Below are positions 1 through 49,721 of a stretch of DNA of 49,721 bases, piece by piece. The translations under genes and the position numbers were made by a program. The stretch covers positions 1-49,721 of the forward strand of contig JAFAOW010000046.1 in the NCBI GenBank assembly GCA_019247455.1. Direction: 5' to 3'. This DNA is from Acidobacteriota bacterium. GTDB lineage: Bacteria > Acidobacteriota > Blastocatellia > Pyrinomonadales > Pyrinomonadaceae. The notes below the pieces were generated by a model. That model did not search any database, was not told the origin of the DNA, and saw only the letters and a program-made list of their open reading frames with translations. How positions within the stretch are numbered: the stretch's first letter is position 1; each line of letters starts with the position of its first letter.

Positions 1-224
1 TGAAAGGTCTCGTCTCTCCGAACACAAAATTCATCGATCCTGCTCAAGTTCTATTCAAAAGAATAAAGAAATGGAGATTAGCCCCTTGTCGAGGCCGGGA
101 CGAATTTCTCACGTCCGGCGATCCAGTTGCGATGAAACATGCATCAAAAGCCGCCTTTGGGATCTCCATCCGTAAAGCAAAACGGGTAACTGTGTAGCAC
201 ACCCTGCAAATCCAAACTTCGTAA
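1..224. other. left edge without a recognisable gene
   Basis: I see no credible coding region, tRNA or terminator in this stretch. It may hold the 3' end or downstream region of a gene lying outside the window, and the promoter of the META-domain gene that follows. No strong sigma70-like hexamer pair stood out. Confidence 0.4.
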
Positions 225-244
225 GCGTTCTAGTGATAGAACGC
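225..244 (+). promoter_or_regulatory. perfect 8-bp palindrome with GTGA tetraloop upstream of META gene
   Basis: GCGTTCTA (225-232) and TAGAACGC (237-244) are perfect inverted repeats separated by GTGA, which fits the GNRA tetraloop pattern. It ends 24 bp before the chosen ATG at 269. As RNA it would be a very stable hairpin in the leader; as DNA it is a 20-bp dyad of a size typical for a dimeric repressor operator. A GTG inside the loop (233) could also be read as a start codon, but the protein made from it would carry an unlikely basic extension in front of the signal peptide. Confidence 0.55.
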
Positions 245-268
245 GGATACTTCCGCCTAAAACGAATT

Positions 269-682
269 ATGAGAGTAATTATCTGTACGATCGTGGCCGC
301 AGCGCTCTCGGCGAACCTAATGGGCCAGTCTCTGCCTGAAGGACGCTGGGGGCTGGTCTCCTACGTATTTAACGGAAAGGCCGGCAAGCCGCTTACAAAA
401 AAGCAGACAAAACTAGTCATCCGCGATGACGGTAAACTTGGCGGCACCTCGGGATGCAACGCTTACGGCGGGGAATATGCTGTCGAAGACGGGAAACTGA
501 AGGTTTCTGGCGTTATCTCGACAATGATGGCCTGCGAAGAACCAACGCCTGCTTTTGAGACGAACTATTTCCGCACGCTTAATAATGCGACGTCCTTCGC
601 TATCAATAAGGATTCGTTGATACTCACCGATCCGACAACCGGCGACGTCCTCCGCTTTGCGAAGATAAAGGACGACAAATAA
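269..682 (+). CDS. META domain-containing secreted protein (HslJ-like)
   Basis: A 137-residue protein. The ATG at 269 is preferred over the in-frame GTG at 233 because it puts a hydrophobic signal peptide (MRVIICTIVAAALSANLMGQ) at the N-terminus. After cleavage the protein is essentially one META domain: the core GCNAYGGEY lies at about residues 62-70, followed by the family's Thr-Met-x-Cys segment (STMMACEEP) and a C-terminal strand pair. META domains occur in HslJ, a heat-shock-induced outer-membrane-associated protein linked to novobiocin resistance in E. coli, and in many periplasmic proteins of unknown role; no enzymatic function is known. It is probably exported to the periplasm. It stands alone, preceded by a strong palindrome at 225-244. 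The family call is firm, the function unknown. Confidence 0.85.
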   Translation: MRVIICTIVAAALSANLMGQSLPEGRWGLVSYVFNGKAGKPLTKKQTKLVIRDDGKLGGTSGCNAYGGEYAVEDGKLKVSGVISTMMACEEPTPAFETNYFRTLNNATSFAINKDSLILTDPTTGDVLRFAKIKDDK

Positions 683-761
683 CATTCGTGCAAAACTGCA
701 GCGGCCCGCGCATCATCTAAGATAGACTGGAAACATTCTTGTTTATCGAAGGTGGTGTTTT

Positions 762-1208
762 ATGGGAGTTAATGGGCGGACTGCGCGGCAATCCTGGCTT
801 TATGTTTTGACGATCGTCAGCCTTGGCATTGGATCTTACAATTTGCTCGGCGGACGGCTGCCGAGCGTTCTTGCGCAGAACGGCGACGCATTTCTGTCTC
901 GCCGCATCGATCAGGTCGAGCAGCGGTTCTATTCGGTCGAATCGCGTTTGAATCGCCTGGAATCGGAGGCAGGCCGCTCGACGATCCTATCCTCGCAGAC
1001 GCCGAATACAAATGATGTCGAATTGCAGTTCCTTCGAACCCAGGTGGACGGGCTGCGTACGCGCGTTGGCGAGCTTGAATGCGGCGTGTTAAGGCTCGAC
1101 GAACGCACTCTCTCGCCCGGTGTCCGAGCAGCTCATAAACAAAGTACGCGTCTTGACCCGTGCAGACAGGATCCTTCGAGCCAGGTTCAATTGTCAGCGA
1201 GGCCCTGA
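762..1208 (+). CDS. membrane-anchored coiled-coil protein, unknown function
   Basis: A 148-residue protein with no family I recognise. A hydrophobic segment at residues 13-38 (LYVLTIVSLGIGSYNLLGG) ending near an Ala-Gln is either an uncleaved anchor or a signal peptide. Residues 44-70 have the heptad-like pattern of a coiled coil (RRIDQVEQRFYSVESRLNRL), and a second helical stretch follows at about 87-110. The tail is polar and low in complexity. A Shine-Dalgarno-like AAGGTGG precedes the ATG by about 7 bases. Its last 22 bases overlap the 3' end of the convergent SpoIIM-like gene. It is likely a small periplasm-facing oligomeric protein; no function is assigned. Confidence 0.65.
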   Translation: MGVNGRTARQSWLYVLTIVSLGIGSYNLLGGRLPSVLAQNGDAFLSRRIDQVEQRFYSVESRLNRLESEAGRSTILSSQTPNTNDVELQFLRTQVDGLRTRVGELECGVLRLDERTLSPGVRAAHKQSTRLDPCRQDPSSQVQLSARP

Positions 1209-2170
1209 TCGGCGGGCTCGCCGGAATTCCGGCCCGCTATTAACAAGTATGAGTACAGCGCGATGCCTGTACCGATACCGGTAGCGACCTTGACGTATGC
1301 GGGTAGCTCGGAGGGGGACAGGAATCCCTCTATCGTTCCCGCGACCACCAGGAAACAAGCGCACCCGACCACTATCTTCGCTGCATCCATTCCCTTCTTT
1401 TTCAAAGCCTGGGCGCGCGTGAGGTCGCCCGGGGCAATGATCGCGTACCCGATCATCATTCCCGCTCCGCCGCAAAAGAATATGCAGGAAAGCTCTATTA
1501 CACCATGCCCGATCACGAAGCTCGCCAGGGCGTTACCAAATGGGGGGTTCAGTTTGTAGCATGCCGCAAAAACACTCCCTAATCGAGCTCCTTCGAACGC
1601 CAGATCATAAAACGCTCCTACGCCGAACAAAGCACCGAGGGCAAACGCACGGATAGTAACGAGAATATTGTTCGACATGATAAAGCTCGCGCCCGTCTGA
1701 TTCGACTTGTTCAGGCTCGTCCACCAATGGTCGTTGCTTGTTATCTCCTCAGTAATACCCGACAGGCCGACAAAGTGCGTGAAATCCAGGTTCACCCACG
1801 TTGCGATAAAGCCAAAGAGGCTGAACGCCGCAAATACTCCAAAGGCGATCGCCATGTAACGCCAGTTTTTCCTGAAGGTGGCCGGCAGATCGCGAGCAAA
1901 AAAATCAATAATGAGGCTCGCGCCCTGACCCTCTGCACGATAGATCTTTCCGTGAGCGCGTATCACCAGGCTGTTCAAGTAGTTAATGAGTTTCGGATCA
2001 CGCGTCTCGGCCCGCGCGATCGCAAGATCGGCAGCAGCACGGCGATAGAGATCGCCGAATTCCCGCACCTCCATTCGTGAGAGGGCACGGATGCCGGAGA
2101 CCTTCATCATTTCAAGAAGGTCTTCAAGCCGCTGCCAATTGTCCTTTTTCTGATCGAGGAAGCGGTTCAC
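1187..2170 (-). CDS. SpoIIM/DUF95-family integral membrane protein
   Basis: A 327-residue membrane protein starting at a GTG codon (2170). The N-terminal 90 residues are a soluble helical domain with the conserved Leu-x-x-Leu-Tyr-Arg-x-x-Ala-x-Asp-Leu pattern (FGDLYRRAAADLAIARAE). About five or six transmembrane helices follow, including a Gly-rich GALFGVGAFYDLAFEGARLG region and VIGHGVIELSCIFFCGGAGM with the invariant His-Gly-x-x-Glu. This is the family of stage II sporulation protein M. In non-sporulating bacteria these proteins are common, often beside RDD, DUF58 and MoxR genes, with unclear roles in envelope homeostasis. No such partners are adjacent here, although a MoxR-like ATPase lies about 16 kb away. 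Family assignment is firm; involvement in sporulation is not implied. Confidence 0.88.
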   Translation of the reverse strand: MNRFLDQKKDNWQRLEDLLEMMKVSGIRALSRMEVREFGDLYRRAAADLAIARAETRDPKLINYLNSLVIRAHGKIYRAEGQGASLIIDFFARDLPATFRKNWRYMAIAFGVFAAFSLFGFIATWVNLDFTHFVGLSGITEEITSNDHWWTSLNKSNQTGASFIMSNNILVTIRAFALGALFGVGAFYDLAFEGARLGSVFAACYKLNPPFGNALASFVIGHGVIELSCIFFCGGAGMMIGYAIIAPGDLTRAQALKKKGMDAAKIVVGCACFLVVAGTIEGFLSPSELPAYVKVATGIGTGIALYSYLLIAGRNSGEPADQGLADN

Positions 2171-2219
2171 ATTATTTTGAGCATTTCGCTAAAGGGACGA
2201 CGCGCCGGTGGCAGTACCG

Positions 2220-2248
2220 TTGTAAATCATACATCGCGAATCTACAAT
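2220..2248 (+). promoter_or_regulatory. sigma70-like promoter of ABC exporter gene
   Basis: TTGTAA (2220-2225), 17 bp, then TACAAT (2243-2248). Transcription would start near 2255, only about 7 bases before the ATG at 2262, predicting a nearly leaderless mRNA. The same -35 hexamer with the same spacer occurs at 7129-7157 on the minus strand. Confidence 0.6.
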
Positions 2249-2261
2249 CGAAATTTACCCG

Positions 2262-4124
2262 ATGTCCGACGAAGTCCGCAAATATCACGAAGAAGACGCG
2301 ATCGGCGGTGGCGTCGACTCTCGTGTTGCACGCCGCTTGTTAAGGTACTTAAAACCGTACTGGCTACTTGCCGCGCTTGCGCTTGTCCTGACCCTGGTCA
2401 CTAACATCTTGATATCGACGCAGCCCTATTTTACAAAGATGGCCGTCGACGATTACATCACGCCAAAGAAGGTCGATGGGATTTGGCTTTTTGCTCTGGC
2501 GTTCTTTGGTGTTTTCCTCTTGCGATTTGTCTTCTCGTACGCGCAGGAGGTGCTTCTGAACAATGTCGGACAGCGAGTAATGTTCGACCTCCGCACGGAG
2601 CTGTTCACAAAGCTGCAGCAGCAAGAGGTGGCGTACTACGACCACTACCCGGTAGGACGCACGATGACGCGTTTGACGTCCGACGTGGATGCGCTGAATG
2701 AGCTTTTCACGTCCGGGGTCATCGACGTGCTTGGTGACCTCGTTGTCATCCTGGCGATCGTCGGCATTATGTTCTGGCTTGACTGGAAACTCGCGCTTGT
2801 CTCGCTCGTGACAGTTCCGCTGCTTTTCACGGCGACGAACTGGTTTCGGAAGCACGCCAGGGTGGGGTTCGATAAGGTCCGAACGCGCAACGCCCGGCTC
2901 AATGCATTTCTGCAGGAGTACATCTCGGGCGCTCAGACTGTTCAGCTTTTTAATGCGGAGAGTAAGGCGCTTGGGCGTTTCAGTGAGATCAACGACGATT
3001 ACCGCAACGCGAATATCGAAACGATCTTCTATTACGCGGTGTTTTACCCGCTTGTCGATTTCATCGGGGCCGTCGGGATCGCGGTCGTCATTTTCGCTTT
3101 CGGTGCGGAATACCTCGAGGGGTTCAGCACGCTGAGCACCGCGGTAACGATCGGTATCCTCGCTTCGTTCATCCAATATTCGCTTCAGCTGTTCCAACCG
3201 ATCAGGGACCTGTCAGATAAATTTAACGTGCTGCAGGCGGCGGTCGTAGCATCGCATCGGATCTTTATCTTACTCGATCGCGATGTTGAAGTTACGACGC
3301 CCGCCGAGCCCAAGAAGACTGGCGCCGCGCGCGGCCAGATCGAATTCGACGGTGTGTGGTTCGCGTATAAGGATGAGGATTGGGTGCTTAAGGACGTGTC
3401 GTTCGCGGTGGGTCTTGGCGAGAGTATCGCGCTTGTCGGCCACACCGGCTCCGGAAAGACAACGATCACCAACTTGATAATGCGCTTCTATGATGTGCAG
3501 AAGGGGCGCATTCTCGTTGACGGCGTTGATGTTCGCGAATGGGACCTGCCCGCGCTCAGATCGAATTTTGCCGTAGTGCTGCAGGACGTCTTCTTATTCT
3601 CAGGTTCGATCGAGAACAACATTCGCCTAGGCGACAAGGCTATTTCGCGCGAACGCGTCGAATGGGCAGCGCAAGAGGTACATGCGGACGAATTCATTCG
3701 CCGTATCGACGGGGGCTATTCTTCGCAGGTGCGGGAACGCGGAGCGGGTCTTTCCGTTGGGCAAAAACAGCTGATCTCGTTCGCAAGGGCCTTGGCTTTC
3801 GATCCCACGATCCTTATTCTGGATGAAGCGACCAGCTCGATCGACACCGAGACAGAACAGCTCATCCAGCAGGCTGTCGAACGCGTTATGGCCGGCCGCA
3901 CCTCGCTTGTCGTCGCCCATCGCCTTTCCACCATACAAAAGTGTGATCGCATCATTGTCCTTCACCACGGCGAACTTCGTGAGATGGGCACGCATAACGA
4001 GCTTCTCGCCATTCGCGGCCTCTACTGGCGTCTCTATCAACTCCAATATTCCGACGAAAAGCTGCACGTTACGGGTGACGTACACCTCACTGACCGGCCC
4101 GCAGAGTCCGGCATTTCCGGCTGA
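2262..4124 (+). CDS. ABC exporter, fused permease-ATPase (MsbA/MdlB type)
   Basis: A 620-residue half-transporter that would work as a homo- or heterodimer in the inner membrane. Residues 25-330 hold the six-helix ABC transporter membrane domain ([20 protein letters not shown] onward), and residues about 355-590 the nucleotide-binding domain. Walker A is GHTGSGKTT from about residue 393, the Q-loop is [13 protein letters not shown], the signature is LSVGQKQ (a common variant of LSGGQ), Walker B is [10 protein letters not shown] and the switch His is in VVAHRLST. Relatives export lipids, lipopeptides or drugs; the substrate cannot be read from sequence. It has its own promoter just upstream and is followed by ribA after 50 bp. 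Confidence 0.95.
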
Positions 4125-4150
4125 ATCTACTTTTCGATCCCCGGCGAATG

Positions 4151-4156
4151 TATAAT
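4151..4156 (+). promoter_or_regulatory. -10 box (TATAAT) ahead of ribA
   Basis: A consensus TATAAT lies 18 bp before the ATG at 4175, with no clear -35 partner. Transcription would start at about 4163, downstream of an alternative in-frame ATG at 4148, which is evidence for the 4175 start. Confidence 0.5.
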
Positions 4157-4174
4157 CTTATGTTCGAGGGAAAT

Positions 4175-4834
4175 ATGTCGGAAGACATTCACACGACCCA
4201 GACCCAAGACGAATGCCCGTGGGCCGATCAGCGGATAACCGTCGAGCGGGTCGCAACGGCCAAGCTGCCGACAAAGCGCGGTGATTTCATGATCGCCGGC
4301 TACCGGTCCCTGAACAGTGACGAGGAATTCGTCGTTCTATTCAAAGGCGAGATGGATGGCGAGGTCCCTACCCTGGTACGTATCCATTCGCAGTGTCTCA
4401 CCGGCGACGTCTTCGGCTCGCGAAAATGCGATTGCGGGCCGCAGCTTCACGCCGCGATGGAAATGATCGATAAAGAGGGCCGGGGAGCGATCGTCTATCA
4501 GCAGCAGGAAGGCCGCGGCATCGGCATCATCAACAAGATCCGCGCATACGCCCTTCAGGACGAGGGGGCCGACACCGTCGAGGCCAACACAAAGCTCGGT
4601 TTCGAGGTCGACGCCCGCAATTATCAGCAGTGCGCCGAGATCCTCTTCGACCTTGGCCTTTGTAAAGTAAAGGTCATCTCAAACAATCCAGACAAGCTCC
4701 GCGCTCTCGAGCAAGCGGGGCTCCGCATCGTTGAACGCATTCCGCTCGAAGTAAAGTCTGACGAGCCGGCCGCACACTACATGCGCACTAAAAAAGAGAA
4801 AATGGGACACCTCATCCATCTGACGGAAGAGTAG
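4175..4834 (+). CDS. ribA: GTP cyclohydrolase II
   Basis: A 219-residue enzyme that converts GTP to 2,5-diamino-6-ribosylamino-4(3H)-pyrimidinone 5'-phosphate, formate and pyrophosphate, the first step of riboflavin synthesis. The zinc ligands Cys74, Cys85 and Cys87 ([15 protein letters not shown]) have the spacing known from E. coli RibA. The catalytic QQEGRGIGI motif, the substrate-binding DTVEAN and the terminal SNNPDK segment are all present. It is the stand-alone form, not fused to DHBP synthase (RibB). I chose the ATG at 4175, preceded by GAGGG, over the upstream ATG at 4148 because a TATAAT box lies between them. No other riboflavin genes are in the window and no FMN riboswitch is visible. 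Confidence 0.93.
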
Positions 4835-4843
4835 CTCGCCTCA

Positions 4844-4872
4844 ACGATCTCCACATCAAAAGCGGAGATCGT
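4844..4872. terminator. bidirectional hairpin between convergent genes
   Basis: ACGATCTCC (4844-4852) and GGAGATCGT (4864-4872) form a perfect 9-bp stem with an 11-base loop between ribA and the convergent zinc-ribbon gene, overlapping the last codons of the latter. There is no strong T-run on either side, so termination may need Rho or rely on the stem alone. Confidence 0.5.
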
Positions 4873-5587
4873 CAGTTGGTGTCGGACGGCCGATCGGTAC
4901 GAACGTCGGGCGGGGGCCCGACCGAGGGGTTGGTGTCGGACTTGGACGCATTGTTGTCGGTGTCGGACGAGGCGTCGGTGACGAGCCTGGTGTCGGAGTC
5001 GGGCTGATGCTCGCGCTCGGTCGCGGCGAAGGCGTGGGCGTCGGCGACTTGATGTTCGAATTCAGATTGAAATTATAGTTCGAATTGATATTCGGGACAC
5101 TCGCGTTGAAATTGAAATTCGAGTCAAAACCCGCGTTGAAATTCGAATTGAGATTCGAGTTGGGCGGATTCGTGTTGACGTTGACATTCGCAGTCTTGTC
5201 CTTTTGGAGGAACCAGAAAAGCAAAGCGCCAAGCCCTAGGAGGAAAATGGTCCCGATCATTGTAAGTATCACGGTCTTGACCGTATTCGGCTGCTGAGGC
5301 GGCGGTGTATAAGCGACGGTCTTGCGCGGGCGAACGGTTTGTTCCGCGGCAGGAATGACGATGCGCTCCCCCTGCTGTTCGCTGAAAGTGTTCGCCGGTG
5401 CCGCAGGCTTGCGGCGGATAACGGTCTCTTCGCCAAAGTCAGGCTCGTCGTCGGCGAGTCCGCTCGATTCGCTGGGCAATGCGGTAAACTTCGGCTCGGT
5501 GTCCTCAACAAGAGGAGCGCCGTCCTTTGTGCAGAATTTAATGACGTCTTCGGTATACTCGGCGCCGCATTCCGGACAATGTTTCAT
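4856..5587 (-). CDS. zinc-ribbon membrane protein with Asn-rich and Pro/Thr-rich tail
   Basis: A 243-residue protein of three parts. An N-terminal zinc ribbon (MKHCPECGAEYTEDVIKFCT, with a CxxC pair and a later Cys) should lie in the cytoplasm. A single membrane helix follows at about residues 105-127 (TVILTMIGTIFLLGLGALLF). The outer part begins with some 45 residues rich in Asn-Ser/Phe repeats (units such as NSNFN, NSNYN), then about 70 residues of Pro-Thr-Pro repeats. Such zinc-ribbon plus low-complexity proteins are frequent in acidobacteria, often as regulatory or cell-surface proteins with no defined job. The repetitive DNA at 4900-5160 is the coding sequence of this tail, not an independent repeat array. 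Function unknown. Confidence 0.8.
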   Translation of the reverse strand: MKHCPECGAEYTEDVIKFCTKDGAPLVEDTEPKFTALPSESSGLADDEPDFGEETVIRRKPAAPANTFSEQQGERIVIPAAEQTVRPRKTVAYTPPPQQPNTVKTVILTMIGTIFLLGLGALLFWFLQKDKTANVNVNTNPPNSNLNSNFNAGFDSNFNFNASVPNINSNYNFNLNSNIKSPTPTPSPRPSASISPTPTPGSSPTPRPTPTTMRPSPTPTPRSGPRPTFVPIGRPTPTDDLRF

Positions 5588-5637
5588 AACTCTATTACGC
5601 GTCGGGAGGGATCAGCGTTTTTCGACAGCACATTCTA

Positions 5638-6255
5638 TCACGCCTTGGCGTCGTCAGGGGCGTCCGGCTCGGCCTCACGCATGAGGCGTGCGACGTGATA
5701 GATGTAATGAACGCCGGACAAAATGGCGAATGCGGCGACGGTCGTGTAAACGGTCGGTAAATAGAATCCCCTGAGGTCTGGGTATACAGCCGCCACAAGG
5801 ATAGCGATCACTCCTACCACCTGCACGAAAGTGCTCGCCTTGCCGAGCCACGAGGGCCGGAAGCCGCGAAAACCCGTCATCATCGTGATCGACGCGGCGA
5901 CGCAAACGATCGCGACATCACGCCCGATAACGCAGGCTGTTACCCAAAAAGGTACAGGCAGGTGCGGCGACGGCGCTAGTACTGAGGGCAACGTCAGCAT
6001 TACAAAAGCGGTGGTCATCAGCAGTTTGTCGGCGATGGGGTCGATAATGGTGCCAAGCTCCGATTCCTGGTCAAGCCAGCGTGCGACGAACCCGTCAATA
6101 CCGTCAGAGATGCCGGCGATAGTAAAAAGCGCTAGGGCCCAACCTTCACGGCCGTAGGCAAGCAATATCGCGAAAGCCGGAATCAAGCCGATGCGCAGGA
6201 AGGTAAGAAGATTCGGGATCGTAATGACCTTGGTCGAGACCCGCTTTTCGCTCAT
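5638..6255 (-). CDS. pgsA: CDP-diacylglycerol-glycerol-3-phosphate phosphatidyltransferase
   Basis: A 205-residue inner-membrane enzyme that makes phosphatidylglycerol phosphate from CDP-diacylglycerol and glycerol-3-phosphate, the committed step to phosphatidylglycerol and cardiolipin. The CDP-alcohol phosphotransferase signature D-G-x2-A-R-x8-G-x3-D-x3-D is complete (DGFVARWLDQESELGTIIDP followed by IAD), starting near residue 54. About five or six membrane helices are apparent. The N-terminal ITIPNLLTFLRIGLIPAF is characteristic of PgsA. Its ATG overlaps the stop of the upstream metallophosphoesterase gene by four bases (ATGA), so the two are co-transcribed and probably translationally coupled. 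Other CDP-alcohol transferases are possible but less likely. Confidence 0.88.
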   Translation of the reverse strand: MSEKRVSTKVITIPNLLTFLRIGLIPAFAILLAYGREGWALALFTIAGISDGIDGFVARWLDQESELGTIIDPIADKLLMTTAFVMLTLPSVLAPSPHLPVPFWVTACVIGRDVAIVCVAASITMMTGFRGFRPSWLGKASTFVQVVGVIAILVAAVYPDLRGFYLPTVYTTVAAFAILSGVHYIYHVARLMREAEPDAPDDAKA

Positions 6256-7115
6256 GCGGCAGCTCTAAGCTCCAAGAGCGAGATCTCGGGCGGGCATTGA
6301 TAGCGAACAGGGAGAACGACCGTGCCGATCCCGCGCGTAATGTAAACCTGTGAGTCGCGGCGTTTGTGAAGGCCGGCTTTCAACTTGCGCTGCGGAAGTA
6401 TGCGCTTCTCGTCATCGCGAAGCTTCACCTGCCCGCCGTGCGTGTGGCCGCTGAGCGTTAGGTCCACCCCGTATCGGGCGGCTTCGCGGAAAATGATGGG
6501 GTTGTGCGCAAGAAGGAGCTTCATCTCATCCGGAAATGAACCTTTCAATGCCGCAGGTACATCCGTCTTGCCAACCATAAAGTCATCGACGCCGGCGAGC
6601 CAAAACGAAGCGCCGTGCGCGTCCAGACGAAATCCCTCATTTATTAGGACCTTGATCCCCTCGCCCAGGAAAAGATGCGTGACAAGATCCGCGTCCGTCC
6701 AGTGATCGTGATTCCCGAGGCAGGCGTATGTCCCAAATTTTGATCTAAGACGACCGAGCACCCCTGCGACCGGGGCAATGTATTCGCGATCGTGTGAAAC
6801 GTAGTCACCCGTCAGCAGGAAGATATCCGGGCGCAATCGGTTGGCGATGCGTACGGCTCTCTCGATGTGGTCTAGTCCGGTAAACGGGCTGTGGTGCGTG
6901 TCGGAAAGCTGAATGATCCGGAAGCCGTCAAGCCGTCTTGGCAGGCGCCTCAAATGGATGACCACATGCTCGAGCGAAAGGCTGTTAGCCTCATCCATTG
7001 CGAGCTTCGCCTTTTTGGACCAGGTTCCCGCCAGCCGGCGAATCGGGGCCTCCGACGCGACGTAGGCGTTGATGCGCTCGGACAGTGTGGCCCGTTTTGC
7101 AGCAGTGTTTTCCAT
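6252..7115 (-). CDS. calcineurin-like metallophosphoesterase (YkuE-like)
   Basis: A 287-residue protein with the complete binuclear metal site of the metallophosphoesterase superfamily: an Asp-x-His motif (QLSDTHHSPF), GDYVSHD, GNHDHW, a His in LLAHNP and the GHTHGGQ motif. The order and the C-terminal TRGIGTVVLPVRYQCPPEIS match the YkuE/COG1408 group. Members tested act as phosphodiesterases, and some act on lipid-linked substrates such as UDP-diacylglucosamine. It lacks the N-terminal membrane helix seen in many relatives. The four-base overlap with pgsA suggests a link to phospholipid metabolism, which is inference. A well-formed promoter with a very short leader precedes it. Confidence 0.88.
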   Translation of the reverse strand: MENTAAKRATLSERINAYVASEAPIRRLAGTWSKKAKLAMDEANSLSLEHVVIHLRRLPRRLDGFRIIQLSDTHHSPFTGLDHIERAVRIANRLRPDIFLLTGDYVSHDREYIAPVAGVLGRLRSKFGTYACLGNHDHWTDADLVTHLFLGEGIKVLINEGFRLDAHGASFWLAGVDDFMVGKTDVPAALKGSFPDEMKLLLAHNPIIFREAARYGVDLTLSGHTHGGQVKLRDDEKRILPQRKLKAGLHKRRDSQVYITRGIGTVVLPVRYQCPPEISLLELRAAA

Positions 7116-7128
7116 CGAGGGTTCGTGC

Positions 7129-7157
7129 AGTATAGCGTCCGTAGAGCGAATTTACAA
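7129..7157 (-). promoter_or_regulatory. promoter of metallophosphoesterase-pgsA operon
   Basis: Read on the minus strand: TTGTAA (7157-7152), 17 bp, TATACT (7134-7129). The -35 hexamer contains the TAA stop codon of tyrS. The predicted transcription start near 7122 leaves a leader of about 6 bases before the ATG at 7115. Confidence 0.6.
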
Positions 7158-8357
7158 CACTGTTAATCGTAGGAATTTTCGCTTACCGACCTGAAGTAGG
7201 ACGCCGTCAGCTGTGATCTCGATGCCAGCATTCGCAGCAGTTGCCTTTTCACCATTGACCTTGACCCCACCCTGTTCAATAAGGCGTCGAGCCTCCCCTT
7301 TAGACGCGGCAAGTCCGGTTTCTGCAACGAGTTGTGCCAGATTGTGGACGCCCGGATCGACTTGCTTTTCCTCGATCTGATCGGGAATCTCTTTTTGCAC
7401 GAATCGGCGGTTGAATTCATTCTCGGCGGCGTCTGCCTCCCAATGAGAATGAAAATCGGCGACGATGAGTTTTGCAAGTTGGACCTTTATATTGCGCGGA
7501 TTTTCGCCGTTTTCGACCCGGTTCTTTAGGTCTGCGATCGCCGCAGGCGTAAGGTCGGTGACAAGCTCGTAGTATCGCCACATCAATTCGTCGGAGATCG
7601 ACATTACCTTGCCGAACATCTCACCGGGCGGCTCGTCGATGCCGATGTAATTCCCGTAGGATTTCGACATCTTCTGGACGCCGTCAAGGCCCTCAAGCAG
7701 CGGTGTGGTGATCACGACCTGAGGTTCCTGCCCGTACTCACGCTGAAGATCGCGGCCAGAGAGAAGATTGAATTTTTGGTCGGTCCCGCCAAGCTCGACG
7801 TCACATTCAAGCGCCACCGAATCGTAGCCCTGTACAAGAGGGTAAAGCAGCTCATGGAGGGAGATGGGCTGCTGATTGTTCATCCGCTTCTCAAAATCGT
7901 CCCGCTCGAGGATCTGTTTGACCGTCGTCCGCGCGGCGAGACGAATGAAATCCGCTGCGTCGAATTTGCCCATCCATTCTGAGTTGTAGCGGATCTCTGT
8001 TTTTTCAGGATCGAGCAGCTTGAAGACCTGCTCGCGATAGGTTTTGGCGTTGTGCTCGATCTCTTCGCGAGAGAGTGGAGGACGCGTTACATTACGGCCC
8101 GACGGGTCGCCGATCATAGCCGTGAAATCGCCGATAAGATAGATGGGCAGGTGACCGAGGTCTTGAAAGGCTTTTAGCTTTCGGGCCACCACGGTATGTC
8201 CAAGATGAATATCCGGCGAAGTCGGGTCGACGCCCCACTTTACACGGAGAGGGTTGCCCGTTTTTGCGGAACGCTCAAGTTTCTGGCGCAGGTCCTCCTC
8301 ACGGATGAGATCGACCGCGCCTTTCTTTAAGTATTCGAGCTGTTCGTCAATGGTCAT
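7152..8357 (-). CDS. tyrS: tyrosyl-tRNA synthetase (TyrZ type)
   Basis: A 401-residue class I aminoacyl-tRNA synthetase that charges tRNA-Tyr. The HIGH-type motif is HLGH at residues 51-54, inside the segment [14 protein letters not shown], and KMSKS lies at about residue 230 ([11 protein letters not shown]). Residues 335-400 form the S4-like RNA-binding domain ([20 protein letters not shown]). The motif contexts fit the TyrZ branch rather than the TyrS of E. coli. The length is normal for that branch. It is preceded by a TATAAT box with a short leader, and no T-box leader is visible. Its stop codon is built into the promoter of the next operon. Confidence 0.96.
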
Positions 8358-8372
8358 TCGGTAAATGCCGTA

Positions 8373-8378
8373 ATTATA
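8373..8378 (-). promoter_or_regulatory. -10 box (TATAAT) of tyrS
   Basis: On the minus strand a consensus TATAAT ends 15 bases before the tyrS ATG at 8357. The expected -35 position reads TGCGTA, a weak match. The predicted leader is about 9 bases. Confidence 0.45.
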
Positions 8379-8411
8379 ACTTACGCCATTTACTTACGCA
8401 TTTTGCGTTGC

Positions 8412-9140
8412 TTACGGGCGCCGGACCCACTTTGTTTTATCCGACCACGTGATCGTCTTGCCGTCGTTCGAGACGGTTCCGGTCGTGCTCCAGCCCGTCG
8501 AGATGACGCCGTTGTTTACGAATGACGTCGCCTTACGAAAGGCGCGGCCCTCAGTGACTTTGAAAGTGAGCACCCCGGTCTCATAAAAAACACTCCCAAC
8601 ACCAGCATCGACCAAGCCATTCGCCTTATAGATCGTGTATGTTCCCGTGATGTCCGGGAGCACTTTTTCCGGCGGGGTTGGGGTCGGAGTAGGCGTCGGC
8701 GTGACTGCCGGTTTGACGGTGGGTTTAGCCGGCGGTGACGGCCACTTGTCCGAGTGACGTACAGCAAATGCATCGGGCAATGATTTGCTTTGGCGCACCC
8801 ATTTCGTTCCGTTCGACCAGTCCATGCGCGAACCGGTCGCATCTATGGCCGCGGACCCGCCCGGCGCATCGAAGTAGATAAGGCGACCGTTGCGAATGTA
8901 CGCTGTGCGGTTCTCGGCAGCAGTCCCATCGGCGGTATCACTAATGATGTCGATGATGTCGCCGCGCTGGCGGACAAAGATCAGGCTGCCGGTTACGAGC
9001 GAACCGTCGTTCTGATAGATGAGCCATGTTCCGGTGGGGTCGATGCTCCCAGGGACGGTCGAAGTTTGCGAGACAGGCTGAGAAACCGCCGCACCACATG
9101 AGACGAGCAGCATCAAGATGCAAAAGATTAGTGTCTTCAT
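8412..9140 (-). CDS. putative lipoprotein with two copies of a repeat domain
   Basis: A 242-residue protein. The N-terminus is a lipoprotein signal (LMLLVSCG, cleavage before Cys15 predicted). The mature part contains two similar beta-rich modules of about 80 residues, one starting DPTGTWLIYQNDG and one starting DITGTYTIYKANG. Both end in a Trp-Ser-x2-Thr-Lys-Trp-Val-Arg motif (MDWSNGTKWVRQ and ITWSDKTKWVRR), and a Pro/Thr-rich linker joins them. This is an internal duplication. I do not recognise the family. It is probably anchored in the outer or inner membrane facing the periplasm. The gene downstream on the same strand is tyrS; the gene upstream is another small secreted protein 16 bp away. 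Confidence 0.7.
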   Translation of the reverse strand: MKTLIFCILMLLVSCGAAVSQPVSQTSTVPGSIDPTGTWLIYQNDGSLVTGSLIFVRQRGDIIDIISDTADGTAAENRTAYIRNGRLIYFDAPGGSAAIDATGSRMDWSNGTKWVRQSKSLPDAFAVRHSDKWPSPPAKPTVKPAVTPTPTPTPTPPEKVLPDITGTYTIYKANGLVDAGVGSVFYETGVLTFKVTEGRAFRKATSFVNNGVISTGWSTTGTVSNDGKTITWSDKTKWVRRP

Positions 9141-9155
9141 ACTGATAAGAACGAG

Positions 9156-9575
9156 CTATAGCTCTTTTTCTTTCACGGCTATGGATACGGTACCGTCCTT
9201 AACGAACCCGATCGATCCTTTGCCGCTTTCGAAGGAGATCGGAATCGCGTCCATCGCATCCGGAATGCCGTAGTCGATGCGATAAAGCCAGACCTCGCGA
9301 TCATCGATCGTCTTCTTTACGTCCGGCTCGCCGAGCAGCTTCACTACATCGGCTTGAGAACCGAGGCCGCGGTTATTCTTAATGAAAAGATCGCGACTCA
9401 TTCGCCCGCGCTCAATGGCGTCGCCGGCGATCCATTCAGCAGACGAGAACGGCCGTGGCGAGTAATCACGCCAAGGCTTCTTGAAGCCCATGCAGGCGAT
9501 GTTCAGGGATGCGAGCATTAGCACGCAGATAGTGAGGTCGAACCATGCCCGGCCCAATGAACCGATCCGTTTCAT
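9156..9575 (-). CDS. BamE/SmpA-like small secreted protein
   Basis: A protein of 139 residues if begun at the ATG at 9575, which has AGGAAGAG upstream and yields a signal-peptide-like start (hydrophobic FDLTICVLMLASLNIACMG); an ATG at 9623 would add 16 residues. Residues about 75-110 (LGSQADVVKLLGEPDVKKTI then DDREVWLYRIDYG) follow the SmpA/OmlA/BamE pattern, in which a helix and the Leu-Leu-Gly-x-Pro turn precede a Trp-x-Tyr strand. In E. coli BamE belongs to the outer-membrane protein assembly complex, but this fold is used by many unrelated periplasmic proteins. The lipobox is imperfect. The fold is moderately supported; function unknown. Confidence 0.65.
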   Translation of the reverse strand: MKRIGSLGRAWFDLTICVLMLASLNIACMGFKKPWRDYSPRPFSSAEWIAGDAIERGRMSRDLFIKNNRGLGSQADVVKLLGEPDVKKTIDDREVWLYRIDYGIPDAMDAIPISFESGKGSIGFVKDGTVSIAVKEKEL

Positions 9576-9653
9576 CTTGCTCTTCCTGAAAGCGCCGGAA
9601 AACTCGCTCGGACGCGTCGTCAAATGATGGGGTGAGCAATTATGCCATAAAAA

Positions 9654-10064
9654 TCAAGGATGCGTCTTATTGCACCTTTCAAGCGTGAAGCGCCACACCA
9701 TTCGCTTTTGAGAGTCCTCGTACTGGTACTTGCCGTCGACGATGTTCCACATGCCCATGAATTCCCAGCACCCAGGGCCTAATTTGTTGAATAAAGGAAC
9801 GCTTATGCCCGCTTGGACCGCGTGTAGCAAGGCCTGGTTTTGCGAGTCGAGTTTCTGGTCGCCGCGGCGGCCGTTGCCGGTGTAAAGGATGGTCTCAGAA
9901 GTATTCCCGTGGGTATCAGGGTAGCAGGGATTAATGCGGCCGAAATCGGTGAGGAGAGAAATGAGCCGGCCATTTCGCTCATAGATGCCGTTGCGGATCT
10001 TGTGAACGGAATTTACTTCCGCCCAGGTCAGGATCGTGCCGGTGGTCCACGCGAGGTCGCTCAT
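9654..10064 (-). CDS. stand-alone SRA/YDG-like domain protein
   Basis: A 136-residue protein made almost wholly of one domain resembling the SRA (SET and RING associated, PUA-like) modules of McrA-type HNH restriction enzymes. Features seen: an early Asn-x-x-His-Lys-Ile element, the core ILYTGNGRRGDQKL, a following helix SQNQALLHAVQAG, the ISVPLF strand, and a closing VWRFTLER strand. SRA domains flip and read 5-methyl- or 5-hydroxymethylcytosine. Here no HNH or other nuclease domain is attached and no restriction gene is adjacent; dprA is divergently encoded 61 bp away. The fold call rests on pattern memory and is moderate; binding to modified DNA is inference. See findings. Confidence 0.55.
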   Translation of the reverse strand: MSDLAWTTGTILTWAEVNSVHKIRNGIYERNGRLISLLTDFGRINPCYPDTHGNTSETILYTGNGRRGDQKLDSQNQALLHAVQAGISVPLFNKLGPGCWEFMGMWNIVDGKYQYEDSQKRMVWRFTLERCNKTHP

Positions 10065-10087
10065 TCTGCTATTTTACGACGCGGGTC

Positions 10088-10116
10088 TTGCGCTTTTCCT
10101 CTGAGGCACTTATTTT
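10088..10116 (+). promoter_or_regulatory. possible dprA promoter
   Basis: TTGCGC (10088-10093), 17 bp, TATTTT (10111-10116). The match is moderate. The predicted start of transcription lies within about 3 bases of the dprA ATG, which would make the mRNA effectively leaderless. Confidence 0.35.
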
Positions 10117-10125
10117 CGAATCGAT

Positions 10126-11253
10126 ATGCTCTCATGGATCTCCCTCAATATGACTCCCGGGGTCGGCCCGCGCGCGGCGACGAAGCTTTTGGAAAGATTT
10201 GGGTCTGCGGATGCCGTATTTCACGCGAGGCGACACGAGCTGGAGCAGCTTCGGCTCAAGCCCGAAACGATCGAAAGCATTCTTAAGAATGAGTTCAGTG
10301 ACAAGGCCGCTCACGAACTGGATGAAGTAAAGCGCCTCGGCGGCGATGTACTCATTCTCGATGACGGCAGCTACCCGCTGCTGCTGCGGGAGATCGACGA
10401 CCCGCCGCCCGTCCTGTATGTAAAGGGAGACTGGCAGGCGTGCTTTGACCAGCCGTGCGTCGGCGTGATCGGCTCGCGTATGTGCTCGACCTACGGCGAG
10501 AATGCGTCGGAAATGCTTTCGCGAGATCTTGCTTCGCGTGGGCTGACCGTCGTTTCGGGCCTTGCGAGGGGCATCGACGCCGCGGCACATCGAGGCGCCA
10601 TTCACGGTAAGGGCCGCACCGTTGCCGTCATGGGAACGGGTATAGATAATGTGTATCCGCGCGAGAATAACGGCCTTGTGCGCGAGATCCTCGCGAAGGG
10701 CGGGTGTCTTGTGACACAGTTCCCGCTCGGCACGCCGCCGCTGAAGGACAACTTTCCCTATCGCAATCGAATCATAAGCGGGCTTAGCCATGGAGTTCTG
10801 ATCGTCGAGGCCTCGGAAAGGAGCGGCTCGTTGATAACAGCGCGTCTGGCGTCGGAACAGAACCGGGAAGTGATGGCCGTGCCCGGCAACATCACGTCCG
10901 GGAACTCATTCGGCACGAACTATTTGATAAAGAGCGGGGCCAAGCTCGTGCAGCAGTGGCAGGACGTCGTCGCGGAACTGCCGAGCCAGATAGCAGCATC
11001 GATCCTGCCGCCGAAAGTCGAGGAAGAAAGACCGGAGAACCAAGCGGGTCAGCCCGACCTGGCGCCGGCGGACCTGACCGATAACGAGCGGACCGTCTGG
11101 TCGCTGCTGAAGCCCGATGAGGCCACCCACATCGACATCCTTTTGGAGGCAAGCGGGCTGTCATTTGGCGATCTGAACGCGGCGTTGGTGAGCCTCGATA
11201 TCCGCGACTTGATCAGGGTGCTCCCGGGCAAGAATTACGCCAGGCGTATGTAG
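10126..11253 (+). CDS. dprA: DNA-processing protein DprA/Smf
   Basis: A 375-residue protein that loads RecA onto incoming single-stranded DNA during natural transformation. Residues 1-60 hold a helix-hairpin-helix region (LNMTPGVGPRAATKLLERFG). Residues about 95-295 form the Rossmann-like core with the family signatures CVGVIGSRMCSTYG, VVSGLARGIDAAAHRGA, AVMGTGIDNVYPREN and the GSLITARLASEQNREVMAVP segment. The C-terminal 65 residues are the DprA winged helix (DLTDNERTVWSLLKPDEATH). The length and domain set are standard. It is followed by a terminator-like hairpin and then topA, a dprA-topA order common in bacteria. Its presence suggests competence or a role in recombination; no pilus genes are in the window. 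Confidence 0.95.
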   Translation: MLSWISLNMTPGVGPRAATKLLERFGSADAVFHARRHELEQLRLKPETIESILKNEFSDKAAHELDEVKRLGGDVLILDDGSYPLLLREIDDPPPVLYVKGDWQACFDQPCVGVIGSRMCSTYGENASEMLSRDLASRGLTVVSGLARGIDAAAHRGAIHGKGRTVAVMGTGIDNVYPRENNGLVREILAKGGCLVTQFPLGTPPLKDNFPYRNRIISGLSHGVLIVEASERSGSLITARLASEQNREVMAVPGNITSGNSFGTNYLIKSGAKLVQQWQDVVAELPSQIAASILPPKVEEERPENQAGQPDLAPADLTDNERTVWSLLKPDEATHIDILLEASGLSFGDLNAALVSLDIRDLIRVLPGKNYARRM

Positions 11254-11261
11254 AGGCAAAT

Positions 11262-11291
11262 TTGACAGACCTCTTTGCGAGGTGTTAGAAC
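11262..11291 (+). promoter_or_regulatory. candidate topA promoter
   Basis: Perfect -35 TTGACA (11262-11267), 18-bp spacer, TAGAAC (11286-11291) preceded by TG-T, an extended -10. Transcription would begin near 11298, exactly at the foot of the hairpin at 11299-11327. An 18-bp spacer is typical of promoters that respond to supercoiling, which would suit topA, but that is inference. Confidence 0.5.
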
Positions 11292-11298
11292 TCAAAAC

Positions 11299-11336
11299 CG
11301 TCAGCACTTCACGAGAGGTGTCTGACGTATTTTTTT
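11299..11336 (+). terminator. intrinsic terminator or attenuator between dprA and topA
   Basis: CGTCAG-CACTTC (11299-11310), loop ACGA, GAGGTG-T-CTGACG (11315-11327) form a 12-bp stem with one bulged T. It is followed within three bases by seven consecutive Ts (11330-11336). This is a textbook Rho-independent terminator for dprA. It ends only 12 bases before the topA ATG, so topA transcripts from the promoter at 11262-11291 must read through it. Confidence 0.8.
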
Positions 11337-11348
11337 CGAGAAGTATCG

Positions 11349-13901
11349 ATGTCGAAGAATCTTTTAATAGTCGAGAGCCCCGCGAAGGCAAAAACGATCG
11401 AGAAGATCCTGGGTAAGGATTTTCAGGTCAACAGCTGCTACGGCCACATTCGCGATCTTGAAAAGGCGGGGATGGGGATCGACGTCGAGCATGATTTTCA
11501 GCCGCGTTATATCGTTCCCGAAGAAAAGAAAAAGGTGGTTCGTGAGCTGAAGTCGCTGGCCAAGAGTTCCGATGAAGTCTGGCTCGCCACCGACGAGGAC
11601 CGGGAAGGCGAAGCGATCAGCTGGCACCTTTGCGAGGTCCTTGGCCTCGATCCCGCATCCACCAAGCGAATTGTTTTTCACGAGATCACAAAGCCCGCGA
11701 TACAGGATGCGGTGACGAATCCGCGTACTGTGAATATGGACCTCGTGATGGCACAGCAGGCGCGGAGAGTTCTGGACCGTATCGTCGGTTTTGAACTTAG
11801 CCCAGTTCTTTGGCGAAAGATCAGCACGAGCAACAAGAACCTTAGTGCCGGGCGCGTGCAGAGCGTCGCGGTTCGACTGATCGCCGATCGCGAACGAGAG
11901 ATAAACGCCTTTGAGCCAGTGAGCCACTTCAAGATCGAAGGCGTATTCAGCGCGGAGGACATCACCGGAAAACCTGTGACCTTCAAGGCGGAGGGCAGAA
12001 AGCAGAACAGCACCGAAGATGCGGAGCGGTTTTTGAACGGCTGCATTGGTGCGGATTACAAGGTCACTGACATCCGCGTCAAGCCCGGGAAACGCTCGCC
12101 GGCTCCGCCATTTACGACCTCAACACTGCAGCAGGAAGCATCGAGAAAGCTGGGTTATGGCGTCGGCAAGACGATGCTCATCGCCCAAAAGCTCTATGAG
12201 AACGGTCACATAACTTATATGCGGACCGACAGCGTCAACCTAAGCGATACGGCGATGAGCGATATTTCGACAGCCGTCAGGGAGCTTTACGGAGAGAGTT
12301 ATCATCAGTCGCGCAAGTTCAAAAATAAGAATGAATCCGCCCAAGAGGCTCATGAGGCGATCCGGCCCACCTCGGCCCGGGCGGCGACGATCAGCGACCC
12401 AGAGTGGCAGCGATTGTATGAACTTATCTGGAAGCGGACGATGGCCTCGCAAATGGCGGATGCCGAGCTGGAGAGGACCACGGTCAATATCGAGATCTCG
12501 ACGAACAAAGAGGAACTGACCGCCTCGGGCGAAGTGTTGAAGTTCGACGGGTTTCTGAAGGTCTATCGAGAAGATAAGGACGAGGACGACCAGGATGAGG
12601 CGTCGGAAGGGATGCTGCCGCCGATGAGGGTAGGCCAGATGCTGCCTCTGGTCGAGCTGCGAGCGACCGAGAGATTCAGCCGTCCTCAGCCGCGATACAC
12701 AGAGGCTTCACTAGTCAAAAAGCTCGAGGAGCTTGGCATCGGCAGGCCATCGACGTACGCGCCGACCATTTCGACGATCCAAAAGCGCGAGTACGTTGAA
12801 AAACGCGACAAAGAAGGGACTCCCCGAGCCTATCGCGTGCTGGTATTAAAGGACGATTCCGTCAGCAAGCGAGAGGAGTCGGAAAATACGGGAGCCGAAA
12901 AGGGCAAGCTGTTCCCGACCGACCTCGGACTCGTGGTGACGGACTTTCTCAAGCAATATTTCGACGACATCATGGACTACGGGTTCACGGCGAAGATCGA
13001 AGAAGAGTTCGACGAGGTCGCGAACGGCAAGCTGAAGTGGACCGAGATGATCGATGAGTTTTACGGGCCATTCAAGAAGGACGTCGCGAATACTATCGAG
13101 AACGCGGAACGCGTAAAGGGCGAAAGAGTGCTTGGCACCGACCCCGAGAGCGGCAAACCCGTTGTTGCCCGTATGGCCCGCTACGGCCCCATTATTCAGA
13201 TCGGCAGCGTTTCTGAGGAGGAGAAGCCTCGTTTCGCCAAGATCCCGTCAGGACAGAGCATCGAGACCATAACATTTGAAGAAGCCCTTACTTTGTTCAA
13301 GCTTCAGGGCGCGATGGGCAGTTATGAGGGCAAAGAGATCTCAGTGAATGTCGGCCGCTTCGGCCCATACGTGAAATGGGGCGATGATTTTATCTCTATT
13401 CCGCGCGGTACCGACCTCTCCACAGTGGACGCCGAAAAGGCGATCGAGTATATAAAAGCGAAGCAGGCGGCGGATGCACCTGTCGGCTATTTTGGCGAAA
13501 AGCCCATCACGAAAGGTACGGGGCGCTTTGGCCCGTTCATCAAGTGGGATGGATTGTTTATCAACGTGCCGCGAAGGTACGATTTTGAGAACCTGACGCA
13601 GGCCGAGATGAACGAGCTGATCGAGGCCAAGCTTCACAAGGAGGCAAATCGCTATATCCAGCGCTGGGAGGATGAGAAGATCTCGGTCGAGAACGCCCGC
13701 TGGGGTCCCGTGATCAAATTCGGTAAAAAGGTCATTAATATCCCGAAAAGGCCAGACGGAACAAGAGTTACGGCCGAAGAAGCGGGTGCAATGACGCTCG
13801 AAGAGGTCAAACGGCTTATTGAGGAACAGCTTCCCGGTGCTTTCACAAAGAAGACCAAGCCTCCAGCAAAGCGAACTCGGGCACCTCGTGCGGCCAGTTG
13901 A
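11349..13901 (+). CDS. topA: DNA topoisomerase I
   Basis: An 850-residue type IA topoisomerase that relaxes negative supercoils. The N-terminal Toprim domain has LLIVESPAKAKTIEKILG and the acidic ATDEDREGEAIS triad. The catalytic tyrosine is Tyr290 in ITYMRTDSVNLS. The C-terminal region lacks the four-cysteine zinc fingers of E. coli TopA. Instead it carries four Topo_C repeats, recognisable by the Arg-Phe/Trp/Tyr-Gly-Pro core (ARYGPIIQIG, GRFGPYVKWG, GRFGPFIKWD, ARWGPVIKFG) between residues about 595 and 795, and a Lys/Arg-rich tail. An acidic insertion (DEDDQDEAS) lies near residue 415. The start follows a terminator-like hairpin by 12 bases. Confidence 0.97.
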   Translation: MSKNLLIVESPAKAKTIEKILGKDFQVNSCYGHIRDLEKAGMGIDVEHDFQPRYIVPEEKKKVVRELKSLAKSSDEVWLATDEDREGEAISWHLCEVLGLDPASTKRIVFHEITKPAIQDAVTNPRTVNMDLVMAQQARRVLDRIVGFELSPVLWRKISTSNKNLSAGRVQSVAVRLIADREREINAFEPVSHFKIEGVFSAEDITGKPVTFKAEGRKQNSTEDAERFLNGCIGADYKVTDIRVKPGKRSPAPPFTTSTLQQEASRKLGYGVGKTMLIAQKLYENGHITYMRTDSVNLSDTAMSDISTAVRELYGESYHQSRKFKNKNESAQEAHEAIRPTSARAATISDPEWQRLYELIWKRTMASQMADAELERTTVNIEISTNKEELTASGEVLKFDGFLKVYREDKDEDDQDEASEGMLPPMRVGQMLPLVELRATERFSRPQPRYTEASLVKKLEELGIGRPSTYAPTISTIQKREYVEKRDKEGTPRAYRVLVLKDDSVSKREESENTGAEKGKLFPTDLGLVVTDFLKQYFDDIMDYGFTAKIEEEFDEVANGKLKWTEMIDEFYGPFKKDVANTIENAERVKGERVLGTDPESGKPVVARMARYGPIIQIGSVSEEEKPRFAKIPSGQSIETITFEEALTLFKLQGAMGSYEGKEISVNVGRFGPYVKWGDDFISIPRGTDLSTVDAEKAIEYIKAKQAADAPVGYFGEKPITKGTGRFGPFIKWDGLFINVPRRYDFENLTQAEMNELIEAKLHKEANRYIQRWEDEKISVENARWGPVIKFGKKVINIPKRPDGTRVTAEEAGAMTLEEVKRLIEEQLPGAFTKKTKPPAKRTRAPRAAS

Positions 13902-13919
13902 CGGTGGGTGTGCAAAGGT

Positions 13920-13956
13920 ATTGCCAAAATGCGGATCGTGATTATAAAATGGCAAT
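13920..13956 (+). promoter_or_regulatory. promoter embedded in an inverted repeat
   Basis: TTGCCA (13921-13926), 16 bp, TATAAA (13943-13948) forms a good sigma70-like promoter for the methyltransferase gene. ATTGCCA (13920-13926) and TGGCAAT (13950-13956) are perfect inverted 7-mers flanking it, so a dimeric regulator could cover the whole promoter. The predicted leader is about 65 bases. Confidence 0.5.
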
Positions 13957-14020
13957 CGATAACTCGAATGTGACGTCTGATACGGGGGCTGACGAGTCAG
14001 TTCCGGTATAACGTGTCTCG

Positions 14021-14602
14021 ATGAACGAAAATCTCCAATTCCTACAGGCGTTTTTAAAAAACCCGTTAAACGTGGGCGCCATCGCCCCAAGCTCACCCGA
14101 ATTGGCCGCAGAAATGCTGGCCGGAATTACTCCTCACGACGATAATATTGTGCTTGAATTGGGCGTTGGTACCGGCGCGATCACCAAGTTCCTTCGCTCC
14201 GCGATCCCGAGCCGCGGGTCGTATCTCGGCATCGAGCTTGATGAAGATCTCGTCAAGACACTCAATAAGAACTATCCGGATATGAATATCATCTGCGGCA
14301 ATGCCGCCGAAGCTTACAGGATCCATGAGGAATCAGGTCTTGGAAAGGTTCGTTATCTGGTTTGCTGCCTGCCTTTCGTTTCATTGCCGAAAGAGGTCAG
14401 CGAGATGGTGTTGACCGAGATCGAGAAGTTCATGGATGAGGGCTGCGAGCTGCGGATATTTCAATACGCCCACGGGTATTTCCTGCCGCCGGCCATCAAG
14501 CTTCGCGAGCTACTCAAGAATCGCTACGGTAAATCCCGCCGCAGCCCCCTTGTCCTAAAGAATGTCCCGCCCGCTTTTACGCTTACCTGGTCCACCGTCT
14601 AG
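14021..14602 (+). CDS. SAM-dependent methyltransferase, phospholipid N-methyltransferase-like
   Basis: A 193-residue class I methyltransferase. It opens with FLQAFLKNPLNVGAIAPSS, typical of the COG3963 phospholipid N-methyltransferase group. The SAM-binding motif I is VLELGVGTGAITKFL and the acidic residue at the end of strand beta-2 is in YLGIELDEDLVKTL. A motif IV-like LVCCLPFVSLP follows, corresponding to the Leu-Pro-Phe segment seen in PmtA. PmtA-type enzymes methylate phosphatidylethanolamine stepwise to phosphatidylcholine at the cytoplasmic membrane face. The rRNA adenine dimethylases are distant relatives and cannot be fully excluded. It is a single gene with its own promoter inside an inverted repeat. 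Confidence 0.82.
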   Translation: MNENLQFLQAFLKNPLNVGAIAPSSPELAAEMLAGITPHDDNIVLELGVGTGAITKFLRSAIPSRGSYLGIELDEDLVKTLNKNYPDMNIICGNAAEAYRIHEESGLGKVRYLVCCLPFVSLPKEVSEMVLTEIEKFMDEGCELRIFQYAHGYFLPPAIKLRELLKNRYGKSRRSPLVLKNVPPAFTLTWSTV

Positions 14603-14709
14603 AGTGGTTTCTTAACGACGCCCGCTGAGAGAATTTCGCCCTCGTGTGATATAACACTAAGCAAATCTCTACAGCAGATTCATTTCAAAATTCAGGAGAA
14701 CCGATTTTT

Positions 14710-16527
14710 ATGCTAAGACGCAGGCTCTTTGGCGTGCTTTTGATCTACGCTTTTTTGCTGCCCACGTTTACCTTCGCCCAGACGGGAAAGATCTATGAGG
14801 CGCCGAAGGACGTCCTCGACCAGATAAGGGAAGAGGGTACGACGCGTTCGCAGATAATGCAGACGCTCGCATATCTGTCGGACGTGATAGGCCCCAGGCT
14901 GACGGCAAGCCCCGGGATGAAGCGGGGGAACGAATGGACCCGTGACACGCTTGCCAAATGGGGAATGCAAAATGCGCATCTCGAGTCGTGGGGACCATTT
15001 GGACGAGGATGGACGCTCAGGAAGTTCTATGCGAATGTTGACGGCCCGACCGTCTTTCCGCTCATTGCCTATCCAAAGGCGTGGTCCCCGGGAACCGACA
15101 CGCTCGTTCCATCTCCGCCAGCGGCGCCGGCAGGCAAGGGTAAAGGAAAAGCGACGGAGCCTGCACCTGTTAAGCCCGCAGACACCGCTTATACAGGCGA
15201 AGTCGTTCATTTCAACGCGACCAATGACGCCGAATTGGATCAATGGAAGGGCAAGCTTAAGGGAAAGATAGTGCTTGTCGGGGCGCTTCGCGACATCCCG
15301 GCCCGGATGGAAGCGCCCGGTAAACGCTACACGGATACCGAACTCGTCAATCTTGCAAACGCCCCGGATCCTTCCGTCCGTCCACCGGCAGCGATCGGTC
15401 CGACGCCGACCCCGAATCCAAATGCGGGCGCGCCAGCCAGCTTCCAGCAACAGGCGCAGTTCAACGCAAAACGCTTTCGCTTCCTGGCGGACGAAGGTGC
15501 GGCGATCCTGATCGACGGAGCTCGCGGCGATGGTGGGACGATATTCGTTCAGCAGGCCGCGGCGGTCGCCCCCGCTCCACCGGCAGACGGCAGTACACCA
15601 CCGCCGACACCGAGAATCTATGAGAAGGACGCGCGGATTCCGATCCAGATCAGCGCCGCCGGTGAGCATTTCAACCGCTTGGCGCGTATGGTCGATGCCG
15701 GTGAGAAGGTAACGATGACCGTTGATCTCAAAGTGGAGTATCAGGACAAGGACCTTAACGGCTATAACACCATTGCCGAGATCCCGGGCACTGACCTCAA
15801 GGATGAGATCGTAATGCTGGGCGGCCATCTGGATTCGTGGCAGTCTGGAACCGGAGCAACCGACAACGGAGCGGGCTGCGCGGTGATGATGGAGGCGATG
15901 CGGATACTTCAGACGCTTGGCTTGAAACCGCGACGGACGATCCGTATCGCACTTTGGACCGGGGAGGAGCAGGGGCTGCTTGGCTCGCGCCAATATGTTG
16001 CTCAGCATTTCGGCTACATGGGTGAATATCCTCCGCCTGTATTCAATACGCCTGGCGGCGGACCACCGGCTCCCCGGCCAGCCGGCGGACCGCCGCCGAT
16101 CCTCACCAAAATGCCGGAGTACGACAAGTTGTCGGCATACTTCAACATCGATAACGGTACGGGTAAGATCCGCGGGATCTATGAGCAGGGAAATGACAAC
16201 GTCCGGCCGATATTCCGGCAGTGGTTCCGAGCGTTCCGTGATCCCAAATGGTTCAACGGCAGCGACAAGGTTGATTTCAGCGCGGGGACGATATCGCTCG
16301 CAAACACAGGCGGAACCGATCACCAGAGCTTCGATGCGATCGGACTACCTGGTTTCCAGTTCATCCAAGACGCGATCGAATACGACACTCGTACGCACCA
16401 TTCGAATATGGATGTCTTCGACCGCATTCAGGCCGACGACATGAAGCAAATGGCGATCATTCTCGCGACGTTTGTCTACCAAACGGCGATGATGGATGAG
16501 AAGATGCCAAAGAAAATGGTGCGTTAG
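14710..16527 (+). CDS. secreted M28-family metallopeptidase
   Basis: A 605-residue exported aminopeptidase-like protein. The signal peptide covers residues 1-24 (LLIYAFLLPTFTFAQ). An inserted PA-like region with Pro/Ala-rich linkers occupies about residues 120-330. The di-zinc site of M28 peptidases is complete: His373 in GGHLDSW, bridging Asp385 in GATDNGAG, catalytic Glu419 with Glu420 in WTGEEQG, Asp481 in NIDNGTGK and a His at 563/564 in THHSNMD. A Pro/Gly-rich loop sits before Asp481. Related proteins act as carboxypeptidase Q-like or leucyl aminopeptidases on peptides in the periplasm or outside the cell. A TATAAC box at 14650-14655 may be its -10. A stable hairpin follows it. Confidence 0.92.
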   Translation: MLRRRLFGVLLIYAFLLPTFTFAQTGKIYEAPKDVLDQIREEGTTRSQIMQTLAYLSDVIGPRLTASPGMKRGNEWTRDTLAKWGMQNAHLESWGPFGRGWTLRKFYANVDGPTVFPLIAYPKAWSPGTDTLVPSPPAAPAGKGKGKATEPAPVKPADTAYTGEVVHFNATNDAELDQWKGKLKGKIVLVGALRDIPARMEAPGKRYTDTELVNLANAPDPSVRPPAAIGPTPTPNPNAGAPASFQQQAQFNAKRFRFLADEGAAILIDGARGDGGTIFVQQAAAVAPAPPADGSTPPPTPRIYEKDARIPIQISAAGEHFNRLARMVDAGEKVTMTVDLKVEYQDKDLNGYNTIAEIPGTDLKDEIVMLGGHLDSWQSGTGATDNGAGCAVMMEAMRILQTLGLKPRRTIRIALWTGEEQGLLGSRQYVAQHFGYMGEYPPPVFNTPGGGPPAPRPAGGPPPILTKMPEYDKLSAYFNIDNGTGKIRGIYEQGNDNVRPIFRQWFRAFRDPKWFNGSDKVDFSAGTISLANTGGTDHQSFDAIGLPGFQFIQDAIEYDTRTHHSNMDVFDRIQADDMKQMAIILATFVYQTAMMDEKMPKKMVR

Positions 16528-16543
16528 CCGCTGATGATATGAC

Positions 16544-16570
16544 GGCCCCGGCGACAAACCGGCTGGGGCC
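16544..16570 (+). terminator. GC-rich hairpin after M28 peptidase gene
   Basis: GGCCCC (16544-16549) pairs with GGGGCC (16565-16570), with a second CCGG/CCGG pairing inside. It follows the stop codon by 17 bases. There is no T-run, so intrinsic termination is uncertain. Confidence 0.45.
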
Positions 16571-16591
16571 TTACCTCCTCCAAACGATGCT

Positions 16592-17380
16592 ATGACTGAG
16601 AACATTCCCTTTAATCGAAGTGCGATCAGCGCCGGCGAGTGCGTAACAGAGGCTTGGGAAATGATCAAGCGCCGATATTGGATCTATGTCGGCGCGTCAC
16701 TTCTCACGCTGATCCTTACGCAGTATCTGTACTGCATCAGTTGGGTCCTGTTGGGGCCGGTGACGGCGGGCGTTTACTTGATGGTTCTAAAAGATATGCG
16801 TGAAGAGCCGGTCGAGTTTGGAATGATGTTCAAGGGATTTGAAAAGTTCGTTCCTTTGATGATCGCTGGACTCGTACAGGGCGTCCCGCAGGTGCTCGGG
16901 CAGCTTGTAGGGTTTGCGGCGAATATCGGGAGCATCATCGTGCCGCAGCCCGGGCGCCCCAGTTACGCGACGTACCAGAGCAACCAGCCGGATATGGCCG
17001 CATTCCCGGCTTTCTTCGGGGTTCTTATGGTCATCATCGTTGTCCTCGTGATCTTTAGCATTTTGTGGTATTTCTCGTTTTGTTTCGTGGTTCCTCTAAC
17101 GTTGGAGCATAACCTACCGCTCGTTGAGACGATGAAGCTTAGCGCCCGCGCCGGCTGGGCGAATTTTGGCGGGCTGTTCCTGACTGCGTTGCTGATCGGT
17201 CTTGTTGGTATTCTAGGTATGATCCTCTGTTTTGTCGGCATCTTCTTCGTATCGATACCGGTGATGTTCGTTACGAATGCGATAGTTTATCGGCGCGTAT
17301 TCCCCCAGCTCGCGGACACGATGAACTACATGCCGCCACCGCCTACCGCGTACGGCAGCGCGTTTGGCAGCGGGATGTAG
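16592..17380 (+). CDS. polytopic membrane protein, unknown function
   Basis: A 262-residue protein with four to five hydrophobic segments: about residues 31-50, 56-72, 88-115, 145-172 and 205-240. The N-terminal AGECVTEAWEMIKRRYWIYV, the LLGPVTAGVYLMVLKDMR turn and the charged loop after it resemble the DUF975/COG5473-type membrane proteins, in which a Gly-Pro follows the first helix pair. I cannot place it more precisely. The C-terminus is a Pro/Gly/Ala-rich tail. The gene ends base-to-base with the stop codon of the convergent acetyltransferase gene, so there is no room for a separate terminator between them. Confidence 0.7.
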   Translation: MTENIPFNRSAISAGECVTEAWEMIKRRYWIYVGASLLTLILTQYLYCISWVLLGPVTAGVYLMVLKDMREEPVEFGMMFKGFEKFVPLMIAGLVQGVPQVLGQLVGFAANIGSIIVPQPGRPSYATYQSNQPDMAAFPAFFGVLMVIIVVLVIFSILWYFSFCFVVPLTLEHNLPLVETMKLSARAGWANFGGLFLTALLIGLVGILGMILCFVGIFFVSIPVMFVTNAIVYRRVFPQLADTMNYMPPPPTAYGSAFGSGM

Positions 17381-17851
17381 CTAGAGCACGCACTCCATAA
17401 AAAGAACGCCCGGATGCGGGTTGTCGTAATAGGGCTCGATCGGGCAAAAGCCGTGGGATTCATAGAGGCTGACGGCCTTTCCCATTCTGGGTGGAAAGGT
17501 ATCGAGCCGAATGGTTCTGTAGCCTATTTCGCGTGCGTCCTTCATCAGTCGCTCGATCAAGTGTAGGCCGATCTGCTGGCCGCGAAATTCGCGGCGAACA
17601 AAGAGCCGTTTCATCTCGCAAACACTATCTTCTTGTAGAGGCCGCAGGGCGGCACAGCCTGCAAGCTGCTCGTCAGAATAAGCAAGCAGCAAGCGTCCCT
17701 CGGGCGCCGCGTACTGGCCGGGGAGAGTGAAGATCTCTTGCTCGAAATTCTGAAAGCAGAGCGACATCCCGAGCCACTTCTCGTACTCGCGAAAGAGGCT
17801 GCGGGCGGCAGCGATGTGTTCTTCGCTCTCGGCCTGGACAAAGGTGACCAC
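17381..17851 (-). CDS. GNAT-family N-acetyltransferase
   Basis: A 156-residue single-domain acetyltransferase. The acetyl-CoA binding motif A is clear at about residues 88-108 (MKRLFVRREFRGQQIGLHLI, matching Arg/Gln-x-x-Gly-x-Gly/Ala). It is followed by the IRLDTFPPRMGKAVSLYESH strand-helix and the GFCPIEPYYDN segment. The context around GKAVSLYESHGF resembles YhfO/ElaA-like and amino-acid N-acetyltransferases. The substrate is unknown. It is monocistronic, convergent with the preceding membrane protein, and followed upstream (to the right) by an A/T-rich palindromic intergenic element. Confidence 0.85.
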   Translation of the reverse strand: MVTFVQAESEEHIAAARSLFREYEKWLGMSLCFQNFEQEIFTLPGQYAAPEGRLLLAYSDEQLAGCAALRPLQEDSVCEMKRLFVRREFRGQQIGLHLIERLMKDAREIGYRTIRLDTFPPRMGKAVSLYESHGFCPIEPYYDNPHPGVLFMECVL

Positions 17852-17879
17852 GTTGGCTTTTTAACTCAATGTCGCTCAG

Positions 17880-17938
17880 AACGCAAAAGAAATGCTCTTC
17901 TCTTTCTTACCGTCTTTGCCTCTTTGCCGTTTTGCGTT
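17880..17938. repeat. A-rich short-period palindromic element (AACGCAAAA arms)
   Basis: AACGCAAAA (17880-17888) and TTTTGCGTT (17930-17938) are perfect inverted 9-mers. The right arm, read on the minus strand, continues as imperfect repeats of a GGCAAAGA-type unit. It lies alone in the 101-bp gap between the GNAT gene and the CbbQ-like gene. It matches in style the elements at 37557-37594, 39012-39488, 44512-44576 and 49319-49359. Confidence 0.6.
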
Positions 17939-17952
17939 GAAAATATATACAG

Positions 17953-18759
17953 ATGCCTGAGCTAGCAGTAGAGAAATACAGGGTAAAGGCGGAGCCTTTC
18001 TATTTGCCCATCAAGAACGAGGTCGAGCTTTTTGAGGCAGCCTATGCTGCGAAGCTGCCCGCGATGCTAAAAGGGCCGACGGGCTGCGGCAAGACCCGCT
18101 TCGTTGAGTACATGGCGCATAGGCTCAAGCGGCCGCTTATCACGGTTGCGTGTCACGAAGATCTTTCCTCTACAGATCTCGTTGGCCGCTTTCTCCTTGA
18201 GGGGGAGGAAACTGTCTGGCACGACGGGCCGCTAACGGCCGCCGTTCGTGCGGGCGCGATCTGCTATCTGGACGAGGTCGTCGAGGCAAGAAAGGACACT
18301 GTAGTGATCATCCACCCTCTGACCGACGATCGCCGCCGGCTGCCTATCGAGAAGCGCGGTACCGTATTGGATGCGCCGGATGATTTCATGCTGGTGGTCA
18401 GCTACAATCCCGGATACCAGTCGGTACTCAAGGACCTAAAGCAGTCGACGCGTCAGCGTTTCGTCGCGATGGAATTCGACTATCCGGATGCCGACGCCGA
18501 GACCAAGATCGTCGCCAGAGAAGGCAATATCGACGAAGCCACCGCTGCCGACCTTGTGAAGATAGGCCAAAAGGTGCGCAATCTTCGCGGCCACGGACTT
18601 GAAGAAGGGGTTTCCACTCGCCTGCTTATCTACGCCGCGCAGATGATCGCTAAAGGGATCGCCCCGATCGATGCCGCCGAAACGGCGATATGCGCTCCTA
18701 TTACTGACGACCGTGAGCTGCAGCGCAGTATTCGTGAGATCGTGACTACGATCATCTGA
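17953..18759 (+). CDS. CbbQ/NirQ/NorQ-type MoxR AAA+ ATPase
   Basis: A 268-residue AAA+ ATPase of the CbbQ/NorQ branch. Walker A is GPTGCGKT at residues 41-48, Walker B AICYLDEV near 110, and sensor 1 lies in [11 protein letters not shown]. The family-specific [20 protein letters not shown] and the CbbQ C-terminal domain ([17 protein letters not shown]) are present. Known members form hexamers that, with a VWA-domain partner (CbbO/NorD), remodel or activate metalloenzymes: Rubisco, nitric oxide reductase and CO dehydrogenase (CoxD). Here no VWA gene lies within the window and none of those target enzymes is present, so the client is unknown. The next genes are a nucleotidyltransferase module 30 bp downstream. 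Confidence 0.9.
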
Positions 18760-18770
18760 CTTCAAATCAG

Positions 18771-18779
18771 TGATAAAAT
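18771..18779 (+). promoter_or_regulatory. extended -10 promoter of the small protein-nucleotidyltransferase pair
   Basis: TGATAAAAT (18771-18779) is an extended -10 element (TG-n-TAAAAT) with no evident -35. It lies 11 bases before the ATG at 18790, so the leader would be only a few bases. Confidence 0.4.
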
Positions 18780-18789
18780 ATAGGTAGCG

Positions 18790-19026
18790 ATGCGAGAGAC
18801 AACCGCCATTTTCAAGGACGGACGTCGAATAACTACCCGCGTTTCTCGGTTTGGTGAGCGGCCGGATCGAGAATTCGACATCCAGTTTTGGCAGGGGTTG
18901 AGTTCTGAGGCTCGCGCTAAGGCGGGCTGGGAGCTTGTTGCTGATTATTGGCTGATGAAGGGCAAATCCGAGGATGAACTCAGACTTCAAAGATCTGTTG
19001 AAAGCATTCAACGAGGCGGGCGTTAG
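18790..19026 (+). CDS. small protein upstream of nucleotidyltransferase, possible partner
   Basis: A 78-residue protein, slightly basic, with no signal peptide or membrane segment. Its first half looks beta-rich (TTAIFKDGRRITTRVSRFGE) and the second half helical (SSEARAKAGWELVADYWLMK). I do not know the family by name. It overlaps the following nucleotidyltransferase gene by 53 bp in another frame. This is unusually long for an operon overlap and indicates tight translational coupling. The arrangement of a small protein plus a minimal nucleotidyltransferase recalls toxin-antitoxin pairs such as HEPN-MNT and AbiE, but this protein shows no HEPN Arg-x4-6-His motif. The role as antitoxin or partner is inference. 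Confidence 0.65.
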   Translation: MRETTAIFKDGRRITTRVSRFGERPDREFDIQFWQGLSSEARAKAGWELVADYWLMKGKSEDELRLQRSVESIQRGGR

Positions 19027-19444
19027 ATACCTTATCGTCGGTGGTTGGGCCTACATGGAGCATGTAGAACCGCGCTATACGAAGGACCTCGATGTTTGGA
19101 CGGAACGCTCACCAGAAAACGCGGAGCGGACACTCGCTGCATTGAAAGCGTTCGGAGCACCCCTTAGCGAACTTTCAAACGATGATCTGATCGCACCCGG
19201 TACCTTCTACCAGATCGGACTTCCACCGAATCGGATCGACATCATCACCCAGCTTGAAGGCATGGATTTTGCGGAGTGTTGGGAACGCCGTAAGACTGTC
19301 GAGTTTGGCGAACTCTCCCTCGAGTATCTCTCGCTGGATGATCTAATCGAGAACAAGGAGCGCACAGCCCGGCCGCAGGACCTAGCCGACGCCGCGCACC
19401 TACGTACCGCACGCGAAAACCGTAGAGATAGAAAAGACGAGTAA
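18974..19444 (+). CDS. AbiEii/DUF6036-like nucleotidyltransferase
   Basis: A 156-residue protein with a DNA polymerase beta-type nucleotidyltransferase fold. The glycine motif is VGGWAY (residues about 22-27), followed by PRYTKDLDVW, in which the Asp-x-Asp would bind Mg2+. A third acidic position lies in NRIDIIT. The C-terminal DLIENKERTARPQDLADAAHL is the conserved helix of the AbiEii and DUF6036 groups. AbiEii is the toxin of type IV toxin-antitoxin phage-abortive systems, and related enzymes modify tRNA 3' ends. At 156 residues it is a minimal version. The ATG at 18974 overlaps the upstream small gene by 53 bp. The nucleotidyltransferase call is firm; a toxin role is inference. Confidence 0.82.
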   Translation: MNSDFKDLLKAFNEAGVRYLIVGGWAYMEHVEPRYTKDLDVWTERSPENAERTLAALKAFGAPLSELSNDDLIAPGTFYQIGLPPNRIDIITQLEGMDFAECWERRKTVEFGELSLEYLSLDDLIENKERTARPQDLADAAHLRTARENRRDRKDE

Positions 19445-19449
19445 GATCG

Positions 19450-21519
19450 CTATTTTGACGCCGTCGTTTGTTTTTCGGACGGGTCGAAAGGATTCGCAAG
19501 GTATTTCTTTACCGCTTCCTGCGCGTTGTCGTAATCGTCACCCATTGCCTCGGCTTTTTTGTACGCTGAAACAGCACGGTTGCGGTCGCCCTTCGCGTCA
19601 TACGCGTTGCCCATCTTGATGTTCGACCAGACGGCGAGCCACGCTGGACGAACATTCCCAGATATTGCCGCCTTGAAGTTATCGATCGCAAGATCGTAAT
19701 TCCTCTGGTCCAGGAACAGAAGGCCCAGGTGGTAATAGATCCAGGAATTGGAACGGTCGAGCTTTAGCGCTGCTTCGAACTGCGCCTGCGCATCCGCATA
19801 ATTGCCTTCCTTGAACTGCTCAATGCCTCGCCTCGCGATCGAAGAGACGCGAAGATCGGGCGAGATCCGCAGAAGCTTGAAACCCGGATCGATGACGACG
19901 GCTATGGGCTTCCCCGTTGACTCAATATTGAAATCAGCGGACGATTCTTCCATATCCAGCTTGATAGTTGTGAGGCCTTGATCACCTTCCGACTTGAGCT
20001 GCACCTCGACCGGTAGGCGGAGGTTGTCGTAATTCTGCTTGACGGTTCCCCGGGTGACGAATTTACCGGCCTTTGTACGCAAGATCTGATAGTCAGCGGT
20101 GAATTCCGGCACGCCGGTACCCTCGACCCAACGTGCAAAAAAGTAGCGCATCGGCTGTCCGGCCACGCGGTTAGTGAGCTGTTCAAAGTCTGCGAGCGAC
20201 GCGCTTTTGCCGCGAAATTCGTTGAGATACGTACGCAAAAGTTCGTCGAACTTCGCATCGCCAAGCGTGTCACGCAACAGCTTAAAAACCATTGCGCCCT
20301 TACCGTACATGATGTACTGATAGGCTGTGCTCTGATCGTCGAGATTTGCCGGTGCCTTAAGGATAGAAGATGTCTGCTCGAACGTTAAAGCCTTTTCTAC
20401 GAGCTCCTGACGAAGGGCGTCGAGTTTTGCGCCTTCAAGCTCGCTTTCGCGAAGCTCAAAAGCACTGTATTCGGCGAGGCCTTGAGACAGCCATGCATCG
20501 TCAAAGGACCTCAAACCGACCGTCTGACCCCACCATTGGAACGCCGCCTCACGCTGGAGCCGCGCCGCCATTCCTTCGCGATTCTCCTCAAACGGATGCT
20601 GGGCAATAAACAATATCCCCCGACCTGAATAGAAATCAAGGCTCTCGTCATCGATCTCAGCCACGATCAGCTTCTGGCCGTTGTCGGCGCGGCCGAACTT
20701 CGCCGAGTAAAAGTTGAGTGCCTTGCCAAGTATCTCGCCGTACCCGTTGATGACGGCATCGGAACCCGGCTTCGCGTAGAAGGTGATCTCCTGTCCACCG
20801 ACCCGGACGGTTCTCGGCGCCGTCTTACAATAGGCAAAGTTCCCCGGAAGTGAAGGCGAGGACTGCAAGAATCGCCACTTTCCACCCGTCTGCGTCACCG
20901 GCGAATCACTCGGTCCAGCGACCTGGTAACCCGAAGGCAACGTGATCGTGATGTCGGAGGCGGCCGCATCGGCCGCGTAGTCGTGAAAAGGAAACCACCG
21001 AGCCGCGTACATCAAATACCCTTGCTGATCACCGATGTAGGCAAGCCGCTTGTTCAGCAAGGGGCCGCCCGCCGGCAGCTCGAGAACCCCGCTGTATTTG
21101 AAACGAAGCGTGACCGGCGTTCCCTTCACGACGTTGTCCCCAAGATCGATCCTTACATTCGGACCGAGGTCGCTGCTGTTCGTCTGATCCTGCACGAAAG
21201 TCACGGCCGGAGCAGAAGGAGTAGCGGTTGGCTTGCCTGATAAGGCCGGTATCGTTGTGGTCTTGTCAGTGCGCGTAATGGTGTCGACTTTAAGCGAGCC
21301 GTTAAGCTCGAATGAGACGGATCTCGTGTCTTCAAGCGGTATAAAGGTCACATCCACAGTCGCCGAAAGCTTGCGATCCGCAGGCGCCAGGTTCACGTCC
21401 ATTACATATCCGGTCACATCGAACGGTGTTCGCTTGACTTGTTGGGAGAGGGCCGCTGTTGCCATCACAAAAAGGCAGATGACAGCCAAAAAGAAGGGGC
21501 GGTTCAAAAATGATCTCAT
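19450..21519 (-). CDS. M1-peptidase-like protein with lost zinc site, C-terminal TPR
   Basis: A 689-residue exported protein, taking the ATG at 21519 because it creates a signal peptide (RSFLNRPFFLAVICLFVMATAALS); an ATG at 21621 would prepend an implausible His/Lys-rich stretch. The layout is that of an M1 (gluzincin) aminopeptidase: N-terminal beta domain, then the catalytic-domain context FQWWGQTVGLRSFDDAWLSQ. However, the HExxH motif reads REAAF (residues 323-327, codons 20539-20553) and the third zinc ligand, a Glu in WLxEG, is Gln346. All three ligands are missing while spacing and surrounding residues are kept. Residues 580-680 form TPR-like helices (NSWIYYHLGLLFLDQRNYDL). It is likely a periplasmic binding or scaffold protein, not a peptidase. 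Confidence 0.85.
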   Translation of the reverse strand: MRSFLNRPFFLAVICLFVMATAALSQQVKRTPFDVTGYVMDVNLAPADRKLSATVDVTFIPLEDTRSVSFELNGSLKVDTITRTDKTTTIPALSGKPTATPSAPAVTFVQDQTNSSDLGPNVRIDLGDNVVKGTPVTLRFKYSGVLELPAGGPLLNKRLAYIGDQQGYLMYAARWFPFHDYAADAAASDITITLPSGYQVAGPSDSPVTQTGGKWRFLQSSPSLPGNFAYCKTAPRTVRVGGQEITFYAKPGSDAVINGYGEILGKALNFYSAKFGRADNGQKLIVAEIDDESLDFYSGRGILFIAQHPFEENREGMAARLQREAAFQWWGQTVGLRSFDDAWLSQGLAEYSAFELRESELEGAKLDALRQELVEKALTFEQTSSILKAPANLDDQSTAYQYIMYGKGAMVFKLLRDTLGDAKFDELLRTYLNEFRGKSASLADFEQLTNRVAGQPMRYFFARWVEGTGVPEFTADYQILRTKAGKFVTRGTVKQNYDNLRLPVEVQLKSEGDQGLTTIKLDMEESSADFNIESTGKPIAVVIDPGFKLLRISPDLRVSSIARRGIEQFKEGNYADAQAQFEAALKLDRSNSWIYYHLGLLFLDQRNYDLAIDNFKAAISGNVRPAWLAVWSNIKMGNAYDAKGDRNRAVSAYKKAEAMGDDYDNAQEAVKKYLANPFDPSEKQTTASK

Positions 21520-21587
21520 TCCTTTATACGCAGGATCGTCCTGTAAATATGCTCTCTTTTGATGAGCGCCCCGGTGTTTTCGTTTGC

Positions 21588-22787
21588 CTAGCGAATGTAG
21601 ATGGGGTTGGACATGATCCACGGCTGTGAGTCGAAAGGCTCACCAAGTTCGGTGCGGTAGATCTCCACCCGGTAAACTCCTGGAGTATCAGGCTTTATGG
21701 CGATCTCGCTTGAAGAGGCCTCGGCAAATCTTTCGCCGTTCTTTAGCACTACGATACGGGCCGCTTGCGGGGCTGCGGCCTGGAGCATAAGGCCCTCGGC
21801 AAAGTGCACTTCGTCGCCCATTGTTACGCCCGGCTGTCCCGTCACCGAGAACGAAAAGCCGGAGGTCGAGCCGATAGCCTCGATCCCCGTGTAAAAGTGT
21901 CCCGCTTTGACCGCGGCCAGCAGGGCTTCGCGATCCAGCGGCTGGCCGGAGGGCAGCAAAACATGCATTTGCGTTATGGAGAACGTCACCCTGTAGGGAT
22001 CCAACTTTATGTCGATGTACTTATGGCCGGCGTCGTCCCCAAAGAAGTGAATTCCGAGATTCGAATGTGCGTCGGTCCCGGCAAACAAGACGGTCCGCCT
22101 GAGTTGGCTCATCGTGTCGTAGCGGGCCAGGTTCTCATCCGGGCGGCGAAGGAACTCCGCGATCGTGACCAATGGATAAGCACGGCCAGACCACAGCAGG
22201 TCGAGCGGCCCTGTGAATTTGTTCATCTTCTGGGCCTGAGTGTGCAGGCTCAAAACTTCTATGCCATCGACCTTCGCGTCCCAGGTGTTGAATTTTTCAG
22301 GGTAAGTGATCAGCGCCAAGCGGTTTTCGGAATGCAGCTTCGCGATGACTTCGGGGGTGGACACGTGTTTAAGATCGCGGGCATAATCGGCCCCTGGGAT
22401 CATTAGCAATCGGTCGCCGCTGGCAGTATCGATCTCGTTACCGCCGATGAATAGAGTTTTGCCAAAAACTCCGTTCGGAGTGAGGACGGACGTGTCGAAG
22501 ACCTCGTCGTAGTGCTCGGTCATGAGCACGAAATCGAGACCGGCATCATTCGCCCCTTTGATGAGCTCGTCGATAGTCCCCGTGCTGTGGCCGCCGAGGC
22601 TCGTGTGAGCATGAATGATGCCTTTGTATTCGGTCCAACCGAGGGGTGTATGATCGACGTGATTCGCCTCAAGACCGGCTACCTTTTCGGTCAGCTTGCG
22701 AAGTTCATAGCGGCGGTAAACAAAGGGAAGGTTTATCGCGAGAAGGATCGCGAAGACGACGAATAGAATTCTCCAAAGCCATTTCAT
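21588..22787 (-). CDS. membrane-anchored PHP-domain hydrolase (CehA/McbA-like)
   Basis: A 399-residue protein with one N-terminal membrane helix (WLWRILFVVFAILLAINLPF) and a periplasmic catalytic domain of the PHP superfamily. Metal ligands seen: His59 and His61 in GIIHAHTSLGGH, His67, then Glu91-His92 in LMTEHYDE, later FIGGNEID, and a terminal FAGTDAHSNLG. This set matches the CehA/McbA group, which includes carbaryl hydrolase; most members have unknown phosphoesterase or esterase substrates. The C-terminal 110 residues form a beta-sandwich-like region. Its start overlaps the stop of the Dabb gene by four bases (ATGA). It therefore belongs to an operon of at least three genes, 23882 to 21588. 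Confidence 0.85.
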   Translation of the reverse strand: MKWLWRILFVVFAILLAINLPFVYRRYELRKLTEKVAGLEANHVDHTPLGWTEYKGIIHAHTSLGGHSTGTIDELIKGANDAGLDFVLMTEHYDEVFDTSVLTPNGVFGKTLFIGGNEIDTASGDRLLMIPGADYARDLKHVSTPEVIAKLHSENRLALITYPEKFNTWDAKVDGIEVLSLHTQAQKMNKFTGPLDLLWSGRAYPLVTIAEFLRRPDENLARYDTMSQLRRTVLFAGTDAHSNLGIHFFGDDAGHKYIDIKLDPYRVTFSITQMHVLLPSGQPLDREALLAAVKAGHFYTGIEAIGSTSGFSFSVTGQPGVTMGDEVHFAEGLMLQAAAPQAARIVVLKNGERFAEASSSEIAIKPDTPGVYRVEIYRTELGEPFDSQPWIMSNPIYIR

Positions 22788-23074
22788 CGATAAAAATCGA
22801 CGGATACGACCTGCTCTGAGATCCCGCGTCCAAACGCGGCTGCGGCTTGATGCTCAGGATGGTCGGTGTATGCGTCAAGAGCGGCGCGGTCGGCAAACTC
22901 CGCGACAAGTCCTGTATGAAATGAGCGCTCAAGATGGAGCACGTCCTCGCCGACATCAAAGGTTTCGATCTCGGCGATGCTCTCGGTAAGCGCCCTCAAC
23001 TTTTCGCGATGCTCTTCGCGGGTAGAGTCCGGAACGTCCGCTCGATACTTCCAGCAAACAATGTGGATCAGCAC
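22784..23074 (-). CDS. Dabb-family (stress-responsive alpha/beta barrel) protein
   Basis: A 96-residue protein covering one dimeric alpha-beta barrel (Dabb) domain. It has the typical MLIHIVCWKYR first strand, the EHREKLRALTESIAEI helix, the FHTGLVAEFADRAALDAYTD segment and the PEHQAAAAF helix. Dabb proteins form ferredoxin-like dimers; some are stress-induced and some are enzymes such as olivetolic acid cyclase, but most bacterial members are uncharacterised. It sits between a LolA-like lipoprotein gene (5-bp gap) and the PHP hydrolase gene (ATGA overlap), so it is co-transcribed with both. Confidence 0.88.
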   Translation of the reverse strand: MLIHIVCWKYRADVPDSTREEHREKLRALTESIAEIETFDVGEDVLHLERSFHTGLVAEFADRAALDAYTDHPEHQAAAAFGRGISEQVVSVDFYR

Positions 23075-23078
23075 GCGC

Positions 23079-23882
23079 TCATTTTCGCACGAATGTCTTT
23101 AGCTTTTCACGCTGGAAAAATGAATTGTCTATGCTTGCGGGGTATTCCCTGGTGATCACCTCGATCGTGATATGTGAGTTGTAGACGTGATTCTCAACCT
23201 CGGTGCGGGCCACGTACTTATGTCCAGACTGTTCTTTAATATCGCCGGAAGTGTACGTGCGAAGCTCCTTTCCAGTGTTGTCGAAAAGGTGCATCTCCAG
23301 CAAAACGTGCGTTTCCGTGTCGAAAGTCGCTTTTACCGAGTCGATCGTCGAGGTCTCTCCCTTCCTTAAGTGCCCCTCGACCTCGGAGCCTGTGCGGCCG
23401 TTTACGGGTTTATCACCGAGGTACTTGAAATCATACTTATTCCATTCGCCGAGCAGCTCCTGGGCCGTAAGCCCGCCGAAGAACATCTTTCCCGTGTCGG
23501 TCTCACGATATTCGTCGCGGGATGCGGCATAGGTCATGTTTACCGTAGCTTCGCCAGGTCTTTCGATAGCGAGCGAGCCCGTACCCGCGTCCTCGGCGGG
23601 CTTTGTGATAATGCTTAATGTATCGGTCTCAGAGTCGGTATTGCGCCGCCATACATCGATCTCATATATCTGGACAGGATCCTTCTCGCTGCGGATCGTG
23701 AACCGGACATGGTCCTGGCGGAACGGGGCGTTCGCATCCTTTTGGTAATCCGCGACGATCTGGTTTCCACGATCGGCGTTCGATGCGACGGGCGAGGAAG
23801 TGGGCTGCGTTGTATCATTCTTCACGCCTCCGCACCCAATAAATGCGACGGTCGCGGCTAACGAAATAGCGATCCGTTTCAT
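23079..23882 (-). CDS. LolA-like outer-membrane lipoprotein-sorting family protein
   Basis: A 267-residue putative lipoprotein with a signal ending in AFIGCGG (Cys17 modified). The mature part begins with a Ser/Thr/Pro-rich spacer. It is followed by the beta-sheet pattern of the LolA/LppX/COG2834 superfamily: long alternating strands such as VQIYEIDVWRRN, LSIITKPAEDAGTGSLAI, then the EVEGHLRKGETSTIDSVKAT and NTGKELRTYTSG strands. Homologues bind lipids or lipoprotein acyl chains in a half-barrel. It is divergent from a LolD-like ABC ATPase gene 117 bp away, which makes a link to lipid or lipoprotein export attractive. That link is inferred from position only. Confidence 0.75.
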   Translation of the reverse strand: MKRIAISLAATVAFIGCGGVKNDTTQPTSSPVASNADRGNQIVADYQKDANAPFRQDHVRFTIRSEKDPVQIYEIDVWRRNTDSETDTLSIITKPAEDAGTGSLAIERPGEATVNMTYAASRDEYRETDTGKMFFGGLTAQELLGEWNKYDFKYLGDKPVNGRTGSEVEGHLRKGETSTIDSVKATFDTETHVLLEMHLFDNTGKELRTYTSGDIKEQSGHKYVARTEVENHVYNSHITIEVITREYPASIDNSFFQREKLKTFVRK

Positions 23883-23892
23883 AGCCTGTTCT

Positions 23893-23923
23893 TTGCAAGC
23901 AGTGCGATAAACATATATATAAT
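23893..23923 (+). promoter_or_regulatory. possible promoter in divergent region
   Basis: A consensus TATAAT (23918-23923) with TTGCAA (23893-23898) at a 19-bp spacing faces the ABC operon. The TATATATAAT tract is nearly symmetrical, so it could also serve the LolA-like gene on the minus strand. Confidence 0.35.
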
Positions 23924-23999
23924 GTGCATTTACGCGGGGTGCCAGTCGCCAAGACCTAAAGCCGTCATTATTGCCTAAACTCCGTATCGATACAAACGA

Positions 24000-24674
24000 A
24001 TGGCCGAGCCGATCATAACGTTCGAAAAAGTGTCAAAGGTGTTTGCGGCGGGCGAAGACGTGCGCGCTCTCGACGAGATCGACCTTCAGATAATGGCTGG
24101 CGAACGAATTGCCATTATGGGGCAATCCGGCTCAGGCAAATCGACGCTGCTTAACATAATGTGCGGTCTCGAGGTGCCGACGAGCGGCAGAGTGATGTTT
24201 GACTTCGAGCCGTTGTATTCAATGAATGACGACGACCGCACCCGGCTTCGGCGCGAGAAGATCGGCATGATCTTCCAGACGTTCAACCTGATGCCGACGC
24301 TTGATGCGGTGGAGAATGTTTCCCTACCGCTACGGCTAGATGGCGTGAATTCAAAAGAAGCGGCGATGCGCGCGAGGCGCTTGCTGGCCGACGTAGGCCT
24401 TGCCAAGCGTGTCGATCACAGGCCCGCCGAAATGTCCGGGGGCGAGCGTCAGCGGGTTGCGATCGCGCGGGCGCTTGTATTCGAGCCGCTGCTGCTCTTA
24501 GCCGACGAGCCGACGGGTAATCTCGATTCAAAGACGGGCGACGAGATCCTCGAACTCTTGGACGAAATACACGCTGATAAGAAAATGACAATCGTCCTTG
24601 TCACCCACAACGAACACGCCGGGGCCCATTGTGACAGGATGATCACGATGCTTGACGGCCGCATCCTAAGGTAA
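24000..24674 (+). CDS. ABC transporter ATPase, LolD/MacB/AttE-like
   Basis: A 224-residue ATPase of the LolD/MacB subgroup (type VII ABC systems), which drives mechanotransmission rather than transport across the membrane. Walker A is GQSGSGKST at residues 41-49, the Q-loop is MIFQTFNLMPTLDAVENV, the signature is MSGGERQRVAIARAL, Walker B is LLLADEPTGNLDS, and the switch His is in LVTHNEH. The next gene, a fused permease, starts on the base after its stop codon, so the two form one complex. With the third gene (AttH-like) this matches the attEFGH-type gene order. Confidence 0.95.
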   Translation: MAEPIITFEKVSKVFAAGEDVRALDEIDLQIMAGERIAIMGQSGSGKSTLLNIMCGLEVPTSGRVMFDFEPLYSMNDDDRTRLRREKIGMIFQTFNLMPTLDAVENVSLPLRLDGVNSKEAAMRARRLLADVGLAKRVDHRPAEMSGGERQRVAIARALVFEPLLLLADEPTGNLDSKTGDEILELLDEIHADKKMTIVLVTHNEHAGAHCDRMITMLDGRILR

Positions 24675-27233
24675 ATGTTCGCTGCGCTCGCCCAGATCAT
24701 TTTTCGCGACTGGCAGATCCATCGCCTGAGGCTCGCATTGACGGTGCTCGGGATAGCTCTAGGCGTCGCTGTTTTCTTCGCAATACAAACGACGAACCAG
24801 GGACTCGTCGACTCATTGAATGGAACGATCGAGAAGTTAGCGGGCCGCTCAACGCTGCAGATCACCGCTGGCGAAGCCGGGTTTTCGATGGACGCGATCA
24901 AGGCCGTCCGCCGCACTCCGGGGGTCGCACTGGCCGAACCCGTGACCGAGACGCTTGCCAAAACCGACCTGGGGGGCGGGACGCGAATAATGGTCATGGG
25001 CCTCGACACAGCGAGCGACCTTCGCCTTTATTCAGACAGTGTAGATCAAAGCGACGTGATGATCCGCGACCCGGTCGCGTTTCAGAAGAATCCGGATTCC
25101 GTCGCGGTCACTCGCACCTTTGCAGAGCGCTACGGCCTAAAGGACGGCGACAAGATCAATGTTATGTCGTCGGCTGGAGCGACGCAGCTCACTATTCGCG
25201 GGCAGTTCGACTCCAGCGGATTCGGCTCGGTCTATGGCGGTAACGTCGCGATCATGGACCTGTACGCTGCGCAGGACGCTTTCGGGCGAGGCCGCAAGGT
25301 CGACCGGATCGACCTTTTCAACAGTCCTGACACGCCTGTCCAGTTTCTGCAGAACGACCTGAAAACCCAGCTCGGTCCGGGGTACGCAGTTGACAGGCCG
25401 GACCTGCGGGGACAGTCGCTGGAAAATTCCGTCACCACGGTTCACGCCGGTTTTGCGATCATGAGCGTTCTTGCGCTGACGATCGCGATGTTCCTGATCT
25501 ATAACTCTTTCAGCATCAGCGTGACGCAGCGGCTCGGCGAGATCGCGATACTGCGCTCGGTTGGGGTAGAGAGGCGCAACATTCAACTGATGTTCCTAGT
25601 CGAGTCGGCCGTCCTCGGAATTGTGGGCTCGGTGATCGGCGTGTCAACCGGTTACGCGATGGCAAAGGCCGCGATGTCAACGCTGATAACCGTTACAGCC
25701 ACCATTTATGGCTTTGTGGCCTCCCCGACAAAGCTTGCCTTCGACACGACATTTGCCGCGGAGGCTCTTGTCCTTGGCATCGTGTCTTCGCTGATCGCCG
25801 TATGGATACCCGCGCGATCCGCCTCACATGTGGATCCCGCAGAAGCGTTGCGCAACATCCCTAAGCAGGATATCCGACGCAGCGTTCTTCCGTATGCCGT
25901 TGCCGGGTTCATTCTTTGTCTCGCCGGAATGGGGCTCACGATCTTCACGCCCGCGTCGATCGGCAACTTATTGCAGACCAGCTATTCACTTGCGATCCAG
26001 TTGGGGATGCTCTTCCTCTTGCCACTGATCATTCGCATTGCGGCTCATGCGTTAAGGCCGCTCTTGAATAGGATCTTCGGGGTAGAGGGAATGATCGCGG
26101 TCGACAATATGGCGCGCTCGCCAAAGCGGACCGTGGCAACGGTCGGGGCGATCGTCATCGGACTGACCTTCGCTCTCTCGACCGCGAGTCTCGTTATGAG
26201 TCAAAAGGCGGCTCTCAATCGATCGATCGACAAAGCAATTGCTGCAGATATCCTCGTGACATCGAGCGAGCAGCTGCACTCACGCACATATCATTTCAGC
26301 GAGGCTACGGCGGAGAAGATCGCCGGAATTCCAGAAGCCGCAAGAAGCGACACGATCAGGGTGACCGCAACGACGTATGACGGTGTCGAAGTAGCGATCC
26401 TCGCGCACGAAATGGCCGCGTACCTCGATATTTCTCCGAACGCCCTCGATATAGGGGACGTTAGAACCGCGCGAGAGTTGACCGCTGCAGGTAAGGGCAT
26501 TCTCATTTCAAACAATATGGGCCTGCGGTGGAATCTTCACCTCGGGGACGTCGTTACTTTGAATTCGCCGAAGGGAGAGCTGCGTCTGCCTGTTGTGGGG
26601 ATGCTCGATTATTACCGCTCGGAGAATGGCACGATCTTTATCGACCGCTCTTTGTACAAACAGTATTGGGACGACTCGGACGTTGATTATGTTTTTCTTG
26701 ATCTTAAGCCCGGCTCGAACAACCAGGCCGTTCGCGAGGAGATCGAGTCTGTCGTCGGTGCGGGACAGCAGGCATTCATTTACACGCATGACGAGTACAA
26801 GGCGTTTGTGACTCGTCTCATCGACCAGTTCTTCCTAATGATGTACATCCAGATGGTCGTTGCGGTGCTCGTCGCGGCGATAGGCTTGTCGAATACGATG
26901 CTAATTTCTGTCAGCGAGCGGAGGAGGGAGTTGGGCATCTTCCGGGCGATCGGGGGAGTAAGAAAACAGGTGGTCAAGATGGTCCTACTTGAGGCCGCGT
27001 GTATCGCGATCTGCGGATTTGCTGCAGGTGCCATAACCGGAGTGATGAATTCGTATTTTATTGTAAATAATGCCGCAAAGGCGGTTACTGGCTTCAATCT
27101 ACAGCTCCATCTGCCTTACTCGCTGATCGTTGCGGCGATCCCGACCGTGATCATATTGGCGCTCGTCTCCGCTTGGGTGCCCGCACGGCGCGCGTCGCGG
27201 TTGCAAATCACCGGGGCAATCGGGTATGAATAG
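24675..27233 (+). CDS. fused FtsX/MacB-type ABC permease (AttF-AttG-like)
   Basis: An 852-residue permease made of two similar halves, each with an N-terminal helix, a periplasmic MacB-like domain and an FtsX core of about three helices. The first core is near residues 255-400 (AIMSVLALTIAMFLIYNSFS, then GEIAILRSVGVERRNIQ) and the second near 715-850 (MVVAVLVAAIGLSNTMLISV, then RRRELGIFRAIGGVRKQVV). Both keep the Arg-x-Gly coupling-helix pattern. In attEFGH the two permease chains are separate genes or fused as here. Proteins of this class move lipoproteins or lipids, or act on envelope substrates. Translation is directly coupled to the ATPase gene. Confidence 0.93.
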   Translation: MFAALAQIIFRDWQIHRLRLALTVLGIALGVAVFFAIQTTNQGLVDSLNGTIEKLAGRSTLQITAGEAGFSMDAIKAVRRTPGVALAEPVTETLAKTDLGGGTRIMVMGLDTASDLRLYSDSVDQSDVMIRDPVAFQKNPDSVAVTRTFAERYGLKDGDKINVMSSAGATQLTIRGQFDSSGFGSVYGGNVAIMDLYAAQDAFGRGRKVDRIDLFNSPDTPVQFLQNDLKTQLGPGYAVDRPDLRGQSLENSVTTVHAGFAIMSVLALTIAMFLIYNSFSISVTQRLGEIAILRSVGVERRNIQLMFLVESAVLGIVGSVIGVSTGYAMAKAAMSTLITVTATIYGFVASPTKLAFDTTFAAEALVLGIVSSLIAVWIPARSASHVDPAEALRNIPKQDIRRSVLPYAVAGFILCLAGMGLTIFTPASIGNLLQTSYSLAIQLGMLFLLPLIIRIAAHALRPLLNRIFGVEGMIAVDNMARSPKRTVATVGAIVIGLTFALSTASLVMSQKAALNRSIDKAIAADILVTSSEQLHSRTYHFSEATAEKIAGIPEAARSDTIRVTATTYDGVEVAILAHEMAAYLDISPNALDIGDVRTARELTAAGKGILISNNMGLRWNLHLGDVVTLNSPKGELRLPVVGMLDYYRSENGTIFIDRSLYKQYWDDSDVDYVFLDLKPGSNNQAVREEIESVVGAGQQAFIYTHDEYKAFVTRLIDQFFLMMYIQMVVAVLVAAIGLSNTMLISVSERRRELGIFRAIGGVRKQVVKMVLLEAACIAICGFAAGAITGVMNSYFIVNNAAKAVTGFNLQLHLPYSLIVAAIPTVIILALVSAWVPARRASRLQITGAIGYE

Positions 27234-27251
27234 TTAGCTTCCGGCCCCCTT

Positions 27252-28427
27252 ATGTACGACAGTTTGTTCAAACCGATCGAGTCGGTCGCCGTCGATCTAT
27301 TCGAGACAGCGGCGGAACTTCTCGATACGGGAAGCGGCCAGCTAGCGCGATCGAATAAGGGCGTCGTACTGCCGCGGGATCTGTACGCGCACCGGGACGT
27401 GCAGACCGAATGGTGGTATTACACCGGGCACTGTCGAACCCAGAGCGGCAGAGAATTTGGTTTCGAGCTTGTGTTCTTCAAGCGCCGGACGGATCACGAC
27501 CGCATCGGGATCCTTCCGGCTCGGCTTATCGCAAACCCGATGTATGCGGCGCACTTCGCGGTCTCAGACATAACGAACGGAATTTTCTCCTACGAGCACC
27601 GGCGGAGTTTTAACAAGCCCTTTGATATTCCTGTACGGATGGCTGAGGACGAGTACTCATTGTCACTCGGCGATTGGAATGTCCGCGAAGACAACGGCTC
27701 GCACATCCTCGAAGCAGGGCTGAAAGACGGAACGCGTTTTACGGCTGTGCTCGAAGCGGCAAAGGAGCCTATTCTCAATGGAGACGGCGACGGGCTCACG
27801 AGCAAAGGTGACGGCACCACGGCGAATCATTTTTCGTTTACGCGAATGGCGTTGGCCGGAAGGCTGACCAAAGATCGGACCACCGAGAACTTTACGGGCT
27901 GTGCCTGGATGGACAAGGAATTCGGTACCTGGGACCAGAAATTTTGGGATTGGTTCAGCTTGCAGTTTGACGACGGGACAGAACTGATGATCTATCATTT
28001 CCGCGACCTCGACGAACGAACTGAAGAGCATACTCACGCCATCCTTATCGATGAAGAAGGCAGAACAGAAAAGTTGGGTGCGTCTGACTTCGAACTTCGA
28101 TCCGAGACAGAATGGACGAGTCCAAAAACAGGGACCACGTATCCGTCGACGTGGACCATTCGCGTGCCATCGGCGGATATCGACGTTCGGTTGACGCCCT
28201 TGATCGAGGATCAGGAGCTAGATACTCGCGGTACGACGATGGTCGTTTATTGGGAAGGCTGCTGCAGCATCACGGGGGCGAAAGGGGGCCGGCCGGTTTC
28301 CGGAAAAGCGTACGCGGAGCTCGTGGGCTATGACAAGACGCATAACCTGAGGATCGATTCATTCTTTTTTGGCAGTAAGCTTGATTGGGTCAAGCAATTT
28401 ACGAGCGGGATCTTCTCAGAGACCTGA
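27252..28427 (+). CDS. AttH/CrtC-like lipocalin-fold protein
   Basis: A 391-residue member of the AttH/carotenoid 1,2-hydratase (CrtC) family, which has two lipocalin-like barrels. Signatures seen: TEWWYYTGHC, FGFELVFFKRR, ARLIANPMYAAHFAVSD, the central GCAWMDKEFGTWDQ, WDWFSLQFDDGTELMIYHFR, and a C-terminal GKAYAELVGYDK. In CrtC proteins this fold adds water to carotenoid end groups; in AttH proteins it is a presumed hydrolase or lipid carrier with a LolCDE-like ABC system. The usual members are secreted, but this one starts with a helical 35-residue segment that is not a signal peptide. No carotenoid genes are near, and the ABC context favours AttH. Confidence 0.88.
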   Translation: MYDSLFKPIESVAVDLFETAAELLDTGSGQLARSNKGVVLPRDLYAHRDVQTEWWYYTGHCRTQSGREFGFELVFFKRRTDHDRIGILPARLIANPMYAAHFAVSDITNGIFSYEHRRSFNKPFDIPVRMAEDEYSLSLGDWNVREDNGSHILEAGLKDGTRFTAVLEAAKEPILNGDGDGLTSKGDGTTANHFSFTRMALAGRLTKDRTTENFTGCAWMDKEFGTWDQKFWDWFSLQFDDGTELMIYHFRDLDERTEEHTHAILIDEEGRTEKLGASDFELRSETEWTSPKTGTTYPSTWTIRVPSADIDVRLTPLIEDQELDTRGTTMVVYWEGCCSITGAKGGRPVSGKAYAELVGYDKTHNLRIDSFFFGSKLDWVKQFTSGIFSET

Positions 28428-28451
28428 TCTGATATTTTACGCTGATCAAAT

Positions 28452-29927
28452 ATGACAGATAACGAGATCTCAAAGGCCAGGATCTGGCAGGTGATCGGCG
28501 CTTCGGCGGTCGGCACGATGATCGAATGGTACGACTTCTATATTTTTGGAAGCCTCACGACGACTATCGCGCCGCTATTTTACCCGCCTGAGAACCAGAC
28601 ATTCGCTTACATCGCGTATCTCGCGACCTTCGCGGTCGGGTTTGTCGTTAGGCCATTCGGTGCGCTGTTCTTTGGGCGGATAGGCGACCTTGTTGGGCGG
28701 AAATACGGCCTGCTCGTGACGCTCTTGATCATGGGCGGGGCGACTGCGTTGATCGGCCTGCTGCCCACTTACTCCCAGATCGGCATTGCTGCGCCGATCA
28801 TTTTATTGCTGATCCGTGTGCTACAAGGCCTGGCGCTCGGCGGGCAGTATGGAGGGGCGGCCGTTTACGTTGCCGAACACGTGCCCGACAACAAGCGCGG
28901 ATTTTATACCTCGTTCATCCAGATCACGGCCAGCCTTGGTTTCTTTCTGTCGCTCGCGGTGATCCTGATCGTCCAAAATGCAATGAGTCCAGATCAATTC
29001 GCGGGCAAAGCGGGCGGATTTGGCGGCTGGCGGATCCCGTTCCTTCTCTCGTTATTGCTGGTCGGCGTCTCACTGTACATCCGGCTTCGGATGAAGGAGT
29101 CGCCGGTATTCGAACAGATGAAGAGCGCCGGAATGACGTCAGCGAACCCGCTGGTCGAGGCTTTCACCAGGTGGTCGAATCTAAAGCGGGTGCTCATCTC
29201 GCTTCTCGGCGCCACGGCGGGGCAAGGCGTAGTTTGGTACACCGGGCAATTCTACGCTCTCTTTTACCTGCAATCGGTACTCAATCTGAACGCAACCTCG
29301 GCGAATTATATAGTCGCCATCGCCCTGCTGCTGGGGATGCCGTTTTTCGTGATATTCGGTGCGTTGAGTGATCGTCTAGGCCGCAAGTGGATCATCCTCG
29401 CGGGATGTTTGCTTGCGGTACTGACCTATCTTCCGATCTATCACGCTATGCAGTCCGCGGCCGGCTCGAATGTGGTGACCGTCACTTCGCAGAAGGACCC
29501 TGCCACGGGCGCGATCAAGCTCACTCCGCAATCGCTTGACGAAACAAAGACATTGACGGCGACGCCGAAGGTCCTGCCTTACACGAACATTGGCGACCTG
29601 CTCTCGAATCGCTCCGCCTGGACGCTGATCCTACTGGTGTTCGTTCAGGTGTTGTGGGTAACGATGGTCTATGGACCCATAGCGGCCTATCTCGTCGAGG
29701 CTTTCGCGCCCAAGATACGGTATACCGCGCTCTCATTGCCCTACCATGTGGGGAATGGCGTTTTCGGGGGTTTGCTGCCTCTCATCGGGCTCTCGGTCGT
29801 CGCCCAGACGGGAAATATTTATGCCGGCCTGTACTACCCGATGATAGTCGCAGGTGTCACGTTTATCTTTGGAGCTATTTTCCTAAGAGACACTCACGGC
29901 CACCGGACGGAAGAGGCAGATGCGTAG
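28452..29927 (+). CDS. MFS transporter, metabolite:H+ symporter (MHS) family
   Basis: A 491-residue inner-membrane proton symporter with 12 predicted helices. The MHS hallmark MIEWYDFYIFGSL lies at residues 20-32. The MFS motif A appears in both halves (GRIGDLVGRKYG and GALSDRLGRKW), and VLQGLALGGQYGGAAVYVAE in helix 4 is typical of the family. Relatives include KgtP, ProP, ShiA and citrate carriers. A hydrophilic insertion of about 50 residues (about 336-385, containing VTSQKDPATGAIKLTPQSLD) separates two helices of the C-terminal half; such insertions are known in some members and might be periplasmic. It is 24 bp downstream of the AttH-like gene and may be co-transcribed. The substrate is not predictable. 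Confidence 0.9.
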   Translation: MTDNEISKARIWQVIGASAVGTMIEWYDFYIFGSLTTTIAPLFYPPENQTFAYIAYLATFAVGFVVRPFGALFFGRIGDLVGRKYGLLVTLLIMGGATALIGLLPTYSQIGIAAPIILLLIRVLQGLALGGQYGGAAVYVAEHVPDNKRGFYTSFIQITASLGFFLSLAVILIVQNAMSPDQFAGKAGGFGGWRIPFLLSLLLVGVSLYIRLRMKESPVFEQMKSAGMTSANPLVEAFTRWSNLKRVLISLLGATAGQGVVWYTGQFYALFYLQSVLNLNATSANYIVAIALLLGMPFFVIFGALSDRLGRKWIILAGCLLAVLTYLPIYHAMQSAAGSNVVTVTSQKDPATGAIKLTPQSLDETKTLTATPKVLPYTNIGDLLSNRSAWTLILLVFVQVLWVTMVYGPIAAYLVEAFAPKIRYTALSLPYHVGNGVFGGLLPLIGLSVVAQTGNIYAGLYYPMIVAGVTFIFGAIFLRDTHGHRTEEADA

Positions 29928-30449
29928 CTACTTTTCTGGCGGAGCGCCAGGACGTGGTTTGATCCACTCCTTTAGGAAGGCCGTGAACTTGCTGACGCTG
30001 TAGCCCTCGCCAAGCTCCAACTCCGCGGTATCCTTTGAAAATAGGAGCTTGCCCGTTTCGTCCAGAACAAAAAGGTGTGGATAGTCGTCTATCGCGGGGT
30101 AAGAGCTCAGAAAGGCAGTATTTTCGTTCTCGGGGCTCATGTTGATCTTCACCCAGATATAGTTCGTGTCGCGGACCTTGCGCAGGGCGGGCTGCCGGAA
30201 AAAGAACTTGTCCATGTAAACGCACCAGCTGCACCATTCTCCACCGACGTCGAGGATGATCCGCTTGCCGCTTGCTGCCGCCGCAGCTATGGCCTTATCC
30301 AGATCTGCCTGGGGTTGACGTGCGGGATCGAATTTCTTTCGAGTGAACACCGCACGCGGTTTCTTGTGCCGCACGGCCGGCTTCTTTTGAGCGGCCGCGG
30401 GGAAGATCAGCAAAATCAGTGCAAACAGAGCGAAAGCGTATTTTTTCAT
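29928..30449 (-). CDS. secreted thioredoxin-like protein
   Basis: A 173-residue protein when started at the ATG at 30449, which yields a signal peptide (MKKYAFALFALILLIFPAAA). After a basic spacer (KKPAVRHKKPRAVFTRKK) comes a thioredoxin fold. Its redox motif is WCSWC preceded by DVGGE, the AAAAASGKRIILDVGGEWC segment is like DUF255/thioredoxin_7 proteins, and the cis-Pro lies in YPAIDDYPHLFVLD. It is probably a periplasmic disulfide reductant or isomerase. It overlaps the upstream decarboxylase gene by four bases (ATGA), so the two are translated together, which is an unusual pairing. The stop is adjacent to that of the convergent MHS transporter gene (29927/29928). Confidence 0.87.
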   Translation of the reverse strand: MKKYAFALFALILLIFPAAAQKKPAVRHKKPRAVFTRKKFDPARQPQADLDKAIAAAAASGKRIILDVGGEWCSWCVYMDKFFFRQPALRKVRDTNYIWVKINMSPENENTAFLSSYPAIDDYPHLFVLDETGKLLFSKDTAELELGEGYSVSKFTAFLKEWIKPRPGAPPEK

Positions 30450-31927
30450 TGAGGGGCGGCCGCGACTTGGGCGGCAAGTTGATCGTTTAGTAGCTTCCAA
30501 ACCTTTTCGAGATGCCTTTCCTCGACGCGGATGCTGCCGACCGAAAGCCGGAGCGTGAATTTGCCGTTGAGCTTTGTATGTGAGAGATACGCTTCACCGG
30601 AAGCGTTGATGGCATCCATGATGTGCTCGTTCAGAGTGTTGAGTTCGTCGTCGCTGTAGTGTGTTAAGCCCTTGCTGACGCGGCCTCCGCAATAGCGGAA
30701 GCAGGCAAGGGCGAAAGGGACCGGCGCCATCATTTCCCAGTCGCGGCTGTTCTCAACCCATCCGGCAAATAACCTCGCGAGGCGGCAATGCTCGCGAAGT
30801 CTCGCAATCATTCCTTCCACGCCGAAGTAACGGATAACGAACCACAGCTTCAAAGCGCGAAATCGCCGCCCAAGCTGTATGCCGTAATCCATACCGTTCT
30901 TTACGTCTTCACTCGTTTTCAAATACTCGGCGACAAGCGAAAATGCCTGTTTGAGGTCGTCGAGGTTGCGGCAGTATAGGACGGACAGGTCGAAAGGGGT
31001 GAAGAGCCACTTATGGGGATTTACTACGATCGAGTCGGCTCTCTCCCAACCTTTAAAAAATGGGCGGAACTCGGGAATGATGGCGGTCGATCCGGCGTAG
31101 GCAGTATCGACGTGAAGCCATAGTCCGAACTTTTCGCAAATGTCCGCGACCGCGTCGACGGGATCTACGCTCGACGTCGACGTCGTACCGACTGTCGGAA
31201 TAACGCAGATAGGAAGGTAGCCGGCCTCGAGGTCCTCCTCAATAGCTTCGGCAAGCTTGTCCGCGATCATTTCATAGCGGTCGTTGCACTCGATCTTTCT
31301 AAGCGAACGCAGCCCGAGACCGAGCGTGATCACCGCCTTGTCGATAGAAGAATGGACATGCTCGCTCGAATACACGCGCATCAGCGGTAGGTCATCGCGG
31401 CCGCTCATACCCTCGTCGCGGACGCGCATGTTTGCCCGCTCCCTCGCAGCCGCAATAGCGTGCATCGTCGAGACGGACGCCGTGTCGTAGATGATCCCCT
31501 CAAAGTGCTCCGGCAGACCCATCATTTGACGCAGCCAGTCGAGCACGACATCCTCCAATTCCGCTGAGGCGGGTGAAGTTCGCCACAGCATCGCCTTCAT
31601 GTCGAAGGCCGCGGTGAGCATCTCTCCGAAAACACCAACCGAACTTGTCGAGGTAGAAAAGAGTCCATGAAAACTAGGATGGTTCCAGTGAGTGACCGCC
31701 GGCAGGATCAGCCGGTCTACGTCGGCGAGCACCTCGCCAAAGTCCTCGGCTTGCGCGGGAGGCGAAGCCGGCAGATTCTTCTTTAGCCAGTTGGGCTCAA
31801 TTTGCGAGAGGACGGGGAATCCCTCAATGTTTTCAAAGTAATTGGCGATCCAGTCGATCAAATCGTGGCCATGCCGGCGGAATTCCTCCGCCGGCATGTC
31901 GCCAAGGCCATCAGATGATCTATTCAT
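30446..31927 (-). CDS. PLP-dependent group II decarboxylase (aromatic amino acid type)
   Basis: A 493-residue enzyme of the glutamate/aromatic amino acid decarboxylase family. The PLP lysine is Lys306 in VVNPHKWLFTPFDLS, the Asp that pairs with the pyridine nitrogen is Asp274 in LHVDTAYAG, and the ring-stacking His190 lies in SSEHVHSS. The substrate-side THWNHPSFHGLFSTSTS segment and the FRALKLWFVIRYFGVEGM region match aromatic-L-amino-acid/tryptophan decarboxylases rather than glutamate decarboxylase. It would convert tyrosine, Trp, DOPA or 5-HTP to amines. Two APC-type amino acid permeases are encoded about 2 kb away on the opposite strand and might import the substrate or exchange the product; this link is inference. 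Confidence 0.92.
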   Translation of the reverse strand: MNRSSDGLGDMPAEEFRRHGHDLIDWIANYFENIEGFPVLSQIEPNWLKKNLPASPPAQAEDFGEVLADVDRLILPAVTHWNHPSFHGLFSTSTSSVGVFGEMLTAAFDMKAMLWRTSPASAELEDVVLDWLRQMMGLPEHFEGIIYDTASVSTMHAIAAARERANMRVRDEGMSGRDDLPLMRVYSSEHVHSSIDKAVITLGLGLRSLRKIECNDRYEMIADKLAEAIEEDLEAGYLPICVIPTVGTTSTSSVDPVDAVADICEKFGLWLHVDTAYAGSTAIIPEFRPFFKGWERADSIVVNPHKWLFTPFDLSVLYCRNLDDLKQAFSLVAEYLKTSEDVKNGMDYGIQLGRRFRALKLWFVIRYFGVEGMIARLREHCRLARLFAGWVENSRDWEMMAPVPFALACFRYCGGRVSKGLTHYSDDELNTLNEHIMDAINASGEAYLSHTKLNGKFTLRLSVGSIRVEERHLEKVWKLLNDQLAAQVAAAPQ

Positions 31928-31933
31928 TCGATC

Positions 31934-33730
31934 TTAAGGTGCGCTGTTGAAGGGAATGCGTTTTACCACCAAGCTGTACTGGCCTTTTCCCGAACTTTGC
32001 TTAGTGCCGTAAACGTTGATCGTCCAGACCGACCGGTCATCCAAAGGGTCGACTGCCGCGCCGTTATAGTCGAATATCCCGGCCGCGGGCCTATTGTCCA
32101 CCGGTTGTCCGGACGCCGGATCTTCGACGCCGACGGGATACTCCCCTTTGCGGATCAATTGACTAGGCCGAATATCCGGATCCTTTTCAAAGTACACGCT
32201 GTAACGTGCCTCGGGCCAGATCGTTGCCCCGGTTCGGGAATAGGTTATGAGCATCGTCCCGTCCTTGTTCACGGCGAGCGCGGGCATGTAATACGAGAAT
32301 ATATCATTCGGCGGATCCGCTGCGTTACGCTTTCCGAATCGGCGGTCGATCGAGCCCGTGACCTGAGGCAGCAGCAGGTTCGCCGGAAAAGCGCTTACGT
32401 CGACCCGGTTAAGGCGAATAAAGCGGATCTGACGCGCATCTCCAGGTATCGAGTCATCCCAGACCCAGTATAGTTTGTTGTTTCGGAAAATTGCCTTCAT
32501 GACCAAGTCGGGGCCGCGGACGGGAAGGCCATTGCCGCCCCAAACCGGATAGATCATTTGTGGGTGAGGTATGTCCGCGTTACTCGCCTGTTGAGCGGTC
32601 TTAGGAGGAGTTGAAGCAGCAACCGGAACGCTGACTTGCAGGAGTTGGGTCAGATTCGCGGGGTCGAGCGCCCACACGATGTTCGTCGAACCGTCGGACG
32701 GATTACTCACAAAGAACTGAAGGTCCTTGTATGAGTTTCCATATTGAAGCGCCGGCTGCATGTATGCGTTGGCCGCCGAGCCGTTCGGGTTCTTGAAGCC
32801 TCCGAGAACCGTCGCTTTTTGTCCTGAGGAGCCATTGGCGAGCGCCGCCGGATCCATTGCCGAAAGAAACCCGTACTCTGGAAAATTGGATCCAGATGAA
32901 TAACCGATGACGAAGAGTTTTTTCGACACGCCGATCGCTTGATAGTCGCGGCAGGGCGCCATCCAGTACTGATACCAGCCATCTTGAGGATTTTCCGTCT
33001 TAGATATTGCGATCGAGGACACAGTGACCCGATGAGCCGCATCTGCAGACCCAGGGCCCATATTCCTCGTTAGACTGACCACCCAGAATCGGTTGCGATA
33101 CGTATCAAATATCACCCGGTTGTCATAGAACTCATTGATCGGAAAGCTTGCAGAAACGAGCTTTGTCGAATCCGCGGGATCTTTTAGGACCTTGTTTATG
33201 TCATCTTTGGCCGGTTTAAAGAAATCGACAGTGTTTTGGTCGCTAAGGAGGGTGCCGTCCCGTGTCCAGAACGTGATCTTATGATAGCTCGTGATAACCA
33301 CATGGGTGTGACTAGCCGCGATCTGAAGATCGCGCGTCTCCAGATCAGTGCTGCTGAGGTCAAACCCTAGAAAGACTTTCGGAATATCGCCGGCACTTAT
33401 CGTGCTGTCGCCCGGATCGTTTTTGACGACCGCTGGGCTTGGAGCGGGACGCACCCCGCGATTACCGATGAGGACGGGCTGATCCTCGACTTCGAAAAGT
33501 GGTTTCTCTGGATGACGCGGCGTTAGTTTGAAGCCGCCGCTCGTCGAGAAAGGTCCGTGTATCGGAAACGTGGTGGATGTACCCTTGACGGTCCGAATCA
33601 GTGAAGGGTCCGCACCACTTGGGATGTCCGTGTTGGTCCCTGCTTCCGGTTCAACAGCCAATGGCCGGGCCGCAAGGCCCGTCAATAAAAAGGCGACTAT
33701 AAGCGTAGCTGCTTTTACACGATCTAGCAT
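31934..33730 (-). CDS. large secreted protein of unknown family
   Basis: A 598-residue protein. The ATG at 33730 is chosen because AGGAG sits seven bases upstream and a signal peptide follows (MLDRVKAATLIVAFLLTGLA). The mature protein is rich in beta-strand patterns and Asp/Asn/Gly turns, e.g. LQIAASHTHVVITSYHKITF, DTYRNRFWVVSLTRNMG and FSYYMPALAVNKDGTMLITY. Repeated 'observed value, statement' strands spaced by about 50-60 residues suggest a beta-propeller, which I cannot confirm. It contains the CRDYQAIGVSKKLFVIGY segment with one of very few cysteines. It ends seven bases before the decarboxylase start, so it may head an operon with that gene and the thioredoxin-like gene. No function is assigned. 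Confidence 0.72.
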   Translation of the reverse strand: MLDRVKAATLIVAFLLTGLAARPLAVEPEAGTNTDIPSGADPSLIRTVKGTSTTFPIHGPFSTSGGFKLTPRHPEKPLFEVEDQPVLIGNRGVRPAPSPAVVKNDPGDSTISAGDIPKVFLGFDLSSTDLETRDLQIAASHTHVVITSYHKITFWTRDGTLLSDQNTVDFFKPAKDDINKVLKDPADSTKLVSASFPINEFYDNRVIFDTYRNRFWVVSLTRNMGPGSADAAHRVTVSSIAISKTENPQDGWYQYWMAPCRDYQAIGVSKKLFVIGYSSGSNFPEYGFLSAMDPAALANGSSGQKATVLGGFKNPNGSAANAYMQPALQYGNSYKDLQFFVSNPSDGSTNIVWALDPANLTQLLQVSVPVAASTPPKTAQQASNADIPHPQMIYPVWGGNGLPVRGPDLVMKAIFRNNKLYWVWDDSIPGDARQIRFIRLNRVDVSAFPANLLLPQVTGSIDRRFGKRNAADPPNDIFSYYMPALAVNKDGTMLITYSRTGATIWPEARYSVYFEKDPDIRPSQLIRKGEYPVGVEDPASGQPVDNRPAAGIFDYNGAAVDPLDDRSVWTINVYGTKQSSGKGQYSLVVKRIPFNSAP

Positions 33731-33955
33731 ATATACTCCTCGCGCTCGAAGAATCGAGACAATACTCGACAAACTTTTGCCGGGAGGCGCCGTACGCTGT
33801 CTGAGGACGTACGAGCAATGTGATCTATTTGAGAGGAACTATCGCAGATAGTACGCCATAATTTGAAGAATTGTCCACCAATTGGCTGGGAAGGGTTCGA
33901 GCCTATCTTCCTAATTAGGTTGGGTTTACAATTTTCGTGCGGTTCGGTTTAATAC
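33731..33955. other. A/T-rich intergenic region between divergent genes
   Basis: Together with the leader that follows, this makes a gap of about 400 bp. I see a GGAAG...CTTCC dyad with GGTTCGAGCC between the arms (33889-33910) and a perfect CCTAATTAGG palindrome (33910-33919). The GGTTCGAGCC is not part of a tRNA: no acceptor or anticodon arms can be drawn. No coding potential was recognised. Confidence 0.4.
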
Positions 33956-33982
33956 TCGACAGATCAGGAATAAACGTATAAT
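33956..33982 (+). promoter_or_regulatory. promoter of the first APC permease gene
   Basis: TCGACA (33956-33961), 15 bp, consensus TATAAT (33977-33982). The spacer is short, but the -10 is perfect. Transcription from about 33989 would give a leader of about 140 bases before the ATG at 34131, holding three stem-loops. Confidence 0.5.
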
Positions 33983-34026
33983 ATCAGCTACGATTATCTC
34001 GCCAACGCTAGTAAGTTAAGTCAGTA

Positions 34027-34121
34027 CCATCGGCGATGACCGATGGATCAGGTTCAGCCTTTTGATCAAGGATCAAGCAGCTGAATCCGATGTATTCAAC
34101 CGCTGCGACTATCAGGCGGTT
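34027..34121 (+). promoter_or_regulatory. structured 5' leader with three stem-loops (candidate cis-regulatory RNA)
   Basis: Hairpin 1: CCATCGG (34027-34033) with CCGATGG (34040-34046). Hairpin 2: GGTTCAGC...TTGATC (34051-34067) with GATCAAG...GCTGAATCC (34071-34088), a long, nearly continuous stem closing on AAG. Hairpin 3: AACCGC (34098-34103) with GCGGTT (34116-34121), ending nine bases before the ATG at 34131. I do not recognise a known riboswitch class. An alternative TTG start at 34062 would fall inside hairpin 2 and gives an unconvincing N-terminus. Confidence 0.5.
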
Positions 34122-34130
34122 CTGAGAAAA

Positions 34131-35645
34131 ATGGCAACTGAAGCTGCAGCGGTCGACGAGACCACCAAAGAGGGCTTCGTACGCGGCCTGGGCCTGCTCG
34201 ATTCGACGATGATCGTCGCCGGATCGATGATAGGGTCGGGTATCTTCATTGTCTCGGCCGACATTTCGCGTCAAGTCGGGTCGCCGGGTTGGCTCCTCGT
34301 CGTTTGGGTCATCACGGGCATTCTCACCATCTTTGGTGCCCTGTCTTACGGTGAGCTTGCCGCAATGATGCCGAAGGCGGGCGGCCAGTACGTTTATCTT
34401 CGCGAGGCCTACTCTCCATTCTGGGGCTTCCTTTTCGGCTGGACACTCTTTGCGGTCATCCAAACAGCGACCATTGCGGCAGTAGCCGTTGGGTTCGGTA
34501 GATACGGCGGCGTCCTCATTCCCTGGATATCGGAGACGAACTACTTGATCGCGCCCATTCGCATATCGTCGAGCTATGCTGTTTCGCTGTCGACTGCCCA
34601 GCTTGTCGGAATAGTGATGATCGTCCTGCTGACGTTCCTGAATACGCGGGGCCTTAAGCTTGGGAAGCTGATCCAAAACACTTTTACGTTTGCGAAGACT
34701 GGCTCGCTCATCGCGCTGATCGTCCTCGGCATTATCGTCGGCCTGGCTTGGCACGGTGATATTGCGGCGGCGAACTTTGGCGATCTGTGGACGGTCCGCG
34801 GTTCGCTGCAGGATGTCGGCGGCGGATTGACGGCGGCGGCCGCATTAGGCCTCTTTGTTGGTATCTGTGTCGCCCAAACGAACTCGTTATTTTCTGCGGA
34901 CGCCTGGAACAACGTCACGTATACGGCCGGCGAGGTGAAGGATCCCAAGCGGAATCTTCCACTATCGCTGCTTCTTGGGACAGGCCTTGTCATTACTCTT
35001 TACCTGCTCGCAAATGTCGCCTATTTAGTCACGCTGAAATTCGAGGCGATCCAGACGGTCCCATCAGACCGCGTTGCGACGGCGACGATGAGCGTGATCT
35101 TCGGTCCGGCCGGAGCCACTATAATGGCGGTCGCGATCCTTATCTCTACTTTCGGATGCAACAACGGGCTTATCCTCGCGGGCTCGCGCGCGTATTACGC
35201 GATGGCGAAGGATGGTTTGTTTTTCAAGAAAACCTCGAATCTCAATAGATTTCACGTGCCAGCCTGGAGCCTCGCGGTACAGGGCATCCTTGCCGCTGCG
35301 TACGTCCTGCCGCGTACCGTGAAGGCCGATGGTACATTCGGCAGCCTTTACAACGATCTTCTTACCTACGTTATTTCTGCCGAACTGATCTTCTATATCC
35401 TGACGATCATCGGCATATTCGTGCTCCGGTCGAAACAACCGAACGCGGAGCGCCCGTATAAAGCATTTGGATATCCGATCGTCCCGGCGATCTACGCGGC
35501 GGGAGCAGCTGTGATATTGGTAGTTCTGTTCGTATATCAGACGACCGCGACGTGGCCCGGCCTGTTGATAGTTTTGACTGGAGTGCCGGTCTACTTTATT
35601 TGGAGGAGCATGTCGTCAAAGCGCGGCGTGCCGGAACAGTCTTGA
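34131..35645 (+). CDS. APC-superfamily amino acid permease
   Basis: A 504-residue secondary transporter with about 12 membrane helices. The APC signature in helix 1 is GLLDSTMIVAGSMIGSGIFI (unwound Gly-Ser-Gly), followed by GALSYGELAAMMPKAGGQYV in helix 2 and the FSADAWNNVTYTAGEVKDPK segment around helix 6. SRAYYAMAKDGLFFKKTSNL marks the loop after helix 8. It resembles LAT-like and CAT-like exchangers. I started it at 34131 because the region upstream is structured RNA and encodes no plausible protein. A second APC gene follows after 29 bp, so they form a pair. The substrate is unknown; the nearby decarboxylase suggests aromatic amino acids, as inference. Confidence 0.93.
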   Translation: MATEAAAVDETTKEGFVRGLGLLDSTMIVAGSMIGSGIFIVSADISRQVGSPGWLLVVWVITGILTIFGALSYGELAAMMPKAGGQYVYLREAYSPFWGFLFGWTLFAVIQTATIAAVAVGFGRYGGVLIPWISETNYLIAPIRISSSYAVSLSTAQLVGIVMIVLLTFLNTRGLKLGKLIQNTFTFAKTGSLIALIVLGIIVGLAWHGDIAAANFGDLWTVRGSLQDVGGGLTAAAALGLFVGICVAQTNSLFSADAWNNVTYTAGEVKDPKRNLPLSLLLGTGLVITLYLLANVAYLVTLKFEAIQTVPSDRVATATMSVIFGPAGATIMAVAILISTFGCNNGLILAGSRAYYAMAKDGLFFKKTSNLNRFHVPAWSLAVQGILAAAYVLPRTVKADGTFGSLYNDLLTYVISAELIFYILTIIGIFVLRSKQPNAERPYKAFGYPIVPAIYAAGAAVILVVLFVYQTTATWPGLLIVLTGVPVYFIWRSMSSKRGVPEQS

Positions 35646-35674
35646 GTTTAGATTCAACACCTTAGGAGGTTTAG

Positions 35675-37534
35675 ATGTCACTATTTGCGACAAAACCAAT
35701 TTCCCGGATCATAGCCGAGGCGGAAGAGACGGGTGAGCATACTCTCAAAAAGACGTTGAGCGCCCTCGACCTTACGACCTTGGGCATCGGAGCGATCATC
35801 GGTACCGGAATCTTCGTGCTCACTGGCCAGGCGGCGGGTAAGCATGCCGGCCCGGCGGTCGTGATCTCGATGATCCTTGCGGGTGTAGTGAGCGCTTTCG
35901 CCGCGTTGTGCTACTCCGAATTTGCGGCGTCTGTCCCGATCTCGGGTTCAGCTTACGCGTACGGCTACGGAACACTCGGCGAGTTTGTCGCTTGGATCAT
36001 CGGATGGGACCTGATCCTCGAATACGCCTTCGGAGCGGCGACGGTTGCGGTCGGCTGGTCGGGATACGTCGTCAGTCTCTGCCAGACGCTTGGACTGAAT
36101 TTCCCGCTGTCGCTCAGCAAAGGGCCTTTCGATCCGCCTATCCAGGCAGCCGATGGAACAATGGTGCACGGGATCATTAATCTTCCGGGCCTTTTGATCG
36201 CGGTCGCGGTCACGCTGTTGCTCATTCGCGGCATCAAGGAGTCGGCGAGTTTCAACTCGGTCATCGTGATCGTAAAGGTCCTGGTCGTAGTCCTCTTTAT
36301 CATAGCCGGAATTGGCTACGTGAATAAGGGCAACATGGGGCTCGGCTGCACGGCCGGAACACCGGGCTGCGCGGAGTTCATGCCGTTCGGCTGGAGTGGT
36401 GTGATAACTGGGGCCGCGGTCATCTTTTTCGCGTACATCGGTTTTGACGCAGTGTCCACGGCGGCGCAGGAATCGCGTAACCCGCAACGGGATATGCCTA
36501 TCGGCATCATGGGTTCGCTGGCCATCTGCACGGTGCTTTACATTCTCGTGGCGGGAGTCATGGTCGGGCTCGTCGACTATAAAATGCTGACCAACGCCTC
36601 CGCGCCTCTGGCCACGGCTATTGACGAAGCTCTCAAGGCACAGCAGGGAACCACGATCGGCATCATGGGCAAGATCCTTGGCCTTTTCTCGACGTACATC
36701 ATTAAGATCGGCGCGGTGCTCGGGCTTTCATCGACGATGGTCGTCATGACGATGGGTCAGCCGCGCGTTTTCTACTCGATGTCTAAAGATGGATTGCTGC
36801 CCCCGTGGGCAGCTAAGATCCACCCTAGGTTCCAGACTCCGCACATCACAACGGCCATCACGGGGACGATCGTTGCAATTCTTGCAGGCTTGGTCCCGAT
36901 CAGTCTGCTTGGCGAATTGGTGTCGATCGGGACGCTCTTCGCATTTGTGATCGTAGGAACAGGCATCATCATCTTACGTTCGTCGAACCCGACGCTGAAC
37001 CGTCCGTTCAAGGTGCCGCTCTCGCCCGTCGTTCCCATCGGCTGCGTTCTGTCCGCCGCATTTCTCATGAACAGCCTTCCGCTCGATACGTGGATCCGGC
37101 TGATCGACTGGATGGCAATAGGCCTCGTGATCTATTTCGGCTACAGCTATACGCATAGCCGACTCGCCACAGAAGGTGTTGACGCCGATCAGCTTCCAAG
37201 CAATTACAAAGCACCGATCGCCGCAATGGTGGGTGTTCTGCTTGCTATCGCGCTGACCATCTATCAGGTAATGGCGCCTTCGTCTGGCCTGGGTCTCGGA
37301 CTCGATCCCGCCACAAAACCCGCCGACAACATAGCCATCAATATGGCGATCCGGCTGTTCGCCTGGATCCTGACAGCGGCGCTGGTCTTCATGCTGATGT
37401 ATGGCAAGAGTGCGGGGAAGGAGAGAGCATCGACTACCAGGACGATCGGCCTGGCCCTTTCCGCGATCAACATCGTCCTTTGGGCGGGCATTACATTCTG
37501 GTACTTCAAATACGTGCATAATCCCGGGATGTAG
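35675..37534 (+). CDS. cationic amino acid transporter-type APC permease
   Basis: A 619-residue permease of the CAT branch with about 14 helices, longer than its neighbour by two C-terminal helices. A perfect AGGAGG lies five bases before the ATG. Motifs: [20 protein letters not shown] (helix 1), [20 protein letters not shown] (helix 2), [20 protein letters not shown] (helix 6) and [20 protein letters not shown] (after helix 8). Eukaryotic and bacterial CATs move arginine, lysine or ornithine, but bacterial homologues also carry other amino acids. The preceding gene is a shorter APC permease; both are probably on one transcript. A palindromic element of the A-rich repeat class follows its stop codon. 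Confidence 0.94.
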
Positions 37535-37556
37535 GGCTGCGGGGTGTGCGAATTTC

Positions 37557-37594
37557 TGCCACGGAGAGAGGGAAGCTTCCTGATCTCTGTGGCA
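37557..37594. repeat. palindromic element TGCCACGGAGA/TCTCTGTGGCA, also terminator-like
   Basis: TGCCACGGAGA (37557-37567) pairs with TCTCTGTGGCA (37584-37594) over 11 positions with one G-U. An inner GGAAGCTTCC palindrome lies between, and TCTTTGT follows. It occupies most of the 67-bp gap between the CAT-type permease and the DASS transporter. The arms have the CACGGAGA/CTCTGTGG composition of short-period intergenic repeats and could also terminate transcription. Confidence 0.6.
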
Positions 37595-37601
37595 TCTTTG
37601 T

Positions 37602-39011
37602 ATGTATAAGTCGACCCTAAAATGGCTAGCAGTGCTTGGCGTTGGCGTTGCGATCTCGATCGTTCCGCCGCCCGAGGGGGTGACGCGACCGGCCTGGACA
37701 CTGCTCGCTATCTTCATCGCGACGATCGTTGGCTCGATCCTCCAGCCTTTAACCGGGAGCGCGGTGGTGCTGCTTGGCGTTACGGCCACCGTAGTCTTCG
37801 GTGCGCTCAAGCCTTTTGACGCGCTGAAAGGATATGCGGACCCGGTGGTCTGGATCGTCCTATCGGCGTTTTTCGTTTCGACCGCTGTTATCAAGACAGG
37901 GTTGGGACGCAGGGTAGCGCTTCAGTTCATTCGGCTGCTCGGGCGAAATACCTACGGGCTGAGCTATGCGCTTGTCGCGACCGACTTCGTGCTCGCCTCG
38001 GTCGTTCCGTCTAACGGCGCGCGCAATGGCGGCATCATTATTCCCATAGCGGTTTCGGTCAGCGAGAGCTATGACTCGCGGCCCGAAGATGGTACCGCTA
38101 GCCGCCTCGGCGAATATTTGATGTATCTGCTCTACCAGTGCGAGGTGGTCATTGGCGCGACATTCCTCACAGGACACGCCGGGAATTTTGTCATGCAAAA
38201 GCTTGCTCGCGAAACGGCGGGCATCGAGCTGACGTACTTCAGCTGGTTTGCGGCGGCGATCATTCCCGCGCTGATCTCACTCGCGGTCATTCCTGCATTC
38301 ATTTATCGATTCTTTCCACCCGAGGTGAAGGCCACGCCCGCAGCGGCCAGCTTTGCTTCCGACGAACTCACAAAGATGGGCCCCGTCACCCGTGACGAGC
38401 GGATACTGATCGGGACGCTTGTCGGCGTAATATTCCTGTGGACGATGCAGGGAAGGCTGCACTCGATCGATCCCGCGATCATCGCGCTCGGCGGTATTGG
38501 GTTCCTGCTCCTGACAAAAGTCGTGACCTGGATGGAGCTAATGGGCGAGAAGAACGCATGGTCGACCTTCATCTGGTATGGCGGCCTGGTGAATATGGCT
38601 GCCGCGCTCGGTGACACGGGCGTTACTAAACTCTTTGCCGAATCTGTTGCGGGCTACACCACCGGAATGACTTGGATGGCAGCCCTCGCTGTCCTCCTCC
38701 TTGTTTACTTTTACGCGCACTATCTGTTTGCCTCAGTGACAGCGCACGCCCTTGCGATGTACGTGCCTTTCCTATTGGTCACGCTGACGGCAGGTGCACC
38801 GGCTGGACTAGCTGTTCTATTTCTAAGTTACTTTGCAACTCTGAGCGCGAGCCTGACGCATTTTGGAACGACGCCCGGACCTATCTACTTTGGGACCGGT
38901 TACGCGAAGCAAGGCCGCTGGTGGACGATCGGCCTCATGGCGTCCATCGTGAACCTCGCCGTCTGGTCAACCGTCGGACTCGGCTGGTGGAAGCTGCTGG
39001 GTTGGTGGTGA
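37602..39011 (+). CDS. DASS-family anion:Na+ symporter (SLC13/CitT-like)
   Basis: A 469-residue transporter with about 12 hydrophobic segments. The family signatures are the first hairpin SNGARNGGIIIPIAVSVSES (a variant of the SNT motif) and the C-terminal LSASLTHFGTTPGPIYFGTG, which together form the dicarboxylate and sodium sites. WIVLSAFFVSTAVIKTGLGRR and VNMAAALGDTGVTKLFAESV are typical of the plastid/bacterial 2-oxoglutarate-malate translocator branch (DiT1/CitT, COG0471). It probably carries di- or tricarboxylates. It begins seven bases after a palindromic element, and its stop codon is immediately followed by the left inverted repeat of the IVP cassette. Confidence 0.92.
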   Translation: MYKSTLKWLAVLGVGVAISIVPPPEGVTRPAWTLLAIFIATIVGSILQPLTGSAVVLLGVTATVVFGALKPFDALKGYADPVVWIVLSAFFVSTAVIKTGLGRRVALQFIRLLGRNTYGLSYALVATDFVLASVVPSNGARNGGIIIPIAVSVSESYDSRPEDGTASRLGEYLMYLLYQCEVVIGATFLTGHAGNFVMQKLARETAGIELTYFSWFAAAIIPALISLAVIPAFIYRFFPPEVKATPAAASFASDELTKMGPVTRDERILIGTLVGVIFLWTMQGRLHSIDPAIIALGGIGFLLLTKVVTWMELMGEKNAWSTFIWYGGLVNMAAALGDTGVTKLFAESVAGYTTGMTWMAALAVLLLVYFYAHYLFASVTAHALAMYVPFLLVTLTAGAPAGLAVLFLSYFATLSASLTHFGTTPGPIYFGTGYAKQGRWWTIGLMASIVNLAVWSTVGLGWWKLLGWW

Positions 39012-39031
39012 TAAAAACTCAAAACGTAAAA
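39012..39031 (+). repeat. left 20-bp inverted repeat of IVP cassette
   Basis: TAAAAACTCAAAACGTAAAA begins on the base after the DASS stop codon. Its exact reverse complement is at 39469-39488. It runs into the heptamer array at 39027-39054. Confidence 0.85.
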
Positions 39032-39054
39032 CCTAAAACCTAAAACCTAAAACC
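39027..39054 (+). repeat. tandem heptamer TAAAACC x4
   Basis: Four exact consecutive copies of TAAAACC (39027-39033, 39034-39040, 39041-39047, 39048-39054), ending five bases before the ATG of the four-helix-bundle gene. The unit is one base change from the complement of a TTTAGGG telomere-type repeat; resemblance only. Confidence 0.9.
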
Positions 39055-39059
39055 AAATT

Positions 39060-39431
39060 ATGTCTGACAAAACTCCCGTGTTCGATATAACCCAGCGGTC
39101 ATTCGACTTCGCTACGCGGATAGTTAAACTTTGCCGATATCTTGAAAAAAAGAGCGACGTCAGTCGGACTTTGATCAGTCAGCTACTCGACGCAGGAACC
39201 TCTGTTGGAGCTAACCTAGAAGAGGCGGAGGCCGGACAAAGTAGAAGGGATTTTGTTCACAAAAACGCCATCGCCCTTAAGGAGGCTCGCGAAACACGCT
39301 ACTGGCTACGACTCATAATCGCAACCTATGAATTTGAGGGGGCAATACTAGGTAGGTTCCATCATTTGATCGACGAAGCGGGTCAGATTTCAAAGATCGT
39401 CGCCAAAATAATGATAAACACGCAAAAATAA
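39060..39431 (+). CDS. four-helix-bundle protein (23S rRNA intervening-sequence protein family)
   Basis: A 123-residue helical protein of the S23/IVP family (TIGR02436), recognised by FDFATRIVKLCRYLEKKSDV, LISQLLDAGTSVGANLEEAE, QSRRDFVHKNAIALKEARET and YWLRLIIATYEFEG. Its relatives are encoded in intervening sequences inside 23S rRNA genes of some bacteria or, as Avd, form the pentameric partner of reverse transcriptase in diversity-generating retroelements. Neither an rRNA gene nor a reverse transcriptase is in this window. The gene is more A-rich than its neighbours and lies inside a 477-bp cassette bounded by perfect 20-bp inverted repeats. It probably forms a homopentamer that binds nucleic acid; the function of solitary members is unknown. 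Confidence 0.9.
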   Translation: MSDKTPVFDITQRSFDFATRIVKLCRYLEKKSDVSRTLISQLLDAGTSVGANLEEAEAGQSRRDFVHKNAIALKEARETRYWLRLIIATYEFEGAILGRFHHLIDEAGQISKIVAKIMINTQK

Positions 39432-39456
39432 AGGCCGTCCGGTACAAAGACGACCT
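39432..39456 (+). terminator. hairpin after IVP gene
   Basis: AGGCCGTC (39432-39439) pairs with GACGACCT (39449-39456) over seven of eight positions, directly after the TAA stop, followed by a T-rich stretch (ATTTTACATTTTACG). It is terminator-like and lies inside the cassette. Confidence 0.45.
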
Positions 39457-39468
39457 CCGAATTTTACA

Positions 39469-39488
39469 TTTTACGTTTTGAGTTTTTA
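39469..39488 (-). repeat. right 20-bp inverted repeat of IVP cassette
   Basis: TTTTACGTTTTGAGTTTTTA is the exact reverse complement of 39012-39031. Its last three bases are the stop codon of the convergent PpiD-like gene. Confidence 0.85.
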
Positions 39489-41465
39489 GTTGTCCCCTCC
39501 CGGAACGCCGGGCAGCGGCTCGTCGATCTTGTCGAGTACGTCCTTATAGACCTTGATCGAACCGTCCTTCTCCATCCGCTGCCTTACGTCAGCAAGATAA
39601 TCCGAATAAACGTCAGCGCGCCTCTTGTTGAGCATCTGTTCCAGCAGGCCGCTGCGCTGCTTGGCAAAATCCGCCATGTTGGCGTCCTCGCGCTTGGTCA
39701 CGCCCACGACGTACCAATTGTCGCCAACCTTGAGCGGCATCTTGGTAACCTCATCCTGCTTGAGCGCGTAAACGGCATCCTCGAGCGCCTCGCTCGTTCC
39801 GGCAGATGCACCCTCTCCAAGCGGGGAACCCAAGACAAAACTCTTCTGATCCTTGGCCGTCATGCCTTTCGCGGTAGCGGCGGCTGCAAGTCCGGCGGCG
39901 TTCGGCGCACCAGCCGCGATCGCTTTTGCGATCTCCTCGACCTGAGCGGCAGCCTTTTCGATCTTCACAACGTCTACGATCTGGGCCTTGACCTCATCGA
40001 ACTCCGCATCCCGCGGCTCTTTTCTGTCGGCTAGCATCGGCACGGCAAATCCGTTCTGGATCGGCGTCTTGTCGCCCACATCACCCACCGTTTCGAGCGG
40101 AGCGATGCCATCCTCGAACTGCTGCGAGATACCTATATTCGGTACGTCGTCGCCCGGCTTCACATAGCCGGTCTCCTTGATCATGTCTGCGACGCTCATA
40201 TTCGCCTGCGAGGCGAAATCGGAAGCTACTTTCTGAATGTCCTTTGACTGTTTTAAGGCGTCGTCGACCTTCTGAGCCAGCTCGGCAGCGACGGCGTAAC
40301 CCCGGCGGTTGCGAAGCGAGACTTCGATCTCCTTCTTGGCCTGCTCATAGGTCTTCGGCACGGCGTCGCCGCGACGAAGGATAAAGTAGCGTCCCTGATA
40401 GCTGATGGGCTCTGTGATCTCGCCGGGCTGCATCTTGAGCAGACGCTGATAAGGATCGTCAGGCTTGTTGAGATTTTCACGGACGGGACCTGGCAGCTTC
40501 CCGCCGGATGGCGCCGTTGCCGGATTTTCCGACATACCCTTGGCCTTGTCAGCGAATGCCTGTTCGCTCACAGCAGGTCCGCCTTTTTTGAGCTGCTGAA
40601 CGATATCCATCGCCTTCGCCTGGACCTGCGGATCCATTTCCGGTTTTGCTACGCGAAGCACTATTTCTTGGCCCAGTACCCCGAGCATTTTTTTGTCCGG
40701 AGCAAGTGCGTCGTACTCGGCTTTGATGTCCGCCTCAGGTATTTGAAGCTTTTCGCCCAGCTTGGAGGTGCTGATGAAAATGTATTTGATCTTCTTCTGC
40801 GGAACGGAGATGTAGTAGCTTGCCTTGTTCTTTTCAAAGTAGTCGCGAAGCTCTTGTTCCGTGGGCGTTATCGTCTTTGCCACGTCGGAGCTGTTCACCG
40901 AGACGTAGGAAAGGTCGAATTTCGTATTCTTCCGCTGAAAGTCGCTGAGAACCTCCTCCTCAGACACGCTTACACCTGAGGTCAGGAATGCCTCGAGCTT
41001 CTTAGAGCTGATCTCGTCACGAACGCTCTGCTCATAGGCACCGATACTGCCGAACTGTTCCTTTACGTTCTGTTCATACACGGCCTGGTCCCACGGTTTC
41101 CCCTCTTGCGAGAATTGATTCTTGATATAGGCCGATACTTCCGCATCGCTCGCTGTCAGTCCCAGTCGCTCCGCTTCGACGCGGGCGATGCGGCTGCCGA
41201 TCATTCCCTCGAGCAGCATAGACGCCGGGAAACTCATACTTTGTCCGAATTGGCTGAAGTTCTCCTTCTGCCGGACGATCTCCCCGACGGTTATCTTGTT
41301 GCCGGAAACGGACGCGACCGTTTCGTCGCTGTGCGACGGGTCCTCGCCAGCTTTCGAGCTAATGGAATTGCGATTCCACAGCACAAGGCTGACGACCATC
41401 AGGATGGCGAAAATAAGCAGAACGAAATTACGCGTCTTCTCGAGGCGGTTAAAAAACTTAAGCAT
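39486..41465 (-). CDS. PpiD/SurA-like peptidylprolyl isomerase
   Basis: A 659-residue periplasmic chaperone anchored by one N-terminal helix (FVLLIFAILMVVSLVLW, residues about 14-31). The SurA-N/PpiD-type helical domain follows (VASVSGNKITVGEIVRQKEN to about residue 200). A parvulin-type PPIC domain lies near residues 265-380, with GGKLPGPVREN, LLKMQPGEITEPISYQGRYF and ILRRGD. A second PPIC-like segment occurs near 545-610 (GMTAKDQKSFVLGSPLGEGA then DNWYVVGVTKRED). PpiD-like proteins act at the Sec translocon exit on newly exported outer-membrane proteins. A cyclophilin gene is divergently placed. Its stop codon lies inside the right repeat of the IVP cassette. Confidence 0.9.
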   Translation of the reverse strand: MLKFFNRLEKTRNFVLLIFAILMVVSLVLWNRNSISSKAGEDPSHSDETVASVSGNKITVGEIVRQKENFSQFGQSMSFPASMLLEGMIGSRIARVEAERLGLTASDAEVSAYIKNQFSQEGKPWDQAVYEQNVKEQFGSIGAYEQSVRDEISSKKLEAFLTSGVSVSEEEVLSDFQRKNTKFDLSYVSVNSSDVAKTITPTEQELRDYFEKNKASYYISVPQKKIKYIFISTSKLGEKLQIPEADIKAEYDALAPDKKMLGVLGQEIVLRVAKPEMDPQVQAKAMDIVQQLKKGGPAVSEQAFADKAKGMSENPATAPSGGKLPGPVRENLNKPDDPYQRLLKMQPGEITEPISYQGRYFILRRGDAVPKTYEQAKKEIEVSLRNRRGYAVAAELAQKVDDALKQSKDIQKVASDFASQANMSVADMIKETGYVKPGDDVPNIGISQQFEDGIAPLETVGDVGDKTPIQNGFAVPMLADRKEPRDAEFDEVKAQIVDVVKIEKAAAQVEEIAKAIAAGAPNAAGLAAAATAKGMTAKDQKSFVLGSPLGEGASAGTSEALEDAVYALKQDEVTKMPLKVGDNWYVVGVTKREDANMADFAKQRSGLLEQMLNKRRADVYSDYLADVRQRMEKDGSIKVYKDVLDKIDEPLPGVPGGDN

Positions 41466-41624
41466 TACTCAAATACCGGGCCTTATTGGTGATTATTGCC
41501 TATAGGGACAAACCCTAAGTTTAACAAAAAGCCCCATCGAATCAAACGCAAGGCCGCTACGGACCGGAACTGTAGTACGCGCGATAGGCTTTACTTGTTT
41601 TGCGGATTTCCTGAATATAGACCT

Positions 41625-42320
41625 GTGCTCAAGACGTCATTGCAGATCATTTTGATGCTGTTCGCTGGGGTTTTAGCTTGCTTTGCCCAAAATCCGACGC
41701 CGACCCCGAAACCCGGGACATCCCCTTCTCCCGAAACAAAAAAGAATGAGCGGCCCGCTCCGACACCGGCAGCCGAGCCTTTCGACACGGCCGATGTGAA
41801 GACGATGGCCTCAAAATGCGCCCGGATCGAGACAGAGGCGGGCGACATTGAGCTGGAATTCTACCCTGAGAGTGCTCCTGAATCGGTCCGTAATTTCCTC
41901 AATCTTACGGCGACCGGAATGCTCGACACGACCACATTCAGCCGCGTCGTACCTGATTTTGTGATCCAGGGAGGCGATCTGTATACGCGCACCGACAAAG
42001 TGACGTATGCGATCGGTCAGCGGGCGCGTAAGGTTGTTCCCGACGAGCCGAATAAGATCCTTCACGAACGCGGGATCATCTCAATGGCCCGGCTCGATGA
42101 GCCGAATACTGCCACAACCAATTTCTTTATCCTGATTAAGGAGGCTCCCTATCTCGACGGAAAGTTCGCCGCGTTTGGAAGAGTTACGAAAGGAATGGAT
42201 ATCGTTGACGCTATTAACAAAGCGCCCGTGACTGACGAAAAACCGGAGAAACCTGTGAGGATCAAGAGGGCGATCGTGCTTACCTGCGGCCCTCAGAGTG
42301 CAAGCTTCAGCTTGTTCTGA
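41625..42320 (+). CDS. exported cyclophilin-type peptidylprolyl isomerase
   Basis: A 231-residue protein if started at the GTG at 41625, which yields a clean signal peptide (LKTSLQIILMLFAGVLACFA); an upstream ATG at 41496 would add 43 residues without such a feature. A Pro/Thr-rich linker precedes the cyclophilin domain. The catalytic Arg lies in TTFSRVVPDFVIQGGD, and the substrate pocket residues are in ISMARLDEPNTATTNFFILI and PYLDGKFAAFGRVTKGMDIV. It would catalyse cis-trans proline isomerisation in the periplasm, next to a PpiD-like foldase transcribed the other way. This pairing of two prolyl isomerases suggests an envelope protein-folding locus. Confidence 0.9.
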   Translation: MLKTSLQIILMLFAGVLACFAQNPTPTPKPGTSPSPETKKNERPAPTPAAEPFDTADVKTMASKCARIETEAGDIELEFYPESAPESVRNFLNLTATGMLDTTTFSRVVPDFVIQGGDLYTRTDKVTYAIGQRARKVVPDEPNKILHERGIISMARLDEPNTATTNFFILIKEAPYLDGKFAAFGRVTKGMDIVDAINKAPVTDEKPEKPVRIKRAIVLTCGPQSASFSLF

Positions 42321-42347
42321 GGCGCGCGAGATCGTGCGCTAGTTGAC

Positions 42348-42665
42348 CTAATCTGACAGATCAAGGTCCAACGTCATTCGATATTCGTTAGCCATGGACG
42401 GATGGCCGTGTGCAATTGAGACGTCGATGCCCCGTTTGTACGTATCTATCGCTTTCTCGCGATCGCCCGACTTTAGATAAGCATTTGCGAGTGCGCCGTA
42501 GGCGTTGCCTTCGTCATCCGCATTCTCTAAATACGATTCGAGCAGCTCGATGACCTTATCGTGCTGCCCGATCTTTTCGTATTCTTTTGCGAGCCCAAAC
42601 ATCACCATCGTGTTATCGGGCTGTTCCTCGAGCATCTGGCGAAAGACCTCGATCCTGTTCTGCAT
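42348..42665 (-). CDS. TPR-repeat protein
   Basis: A 105-residue soluble protein consisting of about two and a half tetratricopeptide repeats. The first is NTMVMFGLAKEYEKIGQHDK, then GNAYGALANAYLKSGDREKA followed by IDTYKRGIDVSIAHG. TPRs bind partner proteins; this one has no signal peptide or catalytic part. It lies 5 bp downstream of the SYLF gene stop on the same strand (SYLF ends at 42671), so the two may be co-transcribed, although their cellular compartments would differ. Confidence 0.82.
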   Translation of the reverse strand: MQNRIEVFRQMLEEQPDNTMVMFGLAKEYEKIGQHDKVIELLESYLENADDEGNAYGALANAYLKSGDREKAIDTYKRGIDVSIAHGHPSMANEYRMTLDLDLSD

Positions 42666-42670
42666 ATCCG

Positions 42671-43357
42671 CTACTTTACATAGCCGCTGATGGTCTCGCC
42701 AAATCGCTGCAGCGAAGCCGGGGCCGCCGAGGCAGGCACCGGCTCGTTAAGGATCTGACGCGCGTTCTTTTGATAGACGGCCTGGTTGATGTCGGTCGCG
42801 GGGGAGATAACAACGCCTTTAAGGGCCGCTCCGGCAAAGAGCCCCTTGCTGCGCGAGTAGCTCAGAATGCCTGCGTCGAGGGTAGCATTCGTAGAAGCGG
42901 CCGCTGTTCTGCCGACGGGGCCCGCGGTCACACTCGCCTCTGCGCCTACCTCGAACTTGTCCTGCATCAAGCCGTCAAGCCCCTTGTCATTCATGATCAG
43001 GAGAACATAGTCGGTCTTCTCGGCACCTATCTGCGCTCCGAAGCTGCCTCCGCCCATATCGACGAACGCGGGTGCGCTCCAACCGTTGCCCATTCGGCGG
43101 ATCGCAACTCCTTTGCCGCCCTGGCCACCAACGCCGAGCGCGGCTTTCAGCGCGCCCGGGAAGACAATGATCGCCTTCGCATCCTGCAAAAGCTGTTTTG
43201 GAATAGCATTGTCCTGAGCGTTCATTATCTCTCTAAATACCTTAGAGGCATCATTTACGCGCTTGACCGCCTTTCCAAGGTCTTTGCCGCCCTGACCGAA
43301 AGCGAGCCCCGAAAATACAACTACAAGTGCCAATAAAGAAGCGGATCTAGAAAACAT
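42671..43357 (-). CDS. SYLF-domain (Ysc84-like) lipid-binding secreted protein
   Basis: A 228-residue protein. The ATG at 43357 is preferred since GGAGGT lies seven bases upstream; an ATG at 43372 would place that ribosome binding site inside the gene. A signal peptide is evident (MFSRSASLLALVVVFSGLAF). The SYLF domain is complete: AKAIIVFPGALKAALGVGGQ, GWSAPAFVDMGGGSFGAQIG, VLLIMNDKGLDGLM, and SYSRSKGLFAGAALKGVVIS near the C-terminus. SYLF proteins bind phosphoinositides in eukaryotes; bacterial members are periplasmic with unknown ligand. It is followed by the TPR gene. Confidence 0.9.
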   Translation of the reverse strand: MFSRSASLLALVVVFSGLAFGQGGKDLGKAVKRVNDASKVFREIMNAQDNAIPKQLLQDAKAIIVFPGALKAALGVGGQGGKGVAIRRMGNGWSAPAFVDMGGGSFGAQIGAEKTDYVLLIMNDKGLDGLMQDKFEVGAEASVTAGPVGRTAAASTNATLDAGILSYSRSKGLFAGAALKGVVISPATDINQAVYQKNARQILNEPVPASAAPASLQRFGETISGYVK

Positions 43358-43440
43358 TTTGTGTACCTCCAAACGAACTTTTTGGGGAGGAGATTATCAT
43401 CGCCGGCGAAGCTGAGCCGTATTCTGGTATACGCCGCCGA

Positions 43441-44469
43441 TCAGAACAAGGCCTGCTGAACAGGTTCTGTGACGATCGGCGCTTCTGCCTTCGCCTCGAG
43501 GGCCGACGCTTCATATTCTCGCAGACCCAGGCGCTTTGCATGAAAGTCAAACAACCTTCGCGTCACATCCCACTGCTCGGTCTTGCCCGAGTCGCGTTCC
43601 TTGTAGCTGCGATGCCTGAGAGTGCCGCCGCGTTCGCGCTTGATGGTATTTATGATCTTATCGACGCGGGTCGCCGGCAGCCGCTCGCGCATCTTTGCCA
43701 CAAAATACGCTTCGATCGAATCCGTATCGAGATGCAGCATCGACATAAAGGCACTCTTTGCGCCATTCTCTTTTGCTTTTTCGAGCAAGCCAGGAATGTC
43801 TGATTCGTTGTAGCCGGGGATAACAGGCGCGACGGCGATGCCGACGTCGATCCCTTCATCCGACAATGTTTTCATCGCGCGGAAGCGGGCTTCAGGGACC
43901 GGCGTGTATGGCTCGAAAGGATTCGACCTTTCCTTAGTGAGAAATGGAAGCGAGAAGCAGACCCAAACTTTCGATAGACGTTTAAGAACGTCAATATCTC
44001 GCGTAACGAGCGGTGATTTCGTGATCACGCCGACCGGCACGCGGAATTCGGCGCAGACTTCGAGGCATTGCCTTGTGAGCTTATACTCCGCCTCGATGGG
44101 AAGGTACGGGTCCGTGGCGAACGAAAAATCCAGATGCGGCATCTTGTCGCGGCATTTCTTCAGCTCTTCTTTTAGAAGTTGCGGTGCAAGCGGTTTTACG
44201 ACCAGCTTCGTCTCAAAATCCGTCCCCGCACCGTATCCGAGATATTCGTGATACTGTCTCGCAAAACAATATGTGCAGCCGTGAACGCAGCCGCGATAGC
44301 AATTGACCGTATAACGCCAGCCGCCTTCCCAACCGGACGCGAAGGCCTTTGTGATCACCTTTTTCGTGTTGGTCTCCTCAAAGATCTCGAGCTTCGTCGT
44401 CGGCGGCTCGCCGACATATTCCGCCGAGTATCTGTTGTAAGGATTGGGAGGATTTGTGATGTATCTCAC
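43441..44469 (-). CDS. radical SAM protein of the SPL/COG1533 family
   Basis: A protein of about 342 residues with a radical-SAM cluster motif C-x3-C-x2-C (NCYRGCVHGCTYCFARQYHE), which binds a [4Fe-4S] cluster and S-adenosylmethionine. The LDFSFATDPYLPIEAEYKLT, VPVGVITKSPLVTRDIDVLK and GIDVGIAVAPVIPGYNESDI segments are typical of COG1533 (spore photoproduct lyase-related, PA0069-like). The substrate of non-spore members is unknown. I favour the GTG at 44469, since an ATG at 44511 would make the protein begin within the palindromic repeat at 44512-44576. The gene is monocistronic. Confidence 0.87.
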   Translation of the reverse strand: MRYITNPPNPYNRYSAEYVGEPPTTKLEIFEETNTKKVITKAFASGWEGGWRYTVNCYRGCVHGCTYCFARQYHEYLGYGAGTDFETKLVVKPLAPQLLKEELKKCRDKMPHLDFSFATDPYLPIEAEYKLTRQCLEVCAEFRVPVGVITKSPLVTRDIDVLKRLSKVWVCFSLPFLTKERSNPFEPYTPVPEARFRAMKTLSDEGIDVGIAVAPVIPGYNESDIPGLLEKAKENGAKSAFMSMLHLDTDSIEAYFVAKMRERLPATRVDKIINTIKRERGGTLRHRSYKERDSGKTEQWDVTRRLFDFHAKRLGLREYEASALEAKAEAPIVTEPVQQALF

Positions 44470-44511
44470 AAATGCAACGATATCGCACCGCTGGCGAGAA
44501 CACAAGGACAT

Positions 44512-44576
44512 CCCACGAAAGGCACGAAAGACACTAAAAAGCTCTTGTCTTTAGTGCTTTTCATGTGTTTCGTGGG
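44512..44576. repeat. 65-bp palindromic element with CCCACGAAA arms
   Basis: CCCACGAAA (44512-44520) and TTTCGTGGG (44568-44576) are perfect inverted 9-mers. Inside, ACTAAA (about 44532-44537) pairs with TTTAGT, and the arms contain CACGAAAGG/CACGAAAGA-type period-9 units. The right end abuts the stop codon of the GNAT gene (44577-44579), as the IVP cassette repeats abut stops. Confidence 0.75.
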
Positions 44577-45101
44577 TCATAAATCGCGTTGCATTAAGAG
44601 ATCCGTCTGCGGATCGGAGCCGAGCTGAAATGTGTGTTTCCCGACCTCACGAAAACCATTCTTTTTATAAAAGGCCTGTGCTCGCGGGTTATATTCCCAA
44701 ACGCCGAGCCACATGACATCGTGGTCGTGGCGTTGCGCCCGCTCGAAACACGCGTCCATCAAATTCTGTCCGACCCCTTTACCGATAAATTCCTGGTGCG
44801 AATAGAGCCGGTTGAGTTCAACAGGCCTTGCCGCAGTGATGCCGGGCTCGATAGTACCGACGATCAGCTTTGCGTATCCCGCAGGTTTTCCATCGAGCTC
44901 AGCAATGAGAAAGATATTCGCATCATCAGCCAGCTCGCTTGCTATCTGCTCTTCGTTAAACGCCTGCCGCATGTAGTGGTTCAGGTCTTCCGGCGCATTC
45001 TTGGGGTGATGGGCGAAGGCGTCCCAAAATGTGGTGAACGAGAGATCGGTGAGCAATTTGCTGTCATCCGCCGTAGCTTGCCGGATCGAGATCTCGGACA
45101 T
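44577..45101 (-). CDS. GNAT-family N-acetyltransferase
   Basis: A 174-residue single-domain acetyltransferase. Motif A is RLYSHQEFIGKGVGQNLMDA (Gln/Arg-x-x-Gly-x-Gly/Ala as Ile-Gly-Lys-Gly-Val-Gly). It is preceded by AELDGKPAGYAKLIVG and followed by MWLGVWEYNPRAQAFYKKNG and FREVGKHTFQLG, which fit the PaiA/RimI-like branch. Spermidine/spermine acetyltransferases of the PaiA type share the LGVWE-x-N-x-x-A-x-x-FY-x-K-x-GF signature; that substrate is a reasonable but untested guess. Its ATG directly follows the stop codon of the acyl-CoA dehydrogenase gene, so the two form an operon. Confidence 0.87.
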   Translation of the reverse strand: MSEISIRQATADDSKLLTDLSFTTFWDAFAHHPKNAPEDLNHYMRQAFNEEQIASELADDANIFLIAELDGKPAGYAKLIVGTIEPGITAARPVELNRLYSHQEFIGKGVGQNLMDACFERAQRHDHDVMWLGVWEYNPRAQAFYKKNGFREVGKHTFQLGSDPQTDLLMQRDL

Positions 45102-46280
45102 TTATTTCCCGCTGGTTATCAGCTTTGCGATCGTCTGGAGCTGCATGTTCGACGTGCCCTCATAGATGGCACCGATCTTCGAATCACGCCAGAATTTCTC
45201 GACCGGGTAATCCTTTACGAAGCCATAACCGCCGTAGAGTTCGATGGCCTTTGACGAAACCCGCTCAGCGCAGCGAGAGGAGTAGAGTTTTGCTATCGCG
45301 GCTTCTTTCACGAACGTTTTACCGGAATCCTTAAGCCGGGCGGCGTTGTAAACGAGCAAACGCGTCGCCTCGATCTCAACCGCCATTTCGGCCAGTTGGA
45401 ATTGCACGGCTTGAAAGCTATTGAGCGTGCTTCCAAACTGCTCGCGTTCGGCGGTGTATTTGAGAGCGGCTTCGTACGCGCCTTGTGCTATGCCGAGCAT
45501 CTGCGCGGCTATGCCGATGCGGCCCTCGTTGAGGGTTTCGATCGAGACCTTATAGCCCTTGCCCACTTCCCCAAGGACGTTCTCTTTAGGGACTTTACAG
45601 TTATCCAGAATAAGCTCGGTCGTCGATGACGCGCGGATGCCCAGCTTGTCTTCTTTCTTACCGACCGAGAAACCTTCGAATCCTTTCTCGACGATGAATG
45701 CCGTGATCCCTTTGTACCCAGCATCCGGATCGATCGTCGCAAAGAGCAAAAAGATCTCAGCCTCATTGCCGTTTGTGATCCACAGCTTTTGGCCGGTTAG
45801 GGAATAATGGTCGCCGTTATCTACAGCGCGGGTCTTCAGCGCAAATGCGTCAGAGCCTGAGCCTGCCTCGCTCAAGGCGTACGCACCTACCTTGCCAGTC
45901 GCCATCTGCGTTAGATATTTCTTCTTTTGATCGTCGCTAGCCCAGCGAAGGAAAGCGTTTGTGACAAGCGTGTTGTGCACATCCACGAATACCGACACGC
46001 TGGCATCGACACGAGCAAGCTCTTCGATCGCAACGATAGCGTTGAAGATACTCGATCCGGCACCGCTGTATTCCTCGGGAGTTTCGATGGCCATCAGACC
46101 AAGCTCGAAGCACTGTCTGATGATATCGGGGTCGAGTTTTGACGCGTGTTCCATGGCCTCGACCTTATGCCGGACCTCGCCCTCAGCGAACTCGCGGACG
46201 GCCATTCTAAACTGTTCCTCTTCGTCTGATAGGACTGTCAGGCCGGTGTTTGCAAAAGCGGCCCCTGCAGCGGTACTCAT
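45102..46280 (-). CDS. acyl-CoA dehydrogenase
   Basis: A 392-residue FAD enzyme that introduces a trans-2 double bond in acyl-CoA thioesters (beta-oxidation or branched-chain amino acid breakdown), passing electrons to ETF. Signatures: AYALSEAGSGSDAFALKTRA, KLWITNGNEAEIFLLFATID, the IEATRLLVYNAARLKDSG helix, and the YGGYGFVKDYPVEKFWRDSK to IYEGTSNMQLQTIAK terminus. The catalytic Glu is Glu374 in the last segment, as in short/medium-chain enzymes rather than isovaleryl-CoA dehydrogenase. The length is typical. It is co-transcribed with the GNAT gene downstream. Confidence 0.94.
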   Translation of the reverse strand: MSTAAGAAFANTGLTVLSDEEEQFRMAVREFAEGEVRHKVEAMEHASKLDPDIIRQCFELGLMAIETPEEYSGAGSSIFNAIVAIEELARVDASVSVFVDVHNTLVTNAFLRWASDDQKKKYLTQMATGKVGAYALSEAGSGSDAFALKTRAVDNGDHYSLTGQKLWITNGNEAEIFLLFATIDPDAGYKGITAFIVEKGFEGFSVGKKEDKLGIRASSTTELILDNCKVPKENVLGEVGKGYKVSIETLNEGRIGIAAQMLGIAQGAYEAALKYTAEREQFGSTLNSFQAVQFQLAEMAVEIEATRLLVYNAARLKDSGKTFVKEAAIAKLYSSRCAERVSSKAIELYGGYGFVKDYPVEKFWRDSKIGAIYEGTSNMQLQTIAKLITSGK

Positions 46281-46298
46281 AGATGTTTATCCGTAATT

Positions 46299-46327
46299 TT
46301 GTTAATAAAGCCTAGATAAAATACCAT
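46299..46327 (+). promoter_or_regulatory. candidate promoter of flippase-like gene
   Basis: TTGTTA (46299-46304), 17 bp, TACCAT (46322-46327). Predicted transcription start near 46334, giving a leader of about 26 bases before the GTG at 46360. It lies in the short A/T-rich gap divergent to the acyl-CoA dehydrogenase gene. Confidence 0.4.
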
Positions 46328-46359
46328 TTTATCAGCATCAGAAGATAAGGCAACGACAC

Positions 46360-47421
46360 GTGCACCCGCCCCGCGAAACCCATCTCAGACCCAGGCGAAA
46401 TCTCGGACGTCTTAAGATCCTGGCGGCCGTGCTGACCCTTCTCGGAATTGGGCTTTTCACATATTTCCTGCTCGCTGTCGGCGTTGATGAGGTCCTCGAC
46501 GGCGTTGAGAAGTTCGGCTTTGACGGCTTTGCGGTCATAGTCGCTCTATTTTTCACAAGGATCGTCGCTCGGGCCTACGCTTGGAAACTCTCGGTCCACG
46601 CGCCGTACGCCCTGCGTCTTCGCGACACCATTCCCGCGGTGATCATCGGTGAGGCCATGAGTGTTACGGTACCTCTTGGGATTCTTGCGAGCGGTACGAC
46701 GAAGGCGATAGCTGTCCGGAAGCATATTCCGCTTGTCGGCGGTCTGTCGTCGGTCGCGACGGAGAATCTGTTTTACAGCTTTACGACCGGGCTTTTTCTT
46801 ATTATCGGCGCAGCCGTTTTTGTAAGACGTTTTGCTGTCGAACCAGGCCTGATCGCGACGCTCGACGGTTTAATAGGCACGCTTGCCTTTTTGATATTGC
46901 TTGGGCTCATCATGGTCCTGCGGCAGTGGCATTTTTTGAGCGAAACTTGCGAGTGGATATATCGAAAAGGCTATTTCAGGGCGCTGCTCGAAGACGTAAG
47001 GCTCGACCTGCGTCTTTTTGAGAATCTTATCTACGGTTTTTACCGTAATTACCCGAAGCGCTTTTTGCCGATCTGCGGCATCGAGACGGCCTACCATCTG
47101 CTGGGCATCGCCGAAGTTTGGTACATCCTCTACCGGCTCGGAGCGGGTTCGAGCTTGATGAACGCCTTTCTCCTTGAATCGGTCAGCCGCTTGATCACCA
47201 TACTTTTTAAGCTGGTGCCATTCATGGTAGGGGTTGACGAGGCCGGGGCTCAGTTCGTCGGTCAAACGGTTGCGCTGGCGGCGGGGATAGGGGTAACGCT
47301 TGCCGTTATTCGAAAGGGCCGCATTCTATTTTGGGCGATAGTAGGATGGATATTGATCATCAAACGCGGTATCAGTTTTGAACTCGCTCACGAGCCCGAA
47401 CCGTCCCCGAACCAGATATGA
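46360..47421 (+). CDS. lysylphosphatidylglycerol synthase TM-like/UPF0104 membrane protein
   Basis: A 353-residue protein with about seven to eight membrane helices, starting at GTG. LKILAAVLTLLGIGLFTYFL begins helix 1. The TIPAVIIGEAMSVTVPLGIL, ASGTTKAIAVRKHIP and SVATENLFYSFTTGLFLIIG segments are the family's conserved core (COG0392), although the usual Gly-x-Arg-x-x-E is modified. The family is the flippase-like half of MprF (lysyl-phosphatidylglycerol synthase) without the catalytic half; stand-alone members probably move lipids between leaflets. The following gene starts within its stop codon (ATGA overlap). Confidence 0.85.
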   Translation: MHPPRETHLRPRRNLGRLKILAAVLTLLGIGLFTYFLLAVGVDEVLDGVEKFGFDGFAVIVALFFTRIVARAYAWKLSVHAPYALRLRDTIPAVIIGEAMSVTVPLGILASGTTKAIAVRKHIPLVGGLSSVATENLFYSFTTGLFLIIGAAVFVRRFAVEPGLIATLDGLIGTLAFLILLGLIMVLRQWHFLSETCEWIYRKGYFRALLEDVRLDLRLFENLIYGFYRNYPKRFLPICGIETAYHLLGIAEVWYILYRLGAGSSLMNAFLLESVSRLITILFKLVPFMVGVDEAGAQFVGQTVALAAGIGVTLAVIRKGRILFWAIVGWILIIKRGISFELAHEPEPSPNQI

Positions 47422-48965
47422 AACACGTTCGCATTACACTCCTTTTTCTTTTCATCACGCCACTGATCGCTCTGGCGCAGCAGACAACTCTCGACGCGAA
47501 GCTGCAGGAGATCGACACCTACGCGAATACGGTGATCAACACCTGGCCCGGCGCGGGAATGGCGATCGCCGTCGTTAAAGACGACAAGGTCGCGATGCAA
47601 AAAGGCTACGGCGTGCGCGAGGTGGGCAAACCTGACAAGGTGGATGAGAATACTCTGTTTGCCATCGCTTCGAACACCAAAGCCTTCACGGCCGCGAGCC
47701 TCGCGATGCTCGTTGACGAAGGCAAGCTCAATTGGAATGACCGGGTGACAAAATATCTGCCCGATTTTCAAATGTATGACCCGTGGGTCACGAGCCAACT
47801 CACTGTCAGAGATATCGTTTCGCACCGTTCGGGGCTCGATACATTCAGTGGCGACCTGCTTTGGTACGACACAACGTATTCGACCGACGAGATCCTGCGC
47901 CGAGTTCGTTACCTTAAGCCGGTTTCGGATTTTCGCACCCGCTATGGTTATTCGAATCTGATGTTCATCGCCGCGGGCCGTGTGGTTGAAAAGGCCTCGG
48001 GAATGAAGTGGGCGGATTTTGTTCGCACGCGGATCCTGGATCCATTGGGGATGAACCGTACAACTACCAGCGTCCGCGATCTGAAGGACAATTTTGCGAT
48101 GCCGCATAACGAGTCGGGCGGGACATTTCGCGCACTGCCGCCCGGTTATCTCGATGACGCTATCGGAGCCGTTCGATTGAATTCCTCTGTTGCCGATCTC
48201 TCAAAATGGATACGCCTTCAGCTGGGCAAGGGCACCGTGGACGGCAAGAAATTTTGGTCGAGCGAACGGTCAAATGACATGTGGCAGCCGAACATAATGA
48301 TCCCGATCAGCGAAGCTGGACAAAAGGCAAATCCAACGAGACATTTTCGGGGATATGGAATGGGCTGGTTCCTCGAGGATTTTCGCGGGAGAAAGATCAT
48401 CAGCCACAGCGGCGGCCTCGACGGGATGCTGTCTTACACGGTTCTGGTACCTGAGGAGAATCTGGGCTTTGTCGTACTTACCAACAGCGAGTCGCCCGCT
48501 TACCAGATCATGATGAATAAGATCCGCGACGTTATGCTCGAGACGCCAGCGTCGGATTACATTCAGATAGCAAAGGACACGCTCGCGGCGGGCAAAGCCG
48601 CTCAAGCCGATGCGGACAAAAAGGTTGACGCAGCCCGCCTGCCGAATACGAAGCCATCGCTTCCGCTCTCCGGTTATGTCGGTACATACACGAGCCAGAT
48701 GTACGGCGACGTGATCGTTGCGGAAGAGAACGGACACCTCGTGATGCGACTCGGTCCCGCACCCAACTTTGTCGCCGACCTCGAACACTGGCAGCTAGAA
48801 ACATGGCAGATACACTGGCGTCCCACCGTGCATTACAACTTCCCACGCGGCTTTGTGACCTTTACCATCGACAAGAACGCGAAAACGGAACAGCTCAAGA
48901 TCGACCGCCGAATACCGATTTTTGGTTTTACGAGCTCGATCTTCATCGCTCAAAATAAGGCATGA
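47418..48965 (+). CDS. secreted serine hydrolase, beta-lactamase/DD-peptidase family
   Basis: A 515-residue exported protein with the signal peptide KHVRITLLFLFITPLIALA. The serine beta-lactamase-like fold (class C, Pfam Beta-lactamase) has the catalytic tetrad Ser-x-x-Lys in FAIASNTKAFTAA, Tyr-x-Asn as YGYSNLMF, and the third motif as His-Ser-Gly (ISHSGGLDGMLSY). Residues about 400-515 are the C-terminal DUF3471-like lipocalin-type domain (LSGYVGTYTSQMYGDVIV). Such enzymes include esterases, D-aminopeptidases and the penicillin-binding protein-like EstB; true beta-lactamase activity is not implied. It overlaps the flippase-like gene by four bases. Confidence 0.92.
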   Translation: MKHVRITLLFLFITPLIALAQQTTLDAKLQEIDTYANTVINTWPGAGMAIAVVKDDKVAMQKGYGVREVGKPDKVDENTLFAIASNTKAFTAASLAMLVDEGKLNWNDRVTKYLPDFQMYDPWVTSQLTVRDIVSHRSGLDTFSGDLLWYDTTYSTDEILRRVRYLKPVSDFRTRYGYSNLMFIAAGRVVEKASGMKWADFVRTRILDPLGMNRTTTSVRDLKDNFAMPHNESGGTFRALPPGYLDDAIGAVRLNSSVADLSKWIRLQLGKGTVDGKKFWSSERSNDMWQPNIMIPISEAGQKANPTRHFRGYGMGWFLEDFRGRKIISHSGGLDGMLSYTVLVPEENLGFVVLTNSESPAYQIMMNKIRDVMLETPASDYIQIAKDTLAAGKAAQADADKKVDAARLPNTKPSLPLSGYVGTYTSQMYGDVIVAEENGHLVMRLGPAPNFVADLEHWQLETWQIHWRPTVHYNFPRGFVTFTIDKNAKTEQLKIDRRIPIFGFTSSIFIAQNKA

Positions 48966-48982
48966 CGGTATGTAGAGGTTGC

Positions 48983-49026
48983 AGAGGCTCGCGCGTCAGC
49001 AAGGGCGTAAGCGAAGCGCAGCCTCT
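48983..49026. repeat. imperfect palindrome AGAGGCT/AGCCTCT
   Basis: AGAGGCT (48983-48989) and AGCCTCT (49020-49026) are perfect inverted 7-mers around a GC-rich centre with GCGTCAGCAAGGGCG. It lies 17 bases past the serine hydrolase stop, so it may be its terminator. The core looks like the kind of dispersed intergenic sequence seen in acidobacterial genomes, a recollection I could not check. Confidence 0.4.
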
Positions 49027-49112
49027 CGACAAGTGATCTGCCTTATGCCAGAATCTTCCTTCTATTCAACCTTTTGTTTAGAATAGTCCCGTAGGAGATA
49101 TTTCGTTTTTTA

Positions 49113-49304
49113 ATGTCAGAAGAAGCAGCACAGCCGGCACACGAGACGCCGTCCAATCCTGAGGACGTTTCGTATCAGGCGGTCGAAAAAGAAGGCGTCG
49201 TGACGGCGATCTGGGAGATGCAGGGCCAAAAGCATCTGCGAACGATCGATCCCCGTTCGAATGAGGGTAAGCAGATCCTCGCCTTGTTCGAGACAGCCGG
49301 TTAA
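49113..49304 (+). CDS. small acidic hypothetical protein
   Basis: A 63-residue acidic protein without signal peptide or membrane segment. The N-terminal third is Glu/Ala/Pro-rich; the remainder (VSYQAVEKEGVVTAIWEMQG then QKHLRTIDPRSNEGKQILALF) looks like a small beta-hairpin plus helix. I do not recognise the family. The AGGAG at 49094-49098 is 14 bases before the ATG, somewhat far. Coding use is plausible and the compact gene is followed directly by a hairpin element. Confidence 0.55.
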   Translation: MSEEAAQPAHETPSNPEDVSYQAVEKEGVVTAIWEMQGQKHLRTIDPRSNEGKQILALFETAG

Positions 49305-49318
49305 CAGCAAAACCAGCC

Positions 49319-49359
49319 CACGAAAAACACGAAAAACACGAAAGACTATTCGTGTTTTT
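49319..49359 (+). repeat. tandem CACGAAAAA array plus terminator hairpin
   Basis: The period-9 unit CACGAAAAA occurs at 49319-49327 and 49328-49336, with a third, truncated copy at 49337-49343. AAAAACACGAA (49332-49342) then pairs with TTCGTGTTTTT (49349-49359), a perfect 11-bp stem with a 6-base loop, ending in a T-run. It can serve as an intrinsic terminator of the small gene, and belongs to the same A-rich repeat class as 44512-44576. Confidence 0.7.
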
Positions 49360-49402
49360 TGTTGTTTCTTCCGCCATCCCTCGATTATTGCCCACTATCC
49401 TT

Positions 49403-49721
49403 TCAAGCGAGTTGGCCCGTTATCGGATGTTCGATTTGAGGGAATTCTCGGCCGTCAAATTCATCAACAGCGATCACGCCAAGTCCCGCCGAGGTGAGGT
49501 AGATCGCGTCCGCGCCTTTTAGTTCGTCGATAGCCGCCTCGACTTCTTTCACTTCAAGATTCTCCAACACAAATTCGCGTGTCGTGCCGGGCAGACAGCC
49601 GGTCTTGAGGTCCGGTGTGAACAATCGGCCGCCTTTTGACCAAAAAACGTTAGTCATCGTCCCACTCGTTACAATGCCGCGTTCGTTTACGCGGATCGCC
49701 TCGTCAAAGCCGAGCTGTCTT
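49403..49721 (-). CDS. class IV aminotransferase (partial, 5' end beyond window)
   Basis: The last 105 residues or so of a fold-type IV PLP enzyme; the reading frame stays open to the right edge. The segment IRVNERGIVTSGTMTNVFWS contains the family's Glu-Gly/Ser-x-Thr-x-Asn PLP-phosphate loop in modified form. LKTGCLPGTTREFVLENLEV is the usual Thr-Pro-x-Leu-x-Gly-x-Thr-Arg turn, and GADAIYLTSAGLGVIAVDEF the conserved C-terminal strand (normally TNSxxGI). Branched-chain aminotransferase (IlvE), 4-amino-4-deoxychorismate lyase (PabC) and D-amino acid aminotransferase share this fold; the TSAGLG variant and short tail make PabC-like more likely. The N-terminal half with the PLP lysine is not visible. 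Confidence 0.85.
   Translation of the reverse strand, partial: RQLGFDEAIRVNERGIVTSGTMTNVFWSKGGRLFTPDLKTGCLPGTTREFVLENLEVKEVEAAIDELKGADAIYLTSAGLGVIAVDEFDGREFPQIEHPITGQLA

Follow-up and report, generated by a model that had tools for sequence, protein, structure and literature searches.

IVP genes between inverted tandem arrays at gene ends: candidate transposase-less mobile units in Acidobacteriota and other bacteria

Introduction

The 23S rRNA intervening sequence (IVS) of Coxiella carries an open reading frame of the IVP family within complementary ends, with heptamers next to the reading frame. According to the sections of PMC4990558 concerned with it, it is unclear what role IVSs play and how mobile they are, S23p proteins have no known function, and a Xanthomonas relative is a homopentamer. 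A second system with similar layout is the RAYT/REP pair, where one gene lies between two inverted, lineage-linked repeats and gene-less repeats occur in spacers (PMC2817692, in the part on these elements). Avd of diversity-generating retroelements is a related four-helix-bundle protein (excerpts of PMC10053308), and short tandem 7-mers have been reported from intergenic spacers, namely TAACTGA (PMC4679880) and GGGAATC (PMC4692102), some of the heptamer arrays forming inverted pairs in Xanthomonas, like the arms described below. A passage of PMC4679880 speculates that a protein binding the repeats could be the mobile element; the terms 'four helix' and 'S23' are absent from the available text of both heptamer papers. 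In the open-licence PMC literature that we searched, no paper was found that connects IVP genes with arrays at their flanks.

Here we report on an IVP gene enclosed by inverted arrays in a 49,721-nt stretch of Acidobacteriota DNA (contig JAFAOW010000046.1; hereafter the window), which an earlier note had read as a self-contained mobile unit targeting gene ends. The window cassette is one instance of a much wider pattern.

Results

The cassette in the window

The cassette lies between a DASS-type transporter gene and a convergent PpiD-like gene. The features of the region are:

37602 to 39011, forward strand: DASS-type transporter gene (Na_sulph_symp), flanking
39012 to 39057, forward strand: left arm, a degenerate array of a 7-nt unit, with 39012-39031 perfectly paired with the right arm
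39060 to 39431, forward strand: IVP gene, 123 aa (PF05635 / TIGR02436; relative in the PDB, 2rld)
39433 to 39455, no strand assigned: imperfect hairpin, seen in the sequence just inside the right arm
39462 to 39488, reverse strand: right arm, an inverted array of the same 7-nt unit as the left arm, holding the stop codon of the PpiD-like gene
39486 to 41465, reverse strand: PpiD-like gene, flanking, convergent

The perfect 20-bp inverted repeat, the four TAAAACC heptamers, the IVP gene, the hairpin and the richness in A that the earlier note had pointed out were all confirmed in the sequence and by profile matches, and the placing of the cassette against the stop codons of DASS and PpiD, as described there, was borne out by reading frame ends at 39011 and 39486. 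Positions 39012-39031 and 39469-39488 are perfect reverse complements over 20 nt, and these cassette ends are the single case in the window of a 20-mer perfect inverted repeat with a spacing of at most 1 kb; extended, the repeat covers 27 nt at 93% (39012-39038 and 39462-39488). Since the DASS gene ends at 39011 and the PpiD-like frame at 39486, the left arm begins at the base that follows the DASS stop codon, and the PpiD stop codon (39486-39488) lies within the right arm. The heptamers, which start at 39027, 39034, 39041 and 39048, continue the left arm, itself a degenerate 7-mer array, and variant 7-nt units stand in matching order on both sides of the cassette; heptamers and inverted repeat are one array, not two features. 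The arm score was 22.0, against a maximum of 13.0 in 300 shuffles. The reading frame at 39060-39431 matched PF05635 with 66.8 bits (cut-off 33.8) and TIGR02436 with 80.3 bits (cut-off 24), and A makes up 33% of the cassette versus 17-18% of its DASS and PpiD-like neighbours.

A scan of the window for short tandem arrays returned the two cassette arms and one further site, and an Rfam search of the window gave no match. The further site (49319-49361), located after a TAA ending at 49304, consists of three copies of the 9-nt CACGAAAAA followed by inverted ATTCGTGTTTTTTG, a small array hairpin with no IVP gene. Hairpins were seen by eye at the DASS-PpiD junction in relatives too, and the one at 39433-39455 is possibly an old terminator of this junction.

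Arms around IVP genes in the source genome, the class and other phyla

The source genome gave 13 matches to PF05635, from which we kept ten full-length IVP loci and dropped three partial matches. At eight of the ten, the inverted repeat exceeded all 300 shuffles; a ninth (L007) exceeded all 100 shuffles once the search interval was anchored on the HMM match, and the tenth (L023) has an array on its downstream side only, judged by eye. The units are specific to their loci, including GTGAATC, GTCATTN, TGAGAAN, AGTCCAA, the 9-mer AGTTCGTTG and others. A search of the host genome for further copies of the window's repeat revealed two single-sided partial copies of its arm with no IVP gene beside them (L002 1501-1529 and L003 1501-1528), so the repeat is not unique. 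By eye, the L002 copy lies upstream of a kinase-like gene near atpE and the L003 copy between two genes by gatC.

PF05635 was present in 36 of 40 genomes (the source, 24 of the genus and 15 of the class), with 1 to 16 IVP copies per genome in the genus. We assembled 99 class loci: the ten of the source genome, 29 taken one per genome, and 60 picked by hand among the matches listed, a non-random choice from better-assembled genomes. Arms scored at least 13 at 90 of these 99 loci, a score reached by none of 383 control genes by the same measure (window plus 396 kb of control stretches), and 90 loci, not quite identical with the former, beat all 100 shuffles. The nine below 13 were L023, L029, L043, L123, L127, L137, L152, L156 and L170; L043 has lost its whole left array relative to the near-identical L042. 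The median arm measured 31 nt and 4.4 units and the median cassette 478 nt, with units mostly of 7, 8 or 9 nt that differed between loci.

To look across phyla, one genome per species was scanned with one IVP subfamily and the best 80 of 590 loci were analysed. Arms scoring at least 13 and above all 60 shuffles were found at 62 of these best 80, the passing loci including Bacteroidota, Proteobacteria, Planctomycetes, Clostridia, Chloroflexi, Verrucomicrobia, Gemmatimonadetes and candidate phyla, going by their record titles; the 18 without scoring arms include archaeal, Elusimicrobia and SAR324 loci and two Nitrospira-type loci. LSU rRNA matches were found in the flanks (up to 1.5 kb a side) of none of the 80. 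On viral contigs, 24 of 30 IVP loci had arms, in a set that includes near-duplicates.

Array period and the IVP protein tree

The two arms shared their period at 83 of 89 loci, against 40.6 expected from the margins. On the IVP protein tree the period (7, 8 or 9) changed 10 times, against a minimum of 18 in 1000 shuffles; this tree had 81 tips, with up to seven near-duplicate loci and the loci of other periods left out. The unit motifs, compared by eye, also group by IVP clade. Among non-orthologous loci, arm similarity went from about 5 for pairs with less than 50% protein identity to 7.1 in the 50-60% range and 10.3 beyond 60%, and it correlated with protein identity (rho 0.20, permuted maximum 0.11). 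As this similarity is flat until about 50% identity, joint inheritance of gene and arms would explain the link as well as recognition would.

We weighed in this context whether local slippage and template switching make and turn over the arrays at junctions, the IVP genes being passengers in or beside them. Consistent with this are 11 non-hexamer arrays in the 396 kb of control sequence (near which IVP genes may lie), IVP-less inverted arrays at junctions, and the greater likeness of arms of the same locus than of orthologous arms (22.5 to 13.3, the orthologous value being lower in 63 of 80 comparisons), a comparison that is biased since arms are defined by their mutual match. The concerted pattern that these values draw is contradicted by 2 of 15 orthologous sets, and neither the tracking of the IVP protein tree by the period nor the lack of such arms at all 383 other genes fits passenger genes well, which makes this explanation quite improbable in our judgement.

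Insertion at gene ends and empty sites in relatives

For the 74 cassettes towards which the upstream gene reads, the distance from the stop codon of that gene to the start of the left arm has a median of -2 nt and is at most 20 nt in 61. With insertion at gene ends the arms can supply stop codons: in the source genome those of PpiD, PNP and the gene beyond transaldolase are supplied by an arm, and the last residues of the gene beyond transaldolase are encoded by the array. The junctions of the 99 class cassettes comprise 72 between co-directional genes (66 with the cassette in sense and 6 in antisense), 15 convergent and 7 divergent ones, and 5 with one side undetermined. The earlier note had considered that the repeat might be a bidirectional terminator shared by the two neighbours; the IVP gene would then be enclosed by chance. 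The hairpin inside the right arm, and those at the same junction in relatives, would suit a terminator, but with 66 of 99 cassettes in sense between co-directional genes and only 15 in convergent positions we reject this explanation, to which we give hardly any credence.

Co-directionality with the upstream gene was found for 83 of 97 cassettes, neighbours being taken from a longest-ORF rule that makes occasional mistakes (it placed the upstream gene of L164 on the opposite strand, although this gene, PNP, is on the same one). It is one of the observations that fit an intergenic IVS, whose arms would form an RNA stem for RNase III and free the IVP message from the host transcript, the arrays serving as stem material and not as binding sites. 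The Coxiella IVS offers a precedent: RNase III cuts its terminal stem of 28 bp, and tandem heptamers precede the ORF (PMC4990558, in the passages on the IVS). RNA folding of the window cassette predicts that its two arms pair (z -2.19, with 2 of 100 shuffles equally good), and mismatches in the class set favour wobble pairs of the sense RNA (112 to 81, p 0.031). The cross-phylum mismatches (best 80 of 590 loci) go in the opposite direction, 73 to 114 (p 0.0033), and the pooled ratio is 185 to 195 (p 0.64), which speaks against a stem in the sense RNA as a general explanation of why the arms match. A stem alone, moreover, needs no tandem units with a period that follows the protein, and we regard this account as unlikely.

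Comparison of orthologous DASS-PpiD junctions had been set beforehand as a test of the mobile unit. Both ends were adjacent in 8 of the 15 genomes searched, the other seven having no DASS end among the matches listed, and all eight comparable relatives were empty, with 41-179 nt and no IVP gene. One of these eight, G013, carries two 7-mer arrays in inverted orientation at the junction, with a hairpin between them, in place of the IVP cassette. Among 14 other genomes, the PNP-Udk junction measured at most 124 nt in 11 and held an IVP gene in two (G007 and G012); in G011 it spans 337 nt with another small reading frame, recognised by eye. The transaldolase junction measured at most 165 nt in 13 of 13 other genomes, five of them with overlapping genes. 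No target-site duplication was recognised at the junctions, which were inspected by eye only. These empty sites, together with the two partial arm copies elsewhere in the genome, support the proposed self-contained unit at gene ends.

Turnover between related genomes

In the flanks that were compared, G010 and G019 share 86-97% identity, and they differ at two junctions whose gene names are our reading of the flanks. At rpsG-fusA (flanks 96-97%), the insert of G010 is an IVP cassette with 7-mers, and that of G019 is an 89-nt inverted array whose units are longer and which has no IVP gene; G003 has a 91-nt array similar to that of G019, and G014 and G017 have inverted 7-mer arrays without IVP. 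Every one of these inserts has the TA of the stop codon before it and the next ATG after it. At clpP-clpX (95-97%) it is G019 that carries an IVP gene with 7-mers (arm score 12.0) and G010 a 174-nt 9-mer array without IVP. Another junction is occupied by a 7-nt family in L152 and by a 9-nt family in L121, L131 and L135. Remnants of the gene within arms, namely the first 60 IVP residues in L331 and a C-terminal fragment in L328, indicate that IVP-less arrays can derive from deletion.

Unrelated genes, as judged by eye, occupy some junctions instead (L323, L327, L329 and L334), which suggests that some junctions take various small inserts. The insert at L327 (G010:C12:269350-270400) is an apparent toxin-antitoxin pair by eye, at a junction where G019 has an IVP cassette. 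Some insertions are common to several species, PNP-Udk to three and HlyD-RND to six, and therefore movement is slow or sites are reused. Two places in G003, L107 6038-6252 and L108 13920-14122, each combine a 9-nt array of the GTGCAAATC type with a 7-nt array some 100-120 nt further on; the pair is possibly another repeat element.

The IVP protein and candidate enzymes in trans

The dN/dS of IVP was 0.06-0.08 in the three informative pairs of nine (two gave 0 and four no ratio), as expected for a working protein under purifying selection. The solved relatives 2rld and 2gsc, the latter being XCC0516 of Xanthomonas, have five chains each. PF05635 was the sole domain found in the window cassette ORF, and the unit encodes no transposase, no Y1 (HUH) protein and no known catalytic enzyme.

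Enzymes acting in trans were considered accordingly. PF05635 has a relative in Avd, a protein of diversity-generating retroelements (PMC10053308, in the parts dealing with Avd), and the unit could in principle be copied by a reverse transcriptase encoded elsewhere. The earlier note had suggested looking for such a gene; the search found no match to RVT_1 in the source genome, nor in 23 of the 36 IVP-bearing genomes; drafts may be incomplete and divergent enzymes may escape. RVT_1 and IVP counts showed no correlation (rho -0.13). Both results disfavour this reading, and we consider it very improbable.

Counts of Y1 transposases and IVP genes correlated across the 40 genomes (rho 0.55, p 0.0002) and across the 25 of the genus (rho 0.41, p 0.04), with relatedness ignored in both, and only 1 of the 36 IVP-bearing genomes had no Y1 match. 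Inverted flanks were found at 18 of 20 picked Y1 genes of the genus (L338-L357), which by eye are RAYT-like with REP-like palindromic ends and share with the IVP units the layout of a single gene enclosed by two inverted ends. Because these loci end in palindromes and not in arrays, we do not claim that Y1 proteins move IVP units.

Discussion

The matched arms, the lineage-linked period, the empty sites, the presence of different array families at one junction in related genomes, the IVP remnants and the purifying selection rest on comparison of sequences, by which we take them to be established; the mobility of the IVP-array units is likewise read from comparisons between species. On balance we favour the interpretation that IVP cassettes are widespread transposase-less mobile units, an IVP gene between inverted tandem arrays, which insert at gene ends and whose IVP protein reads its own arrays. 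The arms would be the ends of the moving unit. An IVP ring may bind the tandem units, with each subunit perhaps taking one, and may bring the two cassette ends together, while breaking and joining could be left to host replication or repair, or to an enzyme acting in trans. Arrays without IVP would either descend from IVP units by deletion or be mobilised together with them, in the way that REPs relate to RAYTs. The earlier proposal that array and inverted repeat are recognition sites stands in part: the 20-bp repeat is no family-wide site and the unit is specific to its locus, and recognition by IVP is no more than plausible.

A bolder version, possible if rather doubtful, is that these units form a separate, widespread class of enzyme-less mobile elements, in which a pentameric ring reads about five units per end, by analogy with the TRAP ring and its spaced triplets, ring geometry sets the period of 7, 8 or 9 nt, and 23S IVSs and many unexplained intergenic heptamer arrays are special cases and relics. 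A ring that reads the array, if true, would make the unit more than a variant of the IVS. The IVP family, so far a curiosity of rRNA genes, in any case proves to be common at gene junctions, and the units offer an origin for some intergenic heptamer repeats. IVP is also named in the legend of a CRISPR-association figure (PMC10910872), and from that legend we infer that IVP arrays are perhaps behind some false CRISPR-array calls.

Among known systems, IS elements and MITEs resemble the cassette in their terminal inverted repeats and in the empty sites of relatives, and an IS element differs in its transposase, as none is encoded in the window cassette. In the RAYT/REP system the gene codes for a Y1 transposase and the repeats are palindromic (PMC2817692, in the part cited above), whereas IVP has no known catalytic domain and the ends of its unit are tandem arrays. 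Unlike Avd, IVP has no reverse transcriptase partner found in the source genome. The window cassette, at 477 nt, is close in size to the 428-nt Coxiella 23S IVS (PMC4990558, in its account of the IVS); it lies between protein genes, outside any 23S rRNA gene, in a genome with many copies and a unit specific to each locus, and IVP is conserved here whereas the same account has S23p decaying in Coxiella. As the Coxiella IVS has complementary ends and tandem heptamers, by that account, IVSs of rRNA genes are probably units of this kind that occupy a special site.
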